Source: an uncultured Polaribacter sp.
GTDB taxonomy: Bacteria; Bacteroidota; Bacteroidia; Flavobacteriales; Flavobacteriaceae
DNA: 64,000 bases
Direction: 5' to 3'
Assembly: GCF_947496195.1 (NCBI RefSeq)
Contig: NZ_CANMBY010000002.1
Span: 1 to 64,000 of the forward strand
The notes below the pieces were generated by a model. That model did no database searches. It was not told where the DNA came from and worked only from the letters and a program-made list of their open reading frames with translations. Shown here one piece after another: positions 1 through 64,000 of this stretch. The position numbers and the translations under genes are program-made. Within the stretch, counting starts at the first letter, position 1. The number at the start of each line of letters is the position of its first letter.

Positions 1-1
1 A

Positions 2-163
2 GACATGACAGGTAAAGTAATCTATAAAGGAACAAATGAGTTAACCACTGGTAAAAATGAATTATCATTTAGCTTTACCTCATTAAAAACTGGTATGTAT
101 TTACTTAAAGTAGCTAGTAAACAGAGTAATTATGGTACTTCTAAGTTAATTATAAGAAAGTAA
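2..163 (+). CDS. C-terminal end of a secreted protein with type IX secretion sorting domain (partial)
   Basis: Only the last 53 codons are in the window; the 5' part lies to the left. The visible peptide has the look of a type A T9SS C-terminal sorting domain: a GKVIYKG strand, then NELSFSF, LKTGMYLLKV and a basic KLIIRK end. In Bacteroidota this domain directs export of a protein through the outer membrane by the Por/gliding system and is then removed. The cargo cannot be named from this fragment. A hairpin terminator follows about 115 bases after the stop. Confidence 0.75.
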   Translation, partial: DMTGKVIYKGTNELTTGKNELSFSFTSLKTGMYLLKVASKQSNYGTSKLIIRK

Positions 164-277
164 TATTAAAAAAAATATAGAAAACAGATATATTTCATAT
201 ATTTAAAATAATATAATAAAGAAATCAGTAGTTTAAATAATTTTTAGGGGTATTAATTTAAAACTACTGTACATGGA

Positions 278-302
278 GAGCTGAGAAATCAGCTCTTTTT
301 TT
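278..302 (+). terminator. rho-independent terminator
   Basis: A 7-bp perfect stem (GAGCTGA/TCAGCTC) with a GAAA loop is followed by seven T. It is placed to end the rightward T9SS-cargo gene. Confidence 0.75.
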
Positions 303-310
303 GTTTAATT

Positions 311-343
311 AAAAAACCCAAAGATATTCTCTTTGGGTTTTTT
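311..343. terminator. bidirectional terminator
   Basis: The stem AACCCAAAGA/TCTTTGGGTT is flanked by an A run on the left and a T run on the right, so it works in both directions. On the minus strand it ends the TonB-dependent receptor gene just to its right. Confidence 0.8.
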
Positions 344-363
344 AATTAACTTTTATTGGTATA

Positions 364-2595
364 TTAGAATCTATATTGGAAACCACCATAGATGCCAAAT
401 GGATGACCAGGTCTTAATCCTGCAGGTACTCTTGAAGCTGCATAAGTAACATCGAATAAATTAATTACGTTAGCTGTTAAACCAAATTTTTCATTAATAA
501 AATACTTAGCAGATGCATCTATAATAAAGTTAGATGCTACCAACTCATTTATAGGTATTGTTCCAGAACCAGCCATTGTTCTAAACGCTCCATTATAACG
601 TGCATTTAAGTTTACTTCATATTTTTTGTGCTCAATAGAAAAGCTTGTATTAAATTGATGTTTTGGGATGTATGGTAATTCATCCCCAACAGCAACAGTT
701 CCCCAAATACTATTAGAGCTCCCAAAACTATTTTCAAATTCTGTATTTGTATAAGTATAGCCAAAAGTTATAGGCAAAGACACCTTACTGTTTGCATTAG
801 AAAAATTATAATTTAATAATAACTCTAAACCATTTACAATCACTTCACCAGCATTAAACTGATCAAGTGAACCAGTACCTCCAGTTGCAGCTAAATCGCT
901 TCCTAAAAGGTTTGAATAGTCGTTATAGAAACCAACAATTTCTCCATTTAATTTACCTGCTCTAAAACGTGTTCCTAATTCATAGTTTATACTTTCTTCT
1001 GGTTGTTCTCCAACTTGATTTCCTGGAGGCGAAAATCCTTTATGTATACCTCCAAATAATGAAAAATCATTGTTAAATTGATAATTAGCACCCATTCCAG
1101 GAATAAATACATCAACAGAATTTTCTCTTGTGGCTAAATTAACTCCACTTCTTGTAGTATCGTTTTTTCCATAATCAACTCTTTCTAAAGTTATGTTTTC
1201 ATAACGTACTCCAGGAGTAAAGGTCCAGTTTTTGTATTTTAATTTATAAGTAATGTAGGATGCAAATGCGTTTGCACTACTTATTCTGTTTGCATCTGTT
1301 CCAGGAGTTCCAGCCGTAGTTAAATTTAAAATTCCAGCATTAGAAATACCATATCTATCTACCCATTGAAATCTATCTTCTTCATCATAATGATAACGTA
1401 ATCCAACTTCGATATCATGAAATGCATTCTCTGTATACCAATGATAGTCTAATTTAGTTTGTAATCCTTGTGAATAGTATTTTCTATTATTAGCTTTTAA
1501 AGCAATTGCATCTGGTGCAGAATTTACAGTACCATTTACCACATTATAGTAATCTGAAAAAGTTGTAGGGTCTTCTAAAATATCTGATAAACTTTCTGTA
1601 TTTCCATTTATCGTAACATCATTTAATTTGTACCAGTTTCTTGCAAAATTGTTTCTATAGGCCTGTGTAGTTAATCTTATATTCTCTTTAAAATCAATAG
1701 TATATGTTATTAAATATTGAGAATGATCTGTTGTCATTTTATCATTATTCGAAGAAGGATATCTGTAGAAAGGGTTTGTATCAAAATCATTTTGACTTAA
1801 ACCCAAATATGTCTCATTACCAACTTCATCACTATACTGAAATTTAAATTCTAAACGTTGTTTAATACTTGCATTAGGAAATAATTTAGCACTAATTTTA
1901 GCTACGATATCATTTTTATTGAAGCCTGTGTTTTTTCCACTAGGTAAATGTTTAAATCCATCAGAACCGTAATTTAAATATTCTAGTACATAACCAATAT
2001 TTCCAGAAGTACCACCAATTTTTGCATGCAATTGATTGGTGTTAAAACTTCCATAACTAGCTCTAACACTTCCACTAAATTTAGTAGGAATTTGTGCAGA
2101 AATCATATTAATAGCACCACCAGTTGTAAAAGGTCCATATTGTACTTGGCTACTTCCTTTTAAAACTTCTACAGCTTCCATTCTAGCTATTGTTGGAAAA
2201 TAGTATGCTGAAGAAGAACTATATGGAGCAGGAGCAGCTAAAATTCCATCTTCCATAATTGTAATCTTAGCACTTCTTTGTGGAGAAGTACCTCTTAAAC
2301 TAATATTAGGTCTTAATCCAAAGCCATCTTCTTCATAAAGAGTAACTCCTGGTATAGATTTTAAAACTCTATTTACATCTGTAAAATTAAATTTTTGTAA
2401 TTCTTTCGTTGACAAATAAAAAGCAGAACCAGTTCTGTTTTTAGCAACATATTTGTTACCTAATATTTTGTTTGTAGAAATTATTATTTCGTCTAATTTT
2501 TGAATAGAATCTAACGAATTTTTCTTTTTCTTGTTTTCTTGTGATGATAAACTTATTGTAAATAAGGTAGTTAACAATAATATTGATCTCTTCAT
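364..2595 (-). CDS. FecA-like TonB-dependent outer-membrane receptor
   Basis: An outer-membrane beta-barrel importer powered by TonB, most like the Fe(III)-dicitrate (FecA) group, so the likely substrate is a ferric chelate; the substrate is inferred from overall resemblance. From the ATG at 2595 (743 aa) there is a Sec signal peptide ending SLSSQ, a plug domain at about 35-160 with ISLRGTSPQRSAKITIMEDG and a VEVLKGSSQVQYGP segment, and a barrel ending in an aromatic residue (GGFQYRF). The frame runs 42 bases further upstream to a TTG, but that adds residues ahead of the signal peptide and overlaps the promoter at 2635-2664, so 2595 is preferred. It stands alone, with its own promoter and terminator. 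Confidence 0.85.
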   Translation of the reverse strand: MKRSILLLTTLFTISLSSQENKKKKNSLDSIQKLDEIIISTNKILGNKYVAKNRTGSAFYLSTKELQKFNFTDVNRVLKSIPGVTLYEEDGFGLRPNISLRGTSPQRSAKITIMEDGILAAPAPYSSSSAYYFPTIARMEAVEVLKGSSQVQYGPFTTGGAINMISAQIPTKFSGSVRASYGSFNTNQLHAKIGGTSGNIGYVLEYLNYGSDGFKHLPSGKNTGFNKNDIVAKISAKLFPNASIKQRLEFKFQYSDEVGNETYLGLSQNDFDTNPFYRYPSSNNDKMTTDHSQYLITYTIDFKENIRLTTQAYRNNFARNWYKLNDVTINGNTESLSDILEDPTTFSDYYNVVNGTVNSAPDAIALKANNRKYYSQGLQTKLDYHWYTENAFHDIEVGLRYHYDEEDRFQWVDRYGISNAGILNLTTAGTPGTDANRISSANAFASYITYKLKYKNWTFTPGVRYENITLERVDYGKNDTTRSGVNLATRENSVDVFIPGMGANYQFNNDFSLFGGIHKGFSPPGNQVGEQPEESINYELGTRFRAGKLNGEIVGFYNDYSNLLGSDLAATGGTGSLDQFNAGEVIVNGLELLLNYNFSNANSKVSLPITFGYTYTNTEFENSFGSSNSIWGTVAVGDELPYIPKHQFNTSFSIEHKKYEVNLNARYNGAFRTMAGSGTIPINELVASNFIIDASAKYFINEKFGLTANVINLFDVTYAASRVPAGLRPGHPFGIYGGFQYRF

Positions 2596-2634
2596 TTTAT
2601 TTAGATTAATTTTAAATAGTATGTTTTTCGGGTG

Positions 2635-2664
2635 CAAATATAAAGCCTAAAATAGATTTGACAA
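2635..2664 (-). promoter_or_regulatory. promoter of the FecA-like receptor
   Basis: Read on the minus strand, TTG (2664-2662), 19 bases, then TATATTTG (2642-2635). This is an exact fit to the Bacteroidota -33/-7 pattern (TTG, about 19 bases, TAnnTTTG). Transcription would start near 2630, leaving a leader of about 35 bases before the ATG at 2595. Confidence 0.7.
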
Positions 2665-2841
2665 AGTTTATTTAGAATAAATAAAAATAAAAACTCTTAA
2701 CAGATTCATTCTGAATAAGATGGAATATCGATTTTTTATTGTTAATCAAATTTCGAATTTAAAATGAATCTAAATAATCGATTTTTTTTTAGATATTTTT
2801 AAATTTCTTAGTTAGTTTGTAATTTTATAAAAAAACACAGT

Positions 2842-3561
2842 ATGTTCAATTCTATTAATTTACAAGTAGTTTTAGAGAAGCAAAGAGATAGAAAGTTTAC
2901 AGAACAAAATGTATTAAATTTCTATCAAAAAATTTTTTTAGAAGTAGACAAACAAAGAGAATCTACTTTAAATGAATTAAAAAATACATCTAAAAATACT
3001 CATAATAATTTTGATATCAATAAGATTGAAACAAATGCTATATTTCATATTTCTGATATAAAAAAGTTATGTGCAGATTACAGGCTTAGGTTTTTAGACA
3101 CAGTTTTTTTTAAAGATGAATATCCAGAAGAAGCTATAACTAAAATTCATGAATTAGAAAACTTGCACAATACTACTTTAAGTGGTTTTAAAATTGTTGC
3201 TCCAATTGATGTTTTTAAATTAAGAAAAGCAGATGATCCTTTATTATTTGCACCAATGGGTAATGGTTATTATTATTTAATACATAAATGGGGTAATGAT
3301 GTAAACCCTTTTAGAAAATTAAGATACTGGTCTGTTAAAAATATAGAAAACTTATTAATCTCGATCACACTTTTTAGTATTATTTGTACTGCTTTAACAT
3401 ATCCATTTTTTATTAAAAGAGAACCAGATTTTGGTTATTTGTTAATGTTATTTATGTTTTTCTTCAAAGGTGTAGTAGGTTGTTTTTTCATATTTTTTGG
3501 TGGTTCAGGAAAGAATTTTAGTGAATATTCTTGGCAAAGCCAATATGATAAAATTAGATAA
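2842..3561 (+). CDS. hypothetical membrane protein
   Basis: I do not recognise this 239-aa protein. The first 165 residues are hydrophilic and charged. Two hydrophobic segments follow at about 171-190 and 197-219, with a conspicuous FFFKGVVGCFFIFFGG stretch, so it is probably anchored by its C-terminal third with the N-terminal part in the cytoplasm. No enzyme motif is visible. It lies 75 bases upstream of guaB in the same direction; no terminator is visible between them, but guaB has its own -7 box. Confidence 0.55.
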   Translation: MFNSINLQVVLEKQRDRKFTEQNVLNFYQKIFLEVDKQRESTLNELKNTSKNTHNNFDINKIETNAIFHISDIKKLCADYRLRFLDTVFFKDEYPEEAITKIHELENLHNTTLSGFKIVAPIDVFKLRKADDPLLFAPMGNGYYYLIHKWGNDVNPFRKLRYWSVKNIENLLISITLFSIICTALTYPFFIKREPDFGYLLMLFMFFFKGVVGCFFIFFGGSGKNFSEYSWQSQYDKIR

Positions 3562-3605
3562 CAATAATTTAAAGTCTATCAACATATTAAATCAATTATA
3601 TGTTG

Positions 3606-3636
3606 TAAATTTGTTCGCAATTAAATTTTAATTGCG
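3606..3636 (+). promoter_or_regulatory. guaB -7 box and palindromic 5' leader
   Basis: TAAATTTG at 3606-3613 matches the Bacteroidota -7 element; no TTG lies at the usual -33 distance. From 3616 to 3636 there is a perfect 10-bp inverted repeat (CGCAATTAAA/TTTAATTGCG, 1-base centre) that ends exactly at the guaB ATG. It therefore fills almost the whole predicted leader. Confidence 0.55.
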
Positions 3637-5112
3637 ATGCTTTCACACGAAAACAAAATATTAGGAGAGGGTTTAACCTATGATGATGTACTTTTAGTAC
3701 CAGCTTTCTCTAGAGTTCTACCTAGAGAAGTAAGTATTCAAACCAAATTCACAAGAAATATTACTATTAATGTACCAATAGTTTCAGCAGCTATGGATAC
3801 TGTAACAGAATCTGCTTTAGCCATTGCTATGGCTAGAGAAGGAGGTATAGGTGTGTTACATAAAAATATGACTATTGAGCAACAGGCTTTAGAAGTTAGA
3901 AAAGTTAAGAGAGCAGAAAGTGGAATGATTTTAGACCCTGTTACTTTACCATTAACAGCGGTTGTAGGTGATGCAAATAATAACATGCGTGAGCATAGTA
4001 TTGGTGGTATACCTGTTGTAGATCAAGAAGGTACATTAAAAGGGATTGTAACTAATAGAGATTTACGATTTGAGCATAATCAAGCAAGGCCAATAGTAGA
4101 AGTAATGACAAGTGAAAACTTAATTACAGCATCTGTAGGTACTTCTTTAAAAGATGCAGAAAAAATTCTTCAGAAAAATAAAATTGAAAAACTTTTAATT
4201 GTAGATGATAATTACAAATTAAAAGGATTAATTACATTTAGAGATATAACTAAAGTTACTCAAAAACCAATTGCCAATAAAGATTCTTATGGTAGGTTAA
4301 GAGTTGCTGCAGCAATTGGAGTTACTGGAGATGCTGTTGAAAGGGCAGAGGCTCTTGTAAATGCTGGTGTAGATGCAGTGATTATAGATACAGCACATGG
4401 ACATACAGAAGGTGTTGTAAATGTACTAAGAGAAATTAAATCAAAATTTAAACAATTAGATGTTGTTGTAGGTAACATTGCAACTCCTGAAGCTGCTAAA
4501 TTTTTAGTTGATGCTGGTGCAGATGCTGTTAAAGTTGGAATTGGTCCTGGTTCTATTTGTACTACAAGAGTAGTTGCTGGTGTTGGTTTCCCTCAATTTT
4601 CAGCTGTATTAGAAGTTGCAAATGCCATAAAAGGAACAGGAGTACCTGTTATTGCTGATGGAGGTATTCGTTATACAGGTGATATTCCAAAAGCAATTGC
4701 AGCAGGTGCAGATACTGTAATGTTAGGTTCTCTATTAGCAGGAACAAAAGAATCTCCAGGAGAAACCATTATTTACGAAGGAAGAAAGTTTAAGTCTTAT
4801 AGAGGAATGGGATCTGTTGAAGCCATGAAACAAGGTTCAAAAGATCGTTATTTTCAAGATGTAGAAGATGATATTAAAAAACTTGTTCCAGAAGGAATTG
4901 TAGGAAGAGTTCCTTACAAAGGTGAGTTATTTGAAACCATGCACCAATTTATTGGAGGTTTAAGAGCTGGTATGGGATATTGTGGAGCCAAGGATGTAGA
5001 AACGCTTAAAGAAAATGGAACGTTTATAAGAATTACTTCAAGTGGTATTACAGAAAGTCATCCACATGATGTAGCTATTACCAAAGAAGCTCCTAATTAT
5101 AGTAGAAGATAA
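3637..5112 (+). CDS. guaB: inosine-5'-monophosphate dehydrogenase
   Basis: Catalyses the NAD+-dependent oxidation of IMP to XMP, the committed step to GMP, in the cytoplasm. The 491 aa are full length: TIM barrel with a [11 protein letters not shown] start, two CBS domains at about 95-205, and the catalytic loop [11 protein letters not shown] with the nucleophile Cys308. The ADGG and [13 protein letters not shown] phosphate- and flap-proximal motifs follow, with the RGMGS and GLRAGMGY segments near the end. The CBS pair suggests nucleotide control of the protein. The gene is followed at once by a bidirectional terminator. Confidence 0.97.
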
Positions 5113-5120
5113 ATTAAGTA

Positions 5121-5152
5121 AAAAAAGCCAGCAAATTTGCTGGCTTTTTTTT
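5121..5152. terminator. bidirectional terminator between guaB and the transglycosylase gene
   Basis: A perfect stem AGCCAGCAAA/TTTGCTGGCT is preceded by an A run and followed by eight T. The two converging genes end on either side of it. Confidence 0.9.
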
Positions 5153-6068
5153 ATTTAATTGGAATTTTTATTTCGTATAACTTTCTACTCTTATTATTTA
5201 ATTTGTTTTCTCTTAACCAAGGATTATGAATTTTAAATTCTTTATATGTTAATCCATATCCTTTAGCAAAAGAAGTAATATTAGAAATTGCAGTGTCTAC
5301 TTTTACTGTATATGTTTTTGGTAATGTATATAAATCTTTTTCCTCTAACAAAAAACCATATTTTTTAGGGTTATTAATAATTTCTTTTAAAGCTAAAATT
5401 CTAAATACATACCTTTCTGTTTCATCTGGTAAAAGCGCATCATAATAATTAGAAACTTGTTGTGTTTCTAATCTTTTAGCTACTCCATAATTACCTGCAT
5501 TATAAGCAGCAGCAGCTAAAGTCCAACTTCCAAAACGTTCTTTAGATTTTATTAAATACTCTGCAGCAACTTTTGTAGATTTTTCAATATGATAACGTTC
5601 ATCTACATTATTATTAATTTCAAGACCAAATTCTCTACCTGTTTTTTTCATAAAATGCCACATTCCTGCAGCTCCTGCTGTAGAAGTTTCATCTGTAAAT
5701 CCACTTTCTGCTAAAGCAAGAAATTTAAAATCATCTGGTAAACCATATTTTTTTAGTAATGGCTCTATAATTGGAAAATATTTGTTAGCTCGTTTCATTA
5801 ATAGCAAACCATTAGATTGCCAGTAAGTATTTACTAACAATTCTCTATCCATACGTTCTTTTACATCAGGAATTTCTAAAGGAACTCTTTCTCCGGCTAA
5901 ATTTATATTTTTAGGTAAGTCAAGAGCTTTTATTTTATAATCTTCATGTGTATTTGTTTGATCATTATCATTTATAACATCAACTTTATCTGGGCTTACA
6001 GCATTATAAAATAAAATGGAAACAATTACTACAGCAATTATATTTATGTAGTGTAAAGGTTTTTTCAT
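5151..6068 (-). CDS. membrane-anchored lytic transglycosylase (MltD-like SLT domain)
   Basis: Cleaves the MurNAc-GlcNAc bond in peptidoglycan with 1,6-anhydro formation, for wall remodelling. The 305 aa contain an N-terminal hydrophobic anchor (about 8-22), a goose-lysozyme-type SLT domain at about 95-225 with the catalytic glutamate in LALAESGF (Glu121), then AAGMWHFM and AAAAYNAGNYGV motifs. A short C-terminal tail (about 250-305) looks like a degenerate LysM-type unit (YTVKVDTAISNITSFAKGYG). It is shorter than E. coli MltD, which has two clear LysM repeats. Single gene. Confidence 0.88.
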   Translation of the reverse strand: MKKPLHYINIIAVVIVSILFYNAVSPDKVDVINDNDQTNTHEDYKIKALDLPKNINLAGERVPLEIPDVKERMDRELLVNTYWQSNGLLLMKRANKYFPIIEPLLKKYGLPDDFKFLALAESGFTDETSTAGAAGMWHFMKKTGREFGLEINNNVDERYHIEKSTKVAAEYLIKSKERFGSWTLAAAAYNAGNYGVAKRLETQQVSNYYDALLPDETERYVFRILALKEIINNPKKYGFLLEEKDLYTLPKTYTVKVDTAISNITSFAKGYGLTYKEFKIHNPWLRENKLNNKSRKLYEIKIPIK

Positions 6069-6110
6069 AGGTGTTTATATTATTATTTAAAAGTAAGTAT
6101 AATATCGAAA

Positions 6111-6770
6111 TTATGTAGTTAAAGTCGTGTGAATTATTTCAGATATTTTTTTAGCTTTTGTGATAATCATAACATGAGTTCCATTTTCGATTTCTATAAA
6201 ATTACTAATATTTTGAACAGGAAAAACATGATCTTTAGTACCATGTATATGAATTGTATTTGGCAAGGGTTCTTCTTGTTGCCAATGCAAAACATTATGA
6301 ATAGACCATTTCAAATAGGTTTCATTTCTTTCAGATAAATATTTTTTATAAATTTTAGCTCTCTTTTTAAGTGATTTACCAAGAAAAAATTTAGCATAAT
6401 CCTCAAAATTAATTACTAATTTAGTAGGGAATAGCTTATACAACTTACTCATACTAGCAACTTTAAATCTTTTTGGAAACTCATGATGAGTTTTAACACT
6501 AGAAATAAGTATAATTTTTTTTACATCTAAAAATTTACTCATTTCTTGAACCATAATACCACCAAAAGAAACACCAACTAAGACACATTTTTTATGTTCA
6601 ATTTTATCACACATTCTCATTGAGTAATTAGTAATAGTTTCTTCTAAGGCTAGTGGCTTAATCCATTGTAAAAGATGAAGCTCATATAGGCTTTTATCAA
6701 GATTAATATTTTCAAAAATTTCTGGTCCAGCAGCCAAACCAGGCATAAAGTAGATATGTGTTTTTGTCAT
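6111..6770 (-). CDS. alpha/beta hydrolase
   Basis: A 219-aa cytoplasmic alpha/beta-hydrolase fold protein without a signal peptide. The nucleophile elbow GVSFGG gives Ser68. The likely acid and histidine are in HIHGTKDHVFP and ENGTHVMI near the C terminus, completing a catalytic triad. The FMPGLAAGPEIF start gives the oxyanion-hole loop. The substrate is unknown. It lies between the transglycosylase and mtaB, all leftward, with gaps of 42 and 47 bases, so one transcript is possible. Confidence 0.75.
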   Translation of the reverse strand: MTKTHIYFMPGLAAGPEIFENINLDKSLYELHLLQWIKPLALEETITNYSMRMCDKIEHKKCVLVGVSFGGIMVQEMSKFLDVKKIILISSVKTHHEFPKRFKVASMSKLYKLFPTKLVINFEDYAKFFLGKSLKKRAKIYKKYLSERNETYLKWSIHNVLHWQQEEPLPNTIHIHGTKDHVFPVQNISNFIEIENGTHVMIITKAKKISEIIHTTLTT

Positions 6771-6817
6771 TTATTTTAAATGTTTTGCAAATACAATATT
6801 GCAAATTTTATACCAAT

Positions 6818-8152
6818 TTATACAATAACTGATTGTTTTACAAAATCAAATCTAACTAAACCATCAGAATCAATTTCTGTAAGTTTAATGGTATGTAGGG
6901 TATTCACTAAATCAGGATTCCATGGAGTTTTTACTTTCACATAATTTTCTGTAAAACCGTTAATATATCCTTCTTTATTTTCACTTTCAAAAAGAACAGT
7001 TAAGGTATTGCCTAATTGACTTTCATAAAAAGCTCTACGTTTTTTTACAGATAAGCCACGTAACATTTTACTGCGTTTTGCACGTATTTTTTTAGGAACA
7101 ACACCTTCCATTTCTACAGCTTCTGTATTTGGTCTTTCAGAATATGTAAAAACGTGTAAATACGAAATATCTAAATCATTTAAATAGTTATAAGTTTCTA
7201 AAAATAACTCGTCTGTTTCTCCTGGAAAACCAACAATAACATCAACTCCAATGCAAGCATTTGGCATTACTTCTTTAATTTTAGAAACTCTATCTGTATA
7301 TACTTTTCTTAAGTACCTTCTTTTCATTTTCTTTAAAAGCTCATCACTTCCAGATTGTAATGGTATATGAAAATGTGGCACAAAAGAGTTAGATGTAGCA
7401 ACAAAATCTATAGTTTCATCTTTAAGTAAATTAGGCTCAATAGAAGAAATTCTTAATCTATGAATCCCATCAACTTTATCTAATTCTTTAACTAATTCTA
7501 AAAATGTATGTTCGTGTTTTTTATTTCCAAATTCACCTTTTCCATAATCACCAATATTAACACCAGTTAACACAATTTCTTTAATACCTTTAGAAGAAAT
7601 TTCTTTAGCATTATGAATCACGTTTTCTAAAGTATCGCTTCTAGAAATACCTCTAGCTAAAGGAATTGTACAGTAAGTACATTTGTAATCACAACCATCT
7701 TGTACCTTTAAAAAAGCACGAGTTCTATCTCCTATAGAGTAAGAACCTACATAAAAGTCTGCATCAGAAATTTCACAAGAATGGACTTCTCCAATATCAT
7801 TTTTAGATAAATCATTAATATAACTGGTTACATTAAATTTTTCTGTTGCACCTAACACTAAATCTACACCATCAACAGCTGCTAATTCTTCAGGTTTTAA
7901 TTGCGCGTAACATCCTACAGCAATTAAAAAAGCATCTTCATTCTTTTTTAATGCTTGTTTTACAATCGTTTTAAAGCGTTTGTCTGCATTATCTGTAACA
8001 GAACAAGTATTTATTACATAAATATCTGCTGAATCTTCAAACTCAACTCTTTTAAAACCTTCATTTGTAAAGTTTCGAGCAATAGTAGAAGTTTCAGAAA
8101 AGTTTAATTTACATCCTAAAGTATAAAAAGCTACTTTTTTCTCATCCATCAT
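6818..8152 (-). CDS. mtaB: tRNA t6A37 methylthiotransferase
   Basis: A radical-SAM methylthiotransferase that converts t6A to ms2t6A at position 37 of ANN-decoding tRNAs. The 444 aa follow the MiaB/RimO/MtaB plan: UPF0004 N-terminal domain with three cluster cysteines (14, 50, 81), the radical-SAM CxxxCxxC at 154-161 (CDYKCTYC), and a C-terminal TRAM domain. I assign MtaB rather than MiaB from the TLGCKLNFSE start and GVNIGDYG motif. Two methionines open the frame at 8152 and 8149; either could be used. The -7-like box TACTTTTG (minus strand, 8180-8173) lies 20 bases upstream. Confidence 0.9.
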   Translation of the reverse strand: MMDEKKVAFYTLGCKLNFSETSTIARNFTNEGFKRVEFEDSADIYVINTCSVTDNADKRFKTIVKQALKKNEDAFLIAVGCYAQLKPEELAAVDGVDLVLGATEKFNVTSYINDLSKNDIGEVHSCEISDADFYVGSYSIGDRTRAFLKVQDGCDYKCTYCTIPLARGISRSDTLENVIHNAKEISSKGIKEIVLTGVNIGDYGKGEFGNKKHEHTFLELVKELDKVDGIHRLRISSIEPNLLKDETIDFVATSNSFVPHFHIPLQSGSDELLKKMKRRYLRKVYTDRVSKIKEVMPNACIGVDVIVGFPGETDELFLETYNYLNDLDISYLHVFTYSERPNTEAVEMEGVVPKKIRAKRSKMLRGLSVKKRRAFYESQLGNTLTVLFESENKEGYINGFTENYVKVKTPWNPDLVNTLHTIKLTEIDSDGLVRFDFVKQSVIV

Positions 8153-8191
8153 TAATGTATCTTTAGCACTTGCAAAAGTAGTATATTATTC

Positions 8192-8686
8192 ATGATTTTT
8201 GAAACAGAAAGGCTAATAGTTAGAAAGTTAACAGTAAATGATTTAGCTTCTTTTCACAATTTAGAAAGCAACCCTAATGTGTTGCGTTTTGCAGATGGTG
8301 AAGTAAAATCTTTAAGAGAAAATAAAAAAGAATTAAGTTTATTAATAAATAAATATGATATTCTTGATAATGATTTTTGGATTTACGCTATAGAAAGAAA
8401 AACTGATTCTATATTTATTGGAACAGTTGCTTTTGTAAAAGATGATAAAGATGATGAAATAGGATATCGTTTTATTGAAGATTTTTGGGGAAAAGGATAT
8501 GGTTTAGAAATTTGTAATGGTATTTTACAATACACAAAGCTGATAGGTAAAAATAAATTAATTGGTTATGTAGTTGAAGATAATGTAGCCTCTTTAAAAA
8601 TCTTAGAAAAAGTTGGTTTTAAAAAAGTGAATACTTTTACTAATAAACAAAATCAGAAAGAAATAAAATATCAAATAATATTATGA
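8192..8686 (+). CDS. GNAT N-acetyltransferase (RimJ/RimL type)
   Basis: A 164-aa acetyl-CoA-dependent acetyltransferase. It begins with the ETERLIVRKLTVND motif of the RimJ/RimL group, has the acetyl-CoA pyrophosphate loop FWGKGYG at 98-104, and the closing NVASLKILEKVGF helix. Typical acceptors are ribosomal protein or other N-terminal amines, but the acceptor here is unknown. It is divergent from mtaB (39 bases between starts) and overlaps the next gene by 4 bases (ATGA), so it opens a translationally coupled run of four genes. Confidence 0.85.
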   Translation: MIFETERLIVRKLTVNDLASFHNLESNPNVLRFADGEVKSLRENKKELSLLINKYDILDNDFWIYAIERKTDSIFIGTVAFVKDDKDDEIGYRFIEDFWGKGYGLEICNGILQYTKLIGKNKLIGYVVEDNVASLKILEKVGFKKVNTFTNKQNQKEIKYQIIL

Positions 8687-9000
8687 TAGTAGACCATTTA
8701 GAGCCTCCTTATTATGCTGTTATTTTTTCTACAATTACAAATGAAAATCTAGATGGTTATCTTGAAACAGCAGAAAGAATGGAAGAATTAGCAAGAGAAC
8801 AAAATGGATTTTTAGGAATAGAATCTGCAAGAAAAGAAATTGGAATTACAGTTTCTTATTGGCAAAATTTAGATGATATATCAGCTTGGAAAAACAACAT
8901 TGAGCATACAGAAGCTAGAAATTTAGGAAGAGAGAAGTGGTATAAAAAATACCAACTAAGAATATGCAAAGTAGAAAGAGAATATGGATTTGAAAAATAA
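8683..9000 (+). CDS. antibiotic biosynthesis monooxygenase (ABM) domain protein
   Basis: A 105-aa protein of the small dimeric alpha+beta barrel ABM family. Family features visible are YAVIFSTITNE, the central EQNGFLGIESAR segment, SYWQNLDDISAWKNN and the final HTEARNLGREKWYKKY helix. Family members include heme-degrading and quinol monooxygenases, but many have no known substrate, so no reaction is claimed. The start overlaps the stop of the acetyltransferase gene and it is 3 bases ahead of the DUF4442 gene. Confidence 0.82.
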   Translation: MIVDHLEPPYYAVIFSTITNENLDGYLETAERMEELAREQNGFLGIESARKEIGITVSYWQNLDDISAWKNNIEHTEARNLGREKWYKKYQLRICKVEREYGFEK

Positions 9001-9003
9001 TAT

Positions 9004-9540
9004 ATGTACGCTAAACTTCAGGCTATAGCTGAGAAATTCATCAGTAAAAAGAACATTTATAAATACGGATTTAATTATTCTCCAATGTATAGAAGATCTA
9101 CAGGAAGAGTAATTTTTGTTTCTGAAAATTTACATAAAGTAATAGTTCGTATTAAACTAAGTTACAAGAATAGTAATTATGTTGGCTCTATATTTGGTGG
9201 TAGTTTATTGTCTGCTTCAGATCCCATTTTTATGATTCAATTACTTAATATTTTAGGTAATTCTTATGTAGTTTGGGATAAAGCTACTACTATAAGATTT
9301 AAAAAACCTGCAAAAGAACATTGCTTTATAGATTTTACTTTTACTTGTGAAGAAATAGAGGATATTAAAAAACAAGTAAAAGAAAATAACAAAATAGACA
9401 TTGTAAAAAATATACAAATTACAAACAAAGATAAATCTTTTGTTTTTGCTGAAATAGATAAAACAATTTATATTGCTGATAAAGAGTATTATAAATTAAA
9501 AAGAAAGAATAAAAGCTCTACATTAATATCTAGCTATTAG
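9004..9540 (+). CDS. DUF4442 (hotdog-fold) protein
   Basis: A 178-aa cytoplasmic protein of the DUF4442 family, related to hotdog-fold thioesterases. Supporting segments are the RSTGRVIFVSENLHKV start, NYVGSIFGGSLLSASDPIF and YVVWDKATTIRFKKPA. Hotdog relatives act on acyl-CoA or acyl-ACP; this one is uncharacterised. It is tightly packed between the ABM gene and an FAD reductase (4-base gap), which fits a role in fatty-acid or isoprenoid metabolism by association only. Confidence 0.72.
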   Translation: MYAKLQAIAEKFISKKNIYKYGFNYSPMYRRSTGRVIFVSENLHKVIVRIKLSYKNSNYVGSIFGGSLLSASDPIFMIQLLNILGNSYVVWDKATTIRFKKPAKEHCFIDFTFTCEEIEDIKKQVKENNKIDIVKNIQITNKDKSFVFAEIDKTIYIADKEYYKLKRKNKSSTLISSY

Positions 9541-9544
9541 CTTT

Positions 9545-10714
9545 ATGAATAATCTTATTAAAACAGATGTTTGCATTATTGGTGCTGGTCCTTCAGGTTC
9601 AGCAACATCTATTATGTTGTCAAAGGAGAAAATTCATCATTACATCATAGATAAAGCTGTTTTTCCTAGAGATAAAACTTGTGGTGATGGTCTAATTTTA
9701 TATGCTTATAAATCTTTAAAAATATTTGGAGACAATATATTCAATAGTTTTTTAAATCACCCAAAAATATTACATTCTAAAAGCGTAAGACTTCATATAA
9801 ATAATGAGTTATTTATAAATTTTGAAGAATCTAAAGATAGAGATATGCTTATCTCTTATGTAAAAAGAATTGATTTTGATAACTTTTTGGTAGAACAAAT
9901 TTCAAACGATTTTGCTTTTAAAGAGTTTGGTAATGGTGTTAAAAGTTTAGAAAAAACAGAAAAAGGAATATTAGTAAAACTTAAAGATAACAAGCAAATT
10001 TTAGCAAAAATTATTGTTGGTGCAGATGGAGTTAATTCTTTAGTTTCTAGAAAATTAATTAAACAAAAACCAGATACAAAATATAAATCGACCTTTATAA
10101 GTGCTTATTTTAAAAATGTTGATCATCTGCCAAAAGATAATGAGGCAGAAATACGTATTGTTTATAAAAAAACACCTTTGTTTTTTTATATTTTTCCACT
10201 TTCTGATGGAACTGTAAATGTGAGTTTAGGAGCTAGAACAGATAAACTAAATAAATACAACATTAATTTACTAGAAGAAGTTGATCATATTTTAAAATCA
10301 CACGAAAAAGTAAAACATAAATTTAAAAAAGCTTCTATTACTAGTAAATGGCGTGGTTGGGTGATTCCTTTTCATTTTGGTAAACAACAAGTTTTTGGAG
10401 ATAATTTTTTATTAGTAGGCGATGCTGCTGGATTAGCTAATGCATTTTATAAAGAAGGCGTTGGTACAGGAATGATGTCTGGTATTTTAGCAGTAAAAAC
10501 AATTAAAGAAGCTATTAGAATAAATGATTTTTCAAGTAAAACTTTAAATAAACATCAAAAGAATTTAAAAAATGAATTTAGTAAATTATTGAAATTCAGT
10601 TATTTTACTTTAAGATTAATGAGGTTTAAACAAATATTCTATAAACTAGTTTCTTTATTTAAAAATAAAGTAGAGAAGAAGTTTAAAAAAATGATAATTA
10701 AAAGAAGCTATTAA
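9545..10714 (+). CDS. FAD-dependent oxidoreductase, geranylgeranyl-reductase family
   Basis: A 389-aa flavoprotein. The N-terminal dinucleotide fold CIIGAGPSGSA (GxGxxG at 13-18), the FPRDKTCGDGL segment, and the second FAD motif LLVGDAAGLANAFYKEGVGTG at about 288-308 place it with the geranylgeranyl reductase / halogenase-like group, whose members reduce isoprenoid double bonds or modify lipids. The C terminus is very basic. It is the last gene of the 8192-10714 run and ends 4 bases from the convergent EEP gene without a visible hairpin. Substrate unknown. Confidence 0.8.
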   Translation: MNNLIKTDVCIIGAGPSGSATSIMLSKEKIHHYIIDKAVFPRDKTCGDGLILYAYKSLKIFGDNIFNSFLNHPKILHSKSVRLHINNELFINFEESKDRDMLISYVKRIDFDNFLVEQISNDFAFKEFGNGVKSLEKTEKGILVKLKDNKQILAKIIVGADGVNSLVSRKLIKQKPDTKYKSTFISAYFKNVDHLPKDNEAEIRIVYKKTPLFFYIFPLSDGTVNVSLGARTDKLNKYNINLLEEVDHILKSHEKVKHKFKKASITSKWRGWVIPFHFGKQQVFGDNFLLVGDAAGLANAFYKEGVGTGMMSGILAVKTIKEAIRINDFSSKTLNKHQKNLKNEFSKLLKFSYFTLRLMRFKQIFYKLVSLFKNKVEKKFKKMIIKRSY

Positions 10715-10718
10715 TTTT

Positions 10719-11732
10719 TTAAAAACTGATATTAGTCAAAATAGGAAAATGGTCTGAGTTTTGCTGTTTTTGAAAAGATTGGTATGAGTTTACAGATGTG
10801 TTTCTATCTGTTAGTATAAAATCGATTCGTAAAGGAAACCAATAATTAAAAGTTTTACCAAATCCTTTGCCAGCCTCTAAAAACGCATCTTTTTTATCAT
10901 TAGCTATTTGATTGTATACCCAAGAATAGCTTGTATTATTAAAATCACCAGCAACTATTTTTTTGCCTTTCCAAGTTTTTTCGTGTTCTAAAAACACTTT
11001 AGTTTGTTCAGCTTGTATTTTAAAACTTTCTTTTAATCTGGCAATTAGTTTTTCTGAATTTTCTTGACCAAAATTCTCTTCATTGGTGTTTAGTTGTAAA
11101 GATTGTAAATGAAAATTATATATCCTAACTGTATCTTTTTCTTTTACTATATCAATAAAAATAATGTTGTTAGAAGTATTTTCTAAATTTAAAGAGCCTT
11201 TATTAATAATTGGGTACTTAGAGTAAATTGCTAAGCCTGTTTTATTATCTTTCTTTTGGGTTTTAATGTATTTATATTCATAATCTAGCTTTTCTTTCTC
11301 TAGAATATAATATTCCTGAAAAAGAACAATATCTGCATCTTTACTTTTTACAAAATTAATGATGTTTTTTCCAATACTATCATTGTCAATCCACTTCCAA
11401 CGATTAAACATACGAACATTATAACTCATTATGCTTAACCCTTTTTCATTAGATAGTTCTTTGCCAGTAAATTGAATTAAGCTAGAATTAAAAGACCAAC
11501 CTACTGCTAAGATAAGTGTAGATAATAGTAATTGTTTTTTAAGTTTAATAAGCCAATACAATACAAACAAGCTATTTATTATTATTAAAGCTGGTACAAA
11601 TAGACTTAATATAGCTAAAAACGGAAATTTTTCTGGAGAAATGTAAGGCAGAAGATAAGACACTAATAAGGCCAATGCTAATAGTGTATTAATAAAATAT
11701 ATAAATTTATCTATAATAGATAACTTTTTCAT
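10719..11732 (-). CDS. membrane-bound endonuclease/exonuclease/phosphatase family protein
   Basis: A 337-aa protein with three hydrophobic segments in the first 90 residues, followed by an EEP (DNase I-like) domain. Catalytic motifs are present in order: SYNVRMFNRW, LFQEYY (metal Glu), VAGDFNN (Asp/Asn), RIDFIL and SDHFPIL (His). The EEP domain probably faces the periplasm, because the segments precede it. Family substrates include nucleic acids, phosphoinositides and sphingomyelin; this one is unassigned. It follows the two rhomboid genes with an 18-base gap and is probably in their operon. Confidence 0.82.
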   Translation of the reverse strand: MKKLSIIDKFIYFINTLLALALLVSYLLPYISPEKFPFLAILSLFVPALIIINSLFVLYWLIKLKKQLLLSTLILAVGWSFNSSLIQFTGKELSNEKGLSIMSYNVRMFNRWKWIDNDSIGKNIINFVKSKDADIVLFQEYYILEKEKLDYEYKYIKTQKKDNKTGLAIYSKYPIINKGSLNLENTSNNIIFIDIVKEKDTVRIYNFHLQSLQLNTNEENFGQENSEKLIARLKESFKIQAEQTKVFLEHEKTWKGKKIVAGDFNNTSYSWVYNQIANDKKDAFLEAGKGFGKTFNYWFPLRIDFILTDRNTSVNSYQSFQKQQNSDHFPILTNISF

Positions 11733-11750
11733 GCAATTTGAAAGTTACAA

Positions 11751-12605
11751 TTACTTTTTTCCTTGTTTAAATAAAAAATCTTTTTCTTCTTTTGTTAATG
11801 TATCATAACCAGATTTGCTAATTTTATCTAAGATAGCATCAATTTTTACTTGATTAGAATTTGTGTTATTTACATTATTTTTTCTTTTAGTAGAAGATTT
11901 ATAAACAGTTTTCATTTTTTTATTTTTTGATGAAAACATGCTCCATAAATTATTAAAAAAAGAAATTTCTTTATTACTAGCTCTAGAAACATATATAAAA
12001 CCAAATAAAGCTCCACCTAAATGTGCAAAATGCCCACCTGCATTACTGCCTATTAATCCAAGAATATCTAAACCAATCCAAAATGCAGCCAAATACCATA
12101 ATTTAACAAAGCCAATAAAACGCAATTTTATTTGATAGTTAGGCATATAGGTAGTAATACCTATAAAAATTGCAGAAATACCTGCTGAAGCGCCAACTAA
12201 AACAGTAGATTTCCCTTCAAATAAAGGAAAATAATTTTGACTAAATAAAAAGAAAATTCCGCCAAAAAGAGTACCTAATATGTAAAAGTTTAAAAGTTGT
12301 TTTTCTGTAAAATATTCTAAAAACAGATTACCAATAAAGTAAAGTACAATCATGTTCATTAAAATGTGTAAAAAACCAGCATGTAAAAACCCATAAGATA
12401 AAATAGACCAAGGTTTTCTAAATAATGTATTAATATCATTATCTAATGAAAACCACTCCATGATAAAATTCATTTCTCCTTTATAAAGCCCTTGTAATAC
12501 AGAGATTAAGAGTGTGCAAATAAATAATGCAACATTAAGGTAAATAAGTTTTTCTACTATATTACCAGTATTATACCTGTATTTTAAATCTTTAATTATA
12601 CTCAT
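11751..12605 (-). CDS. rhomboid intramembrane serine protease (with C-terminal DUF6576-type tail)
   Basis: A 284-aa polytopic protease that cleaves transmembrane substrates in the inner membrane. The rhomboid core has the HAGFLHILMNM helix, the nucleophile in LVGASAGIS (Ser140) and the catalytic histidine in GGHFAHLGGALFGF (His195). After the last helix comes a soluble tail of about 75 residues ending in DAILDKISKSGYDTLTKEEKDFLF, an anti-sigma-like or regulatory helix pair often found behind flavobacterial rhomboids. Its ATG touches the stop of the second rhomboid gene upstream, so the two are probably translationally coupled. Confidence 0.88.
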   Translation of the reverse strand: MSIIKDLKYRYNTGNIVEKLIYLNVALFICTLLISVLQGLYKGEMNFIMEWFSLDNDINTLFRKPWSILSYGFLHAGFLHILMNMIVLYFIGNLFLEYFTEKQLLNFYILGTLFGGIFFLFSQNYFPLFEGKSTVLVGASAGISAIFIGITTYMPNYQIKLRFIGFVKLWYLAAFWIGLDILGLIGSNAGGHFAHLGGALFGFIYVSRASNKEISFFNNLWSMFSSKNKKMKTVYKSSTKRKNNVNNTNSNQVKIDAILDKISKSGYDTLTKEEKDFLFKQGKK

Positions 12606-13336
12606 TAATATACTTTAAATTGATTTTTTTTCCAATACCAAGCAATTATAAATCCTATTAAAGCACCACCTATATGTGCAAAGTGAGCAATGTTTCCAAC
12701 AGAATAACGAGTCATTCCAAAAAATAAATCAAAAGCAATTAATATAGGAATAAAGTATTTTGCTGCAATTGGCACAGGAAAGAATATTAATGCCAGCTTT
12801 GCCTCTTTAAAATATAAGCCAAAAGCTACTAAAACACCATAAACAGCACCTGAAGCACCTACAGCAGGAGTATGATATAATGACCAAATTTTCTGAAATT
12901 GCTCTTGGGTAATTACTCCATCTAATCTATAGTCGTTTGTACTACCAGCTTTTAAAATTGCCATTATTTCATTTTCAGATAAACCAGCACCTAAAAATAA
13001 TTCATATATAGCATTAAATTGATAATAATTAACCAATGTATAAATTAAAGCTGCTCCAATACCTGCAGAGAAATAGAAAAAAATAAATTTATTTTTACCC
13101 CACATTCTTTCTAATGGTGTACCAAAAGCCCATAAACCATACATATTAAATAAAATATGAGGAAAACTACCATGTACAAACATATGAGTTACATATTGCC
13201 AAAATCCAAAATGTTCGTTTTTAGGAAAATGTAATGCAAGAATATTTGTAAAATCAAGTTGTAATAATTGTGGTGCAATAAATACAATTACATTTATTAT
13301 AATTAGATGTTTTATGGCATCAGAAATTCTACTCAT
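12605..13336 (-). CDS. rhomboid intramembrane serine protease
   Basis: A 243-aa rhomboid without the cytoplasmic tail of its neighbour. Conserved points are HMFVHGSFPHILFNMYGLWAFG, VGASGAVYG (nucleophile Ser162) and HFAHIGGALIGF (His221). A loop of about 45 residues between transmembrane segments (about 108-150) is longer than usual. It lies 6 bases downstream of mutL and shares one base with the next rhomboid, so mutL-rhomboid-rhomboid-EEP forms a compact leftward unit. Confidence 0.88.
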   Translation of the reverse strand: MSRISDAIKHLIIINVIVFIAPQLLQLDFTNILALHFPKNEHFGFWQYVTHMFVHGSFPHILFNMYGLWAFGTPLERMWGKNKFIFFYFSAGIGAALIYTLVNYYQFNAIYELFLGAGLSENEIMAILKAGSTNDYRLDGVITQEQFQKIWSLYHTPAVGASGAVYGVLVAFGLYFKEAKLALIFFPVPIAAKYFIPILIAFDLFFGMTRYSVGNIAHFAHIGGALIGFIIAWYWKKNQFKVY

Positions 13337-13342
13337 ATCTTT

Positions 13343-15151
13343 TTAACTATTAAATAAGTTATCTATTTCGTTTAATGTTAGGGTTTTAAAAGTGCTTTTT
13401 CCAAAAGGAGAAATATTAGGCTCTTTACAAGAAAACAAATCGTTAACTAATGCTTCTTGTTCTTTTTCAGACAACTTTGTACCTGTTTTAATGGCTAATG
13501 TTTTTGCAAAAGATTTAGCCATAACATCAAAATGAGAAAAACTTGTGTCTGGCACTTCTAAATTAATGTCACTTAATAATTCTTCTAGAATTATGGTTAT
13601 TTTACTTTCTGTTACAGATACTGGTATTCCCTTTATAGTTACACTATCTTTAGTAAATTCATCAAAAGAAAAACCTGCATTTTCTAATTCAGTTTTTATG
13701 GTATAAATCATTTCTATTTCTTGAGAAGAAAAAGAAATTTTAACAGGAAACAATAATTGTTGGCTATTAGCCTCTTTTACAGTTATACTTTCTAAAAACT
13801 CTTCATATAAAATTCTTTGATGAGCTAATGACTGATGTATTAAAACTACTCCAGATTTAATTAAACTCATCACATACTTTCGCTGAATTTGAAATGTTTT
13901 TTGAACTTTATCTTCATTTTCTGTAAAAAGCTCTTCTTGTTTATCATCAGAGGTTAAAACAGAAGTATACAAAGATTCCCATTGTTCATTTTTTTGTTCT
14001 CTTTTAAATGGAAAACGAATTTCGCTTTGTTTAACCTCTTTAAAAGGATTAAAATCAGGATCTACCAAAACTTTTGGCACTGAAGCAGAACTGGTATTTT
14101 TTGTTTGATGGTATGATGTATCTAAAGTAGCATCTCTTTCAAAATCTAAAACAGGTGCAATACTGTATTGCCCTAAACTATGCTTAACAGTAGCTCTTAG
14201 CATAGCATATAAAGCCTTTTCATTATCGAACTTTATTTCTGTTTTTGTAGGATGAATGTTAATATCTATAGTATGATTTGGAACCTTTAGATATAAAAAA
14301 TAGGAGGGATGAGTACCTTGCTCTAATAAACCATCGAAAGCATTTACAACTGCATGATTTAGGTAAGAACTTTTTATAAATCTATCATTTACAAAAAAGA
14401 ATTGTTCACCTCTTTTTCTTTTAGAGAATTCTGGTTTGGCTACAAAACCGGTAATATTTAAAATATCTGTTTGCTCATCTATAGGAACTAATTTTTCATT
14501 CATTTTAGTTCCAAAAACAGCAACAATTCGTTTTCTAAGATTTGTGCTTTTTAAGTGATAAACTTCGTTATTGTTATGATGCAATAAAAAAGTAATACTT
14601 GGATGAGCTAAAACTACTCTTAAAAATTCATCAACAATATGCCTAGTTTCAACAGTGTCTGATTTTAAAAAATTTCTTCTTGCAGGTATATTGTAAAATA
14701 AGTTTTTAACAGCAATACTGGTTCCTTTAGCTGTATTTACAACATCTTGAGAAATAACTTTACTACCTTCAATTTTTATACAAGTACCTAATTCTTGATG
14801 CTCTTCTTTTGTTTTTAACTCAACATGAGCAATAGCAGCAATAGAAGCTAAAGCTTCACCTCTAAAACCTTTTGTTCCTAAATTAAATAAATCTTCAGCC
14901 TTTTTAATTTTAGATGTAGCATGTCTTTCAAAACACATTCTAGCATCTGTAACGCTCATTCCTTTACCATCATCAATAACCTGTATAAGTGTTTTACCAG
15001 CATCTTTTAATAATAGTTTTATGTTTGTTGCACCAGCATCAATGGCATTCTCTAGTAATTCTTTAACAACAGAAGCAGGCCTTTGTACGACTTCTCCTGC
15101 AGCAATTTGATTAGCTACATGATCTGGTAAAAGTTGAATGATATCTGACAT
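13343..15151 (-). CDS. mutL: DNA mismatch repair protein MutL
   Basis: Couples mismatch recognition by MutS to strand incision. The 602 aa show the GHKL ATPase domain (ENAIDAGATN, IDDGKGM, GTKGFRGEALASIA) over about 1-330, a variable linker, and a C-terminal dimerisation domain. The endonuclease motif DQHA(x)2E(x)4E seen in most MutL proteins that lack MutH is replaced by HQSLAHQRILYE near residue 437, so the metal ligands look lost. The ATG overlaps the stop of the small membrane-protein gene upstream by one base. Confidence 0.95.
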   Translation of the reverse strand: MSDIIQLLPDHVANQIAAGEVVQRPASVVKELLENAIDAGATNIKLLLKDAGKTLIQVIDDGKGMSVTDARMCFERHATSKIKKAEDLFNLGTKGFRGEALASIAAIAHVELKTKEEHQELGTCIKIEGSKVISQDVVNTAKGTSIAVKNLFYNIPARRNFLKSDTVETRHIVDEFLRVVLAHPSITFLLHHNNNEVYHLKSTNLRKRIVAVFGTKMNEKLVPIDEQTDILNITGFVAKPEFSKRKRGEQFFFVNDRFIKSSYLNHAVVNAFDGLLEQGTHPSYFLYLKVPNHTIDINIHPTKTEIKFDNEKALYAMLRATVKHSLGQYSIAPVLDFERDATLDTSYHQTKNTSSASVPKVLVDPDFNPFKEVKQSEIRFPFKREQKNEQWESLYTSVLTSDDKQEELFTENEDKVQKTFQIQRKYVMSLIKSGVVLIHQSLAHQRILYEEFLESITVKEANSQQLLFPVKISFSSQEIEMIYTIKTELENAGFSFDEFTKDSVTIKGIPVSVTESKITIILEELLSDINLEVPDTSFSHFDVMAKSFAKTLAIKTGTKLSEKEQEALVNDLFSCKEPNISPFGKSTFKTLTLNEIDNLFNS

Positions 15152-15426
15152 TAGCTTTTGAAAAATATTGATAAATCAAAATCTATAATGTATAAGAATA
15201 TAAATACTAAGATTAAAATGATGTATATGATTGTTTTGTTTAAGCCTCCTTCACCAGATTTAAGTTCATCTATAGCATCTGTAAACTTGGTTTTTAACCC
15301 TTTGTTAGTTCCTGTAGTTTTTCTAAACTTATCTAGTTTGTGTTCTATTTTATAAGGATTTCCATCGCCTTTATAATAGCGAGGTTGGTAATCAAATTTT
15401 TTGTTTGTTCTTTTTAAAAATCCCAT
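15151..15426 (-). CDS. small conserved membrane protein
   Basis: From the ATG at 15426 the protein is 91 aa: a basic, hydrophilic N-terminal half (MGFLKRTNKKFDYQPRYY, then a KIEHKLDKFRKT segment) and one transmembrane helix at about 62-85. The frame extends 33 bases upstream to another start, but MGFLKRT is the more natural beginning. Relatives are common next to mutL and ribH in flavobacteria and have sometimes been mislabelled riboflavin synthase subunit beta because of that location. No function can be given. Confidence 0.65.
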   Translation of the reverse strand: MGFLKRTNKKFDYQPRYYKGDGNPYKIEHKLDKFRKTTGTNKGLKTKFTDAIDELKSGEGGLNKTIIYIILILVFIFLYIIDFDLSIFFKS

Positions 15427-15571
15427 AATACTGTAAAATAATTGATAAATAATGATCATGAGAAATCAAATATTATACCAATATAAAGTAAGTCAAATTT
15501 AAAGAATTAAAAGTAATACATCAAAGATTGATGCTAAAAGAATTCTTAAAATAATGTGTTTAAAAAGTAAT

Positions 15572-16078
15572 TTAGAAACCTATACTTTCTTTAGGGCTGT
15601 CTATGTGTTTTAAAGCAGCCATTTTTACAGCAGCAACAGCACACTCAATACCTTTGTTACCTAATTTACCTCCAGATCTATCTAGAGATTGTTGTTTGGT
15701 ATTATCTGTTAATACACAGAAGATAATAGGTACATCATACTTTACATTTAAGTCGATAATACCTTGAGTAACACCTTCGCAAACAAAATCGAAATGCTTT
15801 GTTTCACCTTGTATTACATTACCAATAGCAATAATGGCATCTACTTTTTCAGATTGAATCATTTTTTTACAACCATACACTAACTCAAAACTTCCAGGAA
15901 CATCCCAAGAAATAATGTTATTTTTTTCTGTACCACAATCAATTAAAGTATCAATTGCGCCTTTGTGTAAGTTTTGTGTAATCTCTGGATTCCATTCAGA
16001 AACAACAATCCCAAATCGAAAAGGTTTCGCATTTGGGATTGTAGCTTTATCATAATAAGATAAATTTGTTGTAGCCAT
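15572..16078 (-). CDS. ribH: 6,7-dimethyl-8-ribityllumazine synthase
   Basis: Condenses the ribityl-amino-uracil intermediate with 3,4-dihydroxy-2-butanone 4-phosphate to give lumazine, the penultimate step of riboflavin synthesis. The 168 aa carry the family signatures: FGIVVSEWNPEIT, SWDVPGSFELVY, AIGNVIQGETKHFDFVC (with the catalytic His) and GVLTDNT-like CVLTDNTKQQSLDRSGG. The protein forms pentamers or 60-mers. It follows the TPR gene by 16 bases. Confidence 0.96.
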   Translation of the reverse strand: MATTNLSYYDKATIPNAKPFRFGIVVSEWNPEITQNLHKGAIDTLIDCGTEKNNIISWDVPGSFELVYGCKKMIQSEKVDAIIAIGNVIQGETKHFDFVCEGVTQGIIDLNVKYDVPIIFCVLTDNTKQQSLDRSGGKLGNKGIECAVAAVKMAALKHIDSPKESIGF

Positions 16079-16094
16079 CTTTACTAATTAGCTT

Positions 16095-16865
16095 TTAGTT
16101 AGCTGCATACTTAGCAGCATTTATAAATTTATCTATGTTGTTACCTTGATCAGAATTAGGATAATTATCTTTAATTCTTGTAAATAAAGATTCAGCTTTA
16201 CTGTAATCTTTTAATAACATTGCTGTTTGACCAGCTTTGTATAAAAATAGAGGAGTTGTAAACTCATTATCTTTTTTATTAGCAGCTTTTTCGTAGTAAT
16301 CTAAAGCATCTTCTTGTTGATCGATATCAGAAAAAGCATCACCAATAGCGCCTAAAGCTACAGGACCTAACATTTCATCATCCGAATTAAATTTACTTAA
16401 ATACTCAATAGCTTTATCGTATTTTTTTAATTGTAAGTAAGAAACTCCTGCATAGTAATTTGCTAAATTTCCTGCATCAGTTCCACTGTAAGATTCAGCA
16501 ATATCTACAAAACCATAATTACCATCTGCACCTTCTAAACCTAAAGTTAAAAGAGAATCAATATTAGACGAACCTGCAGTTGAAGCTTCATCAAAATATT
16601 TTCTTGGAAAAGCTAACTCATTAGAAGCTTCTAATTCATTAGGTTCTACAATGTATTTGTTATATCCTAAGAAAACTAAGAAAATAACAACTAGACCAAC
16701 TAAACCATAAAATAATGGTTTGCTATTTTTTTCTATCCATTGTTCAGATTTAGAAGCAGTTTCATCTAAAGTATTAAATACTTCAGCAGTTGTGCTGTCC
16801 ATATCTTGAGCTAGTTCTTCTTTTTTATTCTTTGGTTTGTATCCTCTCTTCTTGTATGTTGCCAT
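16095..16865 (-). CDS. tetratricopeptide-repeat membrane protein
   Basis: A 256-aa protein with a basic N terminus (MATYKKRGYKPKNKK), a single transmembrane helix at about 52-70, and TPR-like repeats in the exported part (residues about 125-245: YYAGVSYLQLKKYDKAIEYL, GDAFSDIDQQEDALDYYEKA). The architecture resembles E. coli YfgM, a periplasmic chaperone partner at the Sec translocon, but this is by plan only. The -7 box TATTTTTG (minus strand, 16896-16889) lies 23 bases ahead of the ATG. Divergent from recF. Confidence 0.75.
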   Translation of the reverse strand: MATYKKRGYKPKNKKEELAQDMDSTTAEVFNTLDETASKSEQWIEKNSKPLFYGLVGLVVIFLVFLGYNKYIVEPNELEASNELAFPRKYFDEASTAGSSNIDSLLTLGLEGADGNYGFVDIAESYSGTDAGNLANYYAGVSYLQLKKYDKAIEYLSKFNSDDEMLGPVALGAIGDAFSDIDQQEDALDYYEKAANKKDNEFTTPLFLYKAGQTAMLLKDYSKAESLFTRIKDNYPNSDQGNNIDKFINAAKYAAN

Positions 16866-16979
16866 ATTTCCTTAAAAATTAGTGGCGACAAAAATAGTTT
16901 TTTTAATTGGATTTTAAAAGGGCTTATTTTGTAAAAATTTCGATAATTTGCACACTAGTATTAAACTCCACATTTATTG

Positions 16980-18059
16980 ATGTATTTAAAAAGATTATCT
17001 ATAGTAAATTTTAAAAATATTGAATCACAATCATTTGATTTTCACCAAAAAATTAATTGTTTTGTTGGTAATAATGGTGTAGGTAAAACAAATATATTAG
17101 ATGCAATTTATTATTTGTCTTTTACTAAAAGTTACTTTAATTCTGTAGCTATACAGAATATTAGGCATGGAGAATCTTTTTTTATGATAGAAGGTGCTTA
17201 TGAAATAAAAGACAGGAATGAAGTTATTATCTGTAGTTTAAAAAAAGGTCAGAAAAAAGTTTTAAAAAGAAATGGAAAAAACTACGAAAAGTTTTCTGAA
17301 CATATAGGTCAGATACCTTTGGTTATAATTTCTCCAGCAGATAGAGACTTAGTTATAGAAGGAAGTGACACTCGTAGAAAATTTATGGATACTGTTATTT
17401 CTCAACAAAATAAACAATATTTAAAAGATGTAATGGCTTATAATAAAGTGGTAAGTCAAAGAAATGCCCTGTTAAAATATTTTGCAGCAAACAGAACTTT
17501 TGATGCTTTAAATTTGGAAGTTTATAATGCTCAGATGATAGAACTTGGAAATAAAATATTTGATGTTAGAAAGCAGTTTTTAAAAGAGTTTATTCCTATT
17601 TTTAATGAAAAATATAAATTAATATCAAGTGATTTTGAAAGTGTTAATTTAATTTACAAAAGCCAGTTACTCTCTAAAAGTATGAGAGATTTGTTAGATT
17701 CTTCTGTTGAAAAAGATAAAATTTTACAATATTCTACAACAGGAATTCATAAAGATGATTTAAGCTTTGAAATAGGAGAGTATCCTATAAAAAAGTTTGG
17801 TTCACAAGGTCAGCAAAAATCTTATTTAATTGCATTAAAATTGGCTCAGTTTGAGTTTATAAAAAAACAATCTGGATTAACACCAATATTATTATTAGAT
17901 GATATTTTTGATAAGTTAGATGAAAACAGAGTTTCTCAAATTGTAAGTTTAGTAAATAACGATGAATTTGGACAGATATTTATAACAGATACACATTCTG
18001 AAAGAACAGAAACTATAGTTAAAGAAACTGGTACTGAATATCAAATATTTAAATTGTAA
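16980..18059 (+). CDS. recF: DNA replication and repair protein RecF
   Basis: An SMC-like ATPase that loads RecA at gapped DNA with RecO and RecR. From the ATG at 16980 (359 aa) the Walker A motif is GNNGVGKT (30-37), the signature loop is [10 protein letters not shown] and Walker B is [14 protein letters not shown]. The frame could open one codon earlier at a TTG; the ATG ([13 protein letters not shown]) is the usual RecF start. Its stop overlaps the ATG of the DUF721 gene. Confidence 0.95.
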
Positions 18060-18355
18060 TGGCAAAAAGAGAAAACGAATCTTACTCTATTCAAGACTTA
18101 ATGAAATCTTTTATAAAAGAGAATAACCTAAGTAAAGGCATGCAAAAACTTAAAGTAGAAGAAGCCTGGAATGCTTTAATGGGTCAGGGTGTAGTAAATT
18201 ATACCACATCTGTAAGGTTGCAAAATAAAACTTTAGTTGTTCAATTATCTTCTTCTGTTTTAAGAGAAGAATTAAGTTATGGTAAAGAAAAAATTATTAA
18301 AATGCTTAATGAAGAATTAGGAGAACAAGTAATTTCTAAATTAATGTTGGTTTGA
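18059..18355 (+). CDS. DUF721 domain protein
   Basis: A 98-aa DciA-like protein of the DUF721 family. It has the typical YSIQDLMKSFIKENNLSKGM start, VEEAWNALMG and the LSSSVLREELSYGKEKI strand-helix. Family members are small, often basic, and lie beside recF/gyrB; DciA proteins load the replicative helicase, but whether flavobacterial DUF721 does so is not established here. It is coupled to recF by a one-base overlap. Confidence 0.85.
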   Translation: MAKRENESYSIQDLMKSFIKENNLSKGMQKLKVEEAWNALMGQGVVNYTTSVRLQNKTLVVQLSSSVLREELSYGKEKIIKMLNEELGEQVISKLMLV

Positions 18356-18439
18356 TTTTGTTATTTCTCTATTATAATAAATATTAGTAGAAAAGTATTT
18401 ATATAGTTGTTAGATATTTTTTTTAGGGTAAATATCAAT

Positions 18440-18469
18440 AAAAAAACTCGCAGATTACTCTACGAGTTT
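18440..18469 (-). terminator. terminator of ndk
   Basis: The stem AAACTCG/CGAGTTT has a 12-base loop and is followed, on the minus strand, by a T run (the A run at 18440-18446). Confidence 0.7.
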
Positions 18470-18492
18470 AATATATCTATAAAGTATTTAGA

Positions 18493-18912
18493 CTAAAACT
18501 GCTCTCTACCTGAAAAATGAAAATTACCTTCAATAGCAGCATTTTCATCAGAATCAGAACCATGTACAGCATTTTCTCCCATAGAAGTTGCATATAGTTT
18601 TCTAATAGTTCCTTCTGCAGCATCAGCAGGGTTAGTAGCACCAATTAAAGTTCTAAAATCTTCAACAGCATTATCTTTTTCTAAGATTGCAGCTACAATT
18701 GGACCTCTTGTCATAAATTCTACTAATTCTCCAAAGAAAGGACGCTCATTATGAACTGCATAAAAAGTCTCTGCATCATTTTTAGTCATCTGCGTCTTTT
18801 TCATTGCTACAATTCTAAAACCTGCAGCATTAATCTTTTCTAATATAGCTCCTGTATGTCCGTTTTCTACAGCATCAGGCTTAATCATGGTAAATGTTCT
18901 ATTTGTTGCCAT
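18493..18912 (-). CDS. ndk: nucleoside-diphosphate kinase
   Basis: Transfers the gamma phosphate from ATP to nucleoside diphosphates through a phosphohistidine, balancing NTP pools. The 139 aa have [15 protein letters not shown] at the start, the [15 protein letters not shown] nucleotide-binding region, and the catalytic histidine in [13 protein letters not shown]. It is monocistronic, with a clear promoter and its own terminator. Confidence 0.97.
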
Positions 18913-18932
18913 TTTTATTTTTAAAATTTGTG

Positions 18933-18962
18933 CAAAAGTACATTTTTTAATGTTAATAACAA
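18933..18962 (-). promoter_or_regulatory. ndk promoter
   Basis: On the minus strand TTG (18962-18960), 19 bases, TACTTTTG (18940-18933): an exact Bacteroidota-type promoter. The start is expected about 4 bases downstream, giving a leader of around 15 bases. Confidence 0.7.
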
Positions 18963-19076
18963 GTTAAGGATACACTACATTATTTTGAGTTTATAAAACA
19001 GATTTTTTGTTGATTTTAACAAATGTATAGGTAAATATATTTTACAAAATGGTATTAAATTGTATATTCGCATCTT

Positions 19077-20105
19077 ATGATTTTAAAGGGATTTACAGAG
19101 CTAAAAGCTTTTTTAACAACGCCTAAAAATATTGTAATTGTTGGCCATAGAAATCCTGATGGAGATGCTATGGGCTCTACACTTGCGCTTAAGTTTTATT
19201 TAGAAAAAAAAGGCCACAATTGCACAGTAGTTGTGCCAAATGAGTATCCAGACTTTTTGCATTGGTTGCCAGGATCGGATTCTACTTACAGGTTCGATTG
19301 GCAAAATAATCAATCGCAAAAAGCTATTCAAAATTCTGATATTATTTTCTTATTAGACTTTAATGCTTTACATAGAGTAGGTTCTGATATGCAAAAAACT
19401 TTAGAAAATTACAAGAATGATTTTGCTATGATAGATCATCATCAACAACCAGATGATGTAACCTATATGTATTCTGATACTACTATTTGTTCTACATGTC
19501 AAATGGTATATCAGTTTATAGAAATGAATAATGATTTAGAGTTAATAGATGCTGATATTGCCACTTGTTTATATACAGGAATAATGACAGATACAGGCTC
19601 TTTTCGATTTAGGTCAACCACAAGCGCTACTCATAGAATTATTGCTGATTTAATAGATAAAGGAGCAGAAAATGATAGAATTCATAACAATGTGTATGAT
19701 GCAAATTCATATAATAGATTACTTCTTTTAGGACAAGCTTTAAGTAATTTACAAATATTGCCATCTTATAAAACAGCTTATATTACTTTAACTTCAGAAG
19801 AAAAGAAAAGATTTGATTTTCAAAAAGGAGACACAGAAGGTGTTGTAAATTATGCACTATCTTTAAAAGGAATTATTTTTGCTGCTATTTTTATAGAAGA
19901 TTCAGATCAAGAAATTATTAAAATTTCTTTTCGTTCTAAAGGTAAATTTTCTGTAAATCAGTTTGCAAGAAATCATTTTAGTGGGGGAGGTCATGATAAT
20001 GCTGCAGGAGGTAAATCTGACTTAGATATGGCAAAAACAGTAACTAAATTTACTAGCCTATTACCTCAATATAAATCAGAATTAGAATCATCTTATGAAG
20101 AATAG
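19077..20105 (+). CDS. DHH-family phosphoesterase (NrnA-like)
   Basis: A 342-aa DHH/DHHA1 protein of the NrnA type, which degrades short oligoribonucleotides (nanoRNA) and dephosphorylates pAp. Metal-binding motifs are VGHRNPDGDAMGS, FLLDFNA, MIDHHQQPD (the DHH signature) and GIMTDTGSF; the C-terminal DHHA1 domain ends with FSGGGHDNAAGG. A TATATTCG near-match to the -7 box (19063-19070) precedes it. Its end overlaps gldI by 11 bases, making it the first gene of the isomerase operon. Confidence 0.9.
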   Translation: MILKGFTELKAFLTTPKNIVIVGHRNPDGDAMGSTLALKFYLEKKGHNCTVVVPNEYPDFLHWLPGSDSTYRFDWQNNQSQKAIQNSDIIFLLDFNALHRVGSDMQKTLENYKNDFAMIDHHQQPDDVTYMYSDTTICSTCQMVYQFIEMNNDLELIDADIATCLYTGIMTDTGSFRFRSTTSATHRIIADLIDKGAENDRIHNNVYDANSYNRLLLLGQALSNLQILPSYKTAYITLTSEEKKRFDFQKGDTEGVVNYALSLKGIIFAAIFIEDSDQEIIKISFRSKGKFSVNQFARNHFSGGGHDNAAGGKSDLDMAKTVTKFTSLLPQYKSELESSYEE

Positions 20106-20628
20106 TTGTTTGCTTTTAAGTTTAGTTTTTTTTATAGGTTGTGCTAAGGTTCAGCCAAGAAGACCTATAAATCCAAAACCTTCTACAACTATTTTTGAGA
20201 GCAATACAGCACAAGAGCTTAAAAAGTTAAATCAAATTGAAGAACAAAAGATTTTAGATTTAATAAAAAATGATTCTACCAAAACTTATATCCAATCTTC
20301 AAATGGATTTTGGTATACATATGAAAATAAGATTGCAGAAAATTTACCAACCCCAAATAGTGGAGATGAAGTTGAGTTTTCTTATGATATTAAAGATTTA
20401 GAGGGCATTAATATTTATTCCAAAGACGAATTAGGTGTAAAAAACTACATTGTAGATAAAGAAGACTTTATAACTGGTTTACAAAAAGGAATAAAGTTGA
20501 TGAAAGTAGGAGAAACTATTACCTTTGTAATTCCATCATACAGTGCTTTTGGGATATCTGGAGATGGAAATAAAATAGGAATAAATCAATCAATAAAAAG
20601 TACAGTAACATTAATAAATATAAAATAA
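20095..20628 (+). CDS. gldI: gliding motility-associated peptidyl-prolyl isomerase lipoprotein GldI
   Basis: A 177-aa FKBP-type prolyl isomerase anchored by a lipid (lipobox LVFFIGC, Cys16). In Flavobacterium, GldI is needed for gliding and is thought to help fold exported gliding/T9SS proteins. The FKBP domain covers about 85-177 (GDEVEFSYDIKDLEG, FITGLQKGIKLMKVGE, VIPSYSAFG). The acidic GDGNKIGINQSIKST end is family-like. The gene sits between the DHH gene and a second FKBP lipoprotein gene with a gap of only 7 bases. Confidence 0.85.
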   Translation: MKNSCLLLSLVFFIGCAKVQPRRPINPKPSTTIFESNTAQELKKLNQIEEQKILDLIKNDSTKTYIQSSNGFWYTYENKIAENLPTPNSGDEVEFSYDIKDLEGINIYSKDELGVKNYIVDKEDFITGLQKGIKLMKVGETITFVIPSYSAFGISGDGNKIGINQSIKSTVTLINIK

Positions 20629-20635
20629 ATTTAAA

Positions 20636-21343
20636 ATGAGAATATTAAAAAGTTTAGTAGTAGCAATTTTAATTAGTACTGCGTTTTCATGTGCAAATCA
20701 AAAAGCAGATGTAAAGGTTTTAGAAACAGAAATAGATTCTGCTAGTTATGCTTTAGGAATGGATATGGCTATCAAAGTAAAACAAAACTTTAAAGAAGCT
20801 AATACAGATATGTTTCTACAAGGGTATAGAAACACAATGGATTCTACTAACATGTTAATTGACCAAAAAGATTTAGGAATGTTTTTAAGAACTTTTTTCC
20901 AAAAGCAACAAATGGAAAAGCAAAAAGAAATGGCAGCTAAAAATTTTAGCGAAAATAAAAAAGCAGGAGAGAAGTTTTTAGCAGAAAATAAAACTAAAGA
21001 TGGTGTAATAACTACTGAGAGTGGATTGCAATATATTGTTTTAAAAGAAGGGACAGGTAGAAAACCACAACCTACAGATACTATTAAAATAAATTATCAT
21101 GGTACTACTATTAATGGAGACGTTTTTGATAGTACTATTAGAAGAAATAAGCCTTATGTTTCTAAAGCAAATGTATTTGTACCAGGTTTTAATGAAGCTT
21201 TATTAAATATTAAAGTTGGTGGAAAACACAAAGTTTTTATTCCTCAAGAATTAGCTTATGGTTTTCAACAAAGGGGTCAATTAATTAAGCCTTATTCTCC
21301 TTTAGTTTTTGAAATTGAGTTATTAGAAATTACAAACGACTAG
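20636..21343 (+). CDS. FKBP-type peptidyl-prolyl isomerase lipoprotein
   Basis: A 235-aa Mip/FkpA-like periplasmic isomerase. It has a lipoprotein signal (TAFSC, Cys19), an N-terminal helical dimerisation domain at about 30-120 (IDSASYALGMDMAIKVK) and an FKBP domain at about 125-233 (GLQYIVLKEGTG, IKINYHGTTINGDVFDST, VPGFNEALLNIKVGGKHKVFIP, YGF). It catalyses cis-trans isomerisation of X-Pro bonds during folding of envelope proteins. Its stop is directly followed by the ATG of the next isomerase gene. Confidence 0.9.
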   Translation: MRILKSLVVAILISTAFSCANQKADVKVLETEIDSASYALGMDMAIKVKQNFKEANTDMFLQGYRNTMDSTNMLIDQKDLGMFLRTFFQKQQMEKQKEMAAKNFSENKKAGEKFLAENKTKDGVITTESGLQYIVLKEGTGRKPQPTDTIKINYHGTTINGDVFDSTIRRNKPYVSKANVFVPGFNEALLNIKVGGKHKVFIPQELAYGFQQRGQLIKPYSPLVFEIELLEITND

Positions 21344-22501
21344 ATGAAGAAATTAGTTTATTTTTTAGTTTTTGCATTTTTTTTAATTAGTTGTACTCCA
21401 GAGAAATATAAAAATTTACCTGAAGGTTTATATGCTGAAATACAAACAAAAAAAGGAGATATTCTTTTAGAATTGTATTATAAAGATGTGCCAATGACAG
21501 TAGCTAGTTTTGTTTCTTTAGCTCAGGGAACAAGTTCTAGAGTAACAGATTCTCTAAAAGGAAAAAATTATTTCGATGGCTTAACTTTTCATAGAGTTGT
21601 AGATAATTTTATAATTCAAGGAGGAGATCCTTTAGCTAATGGTAGAGGAGGACCAGGTTATCTTTTTGGAGACGAATTTCCAAAAGATGAAAATGGCAAT
21701 TTACTTTATGCACATGATGATGCTGGAGTATTATCAATGGCCAATCCTGGACCAGATGCAAATGGAAGTCAGTTTTTTATTACTCACAGAGATATCCCTC
21801 ATTTAGATGGTAAACATTCTGTTTTTGGTAAAACAATTATTAATTCTAATCAATTAAAAGAATTAAAAAAATCTTTTAAAGATTCTACTAAACTAATAAA
21901 AGCAATAGATTCATTAAGAATGGTTAATGTAAATGCCATAAAACAGAAAGATACTATTGAAGCTATTAAAATTATTAGAATTGGTAGTGATGCAAATGAT
22001 TATGATGCAGAAGAAGTTTTTAATGCAGAAATAATAAAATTTAATGCATCTACTGAAGAAAGAAAGAAAAATGAAATTAAAGCTGAAGAGGCTAGATATT
22101 CTAAATACTTAGAAGATAAGGCTGCATTTCTAAAGAAGATGGATGAGCCTAAAGCTACAAAGTCTGATTCTGGTTTACGTTTCTTAATTCTAAAAGAAAA
22201 TGCAAAAGGTAAAAAAGTGCCAAGTAATAAGCCAATAAAAGCACACTTTACTTTATATACAGCAGATGGTAAAAAAATACAATCCACAGAAGATAGTGGT
22301 CAGCCATTTGTTTTTCAGATAGATGATGAAAAAAGACCTATGATTACAGGTTTTAAAGAAGGTGCAGCTATGATGAGAGAAGGTGAAAAAGCAAGATTGT
22401 TTATACCTTATTATATTGGATTTGGAGAAGCTAAATACGGACCTTTTCCTGCAAAATCTGATTTAGTTTTTGATATTGAAATTTTAGAAATAGGTAAATA
22501 A
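21344..22501 (+). CDS. cyclophilin-FKBP fusion peptidyl-prolyl isomerase lipoprotein
   Basis: A 385-aa lipoprotein (lipobox FFLISC, Cys17) joining two unrelated isomerase folds. Residues about 25-195 are a cyclophilin: YYKDVPMTVASFVSLAQG, FHRVVDNFIIQGGDP, FGDEF, LSMANPGPDANGSQFFIT and HLDGKHSVFGK. After a charged helical linker (about 200-275) comes an FKBP domain (about 275-385: GLRFLILKENAKG, VTGFKEG-like ITGFKEGAAMMREGEKARLFIP, AKYGPFP). It is immediately downstream of the FKBP lipoprotein gene, so three isomerases are made from one transcript. Confidence 0.9.
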   Translation: MKKLVYFLVFAFFLISCTPEKYKNLPEGLYAEIQTKKGDILLELYYKDVPMTVASFVSLAQGTSSRVTDSLKGKNYFDGLTFHRVVDNFIIQGGDPLANGRGGPGYLFGDEFPKDENGNLLYAHDDAGVLSMANPGPDANGSQFFITHRDIPHLDGKHSVFGKTIINSNQLKELKKSFKDSTKLIKAIDSLRMVNVNAIKQKDTIEAIKIIRIGSDANDYDAEEVFNAEIIKFNASTEERKKNEIKAEEARYSKYLEDKAAFLKKMDEPKATKSDSGLRFLILKENAKGKKVPSNKPIKAHFTLYTADGKKIQSTEDSGQPFVFQIDDEKRPMITGFKEGAAMMREGEKARLFIPYYIGFGEAKYGPFPAKSDLVFDIEILEIGK

Positions 22502-22502
22502 T

Positions 22503-23066
22503 TTGTTTGAATCTATAATACAAAAAGACAAAGAGTTACTTATTTTTCTAAATAATTTAGGAAGTGAACAATGGGACCCATTTTGGTTGTTTATAACAAA
22601 CCAATTGTACTGGGCTCCATTGTTCATTTTAATTTTTTATTTGGTAATTAAATCCTTTGGTTGGAAACGTGGAGGATTTATGATATTATCAATGATTGTT
22701 TTAGTTGCCTTTTCAGACCAATTTACAAACCTCATCAAGAACTCTGTAGAACGTTTAAGACCTAATAATGATCCAGAAATCATGGATTCATTAAGAACCT
22801 TAATAAATCCTCAGAGTTATAGTTTTATGTCTGGTCATGCTACAACATCAACTTTTTTTACAGTTTATGTAATTTTACTTTTAAAAGAAAAGTTTAAAAA
22901 ATACATTTATTTGATGTTGATTTTTCCAATACTTTTTTCTTATTCTAGATTGTACTTAGGAGTACATTTTCCAATTGATATTTTTGTAGGAATTTCCATA
23001 GGAACTCTATTTGGAAACCTATATTTTATGCTATATAAAAAGCTTGATAAAAAGTCGCTTGCTTAA
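22503..23066 (+). CDS. PAP2-family membrane phosphatase
   Basis: A 187-aa polytopic phosphatase with the full acid-phosphatase triad: KNSVERLRP (K-x6-RP), SFMSGHA (SGH) and SRLYLGVHFPID (SR-x5-H-x3-D). Family members dephosphorylate undecaprenyl pyrophosphate, phosphatidate or lipid A. The start is a TTG at 22503, one base past the preceding stop; no ATG lies upstream in frame, and MFESIIQKDKELLIFLNN fits the family N terminus. Last gene of the 19077-23066 operon; it abuts the convergent sulfatase-fold gene. Confidence 0.85.
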   Translation: MFESIIQKDKELLIFLNNLGSEQWDPFWLFITNQLYWAPLFILIFYLVIKSFGWKRGGFMILSMIVLVAFSDQFTNLIKNSVERLRPNNDPEIMDSLRTLINPQSYSFMSGHATTSTFFTVYVILLLKEKFKKYIYLMLIFPILFSYSRLYLGVHFPIDIFVGISIGTLFGNLYFMLYKKLDKKSLA

Positions 23067-25067
23067 TTATTTTTTATTGTTGAAATATAAGTATTTAGTT
23101 GAGTGATAATAGGCTTTTAACAGACTATCCATTTTCATTTTTTCTTCTGGCAATAGTTTGCTAATATCCTCTAGTTTATCGCTTTTTAAATTATATAAAC
23201 CTGTGGTGTTGGTTACGTTTGTTTTAGAGTAGTATAAACTATCTTTTAGTAGACCAACTGTAGGTTCGCCTTGCATACGCAAGTACACAAAAGAGGTTGG
23301 ATTTTTATAATGAATAGAGTCTAATAAATCTCTTCCTAAAGTGTAATTGGTGTAATTCATTTTTAATAAACTCATAACTGTAGGAAACATGTCTATTAAC
23401 TTTCCATTATAATTAACTTCTTTGTTTTCAATGAATTTAGGAGCATGTATAAAAAAAGGAACGTGTTGTAAATTAATGTTTAAATCATGTTCATTTGTAT
23501 AATTACTACTTCTATTCATCATAGTATTATGATCTCCAAAAAAGACAAAAACTGTATTGTCATAATAACCAGATGTTTTAGCTCTATCTAAAAATTTACC
23601 AACATTAAAATCTAAGTAACGTAATGCATTTAATTGTGCAACAGATTTAAAACCAGATTTTTCTAACAAATCTTTAGAAATTTCTGTTTCTTGAATAGGA
23701 GTGAAGCTTTCTTTTTTATCAGGCACTGTAAATGGCATATGATTAGAAGCTGTTTGAATGTAAGCTACAAAAGGTTTGTTTTTTTGATGAAGTCTTTTAA
23801 GCTCTTTATCAGATTCTTTAAATAATTCGTAATCATCTATTCCCCAAACATCAGCTCTGTTTTCTGTATCATAACTTCCTTCTTCAAATATTTTTAATCC
23901 TTTTATATTGGCTTGAAAAATACCTCTAATATTAGCCCAGTTTGCACTTCCTCCTAAAAAATAAAGTTTTTCATAGCCATTAAACTGATCAAATAAAATA
24001 CGTTGATCTATAATCATTGGATTTCTAGAAGCTGTATTAACGTCATCTATATCTGGTAATCCTGTAACACTTGCAAACACACTTGCTGCTGTTCCAGATT
24101 TATGAACAAAAAAGTTAGAAAAATGTAAACTATTTGGAATTATTGAATCCATTTTTGGAGTAGATTTTATAGGGTTTCCATAAAAACTCATAGGCTTTAC
24201 ACCAACGGATTCTAACATTACAAAAACAACATTTGGTTTTTGTTTAAGCTTTACACTATCATTAAAAAATACTTTTCTTTCAAATGAAATGCTATCTTTT
24301 GGTAAGTTTAAATCTTCAGCAATAACAGGATAGTATTTTTTAAATTCTTCCATATTTACTGACTCTGTTCTAAAAGCGAAAGAATCAAAGAAATAGAGCA
24401 CAGGGTTTAATGCAAACTGATTCACCTTGTTATTTTTAGAAAAGAAAGCCTCACTCCACCTTAATGGATAGTGAGTAAAACTATTGTAAATACTAAAAGC
24501 AAATAGTAAAAAAGTAACTATAAAATAAACCGCTTTTATTTTATTTGAAATATGATTTATTTGGTTAGAATGAGATTTATAAATAAAATTAGCCAGTTTT
24601 CTAACTATTAATATTAAGAAAAGTAAACCAATTAATCCTTTTACAATAGGATAACTTTCCCATAAAACTTGCGTAGAAATTTTTAAATCTTCTAAAAAAC
24701 GTAAAGAAGCAGCATCTAACCTTACAGATAAGTAGCTGTAATAACCAAAATCAAATAAATAAAATAAGGTTAAAACAAGATAAACTAAGGGTAAATATAA
24801 AAGCGTAATTTTTTGATATACAGCTCTTTTAAAGAATTTATAATTTGTAATTAAAACCAATAATACTAAAGGAAACATTACTAGTGATGCAAGCTTAATA
24901 TCAAATCGTAAGCCTAGTAAAAAAGAGGTTTGTATTTCTTTTGATGTTGCAGTTTCTAACTCTGCAAATAAATAAAAAAACAGTATTCTAAAAATAAAAT
25001 TGAATAAGATTAATACTATAAAATTTGTGAATAGAAATTTTATGTAATTAGGTATTTTTGAAAACAT
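23067..25067 (-). CDS. LTA synthase-like sulfatase-fold membrane protein
   Basis: A 666-aa protein with about five transmembrane helices in the first 200 residues, then an exported alkaline-phosphatase-superfamily domain like LtaS and the OpgB/MdoB phosphoglycerol transferases. Catalytic features are VFVMLESVG (metal Glu286), HKSGTAASVFASVTG (nucleophile Thr326) and FVFFGDHNTMM (Asp512/His513). A Gram-negative flavobacterium has no lipoteichoic acid, so a glycerophosphate or phosphoethanolamine transfer to an envelope glycan or lipid is more plausible. It is 37 bases downstream of the redoxin-like lipoprotein gene. Confidence 0.85.
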   Translation of the reverse strand: MFSKIPNYIKFLFTNFIVLILFNFIFRILFFYLFAELETATSKEIQTSFLLGLRFDIKLASLVMFPLVLLVLITNYKFFKRAVYQKITLLYLPLVYLVLTLFYLFDFGYYSYLSVRLDAASLRFLEDLKISTQVLWESYPIVKGLIGLLFLILIVRKLANFIYKSHSNQINHISNKIKAVYFIVTFLLFAFSIYNSFTHYPLRWSEAFFSKNNKVNQFALNPVLYFFDSFAFRTESVNMEEFKKYYPVIAEDLNLPKDSISFERKVFFNDSVKLKQKPNVVFVMLESVGVKPMSFYGNPIKSTPKMDSIIPNSLHFSNFFVHKSGTAASVFASVTGLPDIDDVNTASRNPMIIDQRILFDQFNGYEKLYFLGGSANWANIRGIFQANIKGLKIFEEGSYDTENRADVWGIDDYELFKESDKELKRLHQKNKPFVAYIQTASNHMPFTVPDKKESFTPIQETEISKDLLEKSGFKSVAQLNALRYLDFNVGKFLDRAKTSGYYDNTVFVFFGDHNTMMNRSSNYTNEHDLNINLQHVPFFIHAPKFIENKEVNYNGKLIDMFPTVMSLLKMNYTNYTLGRDLLDSIHYKNPTSFVYLRMQGEPTVGLLKDSLYYSKTNVTNTTGLYNLKSDKLEDISKLLPEEKMKMDSLLKAYYHSTKYLYFNNKK

Positions 25068-25104
25068 ATTTAATTTTTATATACTGTTTTAAAGTTTAAA
25101 TACT

Positions 25105-26325
25105 TTATTCAATTTCAGAGACTAATTTATTAACAGTCTTATTAAAATCTTTTTTAAAATTATTGAATTTTTTTCCTGTTGCAGGTCCATTAAAACTTGG
25201 GTATATCTTTCTTACCTTTTTGTTTTTGTCAATTATTAATAAAGTAGGATATGCATTAAACTTATTTAACATTGGGAATTTCTCTAAAACAGCCTTTTTA
25301 CTTCCTCCTCTTCCAAATTGCGCTAATAAAACAGGATAAGGAATTTCAACCTCTTCTATTAATCTACTAATATTATTTACAGATGTTTCTCTAGATTTAG
25401 CAATTTCGATATCTAATGAGACTACTTTAATTTTGTCATTTGGATTTTCTTTCAAATAATTTACTAAAAATTTAGTTTCATCTAAAGAATTTGGGCACCA
25501 AGAACCCATTATTTGAGCTATAACAACTTTATTATTAAATTCTGCATCAGTACTTTCTACTAATCTTCCTTTGTGATCTGGAAATGAAAAATAAAACTCA
25601 TTATAATCCTCTTTAATGAAAGTGATATTTTCATCTATTTCTAGTTCATAATCATTATTTAGTTTAGCTTCAAAAGGTTCTTTCCAGTGATTTCCAGAAT
25701 AAAACATTCCGTTTAAAGTCGAATCAGTAGCTTTAGCTTTAAATAAAAACACATGAATACCATCATAAACAGATAACTTTAAAGAATCTCCATCAACTAC
25801 ACCTTCTAAATAACGATAATCTCCTGTTTTTGTAATAAAAGTACCAGTTGCTATTTTTCCTTCTTGTTTAAATATTCCACTGGCTAAATATTTATTTTTA
25901 TCATTTTGTTTACTAAAAACTGTTTCCCATTTTCCTTTAATATTTACAGTTGGATTATTTTTTGTATCAAATCTTTCAGCTGAGTTTATTGTTGTAAATG
26001 GTACAATTCTGTTAAAACTAGGATTTATAAAACTACCATTTTCAATTTTTTTATCAATAATTTTTGCTTTAATATATCCTTCAAAAACAGGTGTTTGCAT
26101 TCTTATAGAGTCATTCTTGTAACTAATATTCGTTACTTCAATAGTTTCTTCGCCATTTTTAATATGAATTAAAGTATCATTTATAACTTCAAACACAAAA
26201 GGGATATTCTGATTGTCTTTTGCTTTTAAAACTCCTCTAAATGTACCAGTTTCTATTTTTGATGCTACTTCTTTATTACAAGAGAAAATAAAAAATAAAG
26301 AAAAAAGTAATAAAAAATATCTCAT
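25105..26325 (-). CDS. redoxin (TlpA-like) lipoprotein with a single active-site cysteine
   Basis: A 406-aa lipoprotein (lipobox FIFSC, Cys16). Residues about 25-240 are repeated beta-rich segments (GTFRGVLKAKDNQNIPF, TGTFITKTGDYRYLEG); about 255-400 is a thioredoxin-like redoxin domain with AQIMGSWCPNSLDETKF, where the usual CxxC is reduced to CxxS. The DNA around it encodes no partner thiol protein. A CxxS site can bind mixed disulfides but not cycle as a classical reductase, so a chaperone or monothiol role is inferred. The -7 box TAAATTTG lies at 26355-26348 on the minus strand. Confidence 0.8.
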   Translation of the reverse strand: MRYFLLLFSLFFIFSCNKEVASKIETGTFRGVLKAKDNQNIPFVFEVINDTLIHIKNGEETIEVTNISYKNDSIRMQTPVFEGYIKAKIIDKKIENGSFINPSFNRIVPFTTINSAERFDTKNNPTVNIKGKWETVFSKQNDKNKYLASGIFKQEGKIATGTFITKTGDYRYLEGVVDGDSLKLSVYDGIHVFLFKAKATDSTLNGMFYSGNHWKEPFEAKLNNDYELEIDENITFIKEDYNEFYFSFPDHKGRLVESTDAEFNNKVVIAQIMGSWCPNSLDETKFLVNYLKENPNDKIKVVSLDIEIAKSRETSVNNISRLIEEVEIPYPVLLAQFGRGGSKKAVLEKFPMLNKFNAYPTLLIIDKNKKVRKIYPSFNGPATGKKFNNFKKDFNKTVNKLVSEIE

Positions 26326-26455
26326 ATAAAAATCTTTAAATTGAGCTCAAATTTACAATAAATAGTGGAATCTTTTTTTATGAATTAGTTATTAAATTAG
26401 TTTATAAAATCCTTTAAAATGGTTAATTTAGCCGCTGAAAATTTTAAAAAAGAAT

Positions 26456-28882
26456 ATGAAAATTTCTTACAACTGGTTACAACAATTTTTAAAAATAGAT
26501 TGGGAAGCTACCAAAACTGGAGAGCTATTAACAGATTTAGGTTTAGAAGTTGAAGGTATAGAAACTAAGGAATCTATAAAAGGGAGTTTAAAAGGTGTTG
26601 TTGTTGGTGAAGTGCTTACATGCATTCAACACCCAAATGCAGATAGATTAAAATTAACCACTGTAAATTTAGGAGATGAAAAACCTGTGCAAATTGTTTG
26701 TGGAGCTCCAAATGTAGCAGCTGGTCAAAAAGTGCCTGTAGCTACTGTTGGCACTATACTTTATGATGAAAAAGGAGAAGGTTTTAAAATTAAAAAAGGA
26801 AAAATTAGAGGAGAAGAAAGCCATGGAATGATTTGCGCTGAAGACGAACTAGGTTTAGGTAAAGGTCATGATGGAATTATGATTCTCGATAAAAAATTAA
26901 AACCTGGTACACCTGCTTCAGAGGTTTTTAATATAGAAACTGATTATGTTTTTGAAATTGGGTTAACTCCAAATAGATCTGATGCAATGAGCCATTATGG
27001 AGTTGCAAGAGATTTAAGAGCAGGATTAATTCAACAAGATGTAAAAAAGGAATTAATATCTCCTTCTGTAAGTGATTTTCATGTTGATGAAAGAACATTG
27101 CGTTTTGATGTAGAAGTAGAAGATAAGGATTTGGCTCCACGTTATTGTGGAATCACAATTACAGATGTTACTATTAAGGATTCTCCTGAATGGATACAAA
27201 ATCGATTAAAAGCTATTGGTATAACTCCAAAAAACAATGTTGTAGATATTACAAATTATGTTTTGCATGAATTAGGTCAGCCATTACATGCTTTTGATGC
27301 TCAGAAAGTTAAGGGGAATAAAATTAAAGTAAAGACTTTAAAAGAAGGGACTAAGTTTACAACATTAGATGAAGTTGAAAGGACGTTATCTTCAGAAGAT
27401 ATTATGATTTGTGACGCAGATTCTAATCCCCTTTGTATTGCAGGAGTTTTTGGAGGATTAAATTCTGGAGTTACAGAAAATACAACCTCAATTTTTTTAG
27501 AAAGTGCTTATTTTAATCCTGTTTCTGTTAGAAAAACTGCAAAACGTCATGGATTAAATACAGATGCATCATTTCGTTTTGAAAGAGGCATAGATATTAA
27601 TATGACTGAATATGCATTAAAAAGAGCAGCTTTGTTAATTGAAGAATATGCAGATGGTAAATTAGCTTCTGATGTTTCTGATTTTTACCCAGTTAAAATA
27701 GAAGATTTTCAAGTTTTCTTATCTTATGAAAATGCATATAGATTAATTGGTCAAGAAATACCAAAAGACACTATAAAAAATATTTTAGCTTCTCTAGAAA
27801 TTAAAATTAACAGCGAAACAGAAGGTGGTTTAGGGTTAACAATTCCATCTTACAGAACAGACGTTCAAAGAGAGGCTGATATTATAGAAGAAATTTTAAG
27901 AGTCTTTGGGTATAATAATATCGAGTTTTCAAATAAATTAAATACTTCTATAACATTTAATTCAGATACAAATACTAAAGTAGAAAACATTATTGCAAAT
28001 CATTTAAGTGCTTTAGGTTTTAATGAAACTATGGCAAATTCATTAACAAAATCTGATTATATAAACTTATCAGAAAACATAAAAGAAGATGCAAATGTAG
28101 TAATGTTAAACCCTTTAAGTAATGATTTAGGTGTAATGCGTCAATCATTATTATTCAGTGGTTTAGAGTCTATTTCATACAATATAAATAGAAAAAATAA
28201 TTCATTAAAATTTTATGAATTTGGTAAAACATATCATAAGTTTAATGACAAATATCAAGAAGATAAACACCTAACATTATTTGTTACTGGTAATAGAGCA
28301 AAAGAAAGTTGGAATAGTAATAATTCAATTTCTGATTTCTTCTATTTAAAAGGAATTATTACTACAGTTTTACAAAGAGTAGGTGTGAGTAAAATTAAAA
28401 CTTCACCATCAAAAAGTGATATTTTTTCAGAAGGAATTACATTGAGTTTAGGTAAAATTAAGCTAGTAGATTTTGGTGTTGTTAAACGTTCTATTCTAAA
28501 AGAATTTGGAATTAAACAAGAAGTTTTATTTGCAGATTTTAATTTAGAAAATCTTTATAATCTTTCAGGCAACAAAAAGATAAAAGTATCAGAATTACCC
28601 AAATTTCCTTCTGTAAAAAGAGATTTAGCTTTATTACTTGATCATAATATAGCTTTTAAAGAAGTTTACAACCTAGCTTTTCAATCTGAAAGAAACTTAT
28701 TAAAAGAGGTTGATTTGTTTGACGTTTATGAAGGTGATAATTTACCAGAAGGTAAAAAGTCTTATGCAATAAGTTTTCTATTGCAAGACGAAAACAAAAC
28801 ATTAGAAGACAAACAGATAGATAAAATTATGCAGAAGTTACAACAAACTTTTGAAAAGAATTTAGATGCTGTTTTAAGATAA
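26456..28882 (+). CDS. pheT: phenylalanine-tRNA ligase beta subunit
   Basis: The large subunit of the alpha2-beta2 PheRS, which charges tRNA-Phe. The 808 aa show a tRNA-binding EMAP-II-like domain (about 40-155, VVGEVLTCIQHPNADRL), the B3/B4 editing domain, the B5 domain, the catalytic-like core and the C-terminal anticodon-binding FDX-ACB domain (FPSVKRDLALLLD, GKKSYAISFLLQDE). The pheS partner is not in this window; separate pheS and pheT are normal in this group. Confidence 0.97.
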   Translation: MKISYNWLQQFLKIDWEATKTGELLTDLGLEVEGIETKESIKGSLKGVVVGEVLTCIQHPNADRLKLTTVNLGDEKPVQIVCGAPNVAAGQKVPVATVGTILYDEKGEGFKIKKGKIRGEESHGMICAEDELGLGKGHDGIMILDKKLKPGTPASEVFNIETDYVFEIGLTPNRSDAMSHYGVARDLRAGLIQQDVKKELISPSVSDFHVDERTLRFDVEVEDKDLAPRYCGITITDVTIKDSPEWIQNRLKAIGITPKNNVVDITNYVLHELGQPLHAFDAQKVKGNKIKVKTLKEGTKFTTLDEVERTLSSEDIMICDADSNPLCIAGVFGGLNSGVTENTTSIFLESAYFNPVSVRKTAKRHGLNTDASFRFERGIDINMTEYALKRAALLIEEYADGKLASDVSDFYPVKIEDFQVFLSYENAYRLIGQEIPKDTIKNILASLEIKINSETEGGLGLTIPSYRTDVQREADIIEEILRVFGYNNIEFSNKLNTSITFNSDTNTKVENIIANHLSALGFNETMANSLTKSDYINLSENIKEDANVVMLNPLSNDLGVMRQSLLFSGLESISYNINRKNNSLKFYEFGKTYHKFNDKYQEDKHLTLFVTGNRAKESWNSNNSISDFFYLKGIITTVLQRVGVSKIKTSPSKSDIFSEGITLSLGKIKLVDFGVVKRSILKEFGIKQEVLFADFNLENLYNLSGNKKIKVSELPKFPSVKRDLALLLDHNIAFKEVYNLAFQSERNLLKEVDLFDVYEGDNLPEGKKSYAISFLLQDENKTLEDKQIDKIMQKLQQTFEKNLDAVLR

Positions 28883-28887
28883 TTTAT

Positions 28888-28914
28888 AAGCTCCTTTTTT
28901 AAGGAGCTTTTTTT
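28888..28914 (+). terminator. pheT terminator
   Basis: A perfect 9-bp stem AAGCTCCTT/AAGGAGCTT with a T4 loop and a T run. The T run merges directly into the -7 box of pyrD (28914-28921). Confidence 0.85.
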
Positions 28915-28921
28915 ATATTTG
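28914..28921 (+). promoter_or_regulatory. pyrD -7 box
   Basis: TATATTTG, an exact -7 element, ends 8 bases before the pyrD ATG, so the mRNA should have almost no leader. No TTG is present at the -33 distance; that region is inside the pheT terminator stem. Confidence 0.55.
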
Positions 28922-28929
28922 CACTTAAT

Positions 28930-29964
28930 ATGTATAAAGCTTTAATAAGACCCATCTTTTTCTTTTTCGATCCAGAAAAAATTCATCATTTTACATTTTC
29001 ATTAATTAAGTTTTTTTCTAAAATTCCATTAATACCTAATATTTTTAGAAGTTTATATCAAACAAATGACCCAAGATTAGAGCGTACATTATTTGGAATT
29101 ACTTTTAAAAACCCTGTTGGTTTAGCTGCAGGTTTTGATAAAAACGCAGTTTTATATAACGAATTAGCAAATTTCGGATTTGGTTTTATAGAAATAGGTA
29201 CTGTAACTCCTAAAGGTCAAGAAGGTAACCCTAAGAAACGTTTGTTTCGTTTACAAGAGGATAAAGGGATTATTAATAGAATGGGCTTTAATAATGAAGG
29301 TTTAGAAGCAGCAATTCATCAATTAAAAAAGAATAAAGGAAAAGTTATTATTGGAGGTAATATTGGTAAAAACACACAGACTTTACCTGAAAATTATACA
29401 GAAGATTATTTAACTTGCTTTAAAGCTTTACATCCTTATGTAGATTACTTCGTGTTAAATGTAAGTTGTCCTAATGTTAGTAGCCATGCTAAATTAAATG
29501 ACAAAGATTATTTGGTTGAGTTAATAACTGAATGTCAAAATTTAAACAAAAAGGAATCTATACAAAAACCAATTTTACTAAAGATAGCACCAGATTTAAA
29601 TAATACTCAACTAGATGAAATTATAGATTTGGTAGCTGAAACAAAAATTGATGGTGTAATCGCTTCAAATACTTCAGTTTCTAGAGAAGATTTAAAGACC
29701 TCTAAAGAAAGATTAGCTGAAATTGGTAATGGTGGTTTAAGTGGGCAACCTATTAAGGAGAAAAGCACAAAAGTTATTCAATACCTAGCAAATAAATCTA
29801 ATAAATCTTTTCCTATTATAGGAGTAGGAGGTATACACTCAGAAAATGATGCTTTAGAAAAATTAAATGCAGGTGCAGATTTAGTGCAGATTTATACTGG
29901 TTTTATTTATGAAGGTCCTAGTTTAGTAAAAAGAATTAATAAAGCTATTTTAAAAAATAGTTAA
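28930..29964 (+). CDS. pyrD: dihydroorotate dehydrogenase (quinone), class 2
   Basis: Oxidises dihydroorotate to orotate in pyrimidine synthesis and passes electrons to the quinone pool at the inner membrane. The 344 aa have the class 2 N-terminal membrane-associating helix ([20 protein letters not shown]), the FMN barrel with [11 protein letters not shown] and [20 protein letters not shown], the catalytic serine in LNVSCPNVS, and the GGLSG / IGVGGI phosphate loops. A LysE-type exporter gene follows 11 bases later. Confidence 0.96.
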
Positions 29965-29975
29965 TACAATTTTAA

Positions 29976-30593
29976 ATGATAGAGACCTTAATATCATTTG
30001 CATTAGCTACATCTGTATTGGCTATTTCTCCTGGACCAGATAATATATTTGTTTTAACGCAGAGCATTGTAAATGGCAAAAAATACGGATTAGCCACTGT
30101 TTTTGGATTAATATCTGGGTGTTTAGTTCACACAACATTATTAGCATTTGGGGTTTCTTCAATAATAGCAGCATCAGAAACTATATTTTTTATTATAAAA
30201 TTATTTGGTGCGTTTTACTTGTTGTATTTAGCTTATAAAGTTTTTAAAGCAGATGCTTCAATTGTTCTTTCGAAAGATAAAACTGATCATAAAACTACAA
30301 AAGAATTATTTAAACAAGGATTTATTATGAATGTGCTAAATCCTAAGGTAACTATCTTTTTTTTAGCTTTCTTTCCTGGGTTTTTGTTTAGCGATAGTTT
30401 ATCTAAAGTTATACAGTTTTATATTTTAGGTTTTTTATTCATGTTTGTCTCTCTACTTATATTTTCTTCAATAGCAATACTTGCAGGAACGATCTCTTCA
30501 TATATAGAAAAGAATAAAAACATTGGTATTTATCTAAAATGGATGCAAATAATAGTATTTATTGGAATTTCTTGTTTTATTTTGATTTCTTAA
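29976..30593 (+). CDS. LysE-family translocator
   Basis: A 205-aa inner-membrane exporter of the LysE/RhtB family with about six helices. The family signature LAISPGPDNIFVLTQSI (16-32) is followed by the GLISGCLVHTTLLAFG helix and the central GFIMNVLNPKVTIFFLAFFPGF motif. Relatives export lysine, threonine, homoserine or cysteine; the substrate here is unknown. Probably transcribed with pyrD. Confidence 0.88.
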   Translation: MIETLISFALATSVLAISPGPDNIFVLTQSIVNGKKYGLATVFGLISGCLVHTTLLAFGVSSIIAASETIFFIIKLFGAFYLLYLAYKVFKADASIVLSKDKTDHKTTKELFKQGFIMNVLNPKVTIFFLAFFPGFLFSDSLSKVIQFYILGFLFMFVSLLIFSSIAILAGTISSYIEKNKNIGIYLKWMQIIVFIGISCFILIS

Positions 30594-30685
30594 TTTGTTC
30601 TAAACATATGTTAATGTTTCTTAAATAAAAAAAGACATCGTTTATTTTGTTTAATTTTGAAGTATATAACTTAAACAAAAAAAAC

Positions 30686-32254
30686 ATGAAAAATTTTAAA
30701 CCCTTTATTTTATTATTCGTCTCTTTATTCTTGATTACAAGTTGTAATGAAGATGAAGATTTTAATTTACCAGTACCAAATGGAAATACGACTGTATTCG
30801 AATTAAATGAAAAAGCTGTTGCTGGTATTTCTGGTAAAGCTACTTTTGTAGAAAACGAAGATGCATCAATTACTGTAGTATTAGACATATCTGGAACACC
30901 TGCAAATGGAGTGCATCCTGCACATATCCATTTTAACTCTGCTTTAGAAGGTGGTGCTATCGCATTAAGTTTTAATCCTGTAGATGGTAATAATGGAAAA
31001 AGTGTTACCACTTTTTCAACTCTAGATGATGGTACTCCTGTGAGTTATAATGATATGATTAATTTTGATGGTTACATCAATGTACATTTAAGTGAAGATG
31101 ATTTAGGAACTATTGTTGCACAAGGTGATATTGGTCAGAATGTATTAACAGGAAACACAATTACTTACGATTTAGGAGAGAAAGCTGTTGCTGGTATTGC
31201 AGGTAGTGTTACTTTTTCTGAAAGAAATAGTGGAGAAACTTTAGCAACAATTATGTTAGCAAATACACCATCAAATGGATCACACCCAGCACATATACAT
31301 GCAAATACAGCTGCAGAAGGAGGAGGAATACTATTATCTTTCACTCCTGTTGACGGAAACACAGGATTAAGTGTTACAAATATCTCAACTTTTGATGATG
31401 GGTCACCATTTAATTTTTCAAGTATTACAGATTTAGATGCTTACATTAATGTGCATTTAAGTGCTAATGATTTAGGAACTATTGTAGCACAAGGTGATAT
31501 TGGTCAGAATGATTTAACAGGAAATACAACAACATATGATTTAGGAGAAAAAGCAGTACCAGGAATTTCAGGAAATGTTGTTTTTTCAGAAAGAGTAAAT
31601 GGAGAGTCATTAGCAACAATCATGTTGTCTAATACACCAGCAAATGGTTCACATCCTGCACACATACATGCAAATACAGCTGCAGAAGGAGGAGGAATCT
31701 TATTTTCTTTTAATCCAGTAGATGGAGATACAGGAATGAGTATGACAAATGTGGCTGCTTATGACAATGGAGGGGCATTAACTTATTCTGATATAGCTGG
31801 TTTAGACGCATATGTTAATGTACATTTAAGTGCAACTCAATTAAGTACTATTGTTGCACAAGGTGATATAGGTAGAAATGATTTAACAGGAGATCAAAAA
31901 GTTTATACATTAAATGAAAAGGATGTAGCAGGTATTTCAGGTACAGCAACTTTCTATAAAAGAGTAGATGGTTCTGCTTTAGCAGTATTAAATATTATGA
32001 ATACACCTGCAAATGGTTCACATCCTGCACATATTCATGAAAATGATGCTGCAACAGGTGGTCCAATCGCATTTTCTTTTAATCCAGTTGATGGAAATAC
32101 AGGAATGAGTATGACTCAAGTAGAAGTTTTAGACAACAATACACCAATTTCTTTTGATGAAATTTTAACCTTTAATGGGTATATAAATGTTCATTTAAGT
32201 GCAACTCAATTAAGTACTATTGTAGCTCAAGGTAATATTGGTTCTAATATATAA
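30686..32254 (+). CDS. lipoprotein with four tandem CHRD domains
   Basis: From the ATG at 30686 the protein is 522 aa: a lipoprotein signal (LFLITSC, Cys20), an acidic NEDEDF export-type tail, then four CHRD units of about 123 residues starting near nucleotides 30791, 31163, 31532 and 31901. Each unit repeats GEKAVAGISG, NTPANGSHPAHIH, SFNPVDGNTG and YINVHLSxxxLxTIVAQGDIG. CHRD domains were named from chordin and their bacterial role is unknown; the HPAHIH histidines could bind metal. A longer frame opens upstream at 30647, but it lacks a signal peptide and overlaps the TAATTTTG -7 box at 30652-30659. Confidence 0.88.
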   Translation: MKNFKPFILLFVSLFLITSCNEDEDFNLPVPNGNTTVFELNEKAVAGISGKATFVENEDASITVVLDISGTPANGVHPAHIHFNSALEGGAIALSFNPVDGNNGKSVTTFSTLDDGTPVSYNDMINFDGYINVHLSEDDLGTIVAQGDIGQNVLTGNTITYDLGEKAVAGIAGSVTFSERNSGETLATIMLANTPSNGSHPAHIHANTAAEGGGILLSFTPVDGNTGLSVTNISTFDDGSPFNFSSITDLDAYINVHLSANDLGTIVAQGDIGQNDLTGNTTTYDLGEKAVPGISGNVVFSERVNGESLATIMLSNTPANGSHPAHIHANTAAEGGGILFSFNPVDGDTGMSMTNVAAYDNGGALTYSDIAGLDAYVNVHLSATQLSTIVAQGDIGRNDLTGDQKVYTLNEKDVAGISGTATFYKRVDGSALAVLNIMNTPANGSHPAHIHENDAATGGPIAFSFNPVDGNTGMSMTQVEVLDNNTPISFDEILTFNGYINVHLSATQLSTIVAQGNIGSNI

Positions 32255-32272
32255 TTTAATTTAAATCAATTT

Positions 32273-32305
32273 AAAATCCCATCATAATTTGATGGGATTT
32301 TTTTT
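32273..32305 (+). terminator. terminator of the CHRD gene
   Basis: A perfect stem AAAATCCCATCA/TGATGGGATTTT with a five-base loop, running into a T run. Confidence 0.88.
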
Positions 32306-32347
32306 ATGCCTAATATTTATTTTTTTATGTATTCCATTTATAATAAT

Positions 32348-32355
32348 TATCTTTG
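32348..32355 (+). promoter_or_regulatory. -7 box of the HMG-CoA lyase gene
   Basis: TATCTTTG matches the -7 pattern and ends 6 bases before the ATG at 32362, so a leaderless or nearly leaderless mRNA is predicted. The -33 region lacks TTG. Confidence 0.5.
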
Positions 32356-32361
32356 AAATTA

Positions 32362-33222
32362 ATGAAAAAAGTCAAAATCATAGAATGTCCAAGAGATGCC
32401 ATGCAAGGGATAAAATCGCATTTTATTTCTACAGATAAAAAGGCATTATATATCAATTCTTTACTTAAAGTAGGTTTTGATACTATAGATTTTGGAAGCT
32501 TTGTTTCACCAAAAGCAATCCCTCAAATGAGAGATACTGCTGAAGTTTTAGCAAAGTTAGATTTAACTAAAACTTCTAGTAAATTGTTGGCAATAATTGC
32601 AAATACTAGAGGAGCTAATGATGCTGTACAGTTTAAAGAAATAGATTATTTAGGCTATCCTTTTTCTATATCAGAAAACTTTCAAATGCGTAATACGCAT
32701 AAAACAATTGCAGAATCTATAAAAACTCTAGATAATATTTTAAATCTTGCAGACAAACATAATAAAGAAGTTGTAGCATATTTATCTATGGGATTTGGAA
32801 ACCCTTATGGAGATCCTTGGAATGTAGAAATAGTAGGTGAGTGGACAGAGAAACTCTCTAAAATGGGGGTAAAGATTTTATCTCTTTCAGATACAATTGG
32901 TAGTTCTACTCCAGATGTAATTTCTTATTTATTTTCTAATTTAATTCCTAAATATCCAAAAATAGAATTTGGTGCACATTTGCATACAACTCCAGATAAA
33001 TGGCATGAAAAAGTAGATGCAGCTTACAAAGCTGGCTGCAATAGATTTGATGGAGCAATAAAAGGCTATGGAGGTTGCCCAATGGCTAAAGATGAGCTAA
33101 CAGGTAATATGCCAACTGAGAAATTAGTAAGCTATTTTACTGCCCAAAAGGCAGATACCAATATAAAACCCATGAGCTTTGAAAGTGCATATAACAAAGC
33201 TTTAGAGGTTTTTAATGATTAA
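32362..33222 (+). CDS. hydroxymethylglutaryl-CoA lyase
   Basis: Splits HMG-CoA to acetyl-CoA and acetoacetate, the last step of leucine breakdown; a TIM-barrel aldolase-like enzyme in the cytoplasm. From the ATG (286 aa) it has the IECPRDAMQG start, GAHLHTTPD (metal histidines) and the signature loop IKGYGGCPMAKDELTGN with the catalytic cysteine. The frame could open at a TTG three codons upstream, but that lies in the -7 box. No other leucine-degradation gene is nearby. Confidence 0.9.
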   Translation: MKKVKIIECPRDAMQGIKSHFISTDKKALYINSLLKVGFDTIDFGSFVSPKAIPQMRDTAEVLAKLDLTKTSSKLLAIIANTRGANDAVQFKEIDYLGYPFSISENFQMRNTHKTIAESIKTLDNILNLADKHNKEVVAYLSMGFGNPYGDPWNVEIVGEWTEKLSKMGVKILSLSDTIGSSTPDVISYLFSNLIPKYPKIEFGAHLHTTPDKWHEKVDAAYKAGCNRFDGAIKGYGGCPMAKDELTGNMPTEKLVSYFTAQKADTNIKPMSFESAYNKALEVFND

Positions 33223-33271
33223 ATAACTACAAATTGTATAGATTTAATTACAATTAAATATTAAATTTTAA

Positions 33272-34780
33272 ATGAAAATTTTAAAAAAATTCCTATATAT
33301 TTTATCATTTGCAATATTTTTTTCTTGTAATAAAGATGATGATAAGATTGACTTCACTTTTCTACAAATAAATGATGTTTATGAAATAGCACCCATTCAA
33401 GGTGGAAAATATGGAGGAATGGCTAGAGTAGAAACATTACATCAAAACTTACTAAAAGAAAACAAAAATACAATGTTGTTTTTGGCAGGAGATTTTTTAA
33501 ACCCTTCTTTAATTGGTACTTTAAAGGTTGATGATGAAAGAGTTCGTGGAAAACAAATGGTAGAAGTTATGAATGCCATGAATTTTGATGCAGTTGCATT
33601 TGGTAATCATGAATTTGATTTATCTCAGCAAGATTTACAAAAACGTTTAAATGAGAGTAATTTTCCTTGGATTTCATCAAATGTTAAGTTAAAAACAAAT
33701 GGTAAATCAATTCCATTTTATAAAGAAAGAGAGGGAAAGACAATTCCTTTAAAAGGAACTTTAATAAAAGAAATTATAGATGAAGATGGAACAACTATTA
33801 AAATTGGTTTTATTAGTGTTTGTATACCATCAAATCCAAAAGAATATGTAGAATATGGGAATATGTTTGTTAAAGCAAGAGCAGCTTATGCTGCCATAAA
33901 AGATTCTGTAGATGTTGTTTTTGGCTTAACTCATGTTAAAATAAATAATGATAAAAGAATTGCAAAATTATTACCAAATATCCCTTTAATTATGGGAGGT
34001 CATGAGCATACAAATAAATATGAAAAAGTAGGGAATTCTATTATTGCAAAAGCAGATGCCAATGCAAAAACAGCCTATATACATAGAATTACATACGATA
34101 AAAAAACTAAGAAGGCTACTATAGATTCCAAATTACAAGAAATAACTAATAGTATTGTTTCTGACCAAAAAGTTGGAGAAATTGTAGACAAATGGCAAAC
34201 TATTTTAACAACTAAGATTAAAGATATTATTCCACAACCAAATGAAGTTATTTATAACGCAAAAATACCACTAGATGGAAGAGATACACCTATTAGGAGT
34301 GAGCCTACAAATCTAGGTAAAGTAATAACAGCAGCAATGTCTTACTCTTTTAATGATAAAGTTGATGCAGCAATTGTAAATGGTGGTTCTATTAGAATTG
34401 ATGATGAGCTTGAAGGTAATATTACTGCTGTAGATATTTTTAGGGTTTTACCTTATGGAGGTGCAGTATTAAAAGCAGATATTAAAGGTAGATTGTTTAA
34501 ACGTGTTTTAGATTATGGAGAATTAGCAAAAGGCACAGGAGCTTACTTGCATCATCACAATATATCTAAGAAGAATAATATTTGGTATATAAAAGGAAAA
34601 CCTTTACTTACCACTAAAACTTATACAGTTGCATTTTCAGATTATCTATTAAAAGGATTTGATATACCTTTTTTATCTTCTAAAGATAAATCTGTAACTA
34701 ATGTTTCTAACCCTAAAGAAAAGGACTTGTCTTTTGATATAAGAAGGGCAGTAGTTGCTTATTTAAAAACTCAAGAATAA
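33272..34780 (+). CDS. 5'-nucleotidase/metallophosphatase lipoprotein
   Basis: A 502-aa lipoprotein (lipobox AIFFSC, Cys19) of the UshA/5'-nucleotidase family that would release phosphate or nucleosides from nucleotides in the periplasm. The N-terminal dimetal phosphatase domain has INDVYEIAP, FLAGDFLNPS, AFGNHEFD, GLTHVK and GGHEHT. The C-terminal nucleotidase domain (about 320-480) has NGGSIRIDDEL and FRVLPYGGAV. The first metal motif has N-D-V in place of the common D-x-H, as in many relatives from this phylum. It converges with the DEAD-box gene across a shared terminator. Confidence 0.87.
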   Translation: MKILKKFLYILSFAIFFSCNKDDDKIDFTFLQINDVYEIAPIQGGKYGGMARVETLHQNLLKENKNTMLFLAGDFLNPSLIGTLKVDDERVRGKQMVEVMNAMNFDAVAFGNHEFDLSQQDLQKRLNESNFPWISSNVKLKTNGKSIPFYKEREGKTIPLKGTLIKEIIDEDGTTIKIGFISVCIPSNPKEYVEYGNMFVKARAAYAAIKDSVDVVFGLTHVKINNDKRIAKLLPNIPLIMGGHEHTNKYEKVGNSIIAKADANAKTAYIHRITYDKKTKKATIDSKLQEITNSIVSDQKVGEIVDKWQTILTTKIKDIIPQPNEVIYNAKIPLDGRDTPIRSEPTNLGKVITAAMSYSFNDKVDAAIVNGGSIRIDDELEGNITAVDIFRVLPYGGAVLKADIKGRLFKRVLDYGELAKGTGAYLHHHNISKKNNIWYIKGKPLLTTKTYTVAFSDYLLKGFDIPFLSSKDKSVTNVSNPKEKDLSFDIRRAVVAYLKTQE

Positions 34781-34811
34781 AAAAAACCTCACAATTAGTG
34801 AGGCTTTTTTT
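34778..34811. terminator. bidirectional terminator
   Basis: The stem CCTCAC/GTGAGG with an AATTA loop lies between an A run and a T run, between two converging genes. Confidence 0.82.
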
Positions 34812-34819
34812 ATTATATA

Positions 34820-36634
34820 TTATCTTTCTCTTCGTTTTCTACCAAAACCACTAGGTTTTCTATCACTAGAACTTCTTTTTCTATCAGAAGAACGATTGTC
34901 AGATCTTCTTCTTCCTCTATCATCAGAACCTTTAGATGAGTTTTCGTTATTTCTACGTCTGCCAAAACCTCCATCTTTTTTACCAAATGGTTTTTTTCCA
35001 CGTCTACTACTTCCTCCTCCTGAACGTTCTTTTTTAGTAACTTCTACATTAACACTTCTACCATCAAAATCTGGTTGATTAGCAGCAAAAGCTTCTAATG
35101 TTTTTTCCTCATAATTTTTATCAACTTCAAAGAAAGAAAAAGTATCTAAAATATCAATTGCGCCAATTTCTATTTTATCACCAATTTCTTGGTCGTTAAT
35201 TAAACCTATTAATTTAGCAGGGTTTAATCTATCTTTTCTACCAATGTTGATAAAGAAACGAGTCATATCATCACTTGTAGCTCTTGCTCTAGAGTTTTCT
35301 CTTGAAGATAAATCGTTTAAATCTTTTGCATTTTCATAATAAGATAAAAATTGATTGAACTCTAAAGAAACAAATTTTTGAATTAATTCTTCTCTAGAAA
35401 AACCTTCTAACTTTTCATAAATACTAGGTAAAAAGTCTTTAATCTCAGATTCGTTCACTTCTATATTTTGAACTTTATCAATTAAATGCATTAATTGATT
35501 TTGACAAATTTCTTTTCCAGAAGGAACTTTAGTTTCAACAAACTTTTTCTTTATGATTCTTTCTATAGGTCTTAATTTACCTTTTTCTTTATTATTTACT
35601 AATACTATAGAAATACCTGTATTACCAGCTCTACCAGTTCTACCACTTCTATGATTGTAGTTTTCTATTTGATCTGGTAACTTATGATTAATAACATGTG
35701 TTAATTCGTTAACATCTAATCCACGAGCAGCAACATCTGTTGCTACTAATAATTGAATGTTTTTTGTTCTGAATTTACCCATAACAGAATCTCTCTGTGC
35801 TTGAGATAAATCTCCATGTAAAGCATCTGCATTATAACCATCTTTTATTAATTGGTCTGCAACTTGTTGCGTTTCTCTTCTAGTTCTACAGAAAATAATC
35901 GCATAAATATCTGGATTTAAATCAGCTATTCTTTTTAAAGCTGGGTATCTAGTTCTTTCTGTTACTAAATAATATTCATGACTTACATTATCTGAACCTT
36001 GATTTTTTTCACCTGAAGTAACTTCAACAGGTTTTGTCATATAATTTTTGGCAATTGCTTCTACTTCATGAGGAAAAGTTGCAGAAAATAATAAAGTTTG
36101 CTTTGTTTCTGGTGTTGCTTCTAAGACAGCATCTAACTCGTCTTTAAAGCCCATATTTAGCATTTCATCTGCTTCATCTAAAACCAACCATTCTACATTA
36201 CCTAACTTTAAGGCTCTTCGTTTAATTAAATCGACTGTTCTTCCTGGTGTACCTACAACAATTTGAGCTCCTTTTTTTAAAGCTCGCATTTGTTCTTCAA
36301 TATTTGCCCCACCATAAACTGTAGCAACTTTAATACCTTTTAAATATTTAGAAAATTCTTCAATATTTTTTCCTATTTGAACAGCTAATTCTCTTGTTGG
36401 AGATAAAATAATAGCTTGTGTATTTTTACTATTAGCATCAACTAATTGTAAAATTGGTAAACTAAAAGCTGCTGTTTTTCCTGTTCCTGTTTGTGCAAAA
36501 GCTTTTAAATCGTCTGTAGATGAAATAATTTGTGGAACTGCTTTTTCTTGAATAACGGTTGGTTTTTCGTAACCTAAATCCGTCAATGCTTTAACTATGG
36601 TTTCTTTTAAACCTAGTTCTTTAAATGTTGACAT
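34820..36634 (-). CDS. DEAD-box ATP-dependent RNA helicase (CsdA/DbpA type)
   Basis: A 604-aa RNA helicase used in ribosome assembly or mRNA unwinding, typically cold-responsive. All core motifs are present: Q-motif (PTVIQEKAVPQI), AQTGTGKTAAF, PTRELA, GTPGR, DEAD, SAT, FCRTRRE, ATDVAARGLD and HRSGRTGR. A DbpA-type RNA-binding domain covers about 460-535 (RFFINIGRKDRLNPAKLIGLI) and the last 60 residues are an Arg/Gly/Ser-rich tail that should be disordered. The leader is about 94 bases with a conserved-looking hairpin. Confidence 0.93.
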   Translation of the reverse strand: MSTFKELGLKETIVKALTDLGYEKPTVIQEKAVPQIISSTDDLKAFAQTGTGKTAAFSLPILQLVDANSKNTQAIILSPTRELAVQIGKNIEEFSKYLKGIKVATVYGGANIEEQMRALKKGAQIVVGTPGRTVDLIKRRALKLGNVEWLVLDEADEMLNMGFKDELDAVLEATPETKQTLLFSATFPHEVEAIAKNYMTKPVEVTSGEKNQGSDNVSHEYYLVTERTRYPALKRIADLNPDIYAIIFCRTRRETQQVADQLIKDGYNADALHGDLSQAQRDSVMGKFRTKNIQLLVATDVAARGLDVNELTHVINHKLPDQIENYNHRSGRTGRAGNTGISIVLVNNKEKGKLRPIERIIKKKFVETKVPSGKEICQNQLMHLIDKVQNIEVNESEIKDFLPSIYEKLEGFSREELIQKFVSLEFNQFLSYYENAKDLNDLSSRENSRARATSDDMTRFFINIGRKDRLNPAKLIGLINDQEIGDKIEIGAIDILDTFSFFEVDKNYEEKTLEAFAANQPDFDGRSVNVEVTKKERSGGGSSRRGKKPFGKKDGGFGRRRNNENSSKGSDDRGRRRSDNRSSDRKRSSSDRKPSGFGRKRRER

Positions 36635-36648
36635 TACTGTGTTTTTGT

Positions 36649-36739
36649 GGATTCACAGAACGCCCACCTGTAAACCCGATTATAAAATTGGACTTGATTC
36701 TTAATGAGTTAATCTCTAATTAAAAAACGTGCAAATGTA
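36649..36739 (-). promoter_or_regulatory. -7 box and structured leader of the DEAD-box helicase gene
   Basis: On the minus strand the -7 box TACATTTG is at 36739-36732, about 98 bases before the ATG. The leader contains a 10-bp hairpin (arms 36677-36668 and 36658-36649, two G-U pairs, 9-base G-rich loop). Long structured leaders are common on cold-shock helicase mRNAs, so temperature control is possible. Confidence 0.5.
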
Positions 36740-36769
36740 CTGTAAATAAAATAGATAACTTAAAAAATC

Positions 36770-38167
36770 TTAATTTTTATATGAATTTAAGTTTTTTAAG
36801 TAAGAATTTAAGTTGTAAGAAGATATAGAAGCATAACCATTAGCAACAATACCATCTTTATTAACTAAGATAGATCTTGGCATTTTACTTGATAAATATT
36901 TAAAAGCTTCACTATTTGAGTTTAAGTAATATTGATTTTTTATGTCAAGATTTTTTATGCTCTTTTCTAACTCACCATGTATTTTAATTTGTATAAAATC
37001 AATATTTTGGAATTTATTAGCTAAATACTCAATTCTTGATTTAATATACCATTCAGAAACATTATTAGGATTCCAAAAAAGTAATAAAACATTTTTATTT
37101 TTAATTACATCTTTAATATCGTGTTCTTTATTGGTGTAATCAGTTATTTTAAAATTAGGAAACTTATCATTTATACCTATTGCTTTGGTGTCGTTTATTA
37201 AGTTTTGAATCTCTTTTTTATCAGCTTCATTTGTTGTCAACTCAAAATAACGATCAAATGTATCTCCATTTATATCAGATGAAGATTTGTTATAGAAATG
37301 ACTTATTACTGTTTGCTTTAAAAATGCGTTTCTTGAAGTTTCAGAAGAAATCTCTGAGTTTATTGTGTTTAATAAATCTACAGTAAACTTAGATGTATAT
37401 TCTTTTATTAATGGAGGATGACCTAATGAATACGTTTTATTGTATAAATAATTTCTAATAAAATAAGAGTAAGGAGGATAATAAAACAAAGAACTATCAT
37501 TAAATTCAATGTTTTTTCTATGGTTATAGAAAGATTTTTCTAATTCTGGAAATATATTAACATCTGTTTTTTTAGAATATACTAATGGATATTTCTCTAT
37601 TCTTGCGTAAAGAGGATATGTTAATGCAACATTTAATATCTTTTCAAAACCTTCAGTTTCATTAGGGTGATTATCTAAATATTGTTGTAGGGTAGTGTAT
37701 TTAATTTTTTTAATAGAATCTATTTTACTTTGAAAAGCTTTAGGATTTAATTTATTGTATTGATAAAAAAGCTTATCGTCTTTTTCGGTTTCTAAAAAAC
37801 AATCTATTAAAATATTATTTCTATCTGCACCTTTACCAGCAAAAACTAAAGATTCATCAAAATCCCATGTATTTAAACGAATTAGCAAGCTATCTTTTGG
37901 CTCTAAATACATATATTGATTTTCATTACCATGTATAAAGTAATAAAGACCTTCTTTAATATTCTTTAATTCTGCAAAAAACTTGTTGTTTTCGTTTAAT
38001 AAAAAAGTATCAATTGCTATTTCATTTGCATATAAAATTATCTTATCCGATTTCGGATTAATAATTTTACCACCAAAATAAGTAGTCGTTTTTTTGTCAC
38101 CCTTACCACAGCTAACTAGTAAGATTGTAAACAAAATATATACAAGAAAACGTAATTGTTTATACAT
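36770..38167 (-). CDS. redoxin-like lipoprotein without active-site cysteines
   Basis: A 465-aa lipoprotein (lipobox ILLVSC, Cys20). The N-terminal third (GGKIINPKSDKIILYANE) looks like the DUF4369-type domain that often precedes thioredoxin folds in Bacteroidota. The middle is helical. Residues about 330-465 have a TlpA-like fold (FKITDYTNKEHDI, VLLLFWNPNNVSEWY, PRSILVNKDG), but the CxxC position reads NPNNVS, so no redox activity is expected. Standing alone, with a TATTTTTG -7 box on the minus strand at 38200-38193. Confidence 0.75.
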   Translation of the reverse strand: MYKQLRFLVYILFTILLVSCGKGDKKTTTYFGGKIINPKSDKIILYANEIAIDTFLLNENNKFFAELKNIKEGLYYFIHGNENQYMYLEPKDSLLIRLNTWDFDESLVFAGKGADRNNILIDCFLETEKDDKLFYQYNKLNPKAFQSKIDSIKKIKYTTLQQYLDNHPNETEGFEKILNVALTYPLYARIEKYPLVYSKKTDVNIFPELEKSFYNHRKNIEFNDSSLFYYPPYSYFIRNYLYNKTYSLGHPPLIKEYTSKFTVDLLNTINSEISSETSRNAFLKQTVISHFYNKSSSDINGDTFDRYFELTTNEADKKEIQNLINDTKAIGINDKFPNFKITDYTNKEHDIKDVIKNKNVLLLFWNPNNVSEWYIKSRIEYLANKFQNIDFIQIKIHGELEKSIKNLDIKNQYYLNSNSEAFKYLSSKMPRSILVNKDGIVANGYASISSYNLNSYLKNLNSYKN

Positions 38168-38299
38168 ATATAACTATAGGATATTAATCAAACAAAAATA
38201 TATATTCCAACTACTTAAGCTTGTTAATACGCTGTTAAAAATTACTCAATAAAAACCCAACTTTTTAAAGCAAAAACTTATAAAAAAGGGGATAAATTA

Positions 38300-39968
<1,669 letters not shown>

Positions 39969-39970
<2 letters not shown>

Positions 39971-40000
39971 AAAAAGGAAGCTTTTCAGCTTCCTTTTTTT
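39969..40000. terminator. bidirectional terminator
   Basis: The stem GGAAGCT/AGCTTCC has a TTTC loop and is flanked by A and T runs. It serves the ABC-F gene and, from the other side, oxyR. Confidence 0.9.
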
Positions 40001-40940
40001 ATTTTTTCTGAATAGGACTAATGATTTTTACATCAGAAAAAGCAATAGCTCCTTTTATAACCCCATCTATAGTTTTCTTTAAAGCTTCTATCAATTGCAT
40101 TTTTAATTGAGATTTATGATAAATTATACTCACTTCTCTTGCAGGAGGAGGAGTTTTAAACTCTCTTAAAAAGCTTTTGTCTTTACTATTTAAATCTAAA
40201 GTATGTAAATAGGGTAGAAGCGTCATTCCTAAGCCTTCTTTAGACAATTTAATTAAAGTATCAAAACTTCCACTTTCTAATTGAAACCCTTTTTTGTTAT
40301 CAATTTTATGTGCTCTACATAAGTTAATGACACTGTCTTTAAAACAATGTCCATCTTCTAAAAGTAAAATATCATCTACTTCTAACTCATCAACATCTAT
40401 TTTTTTATTGTTGTATAATCTGTGGTTTTGAGGTATTAAACCAACAAATGGTTCATAATATAAAGGTCTTTCTTTTATAGTTTCATTTTCTAAAGGAGTA
40501 GCAGCAATTGCAGCATCTATATGACCATCAGTTAATTTTTTAATAATTTCTTCTGTAGTTAATTCTTCTATGATTAGCTTAACTTTAGGGTACTTTTTAG
40601 TGAAATTATTTAAGAACATTGGCAATAATGTAGGCATAATAGTTGGGATAATGCCTAGTTTAAATTCGCCTCCAATAAATCCTTTTTGTTGATGAACGAT
40701 ATCTATAATTCTATTGCTTTCATCTACAATAACTTTAGCTTGTTCAACAATTTTTTTACCAACTTCTGTAAGTTCTATAGGTTTTTTAGAACGATTAAAT
40801 ATTTGCACATCTAATTCATCTTCTAATTTTTGAATTTGCATGCTTAAAGTTGGCTGAGTTACAAAACTATGTTCTGCTGCAACAGTAAAATTTTGATATT
40901 CTGCTACTGATAAAACATATTTAAGTTGAGTGATTGTCAT
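39999..40940 (-). CDS. oxyR: LysR-type peroxide sensor OxyR
   Basis: A 313-aa LysR regulator. The winged HTH occupies about 1-60 (MTITQLKYVLSVAEYQNFTVAAE, QPTLSMQIQKLEDEL). The sensor domain keeps the peroxide-sensing pair at the same numbers as in E. coli OxyR, Cys199 and Cys208 (LEDGHCFKDSVINLC), so oxidation to a disulfide and activation of catalase/peroxiredoxin genes is expected. A GATA-N7-TATC sequence (40962-40976) just upstream could be an autoregulatory half-site. Single gene. Confidence 0.92.
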   Translation of the reverse strand: MTITQLKYVLSVAEYQNFTVAAEHSFVTQPTLSMQIQKLEDELDVQIFNRSKKPIELTEVGKKIVEQAKVIVDESNRIIDIVHQQKGFIGGEFKLGIIPTIMPTLLPMFLNNFTKKYPKVKLIIEELTTEEIIKKLTDGHIDAAIAATPLENETIKERPLYYEPFVGLIPQNHRLYNNKKIDVDELEVDDILLLEDGHCFKDSVINLCRAHKIDNKKGFQLESGSFDTLIKLSKEGLGMTLLPYLHTLDLNSKDKSFLREFKTPPPAREVSIIYHKSQLKMQLIEALKKTIDGVIKGAIAFSDVKIISPIQKK

Positions 40941-40999
40941 TGATAATAATTTTTTATAAAGATATTAAAACTATCAAGATTAATTATAATTGATGGTGT

Positions 41000-41644
41000 T
41001 TATTTTCCAATATTTACAGAATATCCAATTTCTAAACCTAAAATATTGTAACCATCATTTGGTTTTTGAAAATTTAGATTAGAAACATGACCAAAATTTG
41101 ATCCTATATACAAGAACGAATCTTTAAAAAATTGATATGAAAAGCCTAGAGAGAAATTTTCTATAAAAGTAAATCCTTTGGCTAAACGTTCTGTTCTTGT
41201 ATCTATATAAGAGAAACCTAAACTTATAGAAGCCTGTAAATCTAATTTTTTGAATAATTCTTTTTTACCAGCAAAACCAAACTCAACACCATATAAGTTC
41301 ATGTTTTTGGGTTGAATAAATTCAGCTATTTTTTCTCTATAATTTTCTTGATCTGGAGTAACATAAAATTCATTTAATAATTGATGTTGTAAAAACTGAA
41401 CTTGTGGTTGCACAATCAATTCAAAGTCAAAATTTCTCCAAGAACCTAATTTGTAAAAAGCCTGAATCTTTAAGGTATTTGTAGAATAGTTGTAATCCTT
41501 ATCATCAAATAAAAAATTATCTTCAGAGCCATAGCTATAAAGAACCCCAATTTTCTTTGGGGCTAAACTCCAATCTTTTTTGTTTTGATTATAACAATAT
41601 GTAACAAAGAAAAATGTAAAAAAAAGAATCGCTTTTTTTATCAT
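41000..41644 (-). CDS. PagL-like acyloxyacyl hydrolase (lipid A deacylase family)
   Basis: A 214-aa outer-membrane protein from the ATG at 41644, with a signal peptide ending TYCYNQ and alternating aromatic beta-strands throughout. Near the end, SNFGHVSNLNFQKPNDGYN matches the PagL pattern in which His and Ser of an H-S-N segment with a downstream Glu (here LGLEIG) form the active site that removes the 3-O acyl chain of lipid A. A TTG start 12 bases upstream would overlap the preceding gene. It follows the dehydrogenase gene by 4 bases. Confidence 0.72.
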   Translation of the reverse strand: MIKKAILFFTFFFVTYCYNQNKKDWSLAPKKIGVLYSYGSEDNFLFDDKDYNYSTNTLKIQAFYKLGSWRNFDFELIVQPQVQFLQHQLLNEFYVTPDQENYREKIAEFIQPKNMNLYGVEFGFAGKKELFKKLDLQASISLGFSYIDTRTERLAKGFTFIENFSLGFSYQFFKDSFLYIGSNFGHVSNLNFQKPNDGYNILGLEIGYSVNIGK

Positions 41645-41648
41645 TAAA

Positions 41649-42536
41649 TTAAGCAAACATTTTAGCTACGTTTTCTGCTTTTCTGCTTTCTGAATAATCA
41701 TAAAAACCTTCTCCAGATTTCACACCCAATTTACCAGCCATAACCATATTAACTAAAAGTGGGCAAGGAGCGTATTTAGGGTTTTTAAATCCATCATACA
41801 TTACATTTAGTATAGATAAACAAACATCTAAACCTATAAAATCTGCTAATTGTAAAGGACCCATTGGATGAGCCATTCCTAATTTCATTACAGTATCTAT
41901 TTCAGCTACACCTGCAACACCATTATATAATGTTTCTATAGATTCATTAATCATTGGCATTAAAATTCTATTAGCAACAAAGCCTGGATAATCATTTACT
42001 TCTACAGGTATTTTATTTATTTTCTTAGATAAGTTGACAATAAAGTCAGTTACTTCATCAGATGTGTTATAACCCCTAATAATTTCTACTAATTTCATAA
42101 TAGGTACAGGGTTCATAAAATGCATACCTATTACTTTATCTGCTCTTTTAGTTTCAGCAGCAATTTGAGTAATAGAAATAGAAGAAGTATTTGTTGCTAA
42201 AATGGTGTCTTCAGGACAAACTTCATCTAACTCTTTAAATATTTTAGCTTTTAAAACACTGTTTTCTGTAGCAGCTTCAACAACTAAACTTGCATATTTT
42301 ACGCCTTCTTTTATAGAAGTATAAGTAGTTATGTTATTAAGTGTTTTTTCTTTAGTCTCTTTTGTAATTTTTTCTTTAGCAACCATTCTATCTAAATTTT
42401 TAGTAATCGTTGCAACACCTCTTTTTAAAGCTACTTCAGAAACATCAATTAATTGTACATTATAATCAAATTGAGCAAAAGTATGCGCAATTCCATTTCC
42501 CATTGTTCCAGCTCCAATAACTGCTATATTCTTCAT
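41649..42536 (-). CDS. 3-hydroxybutyryl-CoA dehydrogenase
   Basis: A 295-aa NAD-dependent dehydrogenase oxidising (S)-3-hydroxyacyl-CoA in short-chain fatty-acid or butyrate metabolism. The Rossmann motif is VIGAGTMGNGIAHTFAQ (5-21); NTSSISI and GMHFMNPVP (catalytic His) follow, then the C-terminal domain with DYPGFVANRILMPMINE and GMAHPMGPLQLADFIGLD. No thiolase or enoyl hydratase gene is next to it. It is 20 bases downstream of the Gfo/Idh gene. Confidence 0.93.
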   Translation of the reverse strand: MKNIAVIGAGTMGNGIAHTFAQFDYNVQLIDVSEVALKRGVATITKNLDRMVAKEKITKETKEKTLNNITTYTSIKEGVKYASLVVEAATENSVLKAKIFKELDEVCPEDTILATNTSSISITQIAAETKRADKVIGMHFMNPVPIMKLVEIIRGYNTSDEVTDFIVNLSKKINKIPVEVNDYPGFVANRILMPMINESIETLYNGVAGVAEIDTVMKLGMAHPMGPLQLADFIGLDVCLSILNVMYDGFKNPKYAPCPLLVNMVMAGKLGVKSGEGFYDYSESRKAENVAKMFA

Positions 42537-42555
42537 ATTTATATCTTTATTTTTT

Positions 42556-43515
42556 TTAAAAACTATCTATTACCCACTGTGCAATTCTAAGTGCTTCTGC
42601 ACCATTATTTAAAGTTACAATAGGTGTTGTATCATTATTTATGGCAACTGCAAAAGTTTCTAGTTCATCTAGAATTGCATTGTTATTTGTTACTTGTGGA
42701 TTATCAAAATAAATCTGTTTTTTTACGCCTTCATCATTTTGTAAAATCATATCAAAATCACCTGGATTTTCAGGTGCATCTTTTATTTTAACCACTTCTG
42801 CTTTTTTCTCTAATAAATCTACAGATATGTAAGCATCCTTTTGGAAGAAGCGAGTTTTACGCATATTTTTCATAGATATTCTACTAGAAGTTAGATTAGC
42901 TACACAACCATTTTCGAATTCTATTCTTGCGTTGGCAATATCTGGAGTTTCCGAAATTACAGAAATACCACTTGCGTGTATATTTTTAACCTTAGATTTT
43001 ACTACTGAAAGAATAATGTCTATATCATGTATCATTAAATCTAATACTACAGGCACATCTGTACCTCTTGGATTAAATTCTGCTAACCTATGTGTTTCTA
43101 TAAACATTGGGTTGTCTATCATATCTTTAACAGCAGTAAAAGCTGGATTAAAACGCTCTACATGACCCACTTGACCTTTTACATGGTATTGACTTGCTAA
43201 GGTTTTAATAGCTTCAGCTTCTAAAATTGTTTTAGCAATTGGTTTTTCAATAAAAATATGACGACCTTTTTCAATTGCATTTTTTGCACACTCAAAATGA
43301 GAAAGAGTAGGAGTTACAATATCTACAACATCTACAGCATCAATTAATTCGTCTATTGAGTTGTAAGATGTATACCCAAATTCTTCAGCAACTTTATTAG
43401 CATTTTCTTCTGAAGGGTCATAAAACCCAACCAATTGGTATTTAGAAGATTGTTGTAATAATTTTAAATGTATTTTTCCTAGATGACCAGCTCCTAAAAC
43501 CCCAACTTTAAGCAT
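42556..43515 (-). CDS. Gfo/Idh/MocA-family oxidoreductase
   Basis: A 319-aa NAD(P)-dependent oxidoreductase. The Rossmann start GVLGAGHLGKIHLKLL, the EKPIAKTILEAEAI motif with the family catalytic lysine, and the DLMIHDIDIIL segment are clear. Family members act on sugars, inositols or bilins; a frequent relative in this phylum is UDP-GlcNAc 3-dehydrogenase-like, but the substrate cannot be fixed here. Upstream of the dehydrogenase gene and probably co-transcribed. Confidence 0.85.
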   Translation of the reverse strand: MLKVGVLGAGHLGKIHLKLLQQSSKYQLVGFYDPSEENANKVAEEFGYTSYNSIDELIDAVDVVDIVTPTLSHFECAKNAIEKGRHIFIEKPIAKTILEAEAIKTLASQYHVKGQVGHVERFNPAFTAVKDMIDNPMFIETHRLAEFNPRGTDVPVVLDLMIHDIDIILSVVKSKVKNIHASGISVISETPDIANARIEFENGCVANLTSSRISMKNMRKTRFFQKDAYISVDLLEKKAEVVKIKDAPENPGDFDMILQNDEGVKKQIYFDNPQVTNNNAILDELETFAVAINNDTTPIVTLNNGAEALRIAQWVIDSF

Positions 43516-43630
43516 AAATGATTGTTTTTAAAAGAATTTAAATTTTGAAATTTAATGCTAACAAAGATACAATTTTATAAGAATTTAATTCAATTTATTA
43601 TTACTTTTAGATTTTAGAAATTAGATAAAA

Positions 43631-44272
43631 TTGAAGGATACAGCAAAACATCAAGGTCTTAGAAATCAGCTCGCTAATGTATTAAAAGCAAAAGGGATTA
43701 CAGATGAAAATGTATTACATGCTATTCGTGAAATTCCTAGACATTTATTTATTGATTCTAGTTTTGAGTCTCATGCTTATCAAGATAAAGCATTTCCAAT
43801 TGCAGCAGAACAAACTATTTCTCAGCCTTATACAGTTGCTTTTCAATCTCAGACATTAGCAGTTAAAAAAGGGGATAAGGTTTTAGAAATTGGTACAGGT
43901 TCTGGTTACCAAACAGCAGTTTTATTATTGTTAAAAGCAGAAGTTTTTACCATAGAAAGACAACGTGAATTGTTTAAAAAGACATCTCGTTTTTTACCAA
44001 AGCTGAACTATAATCCTAAGAAATTTATTTTTGGTGATGGCTATAAAGGATTACCAGAACAAGCTCCTTTTGATAAAATTATTGTTACTGCAGGTGCGCC
44101 TTATGTGCCAAAACCTTTATTAGCACAACTAAAAGTAGGAGGTATGTTGTTAATACCTGTTGGAGATAAAACGCAAATCATGACACAGTTTATTCGTAAA
44201 TCTGCAACTGAATTCGAAAAACACGAATTAGGAGATTTTGCTTTTGTACCAATGCTTGAAGAAAAGAATTAA
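43631..44272 (+). CDS. pcm: protein-L-isoaspartate O-methyltransferase
   Basis: Methylates L-isoaspartyl residues with SAM so that damaged proteins can revert to aspartate. The 213 aa have the family elements IPRHLFI, AFPIAAEQTISQPYTVAF and the SAM loop VLEIGTGSGYQTAVL, then IIVTAGAPYVPKPLL. The start is a TTG at 43631: an in-frame stop lies three codons upstream and no ATG is available, and KDTAKHQGLRNQL is the family N terminus. It converges with the DUF2147 gene, 2 bases apart, with no hairpin visible. Confidence 0.93.
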   Translation: MKDTAKHQGLRNQLANVLKAKGITDENVLHAIREIPRHLFIDSSFESHAYQDKAFPIAAEQTISQPYTVAFQSQTLAVKKGDKVLEIGTGSGYQTAVLLLLKAEVFTIERQRELFKKTSRFLPKLNYNPKKFIFGDGYKGLPEQAPFDKIIVTAGAPYVPKPLLAQLKVGGMLLIPVGDKTQIMTQFIRKSATEFEKHELGDFAFVPMLEEKN

Positions 44273-44274
44273 GA

Positions 44275-44697
44275 TTATTCAGCTCTAGTCCAATATTTAG
44301 TTTTACCCAAAAGAGAAAAACCTATATAACCTCTTAATTTTAATTTATTAGGCTCTTCTAATTTTATAAAACACTTGTATATCTTTCCATTTCTAGGATC
44401 TAAGATTTTTCCTCCTGACCATTCATCATCATCTTTTTCTAAACCTGATAAAATTTCTAATCCTAAAATTGGTTTATTTTTATTTTTTCCAGTGCATTCT
44501 TCACAAACAGCATTTTGTCTGTTTTCATCTTTAATTTCTACAATTTTAGCAAATGCTTTACCATTTTTCTCATAAATCTCAACTACTGAATCAATTTTAC
44601 CTGTATCATCGTTTGTAGAGTTCCATTTTCCAAAAATAGTTTGAGAGTTTGCATTCATTGCAACTACTAGTAATAATAATGTAAACAGTTTTTTCAT
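44275..44697 (-). CDS. DUF2147 secreted protein
   Basis: A 140-aa exported protein (signal peptide ending MNANSQ) of the DUF2147 family, a small beta-barrel of unknown function. Typical features are the TIFGKWNSTNDDTGKIDSVV start, the CEECTG cysteine pair after NRQNAV, the GGKILDPRNGKIYKC strand pair and the closing GYIGFSLLGKTKYW. It is 15 bases after the KdsC-like gene. Confidence 0.85.
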   Translation of the reverse strand: MKKLFTLLLLVVAMNANSQTIFGKWNSTNDDTGKIDSVVEIYEKNGKAFAKIVEIKDENRQNAVCEECTGKNKNKPILGLEILSGLEKDDDEWSGGKILDPRNGKIYKCFIKLEEPNKLKLRGYIGFSLLGKTKYWTRAE

Positions 44698-44712
44698 TTT
44701 TAAAATTTTAAA

Positions 44713-45237
44713 TTAAGCTTCAGCATCAAAATAATCGTTCCATTTTCCATTAACTTTTAGCACTTGTTCAATAACATCTCTAACACAGCCTTCACCACCA
44801 TTTTTATTAGATATGTATTTAGAAATTTGTTGTATTTCTGGAACAGCATCATTTGGGCAGCAAGACAAACCAACTTTTGTCATTACAGGCAAATCAGGAA
44901 TGTCATCACCCATATATAGAATATTATCTGCTTGCAAATTATACTTTTCAATGATTTCTTGATATTGTTTTATCTTGTCATGAGCACCCAAATAAATGTC
45001 TTCAATACCTAAAGCAGCTAATCTACTTTTTACAGCTTGGTTTGTACCACCTGAAATAATACAAACTCTAAATCCTTTGTTTAAAGCTAGTTTCATAGCA
45101 TAGCCATCTTTCACATTCATGTGTCTAACTAGTTCTCCATCAGGCATAATAGTTAACATTCCGTTTGTTAAAACACCATCAACATCAAAAATAAATGTAT
45201 TAATTTTATGTAAGATTTGCTTATAGCTAATTTCCAT
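44713..45237 (-). CDS. KdsC-like HAD phosphatase (KDO 8-phosphate phosphatase)
   Basis: A 174-aa HAD-superfamily class C0 phosphatase. Motif I is FIFDVDGVLTNG (nucleophile Asp18, acid Asp20), motif II ISGG, the motif III lysine is in GAHDKIKQY and motif IV is YMGDDIPDLPVM. By length and motif match it is close to KdsC, which makes KDO for lipopolysaccharide. It overlaps the upstream DUF2520 gene by 11 bases. Confidence 0.88.
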   Translation of the reverse strand: MEISYKQILHKINTFIFDVDGVLTNGMLTIMPDGELVRHMNVKDGYAMKLALNKGFRVCIISGGTNQAVKSRLAALGIEDIYLGAHDKIKQYQEIIEKYNLQADNILYMGDDIPDLPVMTKVGLSCCPNDAVPEIQQISKYISNKNGGEGCVRDVIEQVLKVNGKWNDYFDAEA

Positions 45238-45922
45238 TCTGGATAGATTTTGTTAAAAGTTTATAAATTTCTTGATTATTTTCTGAAAGCAAATTTAAAT
45301 GATTTTTTATTGTTTTTTCATCATTTCTAATTGCAGGTCCTGTTTGCGCTTTTTCTGGGGAAAGCGTTTTAATTTTAGAAGCTGTTTCGTCTATTAATGG
45401 ACTTAATATTTTAAAAGGAATATTATTTTCTTTACAAATATCATTACCAATCTTATACATGTGATTGGTGAAGTTGTTTACAAAAACAGCAGCTACATGT
45501 AGTCTTTTACGTTGTTCTGAATCAATATTATAAATATGTTCACTCAACAATTTTGCTAATTTTTCTAATAATTGATAATCATTTTTATCTTCAGCCTCTA
45601 AACAAAAAGGAACTTTAGAAAAGTCTACTTTTTTGTTTTTGGTAAAAGTCTGTAGCATATAAAAAACACCTTTTCTTGTTTTGTTTTTAAGATGAGTCAT
45701 GGCAAAACTACCTGAAGTATGTACTACAAAATTATTGTTAATTTTATTAGAAACTTCTGCTATAGCATCATCAGAGACAGCAATTATTGTAATATCTGCA
45801 TTAGGTATATTATCTAATTCTCTAGAATTTATTTGGGTAACCTTAATTTCTTTTAGGTTAGAAAAGGCCTCAAAAAGGTGAGTTGCTATATTGCCTTTAC
45901 CAATAAGTAAAACTGATATCAT
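45227..45922 (-). CDS. DUF2520 / Rossmann-like NADP-binding protein
   Basis: A 231-aa protein with an N-terminal Rossmann fold (VLLIGKGNIATHLF, ADITIIAVSDDAIAEVS, VVHTSGS) and a C-terminal helical DUF2520 domain (AAVFVNNFTNHMYKIG, PLIDETASKIKTLSPEKAQTGPAIRND). It resembles F420- or NADP-dependent oxidoreductases and PanE/ProC-type folds, but no reaction is known for the group. First gene of a leftward run with the KdsC-like and DUF2147 genes. Confidence 0.85.
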   Translation of the reverse strand: MISVLLIGKGNIATHLFEAFSNLKEIKVTQINSRELDNIPNADITIIAVSDDAIAEVSNKINNNFVVHTSGSFAMTHLKNKTRKGVFYMLQTFTKNKKVDFSKVPFCLEAEDKNDYQLLEKLAKLLSEHIYNIDSEQRKRLHVAAVFVNNFTNHMYKIGNDICKENNIPFKILSPLIDETASKIKTLSPEKAQTGPAIRNDEKTIKNHLNLLSENNQEIYKLLTKSIQNGN

Positions 45923-45997
45923 AAAACGAAGATATTATTTTTTAAAGACACTATGTTTTTAAGTTTTGTTAAATTAGCAAATCAAAAATTCTATAAA

Positions 45998-47158
45998 ATG
46001 AATACTAAAAATAAACTTGGATTAAATACAACTTGTGTTCATGTTGGCGAGGTTAAAGACGAACAGTATAAAGGAGCAGTTTCGCCTATATATATGTCTA
46101 CTTCTTATGCTTTTGATGGAGTAGATATTAAGCGCTATCCAAGATATTACAATACTCCAAATCAAGAAATGTTATGCAAAAAAATTGCTGCCCTAGAAAA
46201 CACAGAAGATGCTTTAATTTTTAGTTCTGGCATGGCTGCAATATCATCTTCAATATTTGCTTTTCTTAAAAGGGGTGATCATGTTGTTATTCAGCAAGTT
46301 ATTTATGGTGGAACATACAATTTTATTGTCACTGAATTTGATAAATATGGTATAGAATATTCGTTTACAGAAAGTGATAAAATTGAAGATTTTAAACCGT
46401 TAATTAAAGAAAATACGAAAGTTATTTATATAGAAACACCTTCTAATCCTTTGTTAGGAATTACCAATATGAAAGCTATTTCTGAACTAGCAAAAGAGCA
46501 TCATATTTTAACCATGATTGATAATACTTTTGCATCTCCTATCAATCAAAACCCTATTGATTTTGGAATTGATATTGTTATTCATTCTGCAACAAAATAT
46601 ATGGGAGGTCATTCAGACATTTCTGCAGGTGCTGTTGCTTCAACTAAAGAGAATATAGAGCAAATTTGGAAAACAGCTATTAACCTTGGAGGTAATTTAA
46701 GCGATCAAACTGTATGGTTATTAGAAAGAAGTTTAAAAACTTTGAATCTAAGAGTAAAAGCACAAACAGAAAATGCACAAATTATGGCAGAATATCTAGA
46801 GAAAAATAATGATATTGATAATGTCTATTATCCTGGTTTGCAAAGTCACCCACAATATGAATTGGCTAAAAAACAAATGAAAGGATTTGGAGCTATGTTG
46901 TCTTTTGAATTAAAAGAAGGTATTGATGCAATGAAATTTCAAAATCATTTAAACTTAATAAAACCTTCTATGAGCTTAGCTGGTTTAGAAAGTACAACTG
47001 TAAGTCCAACTCAAACTACGCATGCACTTCTTAGTGAAGAAGAACGTTTAGCAAGAGGTATAAAAGATGGTTTAATTAGATTTTCTGTAGGTATAGAAGA
47101 GCCAGAAGATTTAATTTATGATATTGAACAAGCGATAAAAAAAGCAAAAAAATGTTAA
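45998..47158 (+). CDS. PLP-dependent trans-sulfuration enzyme (cystathionine gamma-synthase/lyase type)
   Basis: From the ATG at 45998 (386 aa) a fold-type I PLP enzyme of the Cys/Met metabolism family. Key points are TTCVHVGEVKDEQYKGAVSPI, the SSGMAAISS turn, IETPSNPLL, DNTFASP and the PLP lysine in IHSATKYMGGHSD; the GGNLSDQ and GLESTTVSPTQTTHA loops close the active site. It could be a gamma-synthase, gamma-lyase or methionine gamma-lyase. An ATG 15 codons upstream (45953) would add a non-conserved extension. Confidence 0.88.
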   Translation: MNTKNKLGLNTTCVHVGEVKDEQYKGAVSPIYMSTSYAFDGVDIKRYPRYYNTPNQEMLCKKIAALENTEDALIFSSGMAAISSSIFAFLKRGDHVVIQQVIYGGTYNFIVTEFDKYGIEYSFTESDKIEDFKPLIKENTKVIYIETPSNPLLGITNMKAISELAKEHHILTMIDNTFASPINQNPIDFGIDIVIHSATKYMGGHSDISAGAVASTKENIEQIWKTAINLGGNLSDQTVWLLERSLKTLNLRVKAQTENAQIMAEYLEKNNDIDNVYYPGLQSHPQYELAKKQMKGFGAMLSFELKEGIDAMKFQNHLNLIKPSMSLAGLESTTVSPTQTTHALLSEEERLARGIKDGLIRFSVGIEEPEDLIYDIEQAIKKAKKC

Positions 47159-47817
47159 ATACCTGTTCTTAAGATTAAACCAACTTGTAATCTATCTAAA
47201 CTTTGTTTATTAATATATTGATTTAAATAACCAATTTCTAAAGAAATATTTTTAGAAAAAGTATAACCTAGTGCAGAATAAAATCTATTTTCTGGATATA
47301 AATCTCCTTTAAAATTAAAAAAAGATTCGTTACTTACATTTCCATAAATTGATCTATAAATTTGAATTTTAGCTTTTAATCGATATCTAATTCTATTGAT
47401 TAAAGTATAATTCCCCATTGAATAAAGATTTCTATGCTCTAATCTTAATCGATGATAAAAAGGAATTTTAAAATATTTTGTTTTGTAAAAAATTTGTTCA
47501 AAAATTCGATGTTCTTTTGTATTAGGAGTTACATCTGGATCGAAAGTTCTATCTATATCTAAGTAACCATAACCAATATTAGCTGTCCATTTTTTATTTA
47601 TTTTATAATTAACTCCAGTGTAAAACAAAATCAAATTATAATTTTGAAATGTTTGATAATTTCTTTCTTGGAAACCAGAATTAATACTCCATTTTTTAGA
47701 AACCTTATGGATTCCATGATACGTATACCAGCTTCCAAAATTCTTTTCAGCTTTTGTTTGACTATAAAGAATAGGGGTTGCTAAAATGGAAAAGTATAGA
47801 ATAAGTATCTTTTTCAT
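47155..47817 (-). CDS. DUF2490 outer-membrane protein
   Basis: A 220-aa protein with a signal peptide ending in LYSQ and many amphipathic strands typical of DUF2490 beta-barrels: FGSWYTYHGIHKVSKKWSI, FYTGVNYKINKKWTANIGYGY and RIRYRLKAKIQI. Function unknown; such proteins are abundant in Bacteroidota. The stop overlaps that of the convergent trans-sulfuration gene by four bases. The ATG at 47817 is preferred over a TTG two codons upstream. Confidence 0.8.
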   Translation of the reverse strand: MKKILILYFSILATPILYSQTKAEKNFGSWYTYHGIHKVSKKWSINSGFQERNYQTFQNYNLILFYTGVNYKINKKWTANIGYGYLDIDRTFDPDVTPNTKEHRIFEQIFYKTKYFKIPFYHRLRLEHRNLYSMGNYTLINRIRYRLKAKIQIYRSIYGNVSNESFFNFKGDLYPENRFYSALGYTFSKNISLEIGYLNQYINKQSLDRLQVGLILRTGI

Positions 47818-47821
47818 TATC

Positions 47822-47856
47822 AAAAATAAAGGCTAGACTTTTTGCATCTAGCCTTT
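47822..47856 (-). terminator. terminator of pckA
   Basis: A perfect 10-bp stem AAAGGCTAGA/TCTAGCCTTT with a nine-base loop; on the minus strand it is followed by an A-interrupted T run. Confidence 0.78.
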
Positions 47857-47864
47857 AATTATTA

Positions 47865-49493
47865 TTAAATATGATCTTCTAAATGATGGTGTTCATCAAT
47901 TAATGGGCCTCCTTCTACTATATGCTTAGAAGCTTCACTTGAAAATTTCTCAAAATTTAGATGAAAAAAGTGAGCTAAATGAATAGCTTTAGAAACATAA
48001 GCACCTTTTTGTAACCAAGTATTCATTGGGTCTAACATTTCTGTTGGCACACCTGGACAGTATTTAGGCATAAATAAACCAAATATTGGATGTTGTTCAA
48101 ATTCTACATCATCTAATTTCCCTTCTAATGCAGCACTAATCATTGCTCTTGTGTATTTTAACTTAATACGAGAACCTACACCATAAGGACCTCCAGACCA
48201 ACCTGTGTTAATTAGCCAAACATTTACACCTGCTTCTTCCATTTTTGCACTAAGCATTTCAGCATATTTTGTAGGATGAAGTGGCATAAAAGGCTCACCA
48301 AAACAAGCTGAAAATGAAGGAACTGGCTCTGTTATTCCAGCTTCTGTACCAGCTACTTTTGCAGTATATCCAGAAATAAAATGATAGGCAGCTTGTCCTG
48401 AAGTTAATTTTGATATTGGAGGTAATACACCAAAAGCATCACAAGTTAAAAAGAAAATATTCTTTGGATTGTCTGCATACGAAGGTGTTTGAATATTGTC
48501 TATATGAGTTATAGGATAACTTACACGAGTATTTTGAGTTATACTACTATCAAAATAATCTACTTCTCCATTTTCTTTAAAAATTACATTCTCAAGAATA
48601 GCACCTGGTTTAATAGCTCTATAAATTTCTGGTTCTTTTTCTTCAGTTAAATCGATAACTTTTGCATAACAACCACCCTCAAAATTAAATATTCTATTTT
48701 CTGCAGTCCAACCATGTTCATCATCACCAATTAATTTTCTATTTGGATCTGCAGATAAAGTAGTTTTACCAGTACCAGATAAACCAAAGAAAATCGCAGT
48801 ATCTCCATCTTCACCTACATTAGCAGAACAATGCATAGGTAAAACATTCTTTTCTGTAGGTAAAATTAAATTTAAAGCAGAAAAAATACCTTTTTTCATT
48901 TCACCTGTATAAGCAGAACCACCAACCAAAGCAACTTTCTTTGTGAAATTTAAGATTGAAAAATTACCTTGTCTTATTCCATATTCTTTAGGGTTATCGC
49001 AAACATATGCAGGAGCACAAAGAATTAACCAATCTTCTTTAAAATCTTTATGTTCTTCTTCTGTTAATCTTAAAAACATATTATTAACAAACATATTAGA
49101 CCAAGGATATTGAGTTATTGTTCTAATATTTGTTCTATATTTTGGATCTGCACAAACATATCCATCTCTAGCAAATAACTCTTTATTTGAAAGAAAATCA
49201 ACAATATTATTTTGTAATTTATCAAAGTTTTCTGGAGAAATAGGTTTGTTTGTTTTTCCCCACCATACAATATCTTTAGTGTATTCATCTTTTACTAAAA
49301 ATCTATCTTGAGGAGATCTTCCTGTAAATTTTCCTGTATTAATAGCTAAAGTACCATTTGCAGTTTCTTTACCCATTTTTTTATCAACAGTTATTTTCTG
49401 TAATTCTTCAGAAGATAAATCCCAATGAACTTGAGCATTATTAATACCATATTGTGATAAATCTGGTTTATTTGTTTTGATTAAAATTTCCAT
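47865..49493 (-). CDS. pckA: phosphoenolpyruvate carboxykinase (ATP)
   Basis: Converts oxaloacetate and ATP to phosphoenolpyruvate and CO2, the entry to gluconeogenesis. The 542 aa show TGKFTGRSPQDRFLV (substrate Arg), GGSAYTGEMKKG (metal Lys), the P-loop GLSGTGKTTLSAD, LIGDDEHGW (kinase-2) and NTRVSYPI. It is 23 bases downstream of the SLC13 transporter gene, which might supply C4-dicarboxylates for this reaction. Confidence 0.97.
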   Translation of the reverse strand: MEILIKTNKPDLSQYGINNAQVHWDLSSEELQKITVDKKMGKETANGTLAINTGKFTGRSPQDRFLVKDEYTKDIVWWGKTNKPISPENFDKLQNNIVDFLSNKELFARDGYVCADPKYRTNIRTITQYPWSNMFVNNMFLRLTEEEHKDFKEDWLILCAPAYVCDNPKEYGIRQGNFSILNFTKKVALVGGSAYTGEMKKGIFSALNLILPTEKNVLPMHCSANVGEDGDTAIFFGLSGTGKTTLSADPNRKLIGDDEHGWTAENRIFNFEGGCYAKVIDLTEEKEPEIYRAIKPGAILENVIFKENGEVDYFDSSITQNTRVSYPITHIDNIQTPSYADNPKNIFFLTCDAFGVLPPISKLTSGQAAYHFISGYTAKVAGTEAGITEPVPSFSACFGEPFMPLHPTKYAEMLSAKMEEAGVNVWLINTGWSGGPYGVGSRIKLKYTRAMISAALEGKLDDVEFEQHPIFGLFMPKYCPGVPTEMLDPMNTWLQKGAYVSKAIHLAHFFHLNFEKFSSEASKHIVEGGPLIDEHHHLEDHI

Positions 49494-49516
49494 AATAAAA
49501 GTTTTAAGTGATTAAA

Positions 49517-51355
49517 TTAAAAAGGCCATATTATTGGCACTAATAGTAAGGTTGTAATTAAAAATATTATTAGTAATGGAAAACCAACCTTAAAGTAATC
49601 CATAAACTTATATCCTCCTGAACTCATAACCATTGCATTGGTAGTTGTACCAATTGGAGTTAAAAAAGCAGTTGAGGCACTAATGGCAATAGTAATTAAT
49701 ACTGGTTCTGGTGAAATATTTAATTTGTTTGCAGCTAATAATACTATAGGTGCCATTAAAACAGCTGTTGCAGAATTATTTATAAACTGACTAAATGTAG
49801 TTGTTAAAATAAAAATGCCTCCAATTAATAGAATAGGGTTTTCTTTACCTAGAACACTAATTAATGAATTAGAAATCATTTCTGCAGCTCCAGTTTTTTG
49901 AATTGCTAAACCCATAGGAATCATTGCAGCAATCATAACAACACTAGTAAAACTTATGCTTTTATATGCTTTTGAAAATGGAACACAACCAGAAAATAAA
50001 ACAATACCAGCAGAAATTAAAGCTGCTATAGCACCAGGTACTGCTTTTACAACTAATAAAACAATCATAATTAATAAAGCCACCAATGCAATAAAAGATT
50101 TGCCTGTTAATTCATCTACATCCTTAAGTAATTCTTCAGGCCTACCAACAACAACAACGTTTTTATGGTTGTTTTTTAATTTCTCTATATTTTCCCAAGG
50201 GCCTCTAATAATGAAGCTATCTCCAGAATTAACTCTAATTTCTTCATCTATAAAAGGTTTTCTATTTCTAGAAGTAGCTAAAACTTGTACACCATATCTT
50301 TTAAAATATTCTTGGATTTTAATCTTTCTACCAATTAAAAATGATTTTGGAGTTACCAGAACTTCAGACATACCAACTTCTTGATTTATTAAATTGTGTC
50401 TTAATTCACTTTTTGCAGATTCCTTTGGTAAAAGTCCTAATCTAAAGGTAATCATCAGCTTATTAATACTTTCTGTTGTTCCTTTTACAGTAATAATATC
50501 ATGATATCTTAGTTCAGTATCTTTTTCTGGAAGCTCTATAAAAGGCTGTGTACCTTTTAATCTATTTGGGTGTCTTCTTTTTAAACGAACAATGTTTATT
50601 TGATATTCGTTTTCTAAATCCCACTCATTAATTTTTGTATTAATCAAAGGAGAAATTGATCTAATTCTTAATCTGTAATAATCATTTTCTATTTTATAAG
50701 CTTCAATCCATTCATGCAGGGTAGAATCTATATTAATGGGTTTGTTATTTGTTTTGTTTTTTGGTAATAATTTAAAGCCAATAAATCTAAAATATAAAAT
50801 GGCTATGATTAAAAGGGGTAAACCTATTAAAGCAAATTCAAAAAAAGAAAAACCATCATAACCAGCTTCTATTAATGAGTTATTTACAATAATATTTGGG
50901 GGTGTACCTGTTAAAGTTAATAGACCACCAGTATTAGAACCAAAAGCAACTGGAATTAATATTTTAGAAGGCATTGTTCCAATACTCCATGCAGATGAAA
51001 TTGTGGCTGGTAATAATGTAGCAACAGTTCCTGTATTACTTACAAAACCAGATAAAACTCCAGAACCTAGTGTAATAATTATTAATAATTTTGGAACACT
51101 ATTTTTTGCAAGACTTATTAATTTTTTTCCTGCTAAAGCAGTCCATCCTGTTTGTGAAAGACCTTCTCCAATTATAAATAAAGAAGCTATCATAATTACT
51201 GTTGGATTACTAAAACCACTTAGAGTTTCTTCTAGTGTTAATATTCCAACTAAAAACAAACTTAACATTGAAACTAAAGCCACAACATCAGGAGAGTATT
51301 TTCCCCAAACAAATAAAACAATAGTTATAAAAAGTATAATTAGCATTAATGTCAT
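49517..51355 (-). CDS. SLC13/DASS-family permease with two TrkA-C (RCK_C) domains
   Basis: A 612-aa inner-membrane sodium-coupled anion transporter. N- and C-terminal membrane halves carry paired family motifs, SNTGTVATLLPATISSA and NNSATAVLMAPIVLL, with PIGTTTNAMVMSSGGY near the end. Between them lie two cytoplasmic RCK_C domains (about 205-400, each with the IRxxxP type strands), likely regulatory. Substrates in the family are sulfate, dicarboxylates or citrate. A palindrome (51398-51420) upstream is a candidate operator. Confidence 0.88.
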   Translation of the reverse strand: MTLMLIILFITIVLFVWGKYSPDVVALVSMLSLFLVGILTLEETLSGFSNPTVIMIASLFIIGEGLSQTGWTALAGKKLISLAKNSVPKLLIIITLGSGVLSGFVSNTGTVATLLPATISSAWSIGTMPSKILIPVAFGSNTGGLLTLTGTPPNIIVNNSLIEAGYDGFSFFEFALIGLPLLIIAILYFRFIGFKLLPKNKTNNKPINIDSTLHEWIEAYKIENDYYRLRIRSISPLINTKINEWDLENEYQINIVRLKRRHPNRLKGTQPFIELPEKDTELRYHDIITVKGTTESINKLMITFRLGLLPKESAKSELRHNLINQEVGMSEVLVTPKSFLIGRKIKIQEYFKRYGVQVLATSRNRKPFIDEEIRVNSGDSFIIRGPWENIEKLKNNHKNVVVVGRPEELLKDVDELTGKSFIALVALLIMIVLLVVKAVPGAIAALISAGIVLFSGCVPFSKAYKSISFTSVVMIAAMIPMGLAIQKTGAAEMISNSLISVLGKENPILLIGGIFILTTTFSQFINNSATAVLMAPIVLLAANKLNISPEPVLITIAISASTAFLTPIGTTTNAMVMSSGGYKFMDYFKVGFPLLIIFLITTLLLVPIIWPF

Positions 51356-51397
51356 AATGACTTAAAATTTATATAGTAAATGTACCATCTATATAAA

Positions 51398-51420
51398 ATG
51401 ATTTTCATGATAGAAATCAT
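51398..51420. promoter_or_regulatory. inverted repeat ahead of the SLC13 gene
   Basis: ATGATTT and AAATCAT are separated by 9 bases, about 45-65 bases upstream of the SLC13 ATG and on the far side from bshB1. A candidate regulator-binding site in the divergent intergenic region (51356-51637), which is otherwise AT-rich and featureless. Confidence 0.35.
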
Positions 51421-51637
51421 AAAATTAAGAACTGATTGATTTTTATTAATATGTTAAAAATGTATGTATTATTTAAGAAATTTGAAAAACGAAATCGAAA
51501 TAGAAATTTCTAATAACTAAATATTACTTTAAAAAAGATTATTTTTGATGATTAAAAAAAATATTTTTTTGGCTTTATTTGATTAGTTTGATAAATAAAA
51601 ACTCATTTTTTTTAATTTATAATAAAAATTTACAAAT

Positions 51638-52354
51638 ATGAAACTCGATATTTTAGCTTTTGGTGCACATCCAGATGATGTAGAATTAGGTTGTGGAGCA
51701 ACAATTGCAAAAGAAATTTCTTTAGGTAAAAAAGTTGGTATAGTTGATTTGACTAGAGGAGAGTTAGGCACAAGAGGCTCTGCTGATTTAAGAGATGAAG
51801 AAGCCAAAAAGTCTGCTGAAATTTTAGGAGTATCTGTAAGAGAAAATTTGGGTTTTTCTGATGGTTTTTTTAAAAACGATAAAGAACATCAGTTGGCTAT
51901 TATAAAAATGATTCGAAAGTATAGGCCAGAAATTGTTTTATGCAATGCAGTTGATGATAGACATATAGATCATGGAAAAGGAAGCAAATTAGTGTCTGAT
52001 GCTTGTTTTTTAAGTGGTTTATTAAAAATTGAAACTAAAGTTGATGAAAAACTTCAAGAAAAATGGAGACCTAATAATGTGTATCATTATATTCAATGGA
52101 AAAATATAAATCCAGATTTTGTTGTTGATGTCACAGGATTTATTGAAAAGAAAGTAGATTCAATTTTAGCTTATAGTTCTCAATTCTTTGATCCTAAGAG
52201 TAATGAGCCAGAAACACCTATAACAAGTAAAAACTTTTTAGACAGTATAACATATAGAGCAAAAGATTTAGGAAGAATAATAGGAGTGGAGTATGCAGAA
52301 GGTTTTACTTCAGAACGATTTGTTGCTGTAAAAAATTTAGATAAATTATTTTAA
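51638..52354 (+). CDS. bshB1: bacillithiol biosynthesis deacetylase BshB1
   Basis: A 238-aa zinc-dependent LmbE-like N-deacetylase that removes the acetyl group from GlcNAc-malate, the second step in making the thiol bacillithiol. Zinc ligands are in FGAHPDDVELGCG (His11, Asp14) and RHIDHGKG; the DLTRGELGTRGS loop is the BshB signature. The bshA and bshC partners are not in this window. It lies just upstream of tRNA-His. Confidence 0.93.
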   Translation: MKLDILAFGAHPDDVELGCGATIAKEISLGKKVGIVDLTRGELGTRGSADLRDEEAKKSAEILGVSVRENLGFSDGFFKNDKEHQLAIIKMIRKYRPEIVLCNAVDDRHIDHGKGSKLVSDACFLSGLLKIETKVDEKLQEKWRPNNVYHYIQWKNINPDFVVDVTGFIEKKVDSILAYSSQFFDPKSNEPETPITSKNFLDSITYRAKDLGRIIGVEYAEGFTSERFVAVKNLDKLF

Positions 52355-52384
52355 TTAATTCTTTTAGTAGAATTAAAAATAAAT

Positions 52385-52392
52385 TATATTTG
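52385..52392 (+). promoter_or_regulatory. -7 box of tRNA-His
   Basis: TATATTTG, an exact -7 element, 16 bases before the first base of the mature tRNA. No clear TTG at -33. Confidence 0.5.
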
Positions 52393-52408
52393 TACCCGCA
52401 AATTAAAT

Positions 52409-52483
52409 GGTGGTTGTAGCTCAGTTGGTTAGAGCGTCGGTTTGTGGTACCGAAAGTCGTGGGTTCGAGCCCCATCTTCCACC
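52409..52483 (+). tRNA. tRNA-His (GTG)
   Basis: A complete cloverleaf: extra G at -1 (52409) facing C73, D stem GCTC/GAGC, anticodon stem TCGGT/ACCGA with anticodon GTG at 52444-52446, T stem GTGGG/CCCAT and TTCGAGC loop. The G-1:C73 pair is specific to tRNA-His. The acceptor stem is GTGGTTG against CTTCCAC, leaving two adjacent U-U mismatches at 5-68 and 6-67. CCA is not fully encoded. Confidence 0.95.
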
Positions 52484-52491
52484 CAAAATTT

Positions 52492-52525
52492 AAAAAAGCC
52501 TTTTCATTATGAAAAGGCTTTTTTT
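52492..52525 (+). terminator. tRNA-His terminator
   Basis: A perfect stem AAGCCTTTTC/GAAAAGGCTT with a five-base loop and a run of T, beginning 9 bases after the tRNA. Confidence 0.9.
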
Positions 52526-52530
52526 AGTTA

Positions 52531-52563
52531 AGGGATATTTTAGGGGTATTTTAGGGGCTTTTT
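52531..52563 (+). repeat. three tandem 11-base AGGG repeats
   Basis: AGGGATATTTT, AGGGGTATTTT and AGGGGCTTTTT follow each other without gaps, one helical turn each, 48 bases after the tRNA-His gene. Spacing and position resemble arm-type sites of tyrosine integrases. Confidence 0.7.
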
Positions 52564-52734
52564 AATAAGAAGTTGTCAAATATTGAAGAGCTTTACTTTT
52601 ATGACATCTGGTTAGGGATCCTCAAATCATTTAAGTTGTTATGCTTCTTCTAATAGAAATTAGGGGTAAGCTTTATTAACACTCTCCAATACTTGATAAA
52701 CTCTGAAAAAATTAATTTTCAATGAACTTCTTAG

Positions 52735-52790
52735 CTATGCTATTATGTTGTTTTATAGGGATTAAACAACATAATTTTAGGGGTGCATAG
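52735..52790 (+). other. hairpin with AGGG in loop and bulge
   Basis: Outer arms CTATGC/GCATAG (52735-52740, 52785-52790), inner perfect 12-bp arms ATTATGTTGTTT/AAACAACATAAT (52742-52753, 52764-52775). The 10-base loop TATAGGGATT and the 9-base bulge TTTAGGGGT both expose the AGGG motif. Confidence 0.6.
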
Positions 52791-52798
52791 TATGTTTT

Positions 52799-52840
52799 AA
52801 AAAAGGTAAATCTATTATAGGGATTAAGTTTTACCTTTTT
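52799..52840 (-). terminator. hairpin with the same TATAGGGATTAA loop, possible terminator
   Basis: Perfect arms AAAAAGGTAAA (52800-52810) and TTTACCTTTTT (52830-52840) with a 19-base loop. Only two G-C pairs, but on the minus strand it ends in a T run, so it could end a transcript from the promoter at 52904-52933. It could also act in the plus direction. Confidence 0.45.
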
Positions 52841-52903
52841 AAATAACTAATATTTTTAATGAACTTAGTTGGTTTTGACTATATGTAGTCTTTAACAACA
52901 CTT

Positions 52904-52933
52904 CAAATGTAGTAATTATTTACCACAAAACAA
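52904..52933 (-). promoter_or_regulatory. promoter/operator copy without an annotated gene
   Basis: Minus strand TTG (52933-52931), 19 bases, TACATTTG (52911-52904). The block on the plus strand (CAAATGTAGTAA, six variable bases, then ACCACAAA) repeats the XRE promoter at 53564-53592 with the same GTAGT-N8-ACCAC inverted element. It would drive a leftward RNA of about 100 bases to the hairpin at 52799-52840. Confidence 0.6.
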
Positions 52934-53005
52934 GTAATATATATAAAAAATTATCAAACTTTTATTGTATTTGTTATAATGTACTGATAAACAAAGCTTT
53001 ATAAA

Positions 53006-53033
53006 TACTACAATTTATGATTTATTACTACAA
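53006..53033 (+). repeat. two TACTACAA direct repeats
   Basis: TACTACAA at 53006-53013 and at 53026-53033, 20 bases apart. Their complement TTGTAGTA resembles the half-sites in the XRE promoter elements, so they may be extra binding sites. Confidence 0.45.
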
Positions 53034-53111
53034 ATAATAATGTATTGATGTTTAACTATAATTTATCATAAGTATTATAGATTTTTATAATAAAATATAT
53101 TGATATAAGTC

Positions 53112-53142
53112 ATAAAAAAGGCTACCTATAAAAGGTAGCCTT
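53112..53142 (-). terminator. terminator of the XRE gene
   Basis: A perfect 10-bp stem AAGGCTACCT/AGGTAGCCTT with a five-base loop, followed on the minus strand by a T run. Confidence 0.88.
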
Positions 53143-53177
53143 GATTCAGGGGTAATAAGGGGATGTATTGTAATATT

Positions 53178-53552
53178 TTAGTATTCAGAATCTTTTATAA
53201 ACTCTTCAATATTATTAAGTCTTTGAAGTATTTTCTTTGATAATCCTTTAAATTGATCTCTTACCAAGTCTTTTATATGTTCTTCTATAGGAGAGTGTAC
53301 TTCTTTTTGAACAGCAACATAAGAGTCTTTATATTTACCAACACCTGTAAATAACCATAAAGGATCTATTCCTTCAATATTATCTAATATTGCTAGTAAT
53401 ATAGTTTCGTTAGGCTTCTTTGTGTAATTTACAACAGCACTGACCAATTGTTGAGAAACACCAATAAGTTCTGCGAACTTTCTTTGGTTAAGTCCTGAGT
53501 CATTAAACACTTTTATGACTCTATCTGCTCTATCTTTATCTACTTTTTTCAT
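53178..53552 (-). CDS. XRE-family HTH regulator
   Basis: From the ATG at 53552, 124 aa. The Cro/CI helix-turn-helix is at about 10-65 (RVIKVFNDSGLNQRKFAELI, GVSQQLVSAVVNYTKKP), followed by DNIEGIDPLWLFTGVGKYKD, a segment usual in Bacteroidota phage-type repressors. Those normally continue into an S24 peptidase domain; here it is replaced by a short helical tail (KDLVRDQFKGLSKKILQRL). A TTG 12 codons upstream lies in the promoter and is unlikely. It has its own promoter and terminator, in the same direction as the LytTR operon. Confidence 0.85.
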   Translation of the reverse strand: MKKVDKDRADRVIKVFNDSGLNQRKFAELIGVSQQLVSAVVNYTKKPNETILLAILDNIEGIDPLWLFTGVGKYKDSYVAVQKEVHSPIEEHIKDLVRDQFKGLSKKILQRLNNIEEFIKDSEY

Positions 53553-53563
53553 TTTGGGGTCTT

Positions 53564-53592
53564 CAAATGTAGTAAAAAAAAACCACAAACAA
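53564..53592 (-). promoter_or_regulatory. promoter and putative operator of the XRE gene
   Basis: Minus strand TTG (53592-53590), 18 bases, TACATTTG (53571-53564), 11 bases ahead of the ATG. Between the boxes is the inverted element GTAGT-N8-ACCAC (plus strand 53569-53586), shared with the copy at 52904-52933, suggesting autoregulation. Confidence 0.68.
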
Positions 53593-53612
53593 TTATTTTT
53601 TTTAATTTTTTA

Positions 53613-54362
53613 TTAAATATCCTTGAGTATGCTTATTATTTCAGGCTTTTTTCTACTAGATACTGGTACAGTAGTATTGTCCTGTAAAACTAGATAACCC
53701 CCATCAGATTTAATAAACTCTTTAATATATTCTTTATTTATTAAATAACTTTGATGGACTCTAATAAAATTATTGTCTTTTAATAAATCTGAATAATACT
53801 TAAGCGTTTTAGAAACCATTATTTTGCTTTTATCTTTAAAATAGAAAGTTGTGTAGTTACTATCTGACTTGCATTTTATAATATTATTTATATCTACAAT
53901 TACTATTTTTTCTGAGGTATGTAAAGAAATTTTAGTAGGTATGTTATTTGGAGTTGTAACTAAATCATTTAAAATGTTTATTTGTTCTTCTCTTATAGCT
54001 AAACTATTCTTTGCCTTTTTAACAGATTCTTTTAAATCTTCTATAGAGTAGGGTTTAAGTATATAATCTATAGCAGCAAACTTAAAAGCTTTAATAGCAT
54101 ATTCATCACTTGCTGTAATAAATATTACTCTAGACTTTAAATTTGGTATCATTTCTAATATATCAAAAGCAGTACCATCTCCTAACATAATATCTAAGAA
54201 TAAGATATCTGGTTGTTTTTTTTGTAATTTCTTTACAGCTTCTATTATATGGCTAGCACTACCTATAATTTCTAACTCCGTTAATTCATTTTTTATATCT
54301 TGAATTAACATTTGTAATGCGTTTATATTATCTTCTACTACAAATGATGTTATTTTGTCCAT
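53613..54362 (-). CDS. LytTR-family response regulator
   Basis: A 249-aa regulator: receiver domain at 1-115 with phospho-acceptor Asp57 (DILFLDIMLGDG), conserved FITASDEYAIKAFKFAAIDYILKP, and a LytTR DNA-binding domain at about 145-245 (IVDINNIIKCKSDSNYTTFYF, FIRVHQSYLINKEYI). LytTR domains bind pairs of short direct repeats. It follows the kinase gene by 25 bases, so the two are an operon. Its likely target is the promoter of the lipoprotein gene at 56440-57528. Confidence 0.93.
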   Translation of the reverse strand: MDKITSFVVEDNINALQMLIQDIKNELTELEIIGSASHIIEAVKKLQKKQPDILFLDIMLGDGTAFDILEMIPNLKSRVIFITASDEYAIKAFKFAAIDYILKPYSIEDLKESVKKAKNSLAIREEQINILNDLVTTPNNIPTKISLHTSEKIVIVDINNIIKCKSDSNYTTFYFKDKSKIMVSKTLKYYSDLLKDNNFIRVHQSYLINKEYIKEFIKSDGGYLVLQDNTTVPVSSRKKPEIISILKDI

Positions 54363-54387
54363 ATTGTATGTTTTCTATTCTTTTTAA

Positions 54388-56358
54388 TTAGAAATCAGTC
54401 TCTAAAGGTATTTTAAAACTTACATTAGTGCCAGTTATTATATCACCTTCTTTAACTTCAGATATATTAAAGTCACTGTATTTATATATATTATTAATTC
54501 TTTCTTTAGTTATTATTAATGCCGCAGATTTATGGTTTGTTTCTTTTTTGTTATTAATAGATGTATTAAAACCTATTCCATCGTCTTTTATAGAACAATA
54601 TAAAATGTTCTTCTTAATAGTAAAAGATATTTCAATATTTCCAAGCTCCTTATTTATAAAGGCATGATGAATTGCATTTTCTGCAAAAGGTTGAATTAAC
54701 ATAGTTGGTACAAGTATTTCTTCTGCATCTATATTATTTAAACTTGTTTTAATTGAATAACTAATTTTTTTAGAGCTCATTTTTTGTTCTAACTCTAGAT
54801 AATTTTTTAATGCTTCAATTTCTTCTTTTAAAGTTATTTTGTCCTTCATAGAGCTATTAAGTATGCTTCTTAATAAACTTGAAAAATGATTTATAGAGTT
54901 ATTTAGTTCTTTTGTTTTTCCAGAATTACCCAAAGCTTTAATTCCGTTTAAAACATTAAATATAAAATGAGGATTCATTTGGAGCTGAAGTGCTTTTTGC
55001 TTTAGGGTTAATAATGAATTTTTCAACTCTAATTCATTAAGTTTCTTACTATTCTTTTTCTTGATGCTTTTAATATTAAGATCTACCAAAACATAACTTA
55101 TAAAGACAAAAAGAATAAATGAACTAATTATAAAGTAGACATTATAGTAAAAAGGAGTATTAATTGTAAAATTAATCTTTTTGATATCACTTTTTATATC
55201 ATCAATTTTAGATTGTAGTTCTAGAGTATAACTTCCATAATCTAAATTTGCTAATTGTAATGAGTTGTTTTTACTCCAATAAGAGAAAGTATTATTGATT
55301 TTATACCTGTATAAAATATTTTTTGGTTTTAGCAAGTTTACTGTTTTGTAAACAATAGATATAGAGTTTTCATTAGAACTCAAATTAAGATTACTATTCT
55401 CTTTTGATATATAATTAACTTCTTTAAAATTTACTTTAACACTCTCTAAGTGTAGATTGGGTTTACTACTTCTATTATTTATGTTATATTTTTTTTGTTG
55501 ATATAGGCCTTGATTGGTTCCAATCCATTTTGTGTTTTGGTTGTCGTTAAAAACGTAATTTATATGATCAGTTTTTAAAGTATTGTATTTATTTATTTTT
55601 TGTAGAAATTTAAAATCTGGTAAAGAAAATATTTCTATTCCATTGTTAATAGAACTAACCCACAATTCATTTTCGATAATTGAAATGTTAGAAATGTTTT
55701 GAATAGTTTTTATAGGTTGAATTTTATTATCATTTAAACAGATAACCTTATTATTTGAAGCACCTAATAGTTTTTCACCATCTATCTCTAAATCAACAAA
55801 CACATCATTTGTTAGTAAAGTAATTTTTTTCGGTTGAATTAAATCATCAATTTGATAAAGTCCATTATTAGAAGCAATAAAAAATGAGTTATTTGCATAA
55901 ACAATATCGTAAATAATTGAAAAATCTAATTTTGTATTTATTTGTATTGGTAGTAGTTTTTTATTTTTTAAATGACAAATACCCTGATTTGTAGCAACAA
56001 AAACATCAGTACCTTTTATTATTACGTTAAAGACTTTTTTACTTTCATAAAAAACTTCTTGATTACCTTCTTTAACAATCAACCCTTTTGTTGTACCAAC
56101 AAAAAGTTTTTTATTGTTAAATAGGAGAGAAGTGATTTTTTTAGAATTTACTCTTGTAAAGTCATCACCATCAAAACGAATAAGTCCACTATCTGTTCCT
56201 AACCATAAATACCCAATATTATCTTGAGTGATTTTTAATATATTAGCATTTGAAAGGCCATTTTCTGTATTGAATATTTTATATGTCTCTTGTTGCGAAA
56301 CAATTTGAGATACATAGAATATAGTAACAAGGACAATTATTTTTTTACAAAGGGTCAT
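54388..56358 (-). CDS. LytS-type sensor histidine kinase with beta-propeller sensor
   Basis: From the ATG at 56358, 656 aa. A signal peptide is followed by a periplasmic two-component-type propeller (repeats such as NIGYLWLGTDSGLIRFDGD, KTLKTDHINYVFNDNQNTKWIGTNQGLY) and a Y_Y_Y-like domain, one transmembrane helix at about 400-425, and a cytoplasmic His_kinase domain with LQMNPHFIFNVLN (His near 463), plus an ATPase domain (PFAENAIHHAF, IKDDGIGF). It would sense an envelope signal. A TTG two codons upstream also opens the frame, but lies in the -7 box. Confidence 0.9.
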   Translation of the reverse strand: MTLCKKIIVLVTIFYVSQIVSQQETYKIFNTENGLSNANILKITQDNIGYLWLGTDSGLIRFDGDDFTRVNSKKITSLLFNNKKLFVGTTKGLIVKEGNQEVFYESKKVFNVIIKGTDVFVATNQGICHLKNKKLLPIQINTKLDFSIIYDIVYANNSFFIASNNGLYQIDDLIQPKKITLLTNDVFVDLEIDGEKLLGASNNKVICLNDNKIQPIKTIQNISNISIIENELWVSSINNGIEIFSLPDFKFLQKINKYNTLKTDHINYVFNDNQNTKWIGTNQGLYQQKKYNINNRSSKPNLHLESVKVNFKEVNYISKENSNLNLSSNENSISIVYKTVNLLKPKNILYRYKINNTFSYWSKNNSLQLANLDYGSYTLELQSKIDDIKSDIKKINFTINTPFYYNVYFIISSFILFVFISYVLVDLNIKSIKKKNSKKLNELELKNSLLTLKQKALQLQMNPHFIFNVLNGIKALGNSGKTKELNNSINHFSSLLRSILNSSMKDKITLKEEIEALKNYLELEQKMSSKKISYSIKTSLNNIDAEEILVPTMLIQPFAENAIHHAFINKELGNIEISFTIKKNILYCSIKDDGIGFNTSINNKKETNHKSAALIITKERINNIYKYSDFNISEVKEGDIITGTNVSFKIPLETDF

Positions 56359-56361
56359 ATA

Positions 56362-56412
56362 CAAACTTACTAATTAAAATGTCACTATGCATTTTATTTG
56401 CACAGTGACATT
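56362..56412 (-). promoter_or_regulatory. -7 box and upstream inverted repeat of the kinase gene
   Basis: TAAGTTTG (minus strand 56369-56362) ends 3 bases before the ATG, so the mRNA may be leaderless. Just upstream, arms 56378-56390 and 56400-56412 form a 13-bp inverted repeat with one mismatch and a 9-base loop, covering the -33 region. It may be an operator, or the terminator of the lipoprotein gene. Confidence 0.5.
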
Positions 56413-56439
56413 ACTTAAAACTACAATTTCCATTCCAAA

Positions 56440-57528
56440 TTATTTCATAGCATATAACCTTTTGTTTTTTGTATCTGGTTCAATATGCTCTAATTCTCCA
56501 TAAGGTTTAATTAATGGTTTTAAAACAGTTAATCCTGTTGTACTTCCTTTAATAGTTAATGTACTGTTTTTGATAGACCAAGTCCATCTAAATTTTTCTA
56601 AAGGAATATTAATATGTTTCATTTCTGTATTTAAAGATTCGTTTTGTTCTATAAAGTCCATAACTTCTTCTACTATTTCAAAATTTGGAATTTCATCATC
56701 AGAATTATGATAGTCTAATTGAAATTTTACAGGTATCGTAAACTTGGTTGTATAGGCTTCTCCAATATATCTTTCTTCTTCATTATTTAAAGCTTCATAC
56801 CAATTGATATCTTTTTCATTCGGATATTTTCTTGCTATTTCTTTTGATAAATCTACTTTTCCTGGTGAGTGTGCTGTAGGATAAAACACATAAAATGCCT
56901 TTGCTAAATAATGATTAGAAAACTCTCCATTAAAAATAGAGTAGTAAGGAGAAGCTACTACATTAGGTAATTCATCTGCATAAAAAGCATCTTTAAATGT
57001 TGCCATTAATTCAGTGTTTTCGCCTAAACCATTTGCATGTAAAACTATAGTAGTATTCCCATTTATAGTTTCACTTAAAATTGGTAATTCTCCTTTTGTA
57101 ATACATCTTCTTAATGATTCTGTAGTTACTTTATCGCCCTTAACAATAGTCTCTAAACTTAATCCTTTATAAGGATTACTTTTATTTACAATATGAATTT
57201 CTCCATAAGATAAATCGTTTTTATGATTGTTTAGCCAATTCATAATTTCTTCTAATGAATATTGACCTTCTACAACCTCAAAATTTTGTTGAGAAAAATA
57301 GTTTCTCGCATTTTGATAAAATGTTTCATTTCCAGAATCGTATCCTGCAATAAATACAATAGGATTTCTAGTTACAACTTCTTTTTCTAAACTATCTGCA
57401 TTGCTTTCTTCGATAATTACTGCAACTTTTTTATTTTCTTTTTTAATTGACGAGTTACAAGCAATAAAAATATTTCCTGCAATAAAAAGACTAGTAACAA
57501 CAATCGATTTTCTAATTAAATTTTTCAT
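56440..57528 (-). CDS. lipoprotein of unknown function next to the LytS/LytTR system
   Basis: I do not recognise this 362-aa protein. It has a lipobox (FIAC, Cys24), a charged linker, then a mixed alpha/beta region with IVFIAGYDSGNETFYQNARN, GEIHIVNKSNPYKG and TTIVLHANGLGENTELM, and a C-terminal part with RYIGEAYTTKFTIPVKFQLD and RFRWTWSIKN-type strands. No catalytic motif could be fixed. The promoter carries two direct repeats (57597-57629), and the kinase and response regulator follow 81 bases downstream in the same direction, so it is probably their target or sensor partner. Confidence 0.7.
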   Translation of the reverse strand: MKNLIRKSIVVTSLFIAGNIFIACNSSIKKENKKVAVIIEESNADSLEKEVVTRNPIVFIAGYDSGNETFYQNARNYFSQQNFEVVEGQYSLEEIMNWLNNHKNDLSYGEIHIVNKSNPYKGLSLETIVKGDKVTTESLRRCITKGELPILSETINGNTTIVLHANGLGENTELMATFKDAFYADELPNVVASPYYSIFNGEFSNHYLAKAFYVFYPTAHSPGKVDLSKEIARKYPNEKDINWYEALNNEEERYIGEAYTTKFTIPVKFQLDYHNSDDEIPNFEIVEEVMDFIEQNESLNTEMKHINIPLEKFRWTWSIKNSTLTIKGSTTGLTVLKPLIKPYGELEHIEPDTKNKRLYAMK

Positions 57529-57596
57529 GATTTCTACTTTTTTAAATGATTAACACTATAAAAGTAGTAGAGGAGTCAGATAAAATTTACGCTATA

Positions 57597-57629
57597 TTAG
57601 AATTCGTTTTACTTGAATTAGAATTCGTT
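57597..57629 (-). promoter_or_regulatory. LytTR-type direct repeats upstream of the lipoprotein gene
   Basis: Two identical 12-base repeats, AACGAATTCTAA on the minus strand, at 57629-57618 and 57608-57597, period 21 bases. A weak -7 box TACTTTTA lies at 57566-57559. The repeats sit just upstream of the expected -33 position, where a LytTR activator would bind. Confidence 0.6.
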
Positions 57630-60420
57630 AAAAAATCAATTTTTCTTTTAAATATTCAGCAGTATAAGAATCTTTATTTTTAGCTAATGCTTCTGGAGTT
57701 CCTTGATAAATAAGATTACCTCCATTTTTACCACCTTCTAAACCTAAATCTATAATATAGTCTGCACACTTAATCAAATCTATATTATGTTCAATCACGA
57801 TTATAGAATGTCCTTTTTCTATCAATGCATTAAAAGAAGCTAATAGTTTTTTAATATCATGAAAATGCAATCCAGTGGTTGGTTCATCAAAAATAAATAA
57901 GGATTTGTCTTTGGTATTACCTTTAACTAAAAAAGAAGCTAATTTTATTCTTTGTGCTTCACCACCAGAAAGAGTAGAAGAAGATTGCCCTAAAGTAACA
58001 TAACCTAAACCAACATCTTGTAATGGTTTTAATTTATTGGCGATTTTTGGCACTAAGTTTTCAGAAAAGAAAGTAACAGCATCATCTATGGTTAAGTTTA
58101 AAATATCGTCAATAGATTTACCATCGAAAGTTACTTCTAAAACTTCCTTTTTAAAACGTTTTCCATTACAAACATCACATTCTAAATGCACATCTGCCAT
58201 AAATTGCATTTCAATAGTAACTTCACCTTCTCCTTTACAGGTTTCACAACGTCCACCTTCTACATTAAAAGAAAAATGTTTGGGTTTATAATTTCTAATT
58301 TTTGCTAATTTCTGATTCGAAAATAATGCACGAATATCATCATAAGCTTTTATATAGGTTACAGGATTTGAACGCGAAGAACGACCAATGGGGTTTTGAT
58401 CTATAAACTCAACTGTTTTAAGAGAATCAAAATCACCTTCAACTTTAGTGTGTTGCCCAATTTTGTCTCCATATCCAACCAGTTTTTTCTGCATTATAGG
58501 ATATAAAATTTTCTTTACTAAAGTACTTTTACCTGATCCAGAAACTCCAGTAATCATTGTTAAACAATTTAAAGGAAAAATAACATCAATATTTTTTAAA
58601 TTGTGTTCTCTTGCACCAGTGATCTGTATTTTGTTTTTTGATGTTCTACGTTTTGTAGGAACTTCTATTTTTAAATCTCCATTTAAATATTTAGCAGTTA
58701 AGGATTCAGAAGCTAAAATGTTTTCATAAGTACCCTCAGCAACCACTTTTCCACCATAAGTACCTGCTTCAGGGCCAATATCAATAATATAATCTGCAGC
58801 AGCCATAATATCTTCATCATGCTCTACAACAACCACTGTATTTCCTAAATCACGTAAATTTTTAAGCACCCCAATTAAACGTTCTGTATCTTTTGGATGC
58901 AAACCTATACTTGGTTCATCTAAAATATACATTGAGCCTACTAAAGAACTACCTAAAGAAGTTGCTAGATTTATACGTTGACTTTCTCCTCCAGAAAGTG
59001 TATTAGAAGTTCTATTTAAAGTTAAATAGGAGAGACCTACATCAGTTAAAAACTGTAAACGATTATTAATTTCAGTTAGTAACCTTTTACCAATTTTTTC
59101 TTCGTATTTATTTAGTTTTATTTCTTTAAAAAATAGTGCTAATTCGTCTAGAGGTAGCGTTACTAAATCAGAAATAGTTTTGTTATTTATTTTTACATAA
59201 TTCGTTTCTTCACGTAATCTTTTACCTTGACAAGTGTTACATTTAGTTTTACCACGATAACGAGATAACATCACTCTATTTTGAATTTTATAACTCTTTT
59301 CTTCTAATACTTTAAAAAAGTGATGAATTCCGTTAAAAGATGTATTTCCATTCCAAACTAGTTCTTTTTGCTTTTCTGTTAATTCGAACCAAGGTTTATG
59401 TATAGGAATATCAAATTGATAAGCTACTGCAATTAAATCTTCTTTATAATGAATATAAGAAGGCGTTTTAAAAGGAAATATAGCGTCTTCGTAAATAGAT
59501 AATCCACTATTGGGGATTACTAAATCTTCATCAATACCAATTACATTTCCATAACCTTCACAAGTTGGACAAGCACCATAAGGATTGTTAAAGCTAAATA
59601 AATGTGTGTTTGGTTCTAAAAAAGAAATACCATCTAATTCAAACTTATTGCTAAACTCAGTTGTCTTTTTGGTTTCTAAGTTTTCTATAAAACAAACTCC
59701 TTTTCCTTCAAAAAAAGCTGTTTGTATAGCATCTGCTAATCTGTTATAAAAATCTTCATCGTCTTTAGTGATAACTCTATCAACAACCAAATAGAGGCTT
59801 TCATTTTTATAAGCTTCTTTTGGAAAATCTGAAATTCTGTAAACTTTATCATTCCATTTTAAACGAGCATAACCTTGTTGTTCTAAAACTTGTAAAACAG
59901 TTTTTAGATCTCTATTTTCATCAATTGAAATAGGAGCAAGTAATAAAAGTTTTGTGCGTTCTTCAAAATTTTTAATAAAATTAACGACGTCAGAAACAGT
60001 ATCTTTTTTTACTTCATCACCAGAAATAGGTGAGTAGGTTTTACCAATTCTTGCGTATAATAATTTTATATAATCGTATATTTCTGTAGAAGTACCAACT
60101 GTTGAACGAGGATTTGTAGAATTTACTTTTTGCTCAATAGCAATAGCAGGCGCAATTCCTTTTATATAATCTACTTTTGGTTTGTCTAGTTTTCCTAAAA
60201 ATTGACGAGCATAAGAACTTAAACTTTCTACATAACGTCTTTGACCCTCTGCATATAAAGTATCGAATGCTAAAGAAGACTTCCCAGAACCAGAAAGTCC
60301 TGTAATTACTACTAATTTATTTCTTGGTATTACAACATCAATATTTTTTAAATTGTGCAGTTTAGCACCTTTAATGATGATGTTTTTTTTAGGATTTACA
60401 GTAGAAATATCAGTCTTCAT
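57628..60420 (-). CDS. uvrA: excinuclease ABC subunit A
   Basis: The damage-sensing ATPase of nucleotide-excision repair. The 930 aa have two ABC ATPase units (TGLSGSGKSSLAFDT and TGVSGSGKSTLVKKI Walker A motifs; two LSGGE signatures) and zinc-finger cysteine pairs (CPTCEGYGNV, CETCKGEGEV, CDVCNGKRF). ENQ-type loops and the DNA-binding insertion are in normal positions. Its stop overlaps one of the direct repeats of the lipoprotein promoter. Divergent from the sigma-factor gene. Confidence 0.97.
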   Translation of the reverse strand: MKTDISTVNPKKNIIIKGAKLHNLKNIDVVIPRNKLVVITGLSGSGKSSLAFDTLYAEGQRRYVESLSSYARQFLGKLDKPKVDYIKGIAPAIAIEQKVNSTNPRSTVGTSTEIYDYIKLLYARIGKTYSPISGDEVKKDTVSDVVNFIKNFEERTKLLLLAPISIDENRDLKTVLQVLEQQGYARLKWNDKVYRISDFPKEAYKNESLYLVVDRVITKDDEDFYNRLADAIQTAFFEGKGVCFIENLETKKTTEFSNKFELDGISFLEPNTHLFSFNNPYGACPTCEGYGNVIGIDEDLVIPNSGLSIYEDAIFPFKTPSYIHYKEDLIAVAYQFDIPIHKPWFELTEKQKELVWNGNTSFNGIHHFFKVLEEKSYKIQNRVMLSRYRGKTKCNTCQGKRLREETNYVKINNKTISDLVTLPLDELALFFKEIKLNKYEEKIGKRLLTEINNRLQFLTDVGLSYLTLNRTSNTLSGGESQRINLATSLGSSLVGSMYILDEPSIGLHPKDTERLIGVLKNLRDLGNTVVVVEHDEDIMAAADYIIDIGPEAGTYGGKVVAEGTYENILASESLTAKYLNGDLKIEVPTKRRTSKNKIQITGAREHNLKNIDVIFPLNCLTMITGVSGSGKSTLVKKILYPIMQKKLVGYGDKIGQHTKVEGDFDSLKTVEFIDQNPIGRSSRSNPVTYIKAYDDIRALFSNQKLAKIRNYKPKHFSFNVEGGRCETCKGEGEVTIEMQFMADVHLECDVCNGKRFKKEVLEVTFDGKSIDDILNLTIDDAVTFFSENLVPKIANKLKPLQDVGLGYVTLGQSSSTLSGGEAQRIKLASFLVKGNTKDKSLFIFDEPTTGLHFHDIKKLLASFNALIEKGHSIIVIEHNIDLIKCADYIIDLGLEGGKNGGNLIYQGTPEALAKNKDSYTAEYLKEKLIF

Positions 60421-60500
60421 ATATCAAAAAATAGAAAGTATAAAAATACTACTATTTTATGCTTTACTAAAAAAGTTATCAATTGAAAATGTTAAAAAAA

Positions 60501-60531
60501 TTTGTTGAATTAAAATAATATTCTATATTTG
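60501..60531 (+). promoter_or_regulatory. promoter of the sigma-factor gene
   Basis: TTTG (60501-60504), 19 bases, TATATTTG (60524-60531), a textbook Bacteroidota promoter. It gives a leader of about 100 bases. Confidence 0.75.
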
Positions 60532-60570
60532 ATTTCATAAGAATCAGAAAATTAGCATACTATAGTTAAA

Positions 60571-60635
60571 AACTACTTTTAAAATTATTAAAAATTTAAT
60601 TAGAGAAGAGCACTTTGTTCTTCCAAAAAGTAGTT
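60571..60635 (+). promoter_or_regulatory. leader hairpin that covers the sigma-factor start
   Basis: AACTACTTTT (60571-60580) pairs perfectly with AAAAGTAGTT (60626-60635), which ends exactly at the ATG at 60636. The 45-base interior has a smaller GAAGA/TCTTC stem. Folding would hide the translation start. Confidence 0.5.
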
Positions 60636-61223
60636 ATGATTCAAAAACAAATTATTCCAGATAGTAGTCTTGTTAATAGTTATATCAAAGGAGATGAGTC
60701 TTCTTTAGCTATTCTTATCAATAGACACAAGCAAAGATTATTTAGTTTTATTTACAGTAAAGTACAGAATAAAGATATTACAGAAGATATTTTTCAAGAT
60801 ACTTTTATAAAGGTAATTAGAACTTTAAAAAGAGGTAATTATAATGAAGAAGGTAAATTTTTACCTTGGGTAATGAGAATTGCTCACAATTTAGTAATTG
60901 ATTATTTCAGAAAAAACAATAGAATGCCAACTTTTCAAAATACTGAAGAGTTTGATATATTTTCTGTTTTAAAAGACGGTAGCTTAAATGCTGAAAAACA
61001 AATTATACAAGAACAGATTTTTGCTGATGTAAGAGAGCTTGTAAACGAATTACCTGAAGAACAAAAAGAAGTTTTAGTAATGCGAATGTATAAAGACATG
61101 AGTTTTAAAGAGATAAGCGAAAACACTGGGGTTAGTATTAATACAGCTTTAGGTAGAATGCGTTATGCACTCATAAATATGCGTAAATTAATAGAGAAAC
61201 ATAAAATTATTTTAGTGAATTAA
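60636..61223 (+). CDS. ECF-type RNA polymerase sigma factor
   Basis: A 195-aa sigma-70 family protein from the ATG at 60636. Region 2 (about 25-95) has LINRHKQRLFSFIYSKV and EDIFQDTFIKVIRTLKRG; region 4 (about 135-185) has LPEEQKEVLVMRMYKDMSFKEI and NTALGRMRYALINMRKL. It belongs to the widely conserved flavobacterial single-gene group with no anti-sigma factor next to it. An earlier TTG (60615) is less likely because it lies in the leader hairpin. Followed by a small gene at 61282. Confidence 0.9.
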   Translation: MIQKQIIPDSSLVNSYIKGDESSLAILINRHKQRLFSFIYSKVQNKDITEDIFQDTFIKVIRTLKRGNYNEEGKFLPWVMRIAHNLVIDYFRKNNRMPTFQNTEEFDIFSVLKDGSLNAEKQIIQEQIFADVRELVNELPEEQKEVLVMRMYKDMSFKEISENTGVSINTALGRMRYALINMRKLIEKHKIILVN

Positions 61224-61281
61224 CAATAAAGTAAAAAAAGCATCGTTACTGTATTTATAACCAAGTAATTAAACCAAGTAT

Positions 61282-61425
61282 ATGATGCAACTTTACTCAA
61301 AAAAGTCATCTGATTTTAAGATGCAACCCAAACAAGAAACAGTTCAATTTTTGATTAATTTTTCCAAATCGCTAACTATTGTAAAAACCAAATCAAAAGA
61401 TTTCATTGAATTGAATTTGAATTAA
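61282..61425 (+). CDS. small conserved protein downstream of the sigma factor
   Basis: A 47-aa open frame starting MMQLYSKKSSDFKMQPKQE and ending in KDFIELNLN. It lies 58 bases after the sigma-factor stop and ends just before a terminator. It resembles short proteins that I recall behind the same sigma factor in other flavobacteria, with the KMQPKQETVQFLINFSKSL core conserved. It has no membrane segment and no known role. Confidence 0.6.
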   Translation: MMQLYSKKSSDFKMQPKQETVQFLINFSKSLTIVKTKSKDFIELNLN

Positions 61426-61431
61426 GAGTGG

Positions 61432-61462
61432 AAAAAGCTTCAACGTTGTTGAGGCTTTTTTT
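61432..61462. terminator. bidirectional terminator between the sigma operon and nth
   Basis: Arms AAAAAGCTTCAAC and GTTGAGGCTTTTT (one G-U pair) with a GTT loop and T run; the nth stop codon overlaps its right edge. Confidence 0.78.
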
Positions 61463-62120
61463 ATGATTTAAGATTTTTATAGTATTCCTTTAAAACTGTT
61501 TTTCTACCTATAGTTTTAGTAATGATATCTTTATCTAAATCCCAACCACGAGCAGGGGAATATTCACGTCCATACCAAATAATTTGAAGATGTAAATCAT
61601 TCCATAATTCTTTTGGAAATAATCTTTTTGCATCTTTTTCTGTTTGCACTACACTTTTACCATTAGACAAATTCCATCTAAATAATAATCTATGTATATG
61701 AGTATCAACAGGAAAAGCAGGTACATTAAAAGCTTGACTCATAACTACACTTGCAGTCTTATGACCAACTGCTGGTAATGCTTCTAAAGCTTCAAAAGAT
61801 TGAGGAACTTCTCCATTATAGTTTTCAATTAAAATTTTAGACAAACCATATATTCCTTTGCTTTTCATTGGTGATAAACCACAAGGACGAATGATTTCTT
61901 TAATTTCTTCAACTGTCATTTTAACCATATCAAAAGGGTTGTCTGCTTTTGCAAATAATAGTGGCGTAATTTGATTTACTCTAACATCTGTACATTGTGC
62001 AGACAGTAATACCGCAATTAATAATGTATATGGGTCTTTATGATCTAAAGGTATTGGTATTTCTGGATATAAGTTTTGTAGGGTATTTATAACAAACGAT
62101 ACTTTTTCCTGTTTTGTCAT
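61461..62120 (-). CDS. nth: endonuclease III family DNA glycosylase lacking the iron-sulfur cluster
   Basis: Removes oxidised pyrimidines and nicks the abasic site. The 219 aa have the HhH motif and catalytic lysine (LPAVGHKTASVVMSQAF) and the catalytic aspartate in FPVDTHIHRL. The usual 4Fe-4S ligands (C-x6-C-x2-C-x5-C) after this point are absent: the region reads ARGWDLDKDIITKTIG. Several flavobacterial homologues look the same. Minus-strand -7 box TACATTTG at 62146-62139. Confidence 0.9.
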   Translation of the reverse strand: MTKQEKVSFVINTLQNLYPEIPIPLDHKDPYTLLIAVLLSAQCTDVRVNQITPLLFAKADNPFDMVKMTVEEIKEIIRPCGLSPMKSKGIYGLSKILIENYNGEVPQSFEALEALPAVGHKTASVVMSQAFNVPAFPVDTHIHRLLFRWNLSNGKSVVQTEKDAKRLFPKELWNDLHLQIIWYGREYSPARGWDLDKDIITKTIGRKTVLKEYYKNLKS

Positions 62121-62219
62121 CTTAAAATGAATTTAACACAAATGTAAGAACTCTATCTTTTTTAATCGATGATAATATTTGTATTTTTGTTTAAAATTTA
62201 TATAAAACCTTACAACAAA

Positions 62220-62672
62220 ATGACTACTTTACAAAAAGGAGATAAAGCACCACAATTTGAAGCGAAAGATCAAGATGGAAATACAATTAAATTAGCTGAT
62301 TATTCAGGTAAAAAATTAGTATTGTTTTTTTATCCTAAAGCTAGCACACCTGGTTGTACAGCAGAAGCTTGTAATTTAAGTGATAACTACCAATCTTTTT
62401 TAGCTAAAGGTTATGATGTACTAGGAGTAAGTGCAGATTCTGCTAAAAGACAATCTAATTTTAAAAATAAATATGAATTTCCTTATCCTTTATTAGCTGA
62501 TGAAGATAAAGCTGTAATTGAAGCTTTTGGTGTTTGGGGACCAAAGAAATTTATGGGAAAAGAATATGATGGAATTCATAGAACTACTTTTATAATTGAT
62601 GAAAATGGAGTTATAGAAGAAGTGATTTCTAAAGTAAAAACCAAAGCTCATGCTGAGCAAATTTTAGGTTAA
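62220..62672 (+). CDS. bcp: thioredoxin-dependent thiol peroxidase (BCP-type peroxiredoxin)
   Basis: Reduces hydrogen and organic peroxides. From the ATG at 62220 (150 aa) the thioredoxin fold holds YPKASTPGCTAEACNL with the peroxidatic Cys46 and resolving Cys51, and the FEFPYPLLADE-like NKYEFPYPLLADE motif. An ATG 17 codons upstream (62169) would add a hydrophobic extension not found in the family, and a TATTTTTG -7 box at 62182-62189 lies inside it. Divergent from nth. Confidence 0.95.
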   Translation: MTTLQKGDKAPQFEAKDQDGNTIKLADYSGKKLVLFFYPKASTPGCTAEACNLSDNYQSFLAKGYDVLGVSADSAKRQSNFKNKYEFPYPLLADEDKAVIEAFGVWGPKKFMGKEYDGIHRTTFIIDENGVIEEVISKVKTKAHAEQILG

Positions 62673-64000
62673 AACCTCATTTTCATTTTAATATTCAACA
62701 CTCTACCTGTCATAAAATTAGGTATACCAAACTGTGTTTTAGAATAGACATCTCTTACCCAAGTGTTTGTAATTGCGTTTTGAATATCGAACATATTAAA
62801 TAGCTCTATACCAGCTGTGAGTTCTTTAAAATTTGCTAACCAACCATTAGTATATTGTTTATTAGCATCTACAAACACATAAGAGATCCCTAAATCTGCT
62901 CTTCTATAATCTCTTAAACGTTCTTGAAACTGATAAGGATCTGCATAAGCAGGAGAACCTCCAGGTAAGCCTGTATTAAAAACTAAATTTAAATAAGCTT
63001 TTAAGTTTGGTAAATTAGGTACATAATCTTGAAATAAAACACCAAATTTTATTCTTTGATCTGTTGGCCTTGCAATATAACCACGATTGTTAATATTTTC
63101 TTCAGTTTTTAAATAGCCCAAACTTACCCAGCTTTCACTTCCAGGTACAAATTCGCCATTTAAACGTAAATCTAATCCATAAGCATAAGCTTGTGTTACA
63201 TTATCTGCTCTATAACGAATTCTTACATTATCAATGGTATACGCATTAATATCATTTAAATCTTTGTAATATATTTCTGAAGTTAGTTTAAAAGGTCTAT
63301 TCCACATTTCAAAACTATAATCCATACCACCAACTATATGAATAGATTGCTGAGCTTTTACATCTACATTTAGTAATCCATTAAAATCACGTAGCTCTCT
63401 ATAAGAAGGAGGTTGATAATACCATCCACCAGAAACTCTAAAAAGCATATCTTTATCCCAGTCTGGTTTAATTGCAAATTGTGCTCTAGGACTAACTACG
63501 GTTTGGTTTTTAGAAGAAACACCATTTCCATTCACAGACCAATTATGTAATCTTACTCCTAAGTTATACCATACTTCATGATTATTTAAAAAAGTTCTTT
63601 GGTTAAATTGCACAAAACCAGAAAAACGGTTGATATCAACTTCATTATCTTCTCTTATATTTTGAAAAGGAACAATTGGCCCTTCAAAAGGTACATAAGG
63701 TTGATTATTACCTGAATGATGTGGTGGTCTTATAGAAAAACCTAAAGAGTCTATAACTTCCCATTCACGTATTCTATCTTTAATATTTTCTTTTTGATAT
63801 TTTACACCAAAATCCCACTGTTTATTTTCTTTCTTTAAAGAAGCTTTTATTTCTGCATTTGTAATGAGTGCATCTAAATCATTTCTTGCATGATTTAATT
63901 GCGATCCTATGCCTTGAGAAAATTGCACTTCTCCAAAATTTTGAGAGCCAATATTTGCATCAACTTCACCTAAATTATATGCAGCAGCTATGTCAAAATA
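62669..64000 (-). CDS. TonB-dependent receptor, C-terminal part (cut by the window edge)
   Basis: The frame is open to base 64000, so only the last 443 residues are seen and the start is outside. Alternating aromatic beta-strands with RFSGFVQFNQRTF, WYNLGVRLHNWSVNGNG, FRVSGGWYYQPPSYRELRDF and TGLPGGSPAYADPYQFQ are outer-membrane barrel segments, ending NIKMKMRF with a terminal aromatic. The substrate is unknown. Its stop overlaps that of bcp by four bases. Confidence 0.85.
   Translation of the reverse strand, partial: YFDIAAAYNLGEVDANIGSQNFGEVQFSQGIGSQLNHARNDLDALITNAEIKASLKKENKQWDFGVKYQKENIKDRIREWEVIDSLGFSIRPPHHSGNNQPYVPFEGPIVPFQNIREDNEVDINRFSGFVQFNQRTFLNNHEVWYNLGVRLHNWSVNGNGVSSKNQTVVSPRAQFAIKPDWDKDMLFRVSGGWYYQPPSYRELRDFNGLLNVDVKAQQSIHIVGGMDYSFEMWNRPFKLTSEIYYKDLNDINAYTIDNVRIRYRADNVTQAYAYGLDLRLNGEFVPGSESWVSLGYLKTEENINNRGYIARPTDQRIKFGVLFQDYVPNLPNLKAYLNLVFNTGLPGGSPAYADPYQFQERLRDYRRADLGISYVFVDANKQYTNGWLANFKELTAGIELFNMFDIQNAITNTWVRDVYSKTQFGIPNFMTGRVLNIKMKMRF

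Follow-up and report, generated by a model that had tools for sequence, protein, structure and literature searches.

A candidate non-coding RNA gene, probably derived from an XRE gene duplicate, behind a second copy of the XRE promoter/operator block in Polaribacter

The window analysed here, a stretch of 64,000 nucleotides at the beginning of contig NZ_CANMBY010000002.1 of an uncultured Polaribacter sp. (GCF_947496195.1), carries an XRE gene between a tRNA-His gene and a LytTR response regulator gene, together with a second copy of the XRE promoter/operator block that precedes no intact XRE gene (Table 1). The XRE protein matches HTH_3 (PF01381; 27.4 bits, cut-off 23). We compared the locus across 166 congeneric genomes, denoted by G handles, in which G000 is the genome of the window and G015 is P. 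porphyrae. The tRNA-His gene is present in 38 of the 40 loci scanned, several of which come from the same genome; the two loci without it are short contig pieces of G137. In the XRE-less genomes G019 and G023, the PIG-L, tRNA-His, LytTR and kinase genes are adjacent, and the XRE module can thus be seen as placed between tRNA-His and LytTR; most other XRE-less Polaribacter compared have no LytTR gene within 1.5 kb, which indicates that the neighbourhood varies.

Table 1. Features of the XRE locus, in positions of the window
Feature	Position	Strand	Remarks
tRNA-His	52410..52484	+	Constant neighbour of the locus
Hairpin, 15 pairs, with A and T runs	52492..52525	-	Likely RNA end, perhaps also the tRNA-His end on +
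Predicted non-coding RNA, ~410 nt	52490..52900	-	XRE-copy remnant without the HTH-coding part; seven [C/T]CCCTA motifs
P1 helix, 3' arm	52574..52589	-	
P1 helix, 5' arm	52683..52698	-	Former last codons of the XRE ORF
Domain A	52733..52792	-	Outer stem CUAUG/CAUAG, ACCCCUAA, inner 12-bp hairpin with loop AAUCCCUAUA
Internal hairpin, then T run	52799..52841	-	Loop with AAUCCCUAUA; possible weak early stop
Orphan promoter/operator block TTTGTGGTAAATAATTACTACATTTG	52904..52929	-	-7 element TACATTTG at 52904-52911
XRE gene terminator	53118..53142	-	From consensus terminator scan
XRE gene, 124 aa, HTH_3	53178..53552	-	mRNA without domain A, P1 and CCCTA motifs
XRE promoter/operator block TTTGTGGTTTTTTTTTACTACATTTG	53564..53589	-	Pattern matches in own and genus genomes
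LytTR response regulator gene	53613..54362	-	Far side of the XRE module

Of the 166 congeneric genomes, 28 contain an XRE relative (E 1e-20 or better), five of them with two copies, and the XRE genes of G006 and G085 have no intact frame. In the wider family, the only one of 397 genomes drawn that gave an XRE match at E 1e-12 was the own genome, and scanning 84,980 species genomes with a peptide pattern, a method limited to close relatives, returned 10 loci with nine strong matches (eight Polaribacter and one Bacteroidia MAG). A phage origin of XRE was considered and rejected: no relative was found in phage records or viral contigs, and PHROGs repressor profiles match weakly. A divergent XRE group (loci L009, L010, L057, L058, L059 and L062) has, by eye, a longer C-terminus, and the 3' arm of its P1 helix lies, by eye, within the apparent end of a convergent reading frame.

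The preliminary description of this DNA had reported two near-identical promoter/operator blocks, and these are real: the pattern CAAATGTAGTAA-N6-ACCACAAA is present in both blocks, and the two exact copies are its only matches within three mismatches in the own genome, compared with none for the reversed control. Both blocks contain the inverted element GTAGT-N8-ACCAC. The minus-strand reading of a looser, general form of the block is TTTGTRGT-N7-TACTACATTTG. The flavobacterial promoter consensus has a -33 and a -7 part. The final eight bases of the block, TACATTTG, agree with TAnnTTTG, the -7 element reported for a flavobacterium (PMC9723704). Within three mismatches, the general block has three matches in the own genome, namely the two exact copies and one site with three mismatches, versus 12 for its control, and therefore only near-exact copies are meaningful. 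A search of related genomes, which the preliminary description had proposed, found the block conserved beside XRE: the 166 genomes contain 19 exact sites in 15 genomes, all of them XRE carriers, and 19 of 19 sit at the XRE locus. Allowing one or two mismatches also brings in 40 matches from 31 of the 138 genomes without XRE, and the control columns there are seemingly at least as full. The block within two mismatches adjoins XRE in 25 of the 28 XRE genomes, the exceptions being G021, G011 (whose version is one base shorter) and G006 (where the 5' part of the XRE gene is broken). Some copies contain a long palindrome, such as GTAGTAAAATTTTACTAC in G005, as expected for a dimeric HTH protein. 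To judge from these comparisons, the general block is the conserved promoter/operator of this XRE family with members in 28 of the 166 genomes. We consider it fairly probable that XRE acts on both promoters by binding their palindromic block, which would co-regulate protein and RNA.

Five genomes (G000, G015, G009, G105 and G109) have a block that does not precede an intact XRE gene, and we refer to the stretches behind these blocks as orphans. All five orphan blocks are exact, and the XRE blocks vary from exact to more than two mismatches. The 411-nt orphan stretch of the own genome has a predicted fold of -91.8 kcal/mol (z -9.19; 0 of 100 shuffles), and its z is -5.7 when the end hairpin is left out. 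The five orphans give z values of -5.7 (G000), -6.8, -4.8, -1.8 (G105, weak) and -7.3, compared with a background of mean -0.9, standard deviation 1.3 and minimum -3.4 in 25 random 350-nt pieces of the own genome. No frame longer than 20 aa was found in the G000 orphan, and a small protein encoded by the orphans was rejected as a candidate, as their longest frames (18 to 43 aa) are unlike one another by eye. A search with Rfam release 15 returned only tRNA above the gathering score in positions 52300-53700 and in the G077, G109 and G009 loci, and no report of the orphan RNA appeared in the literature searches made.

The body of the G000 orphan aligns with XRE mRNAs, with z 20.3 for that of G024, 10.6 for that of G126 and 3.4 for its own, against shuffles that kept base composition only. 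For the G015 orphan, the best z is 11.8 and that of its own XRE is 2.8; the orphans of G009 and G105 align best with a copies of XRE. The G109 orphan aligns weakly to all XRE mRNAs (best z 5.8, own 3.8), yet it has the P1 arms and the block. The first ~140 mRNA bases, which code for the helix-turn-helix, are unmatched in the orphans of G000, G009, G015 and G109, and the rest of the orphan corresponds to domain A, at the codons near Ser-Pro-Ile, and to the C-terminal codons plus the 3'UTR. Sequence comparison thus points to the orphan as a former XRE copy from which the HTH-coding part is gone, with the predicted hairpins, long-range helix and CCCCUA motifs remaining. In a tree of 23 XRE proteins, in which some forks are modestly supported, the a and b copies of G009, G105, G096 and G188 form two clades and G000 pairs with G015; in our reading, an old tandem duplication would have been followed by about three conversions to RNA (G000/G015, G009/G105 and G109).

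The RNA elements of the orphan have counterparts in the XRE mRNAs of relatives, where domain A corresponds to the coding region around Ser-Pro-Ile. In an alignment of 18 of the 23 XREs, which fold this way by eye, and four orphans, all members having been chosen for showing the element, domain A is paired in 89.2% of cells; its covariation score was reached by 0 of 500 shuffles, and its number of double-change pairs, five, by 14 of 500. The XREs without this fold are G000, G015, G009b, G105b and G165, of which four belong to orphan-bearing genomes; G165 has no known orphan. The Ser88 codon is TCC in 21 of the 23 XREs, the exceptions being G000 and G015; TCC makes up 26 of the 224 Ser codons of these genes, and 21 of those 26 are at Ser88. 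The Pro89 codon is CCT in 22 of the 23. Synonymous sites at the RNA elements thus appear to be constrained in most relatives. Among XRE copies outside the 23, that of G109 keeps ATCCCCTAT despite the presence of an orphan, that of G084 carries ACCCCCATA, and those of G004, G011 and G095 have no Ser-Pro-Ile motif.

The P1 helix pairs the last XRE codons with a site ~80-130 nt downstream. In 30 P1 units, selected for having both arms and including three broken genes, the 12 central positions (360 cells) contain 21 wobbles, two compensatory pairs and three non-pairs, and the four outer positions are often unpaired; the excess of wobbles far above A-C breaks fits an RNA rather than a DNA palindrome. 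The P1 arms of the G109 orphan, TTGAATATTGAAGA and TCTTCAATATTCAA, are perfectly complementary. The arm search found no 3' arm or no arm pair in the G000 XRE, the G015 XRE, G021, G105b and the G015 orphan. A search with RNA model R1, run with stricter filters for many genomes, gave matches at E 0.01 or better in 23 of the 166 genomes, all XRE carriers; the orphan matches of G000, G015, G009 and G105 arise by construction, and the only match of G137 lies off the locus and was judged false by reading.

When the 3' parts of the XRE mRNAs were delimited by one rule, 19 of 23 had fold z values of -2.8 to -10.5. The four that have lost the fold, namely G000 (+1.2), G015 (-2.3), G009b (-0.6) and G105b (+0.3), are all in orphan-bearing genomes and stem from about two lineages. 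The value for G015 is near that of the weakest kept fold (G188a, -2.8), includes part of the end hairpin and becomes -0.7 with another cut; this mRNA still matches R1 weakly (E 1.5e-4). The G106 mRNA gave -0.96 in one cut because the segment ended before the end of the 3' arm. Each orphan contains five to eight CCCTA motifs (0 of 300 shuffles each; shuffle means 0.6-1.0), and the XRE mRNAs contain zero or one in G000, G015, G009b and G105b and two to seven in the other 19. A conserved ORF and a conserved RNA element, predicted from the 19 of 23 folds and the synonymous constraint, would thus both lie in the XRE transcript, as for a dual-function RNA. P. porphyrae has the same split as the own genome, apart from P1, which cannot be recognised in its orphan, and G009 and G105 have kept one structured XRE beside the orphan. 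From these comparisons, the G000/G015 lineage seems clearly split, and G009/G105, in which the fold persists in the a copy, only partly so. The G109 XRE keeps ATCCCCTAT and P1 despite its orphan, and an XRE gene therefore need not lose the fold.

Taken together, these results lead us to regard the second block as the promoter/operator of a non-coding RNA gene that arose from a tandem XRE duplicate, a reading to which we give a probability of roughly three in four. The ancestral-type XRE mRNA, which most relatives would still have, is proposed to be bifunctional, providing an HTH protein and an RNA fold that reaches from the C-terminal codons across the 3'UTR and bears UCCCUA or CCCCUA motifs in its loops and linkers. 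In the own genome, the protein would have been kept by the XRE gene and the RNA by the orphan, with the same block before both; as both lie behind the same promoter/operator, their levels should rise and fall together, and if XRE represses the block, both would be under XRE feedback. The repetition of CCCCUA suggests a role in trans.

The preliminary description had offered a decayed XRE duplicate as an alternative to a small RNA, and both ideas are partly borne out. The RNA does appear to derive from such a duplicate. That the orphan is simply a functionless pseudogene, whose promoter has not yet eroded, seems quite unlikely: homology to the XRE mRNA without its HTH part, the two XRE copies in 5 of 28 genomes, the broken XREs of G006 and G085 and the unimpaired G109 XRE would all suit mere decay, but the five orphan blocks are exact, four of the five orphans have kept fold z values of -4.8 to -7.3, and the fold is lost from the XRE mRNAs of G000, G015, G009b and G105b. 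Moreover, the inner stems of the G000 and G015 orphans, compared by eye, comprise 12 pairs, of which three are changed on both sides, one is changed by wobble and none is broken. The covarying structure, the exact orphan blocks and the loss of the fold from several XREs with an orphan beside them lend good comparative support to a non-coding RNA gene behind the second block, but not to its proposed length. The end ~100 nt downstream, near 52800, is probably wrong, and the leftward transcript most likely ends near 52490. An RNA of ~100 nt would stop at the hairpin at 52799-52841, which has a stem of ~11 pairs followed by six Ts; this stem is A-T rich, however, the predicted folds of the three other orphans compared show no equivalent of the hairpin, and the layout common to orphans closes, at around 380-415 nt, with a hairpin and a T run, all of which makes the short form unlikely. 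The consensus terminator scan lists neither this hairpin nor that at 52492-52525, the latter probably because its T run is inside the stem. Within the longer RNA, the hairpin at 52799-52841 may be an internal hairpin or a weak early stop. A purely cis-acting 3' structure that would do no more than protect or terminate the XRE mRNA, with the orphans as by-products, also seems very improbable; P1 and the hairpins are indeed situated at the mRNA 3' end, but four intact XRE genes do without the fold and ORF-less RNAs retain it.

How an RNA gene of this kind might act is suggested by the occurrence of its motif elsewhere. In the own genome, ACCCCTAA occurs 66 times, mildly above the 46 occurrences of the reversed control; 63 classified sites lie outside the orphan RNA (12 coding sense, 36 coding antisense and 15 intergenic), and three of the intergenic sites are sense-oriented and no more than 20 nt upstream of a start codon, followed by genes that encode, by eye, a 158-aa protein, a repeat adhesin and a 353-aa protein. 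In relatives, secreted and lipoprotein genes repeatedly have the motif around their starts. With these sites as leads, we tentatively consider it possible that the orphan RNA acts in trans as a multi-site decoy for a factor recognising CCCCUAA beside the start codons of a small number of mRNAs, which would often code for exported proteins. An alternative, which we find somewhat doubtful, is a base-pairing sRNA that would present CCCC seeds in C-rich loops to G-rich mRNA sites. The seed of VcdR consists of four consecutive cytosines according to the description available (PMC8672173), and some of the motifs are in hairpin loops, both of which agree with base pairing; against it, the same-sense motif recurs at some gene starts, as a decoy would predict, and TAGGGG is not clearly in excess near starts (G000, 2 versus 0.73 expected; G074, 1 versus 0.62). 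A general location of the motifs in hairpin loops is not supported, as it exceeds chance for 5 of 32 motifs, with a mean loop probability of 0.22 versus 0.19 in shuffles. A broad start-codon regulon is likewise unsupported by the start-codon counts in 400 kb of G000 or G074, where CCCCTA was found 0 times versus 0.73 expected and once versus 0.62, respectively, without enrichment. A full Csr-like layer in Polaribacter, in which the factor recognises CCCCUAA beside the starts of exported or adhesin-like proteins and is titrated by XRE-controlled decoys that came from the XRE mRNA and were repeatedly freed by ORF loss, appears doubtful.

Several further occurrences of the motif were seen on inspection of individual loci. 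In the own genome, ACCCCTAA is immediately 5' of the ATG of the repeat adhesin gene (L308:1600-1660) and of the 158-aa protein gene (L270:1480-1530), both of which have, by eye, a signal-like N-terminus. Also in the own genome (C2; L135:390-1130) are two small genes of ~67 aa, apparently paralogous by eye; the first begins CTACCCCTATG, and the second has a CCCTA-rich 3'UTR closing in a hairpin with a T run. CCCCTA occurs twice within 30 bases in at least 130 of the 166 genomes, but the reversed control is as frequent in many, and for this reason only recurring leaders were taken as leads. In five loci (L143, L144, L145, L146 and L153), the CCCCTA leader and the signal peptide (MTPKSKSKW or MSPKPKSKW) are alike, but the proteins differ downstream, as if leader and signal peptide had been shuffled as one unit. 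A TPR lipoprotein gene, seen in G000, G060 and G074, has an upstream hairpin in 8 of the 166 genomes, seven of them XRE carriers, and the hairpin loop contains CCCC or CCCT on one strand in six of the eight; in L137:1500-1625 (own genome, C3 ~208300-208420), L139 and L150, it takes the form of CTGGCGTA, a loop with CCCTA, and TACGCCAG. In G077, which has no XRE match, two tandem near-identical units of ~110 nt (L152:920-1345) with promoter-like ACTATATTTG have a hairpin with CCCCTA, linkers with CCCC and a further hairpin at the end, and look like small decoy-type RNAs.

These observations point to a possible RNA-motif regulatory layer in Bacteroidota. CsrB/RsmZ-type decoy RNAs carry many copies of one short motif, GGA; the orphans resemble them in having a repeated motif, well above the shuffle means, but the orphan motif is CCCCUA instead of GGA. 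Among the nearest ideas for such a layer that we have met, in the descriptions available, are the RbpB/FopS system of Bacteroides (PMC11697453) and the proposed TAACTGA repeat network in Beggiatoaceae (PMC4679880). The Rfp RNAs of Flavobacterium psychrophilum, of which Rfp18 affects the mRNA levels of secreted proteases, are, like the orphans, structured flavobacterial sRNAs; compared by description only, they differ in that the account available mentions no XRE relation (PMC9723704). The 3'UTR-derived sRNAs, as outlined in the source at hand, similarly involve RNA elements at mRNA 3' ends, but the XRE element extends into the coding region and has a stand-alone gene as well (PMC9438474).

We believe that the locus offers a clear comparative case in which a two-function messenger splits into one gene for the protein and one for the RNA, both with the same promoter, and that such a split constitutes a route for the birth of regulatory RNAs, which is directly testable since some species have the two functions joined and others have them apart. 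The closest known logic to that of the XRE/orphan system would appear to be that of dual-function RNAs. VcdRP of Vibrio cholerae, as described in the part of the source available, is a dual-function RNA that also uses a run of cytosines; it has one seed and a 29-aa protein and no two-gene split, in contrast to the five to eight motifs per orphan (PMC8672173). The likeness to SgrS/SgrT, in which the ORF is present only in a subset of species according to the same partial account (PMC8672173), is the combination of protein and RNA functions in one transcript, which in our case is predicted from sequence. SgrS, however, is a base-pairing sRNA with a small ORF, whereas here a full HTH regulator gene appears to have been duplicated, and, unlike in SgrS/SgrT, the two functions would have settled in two tandem genes with the same promoter/operator.
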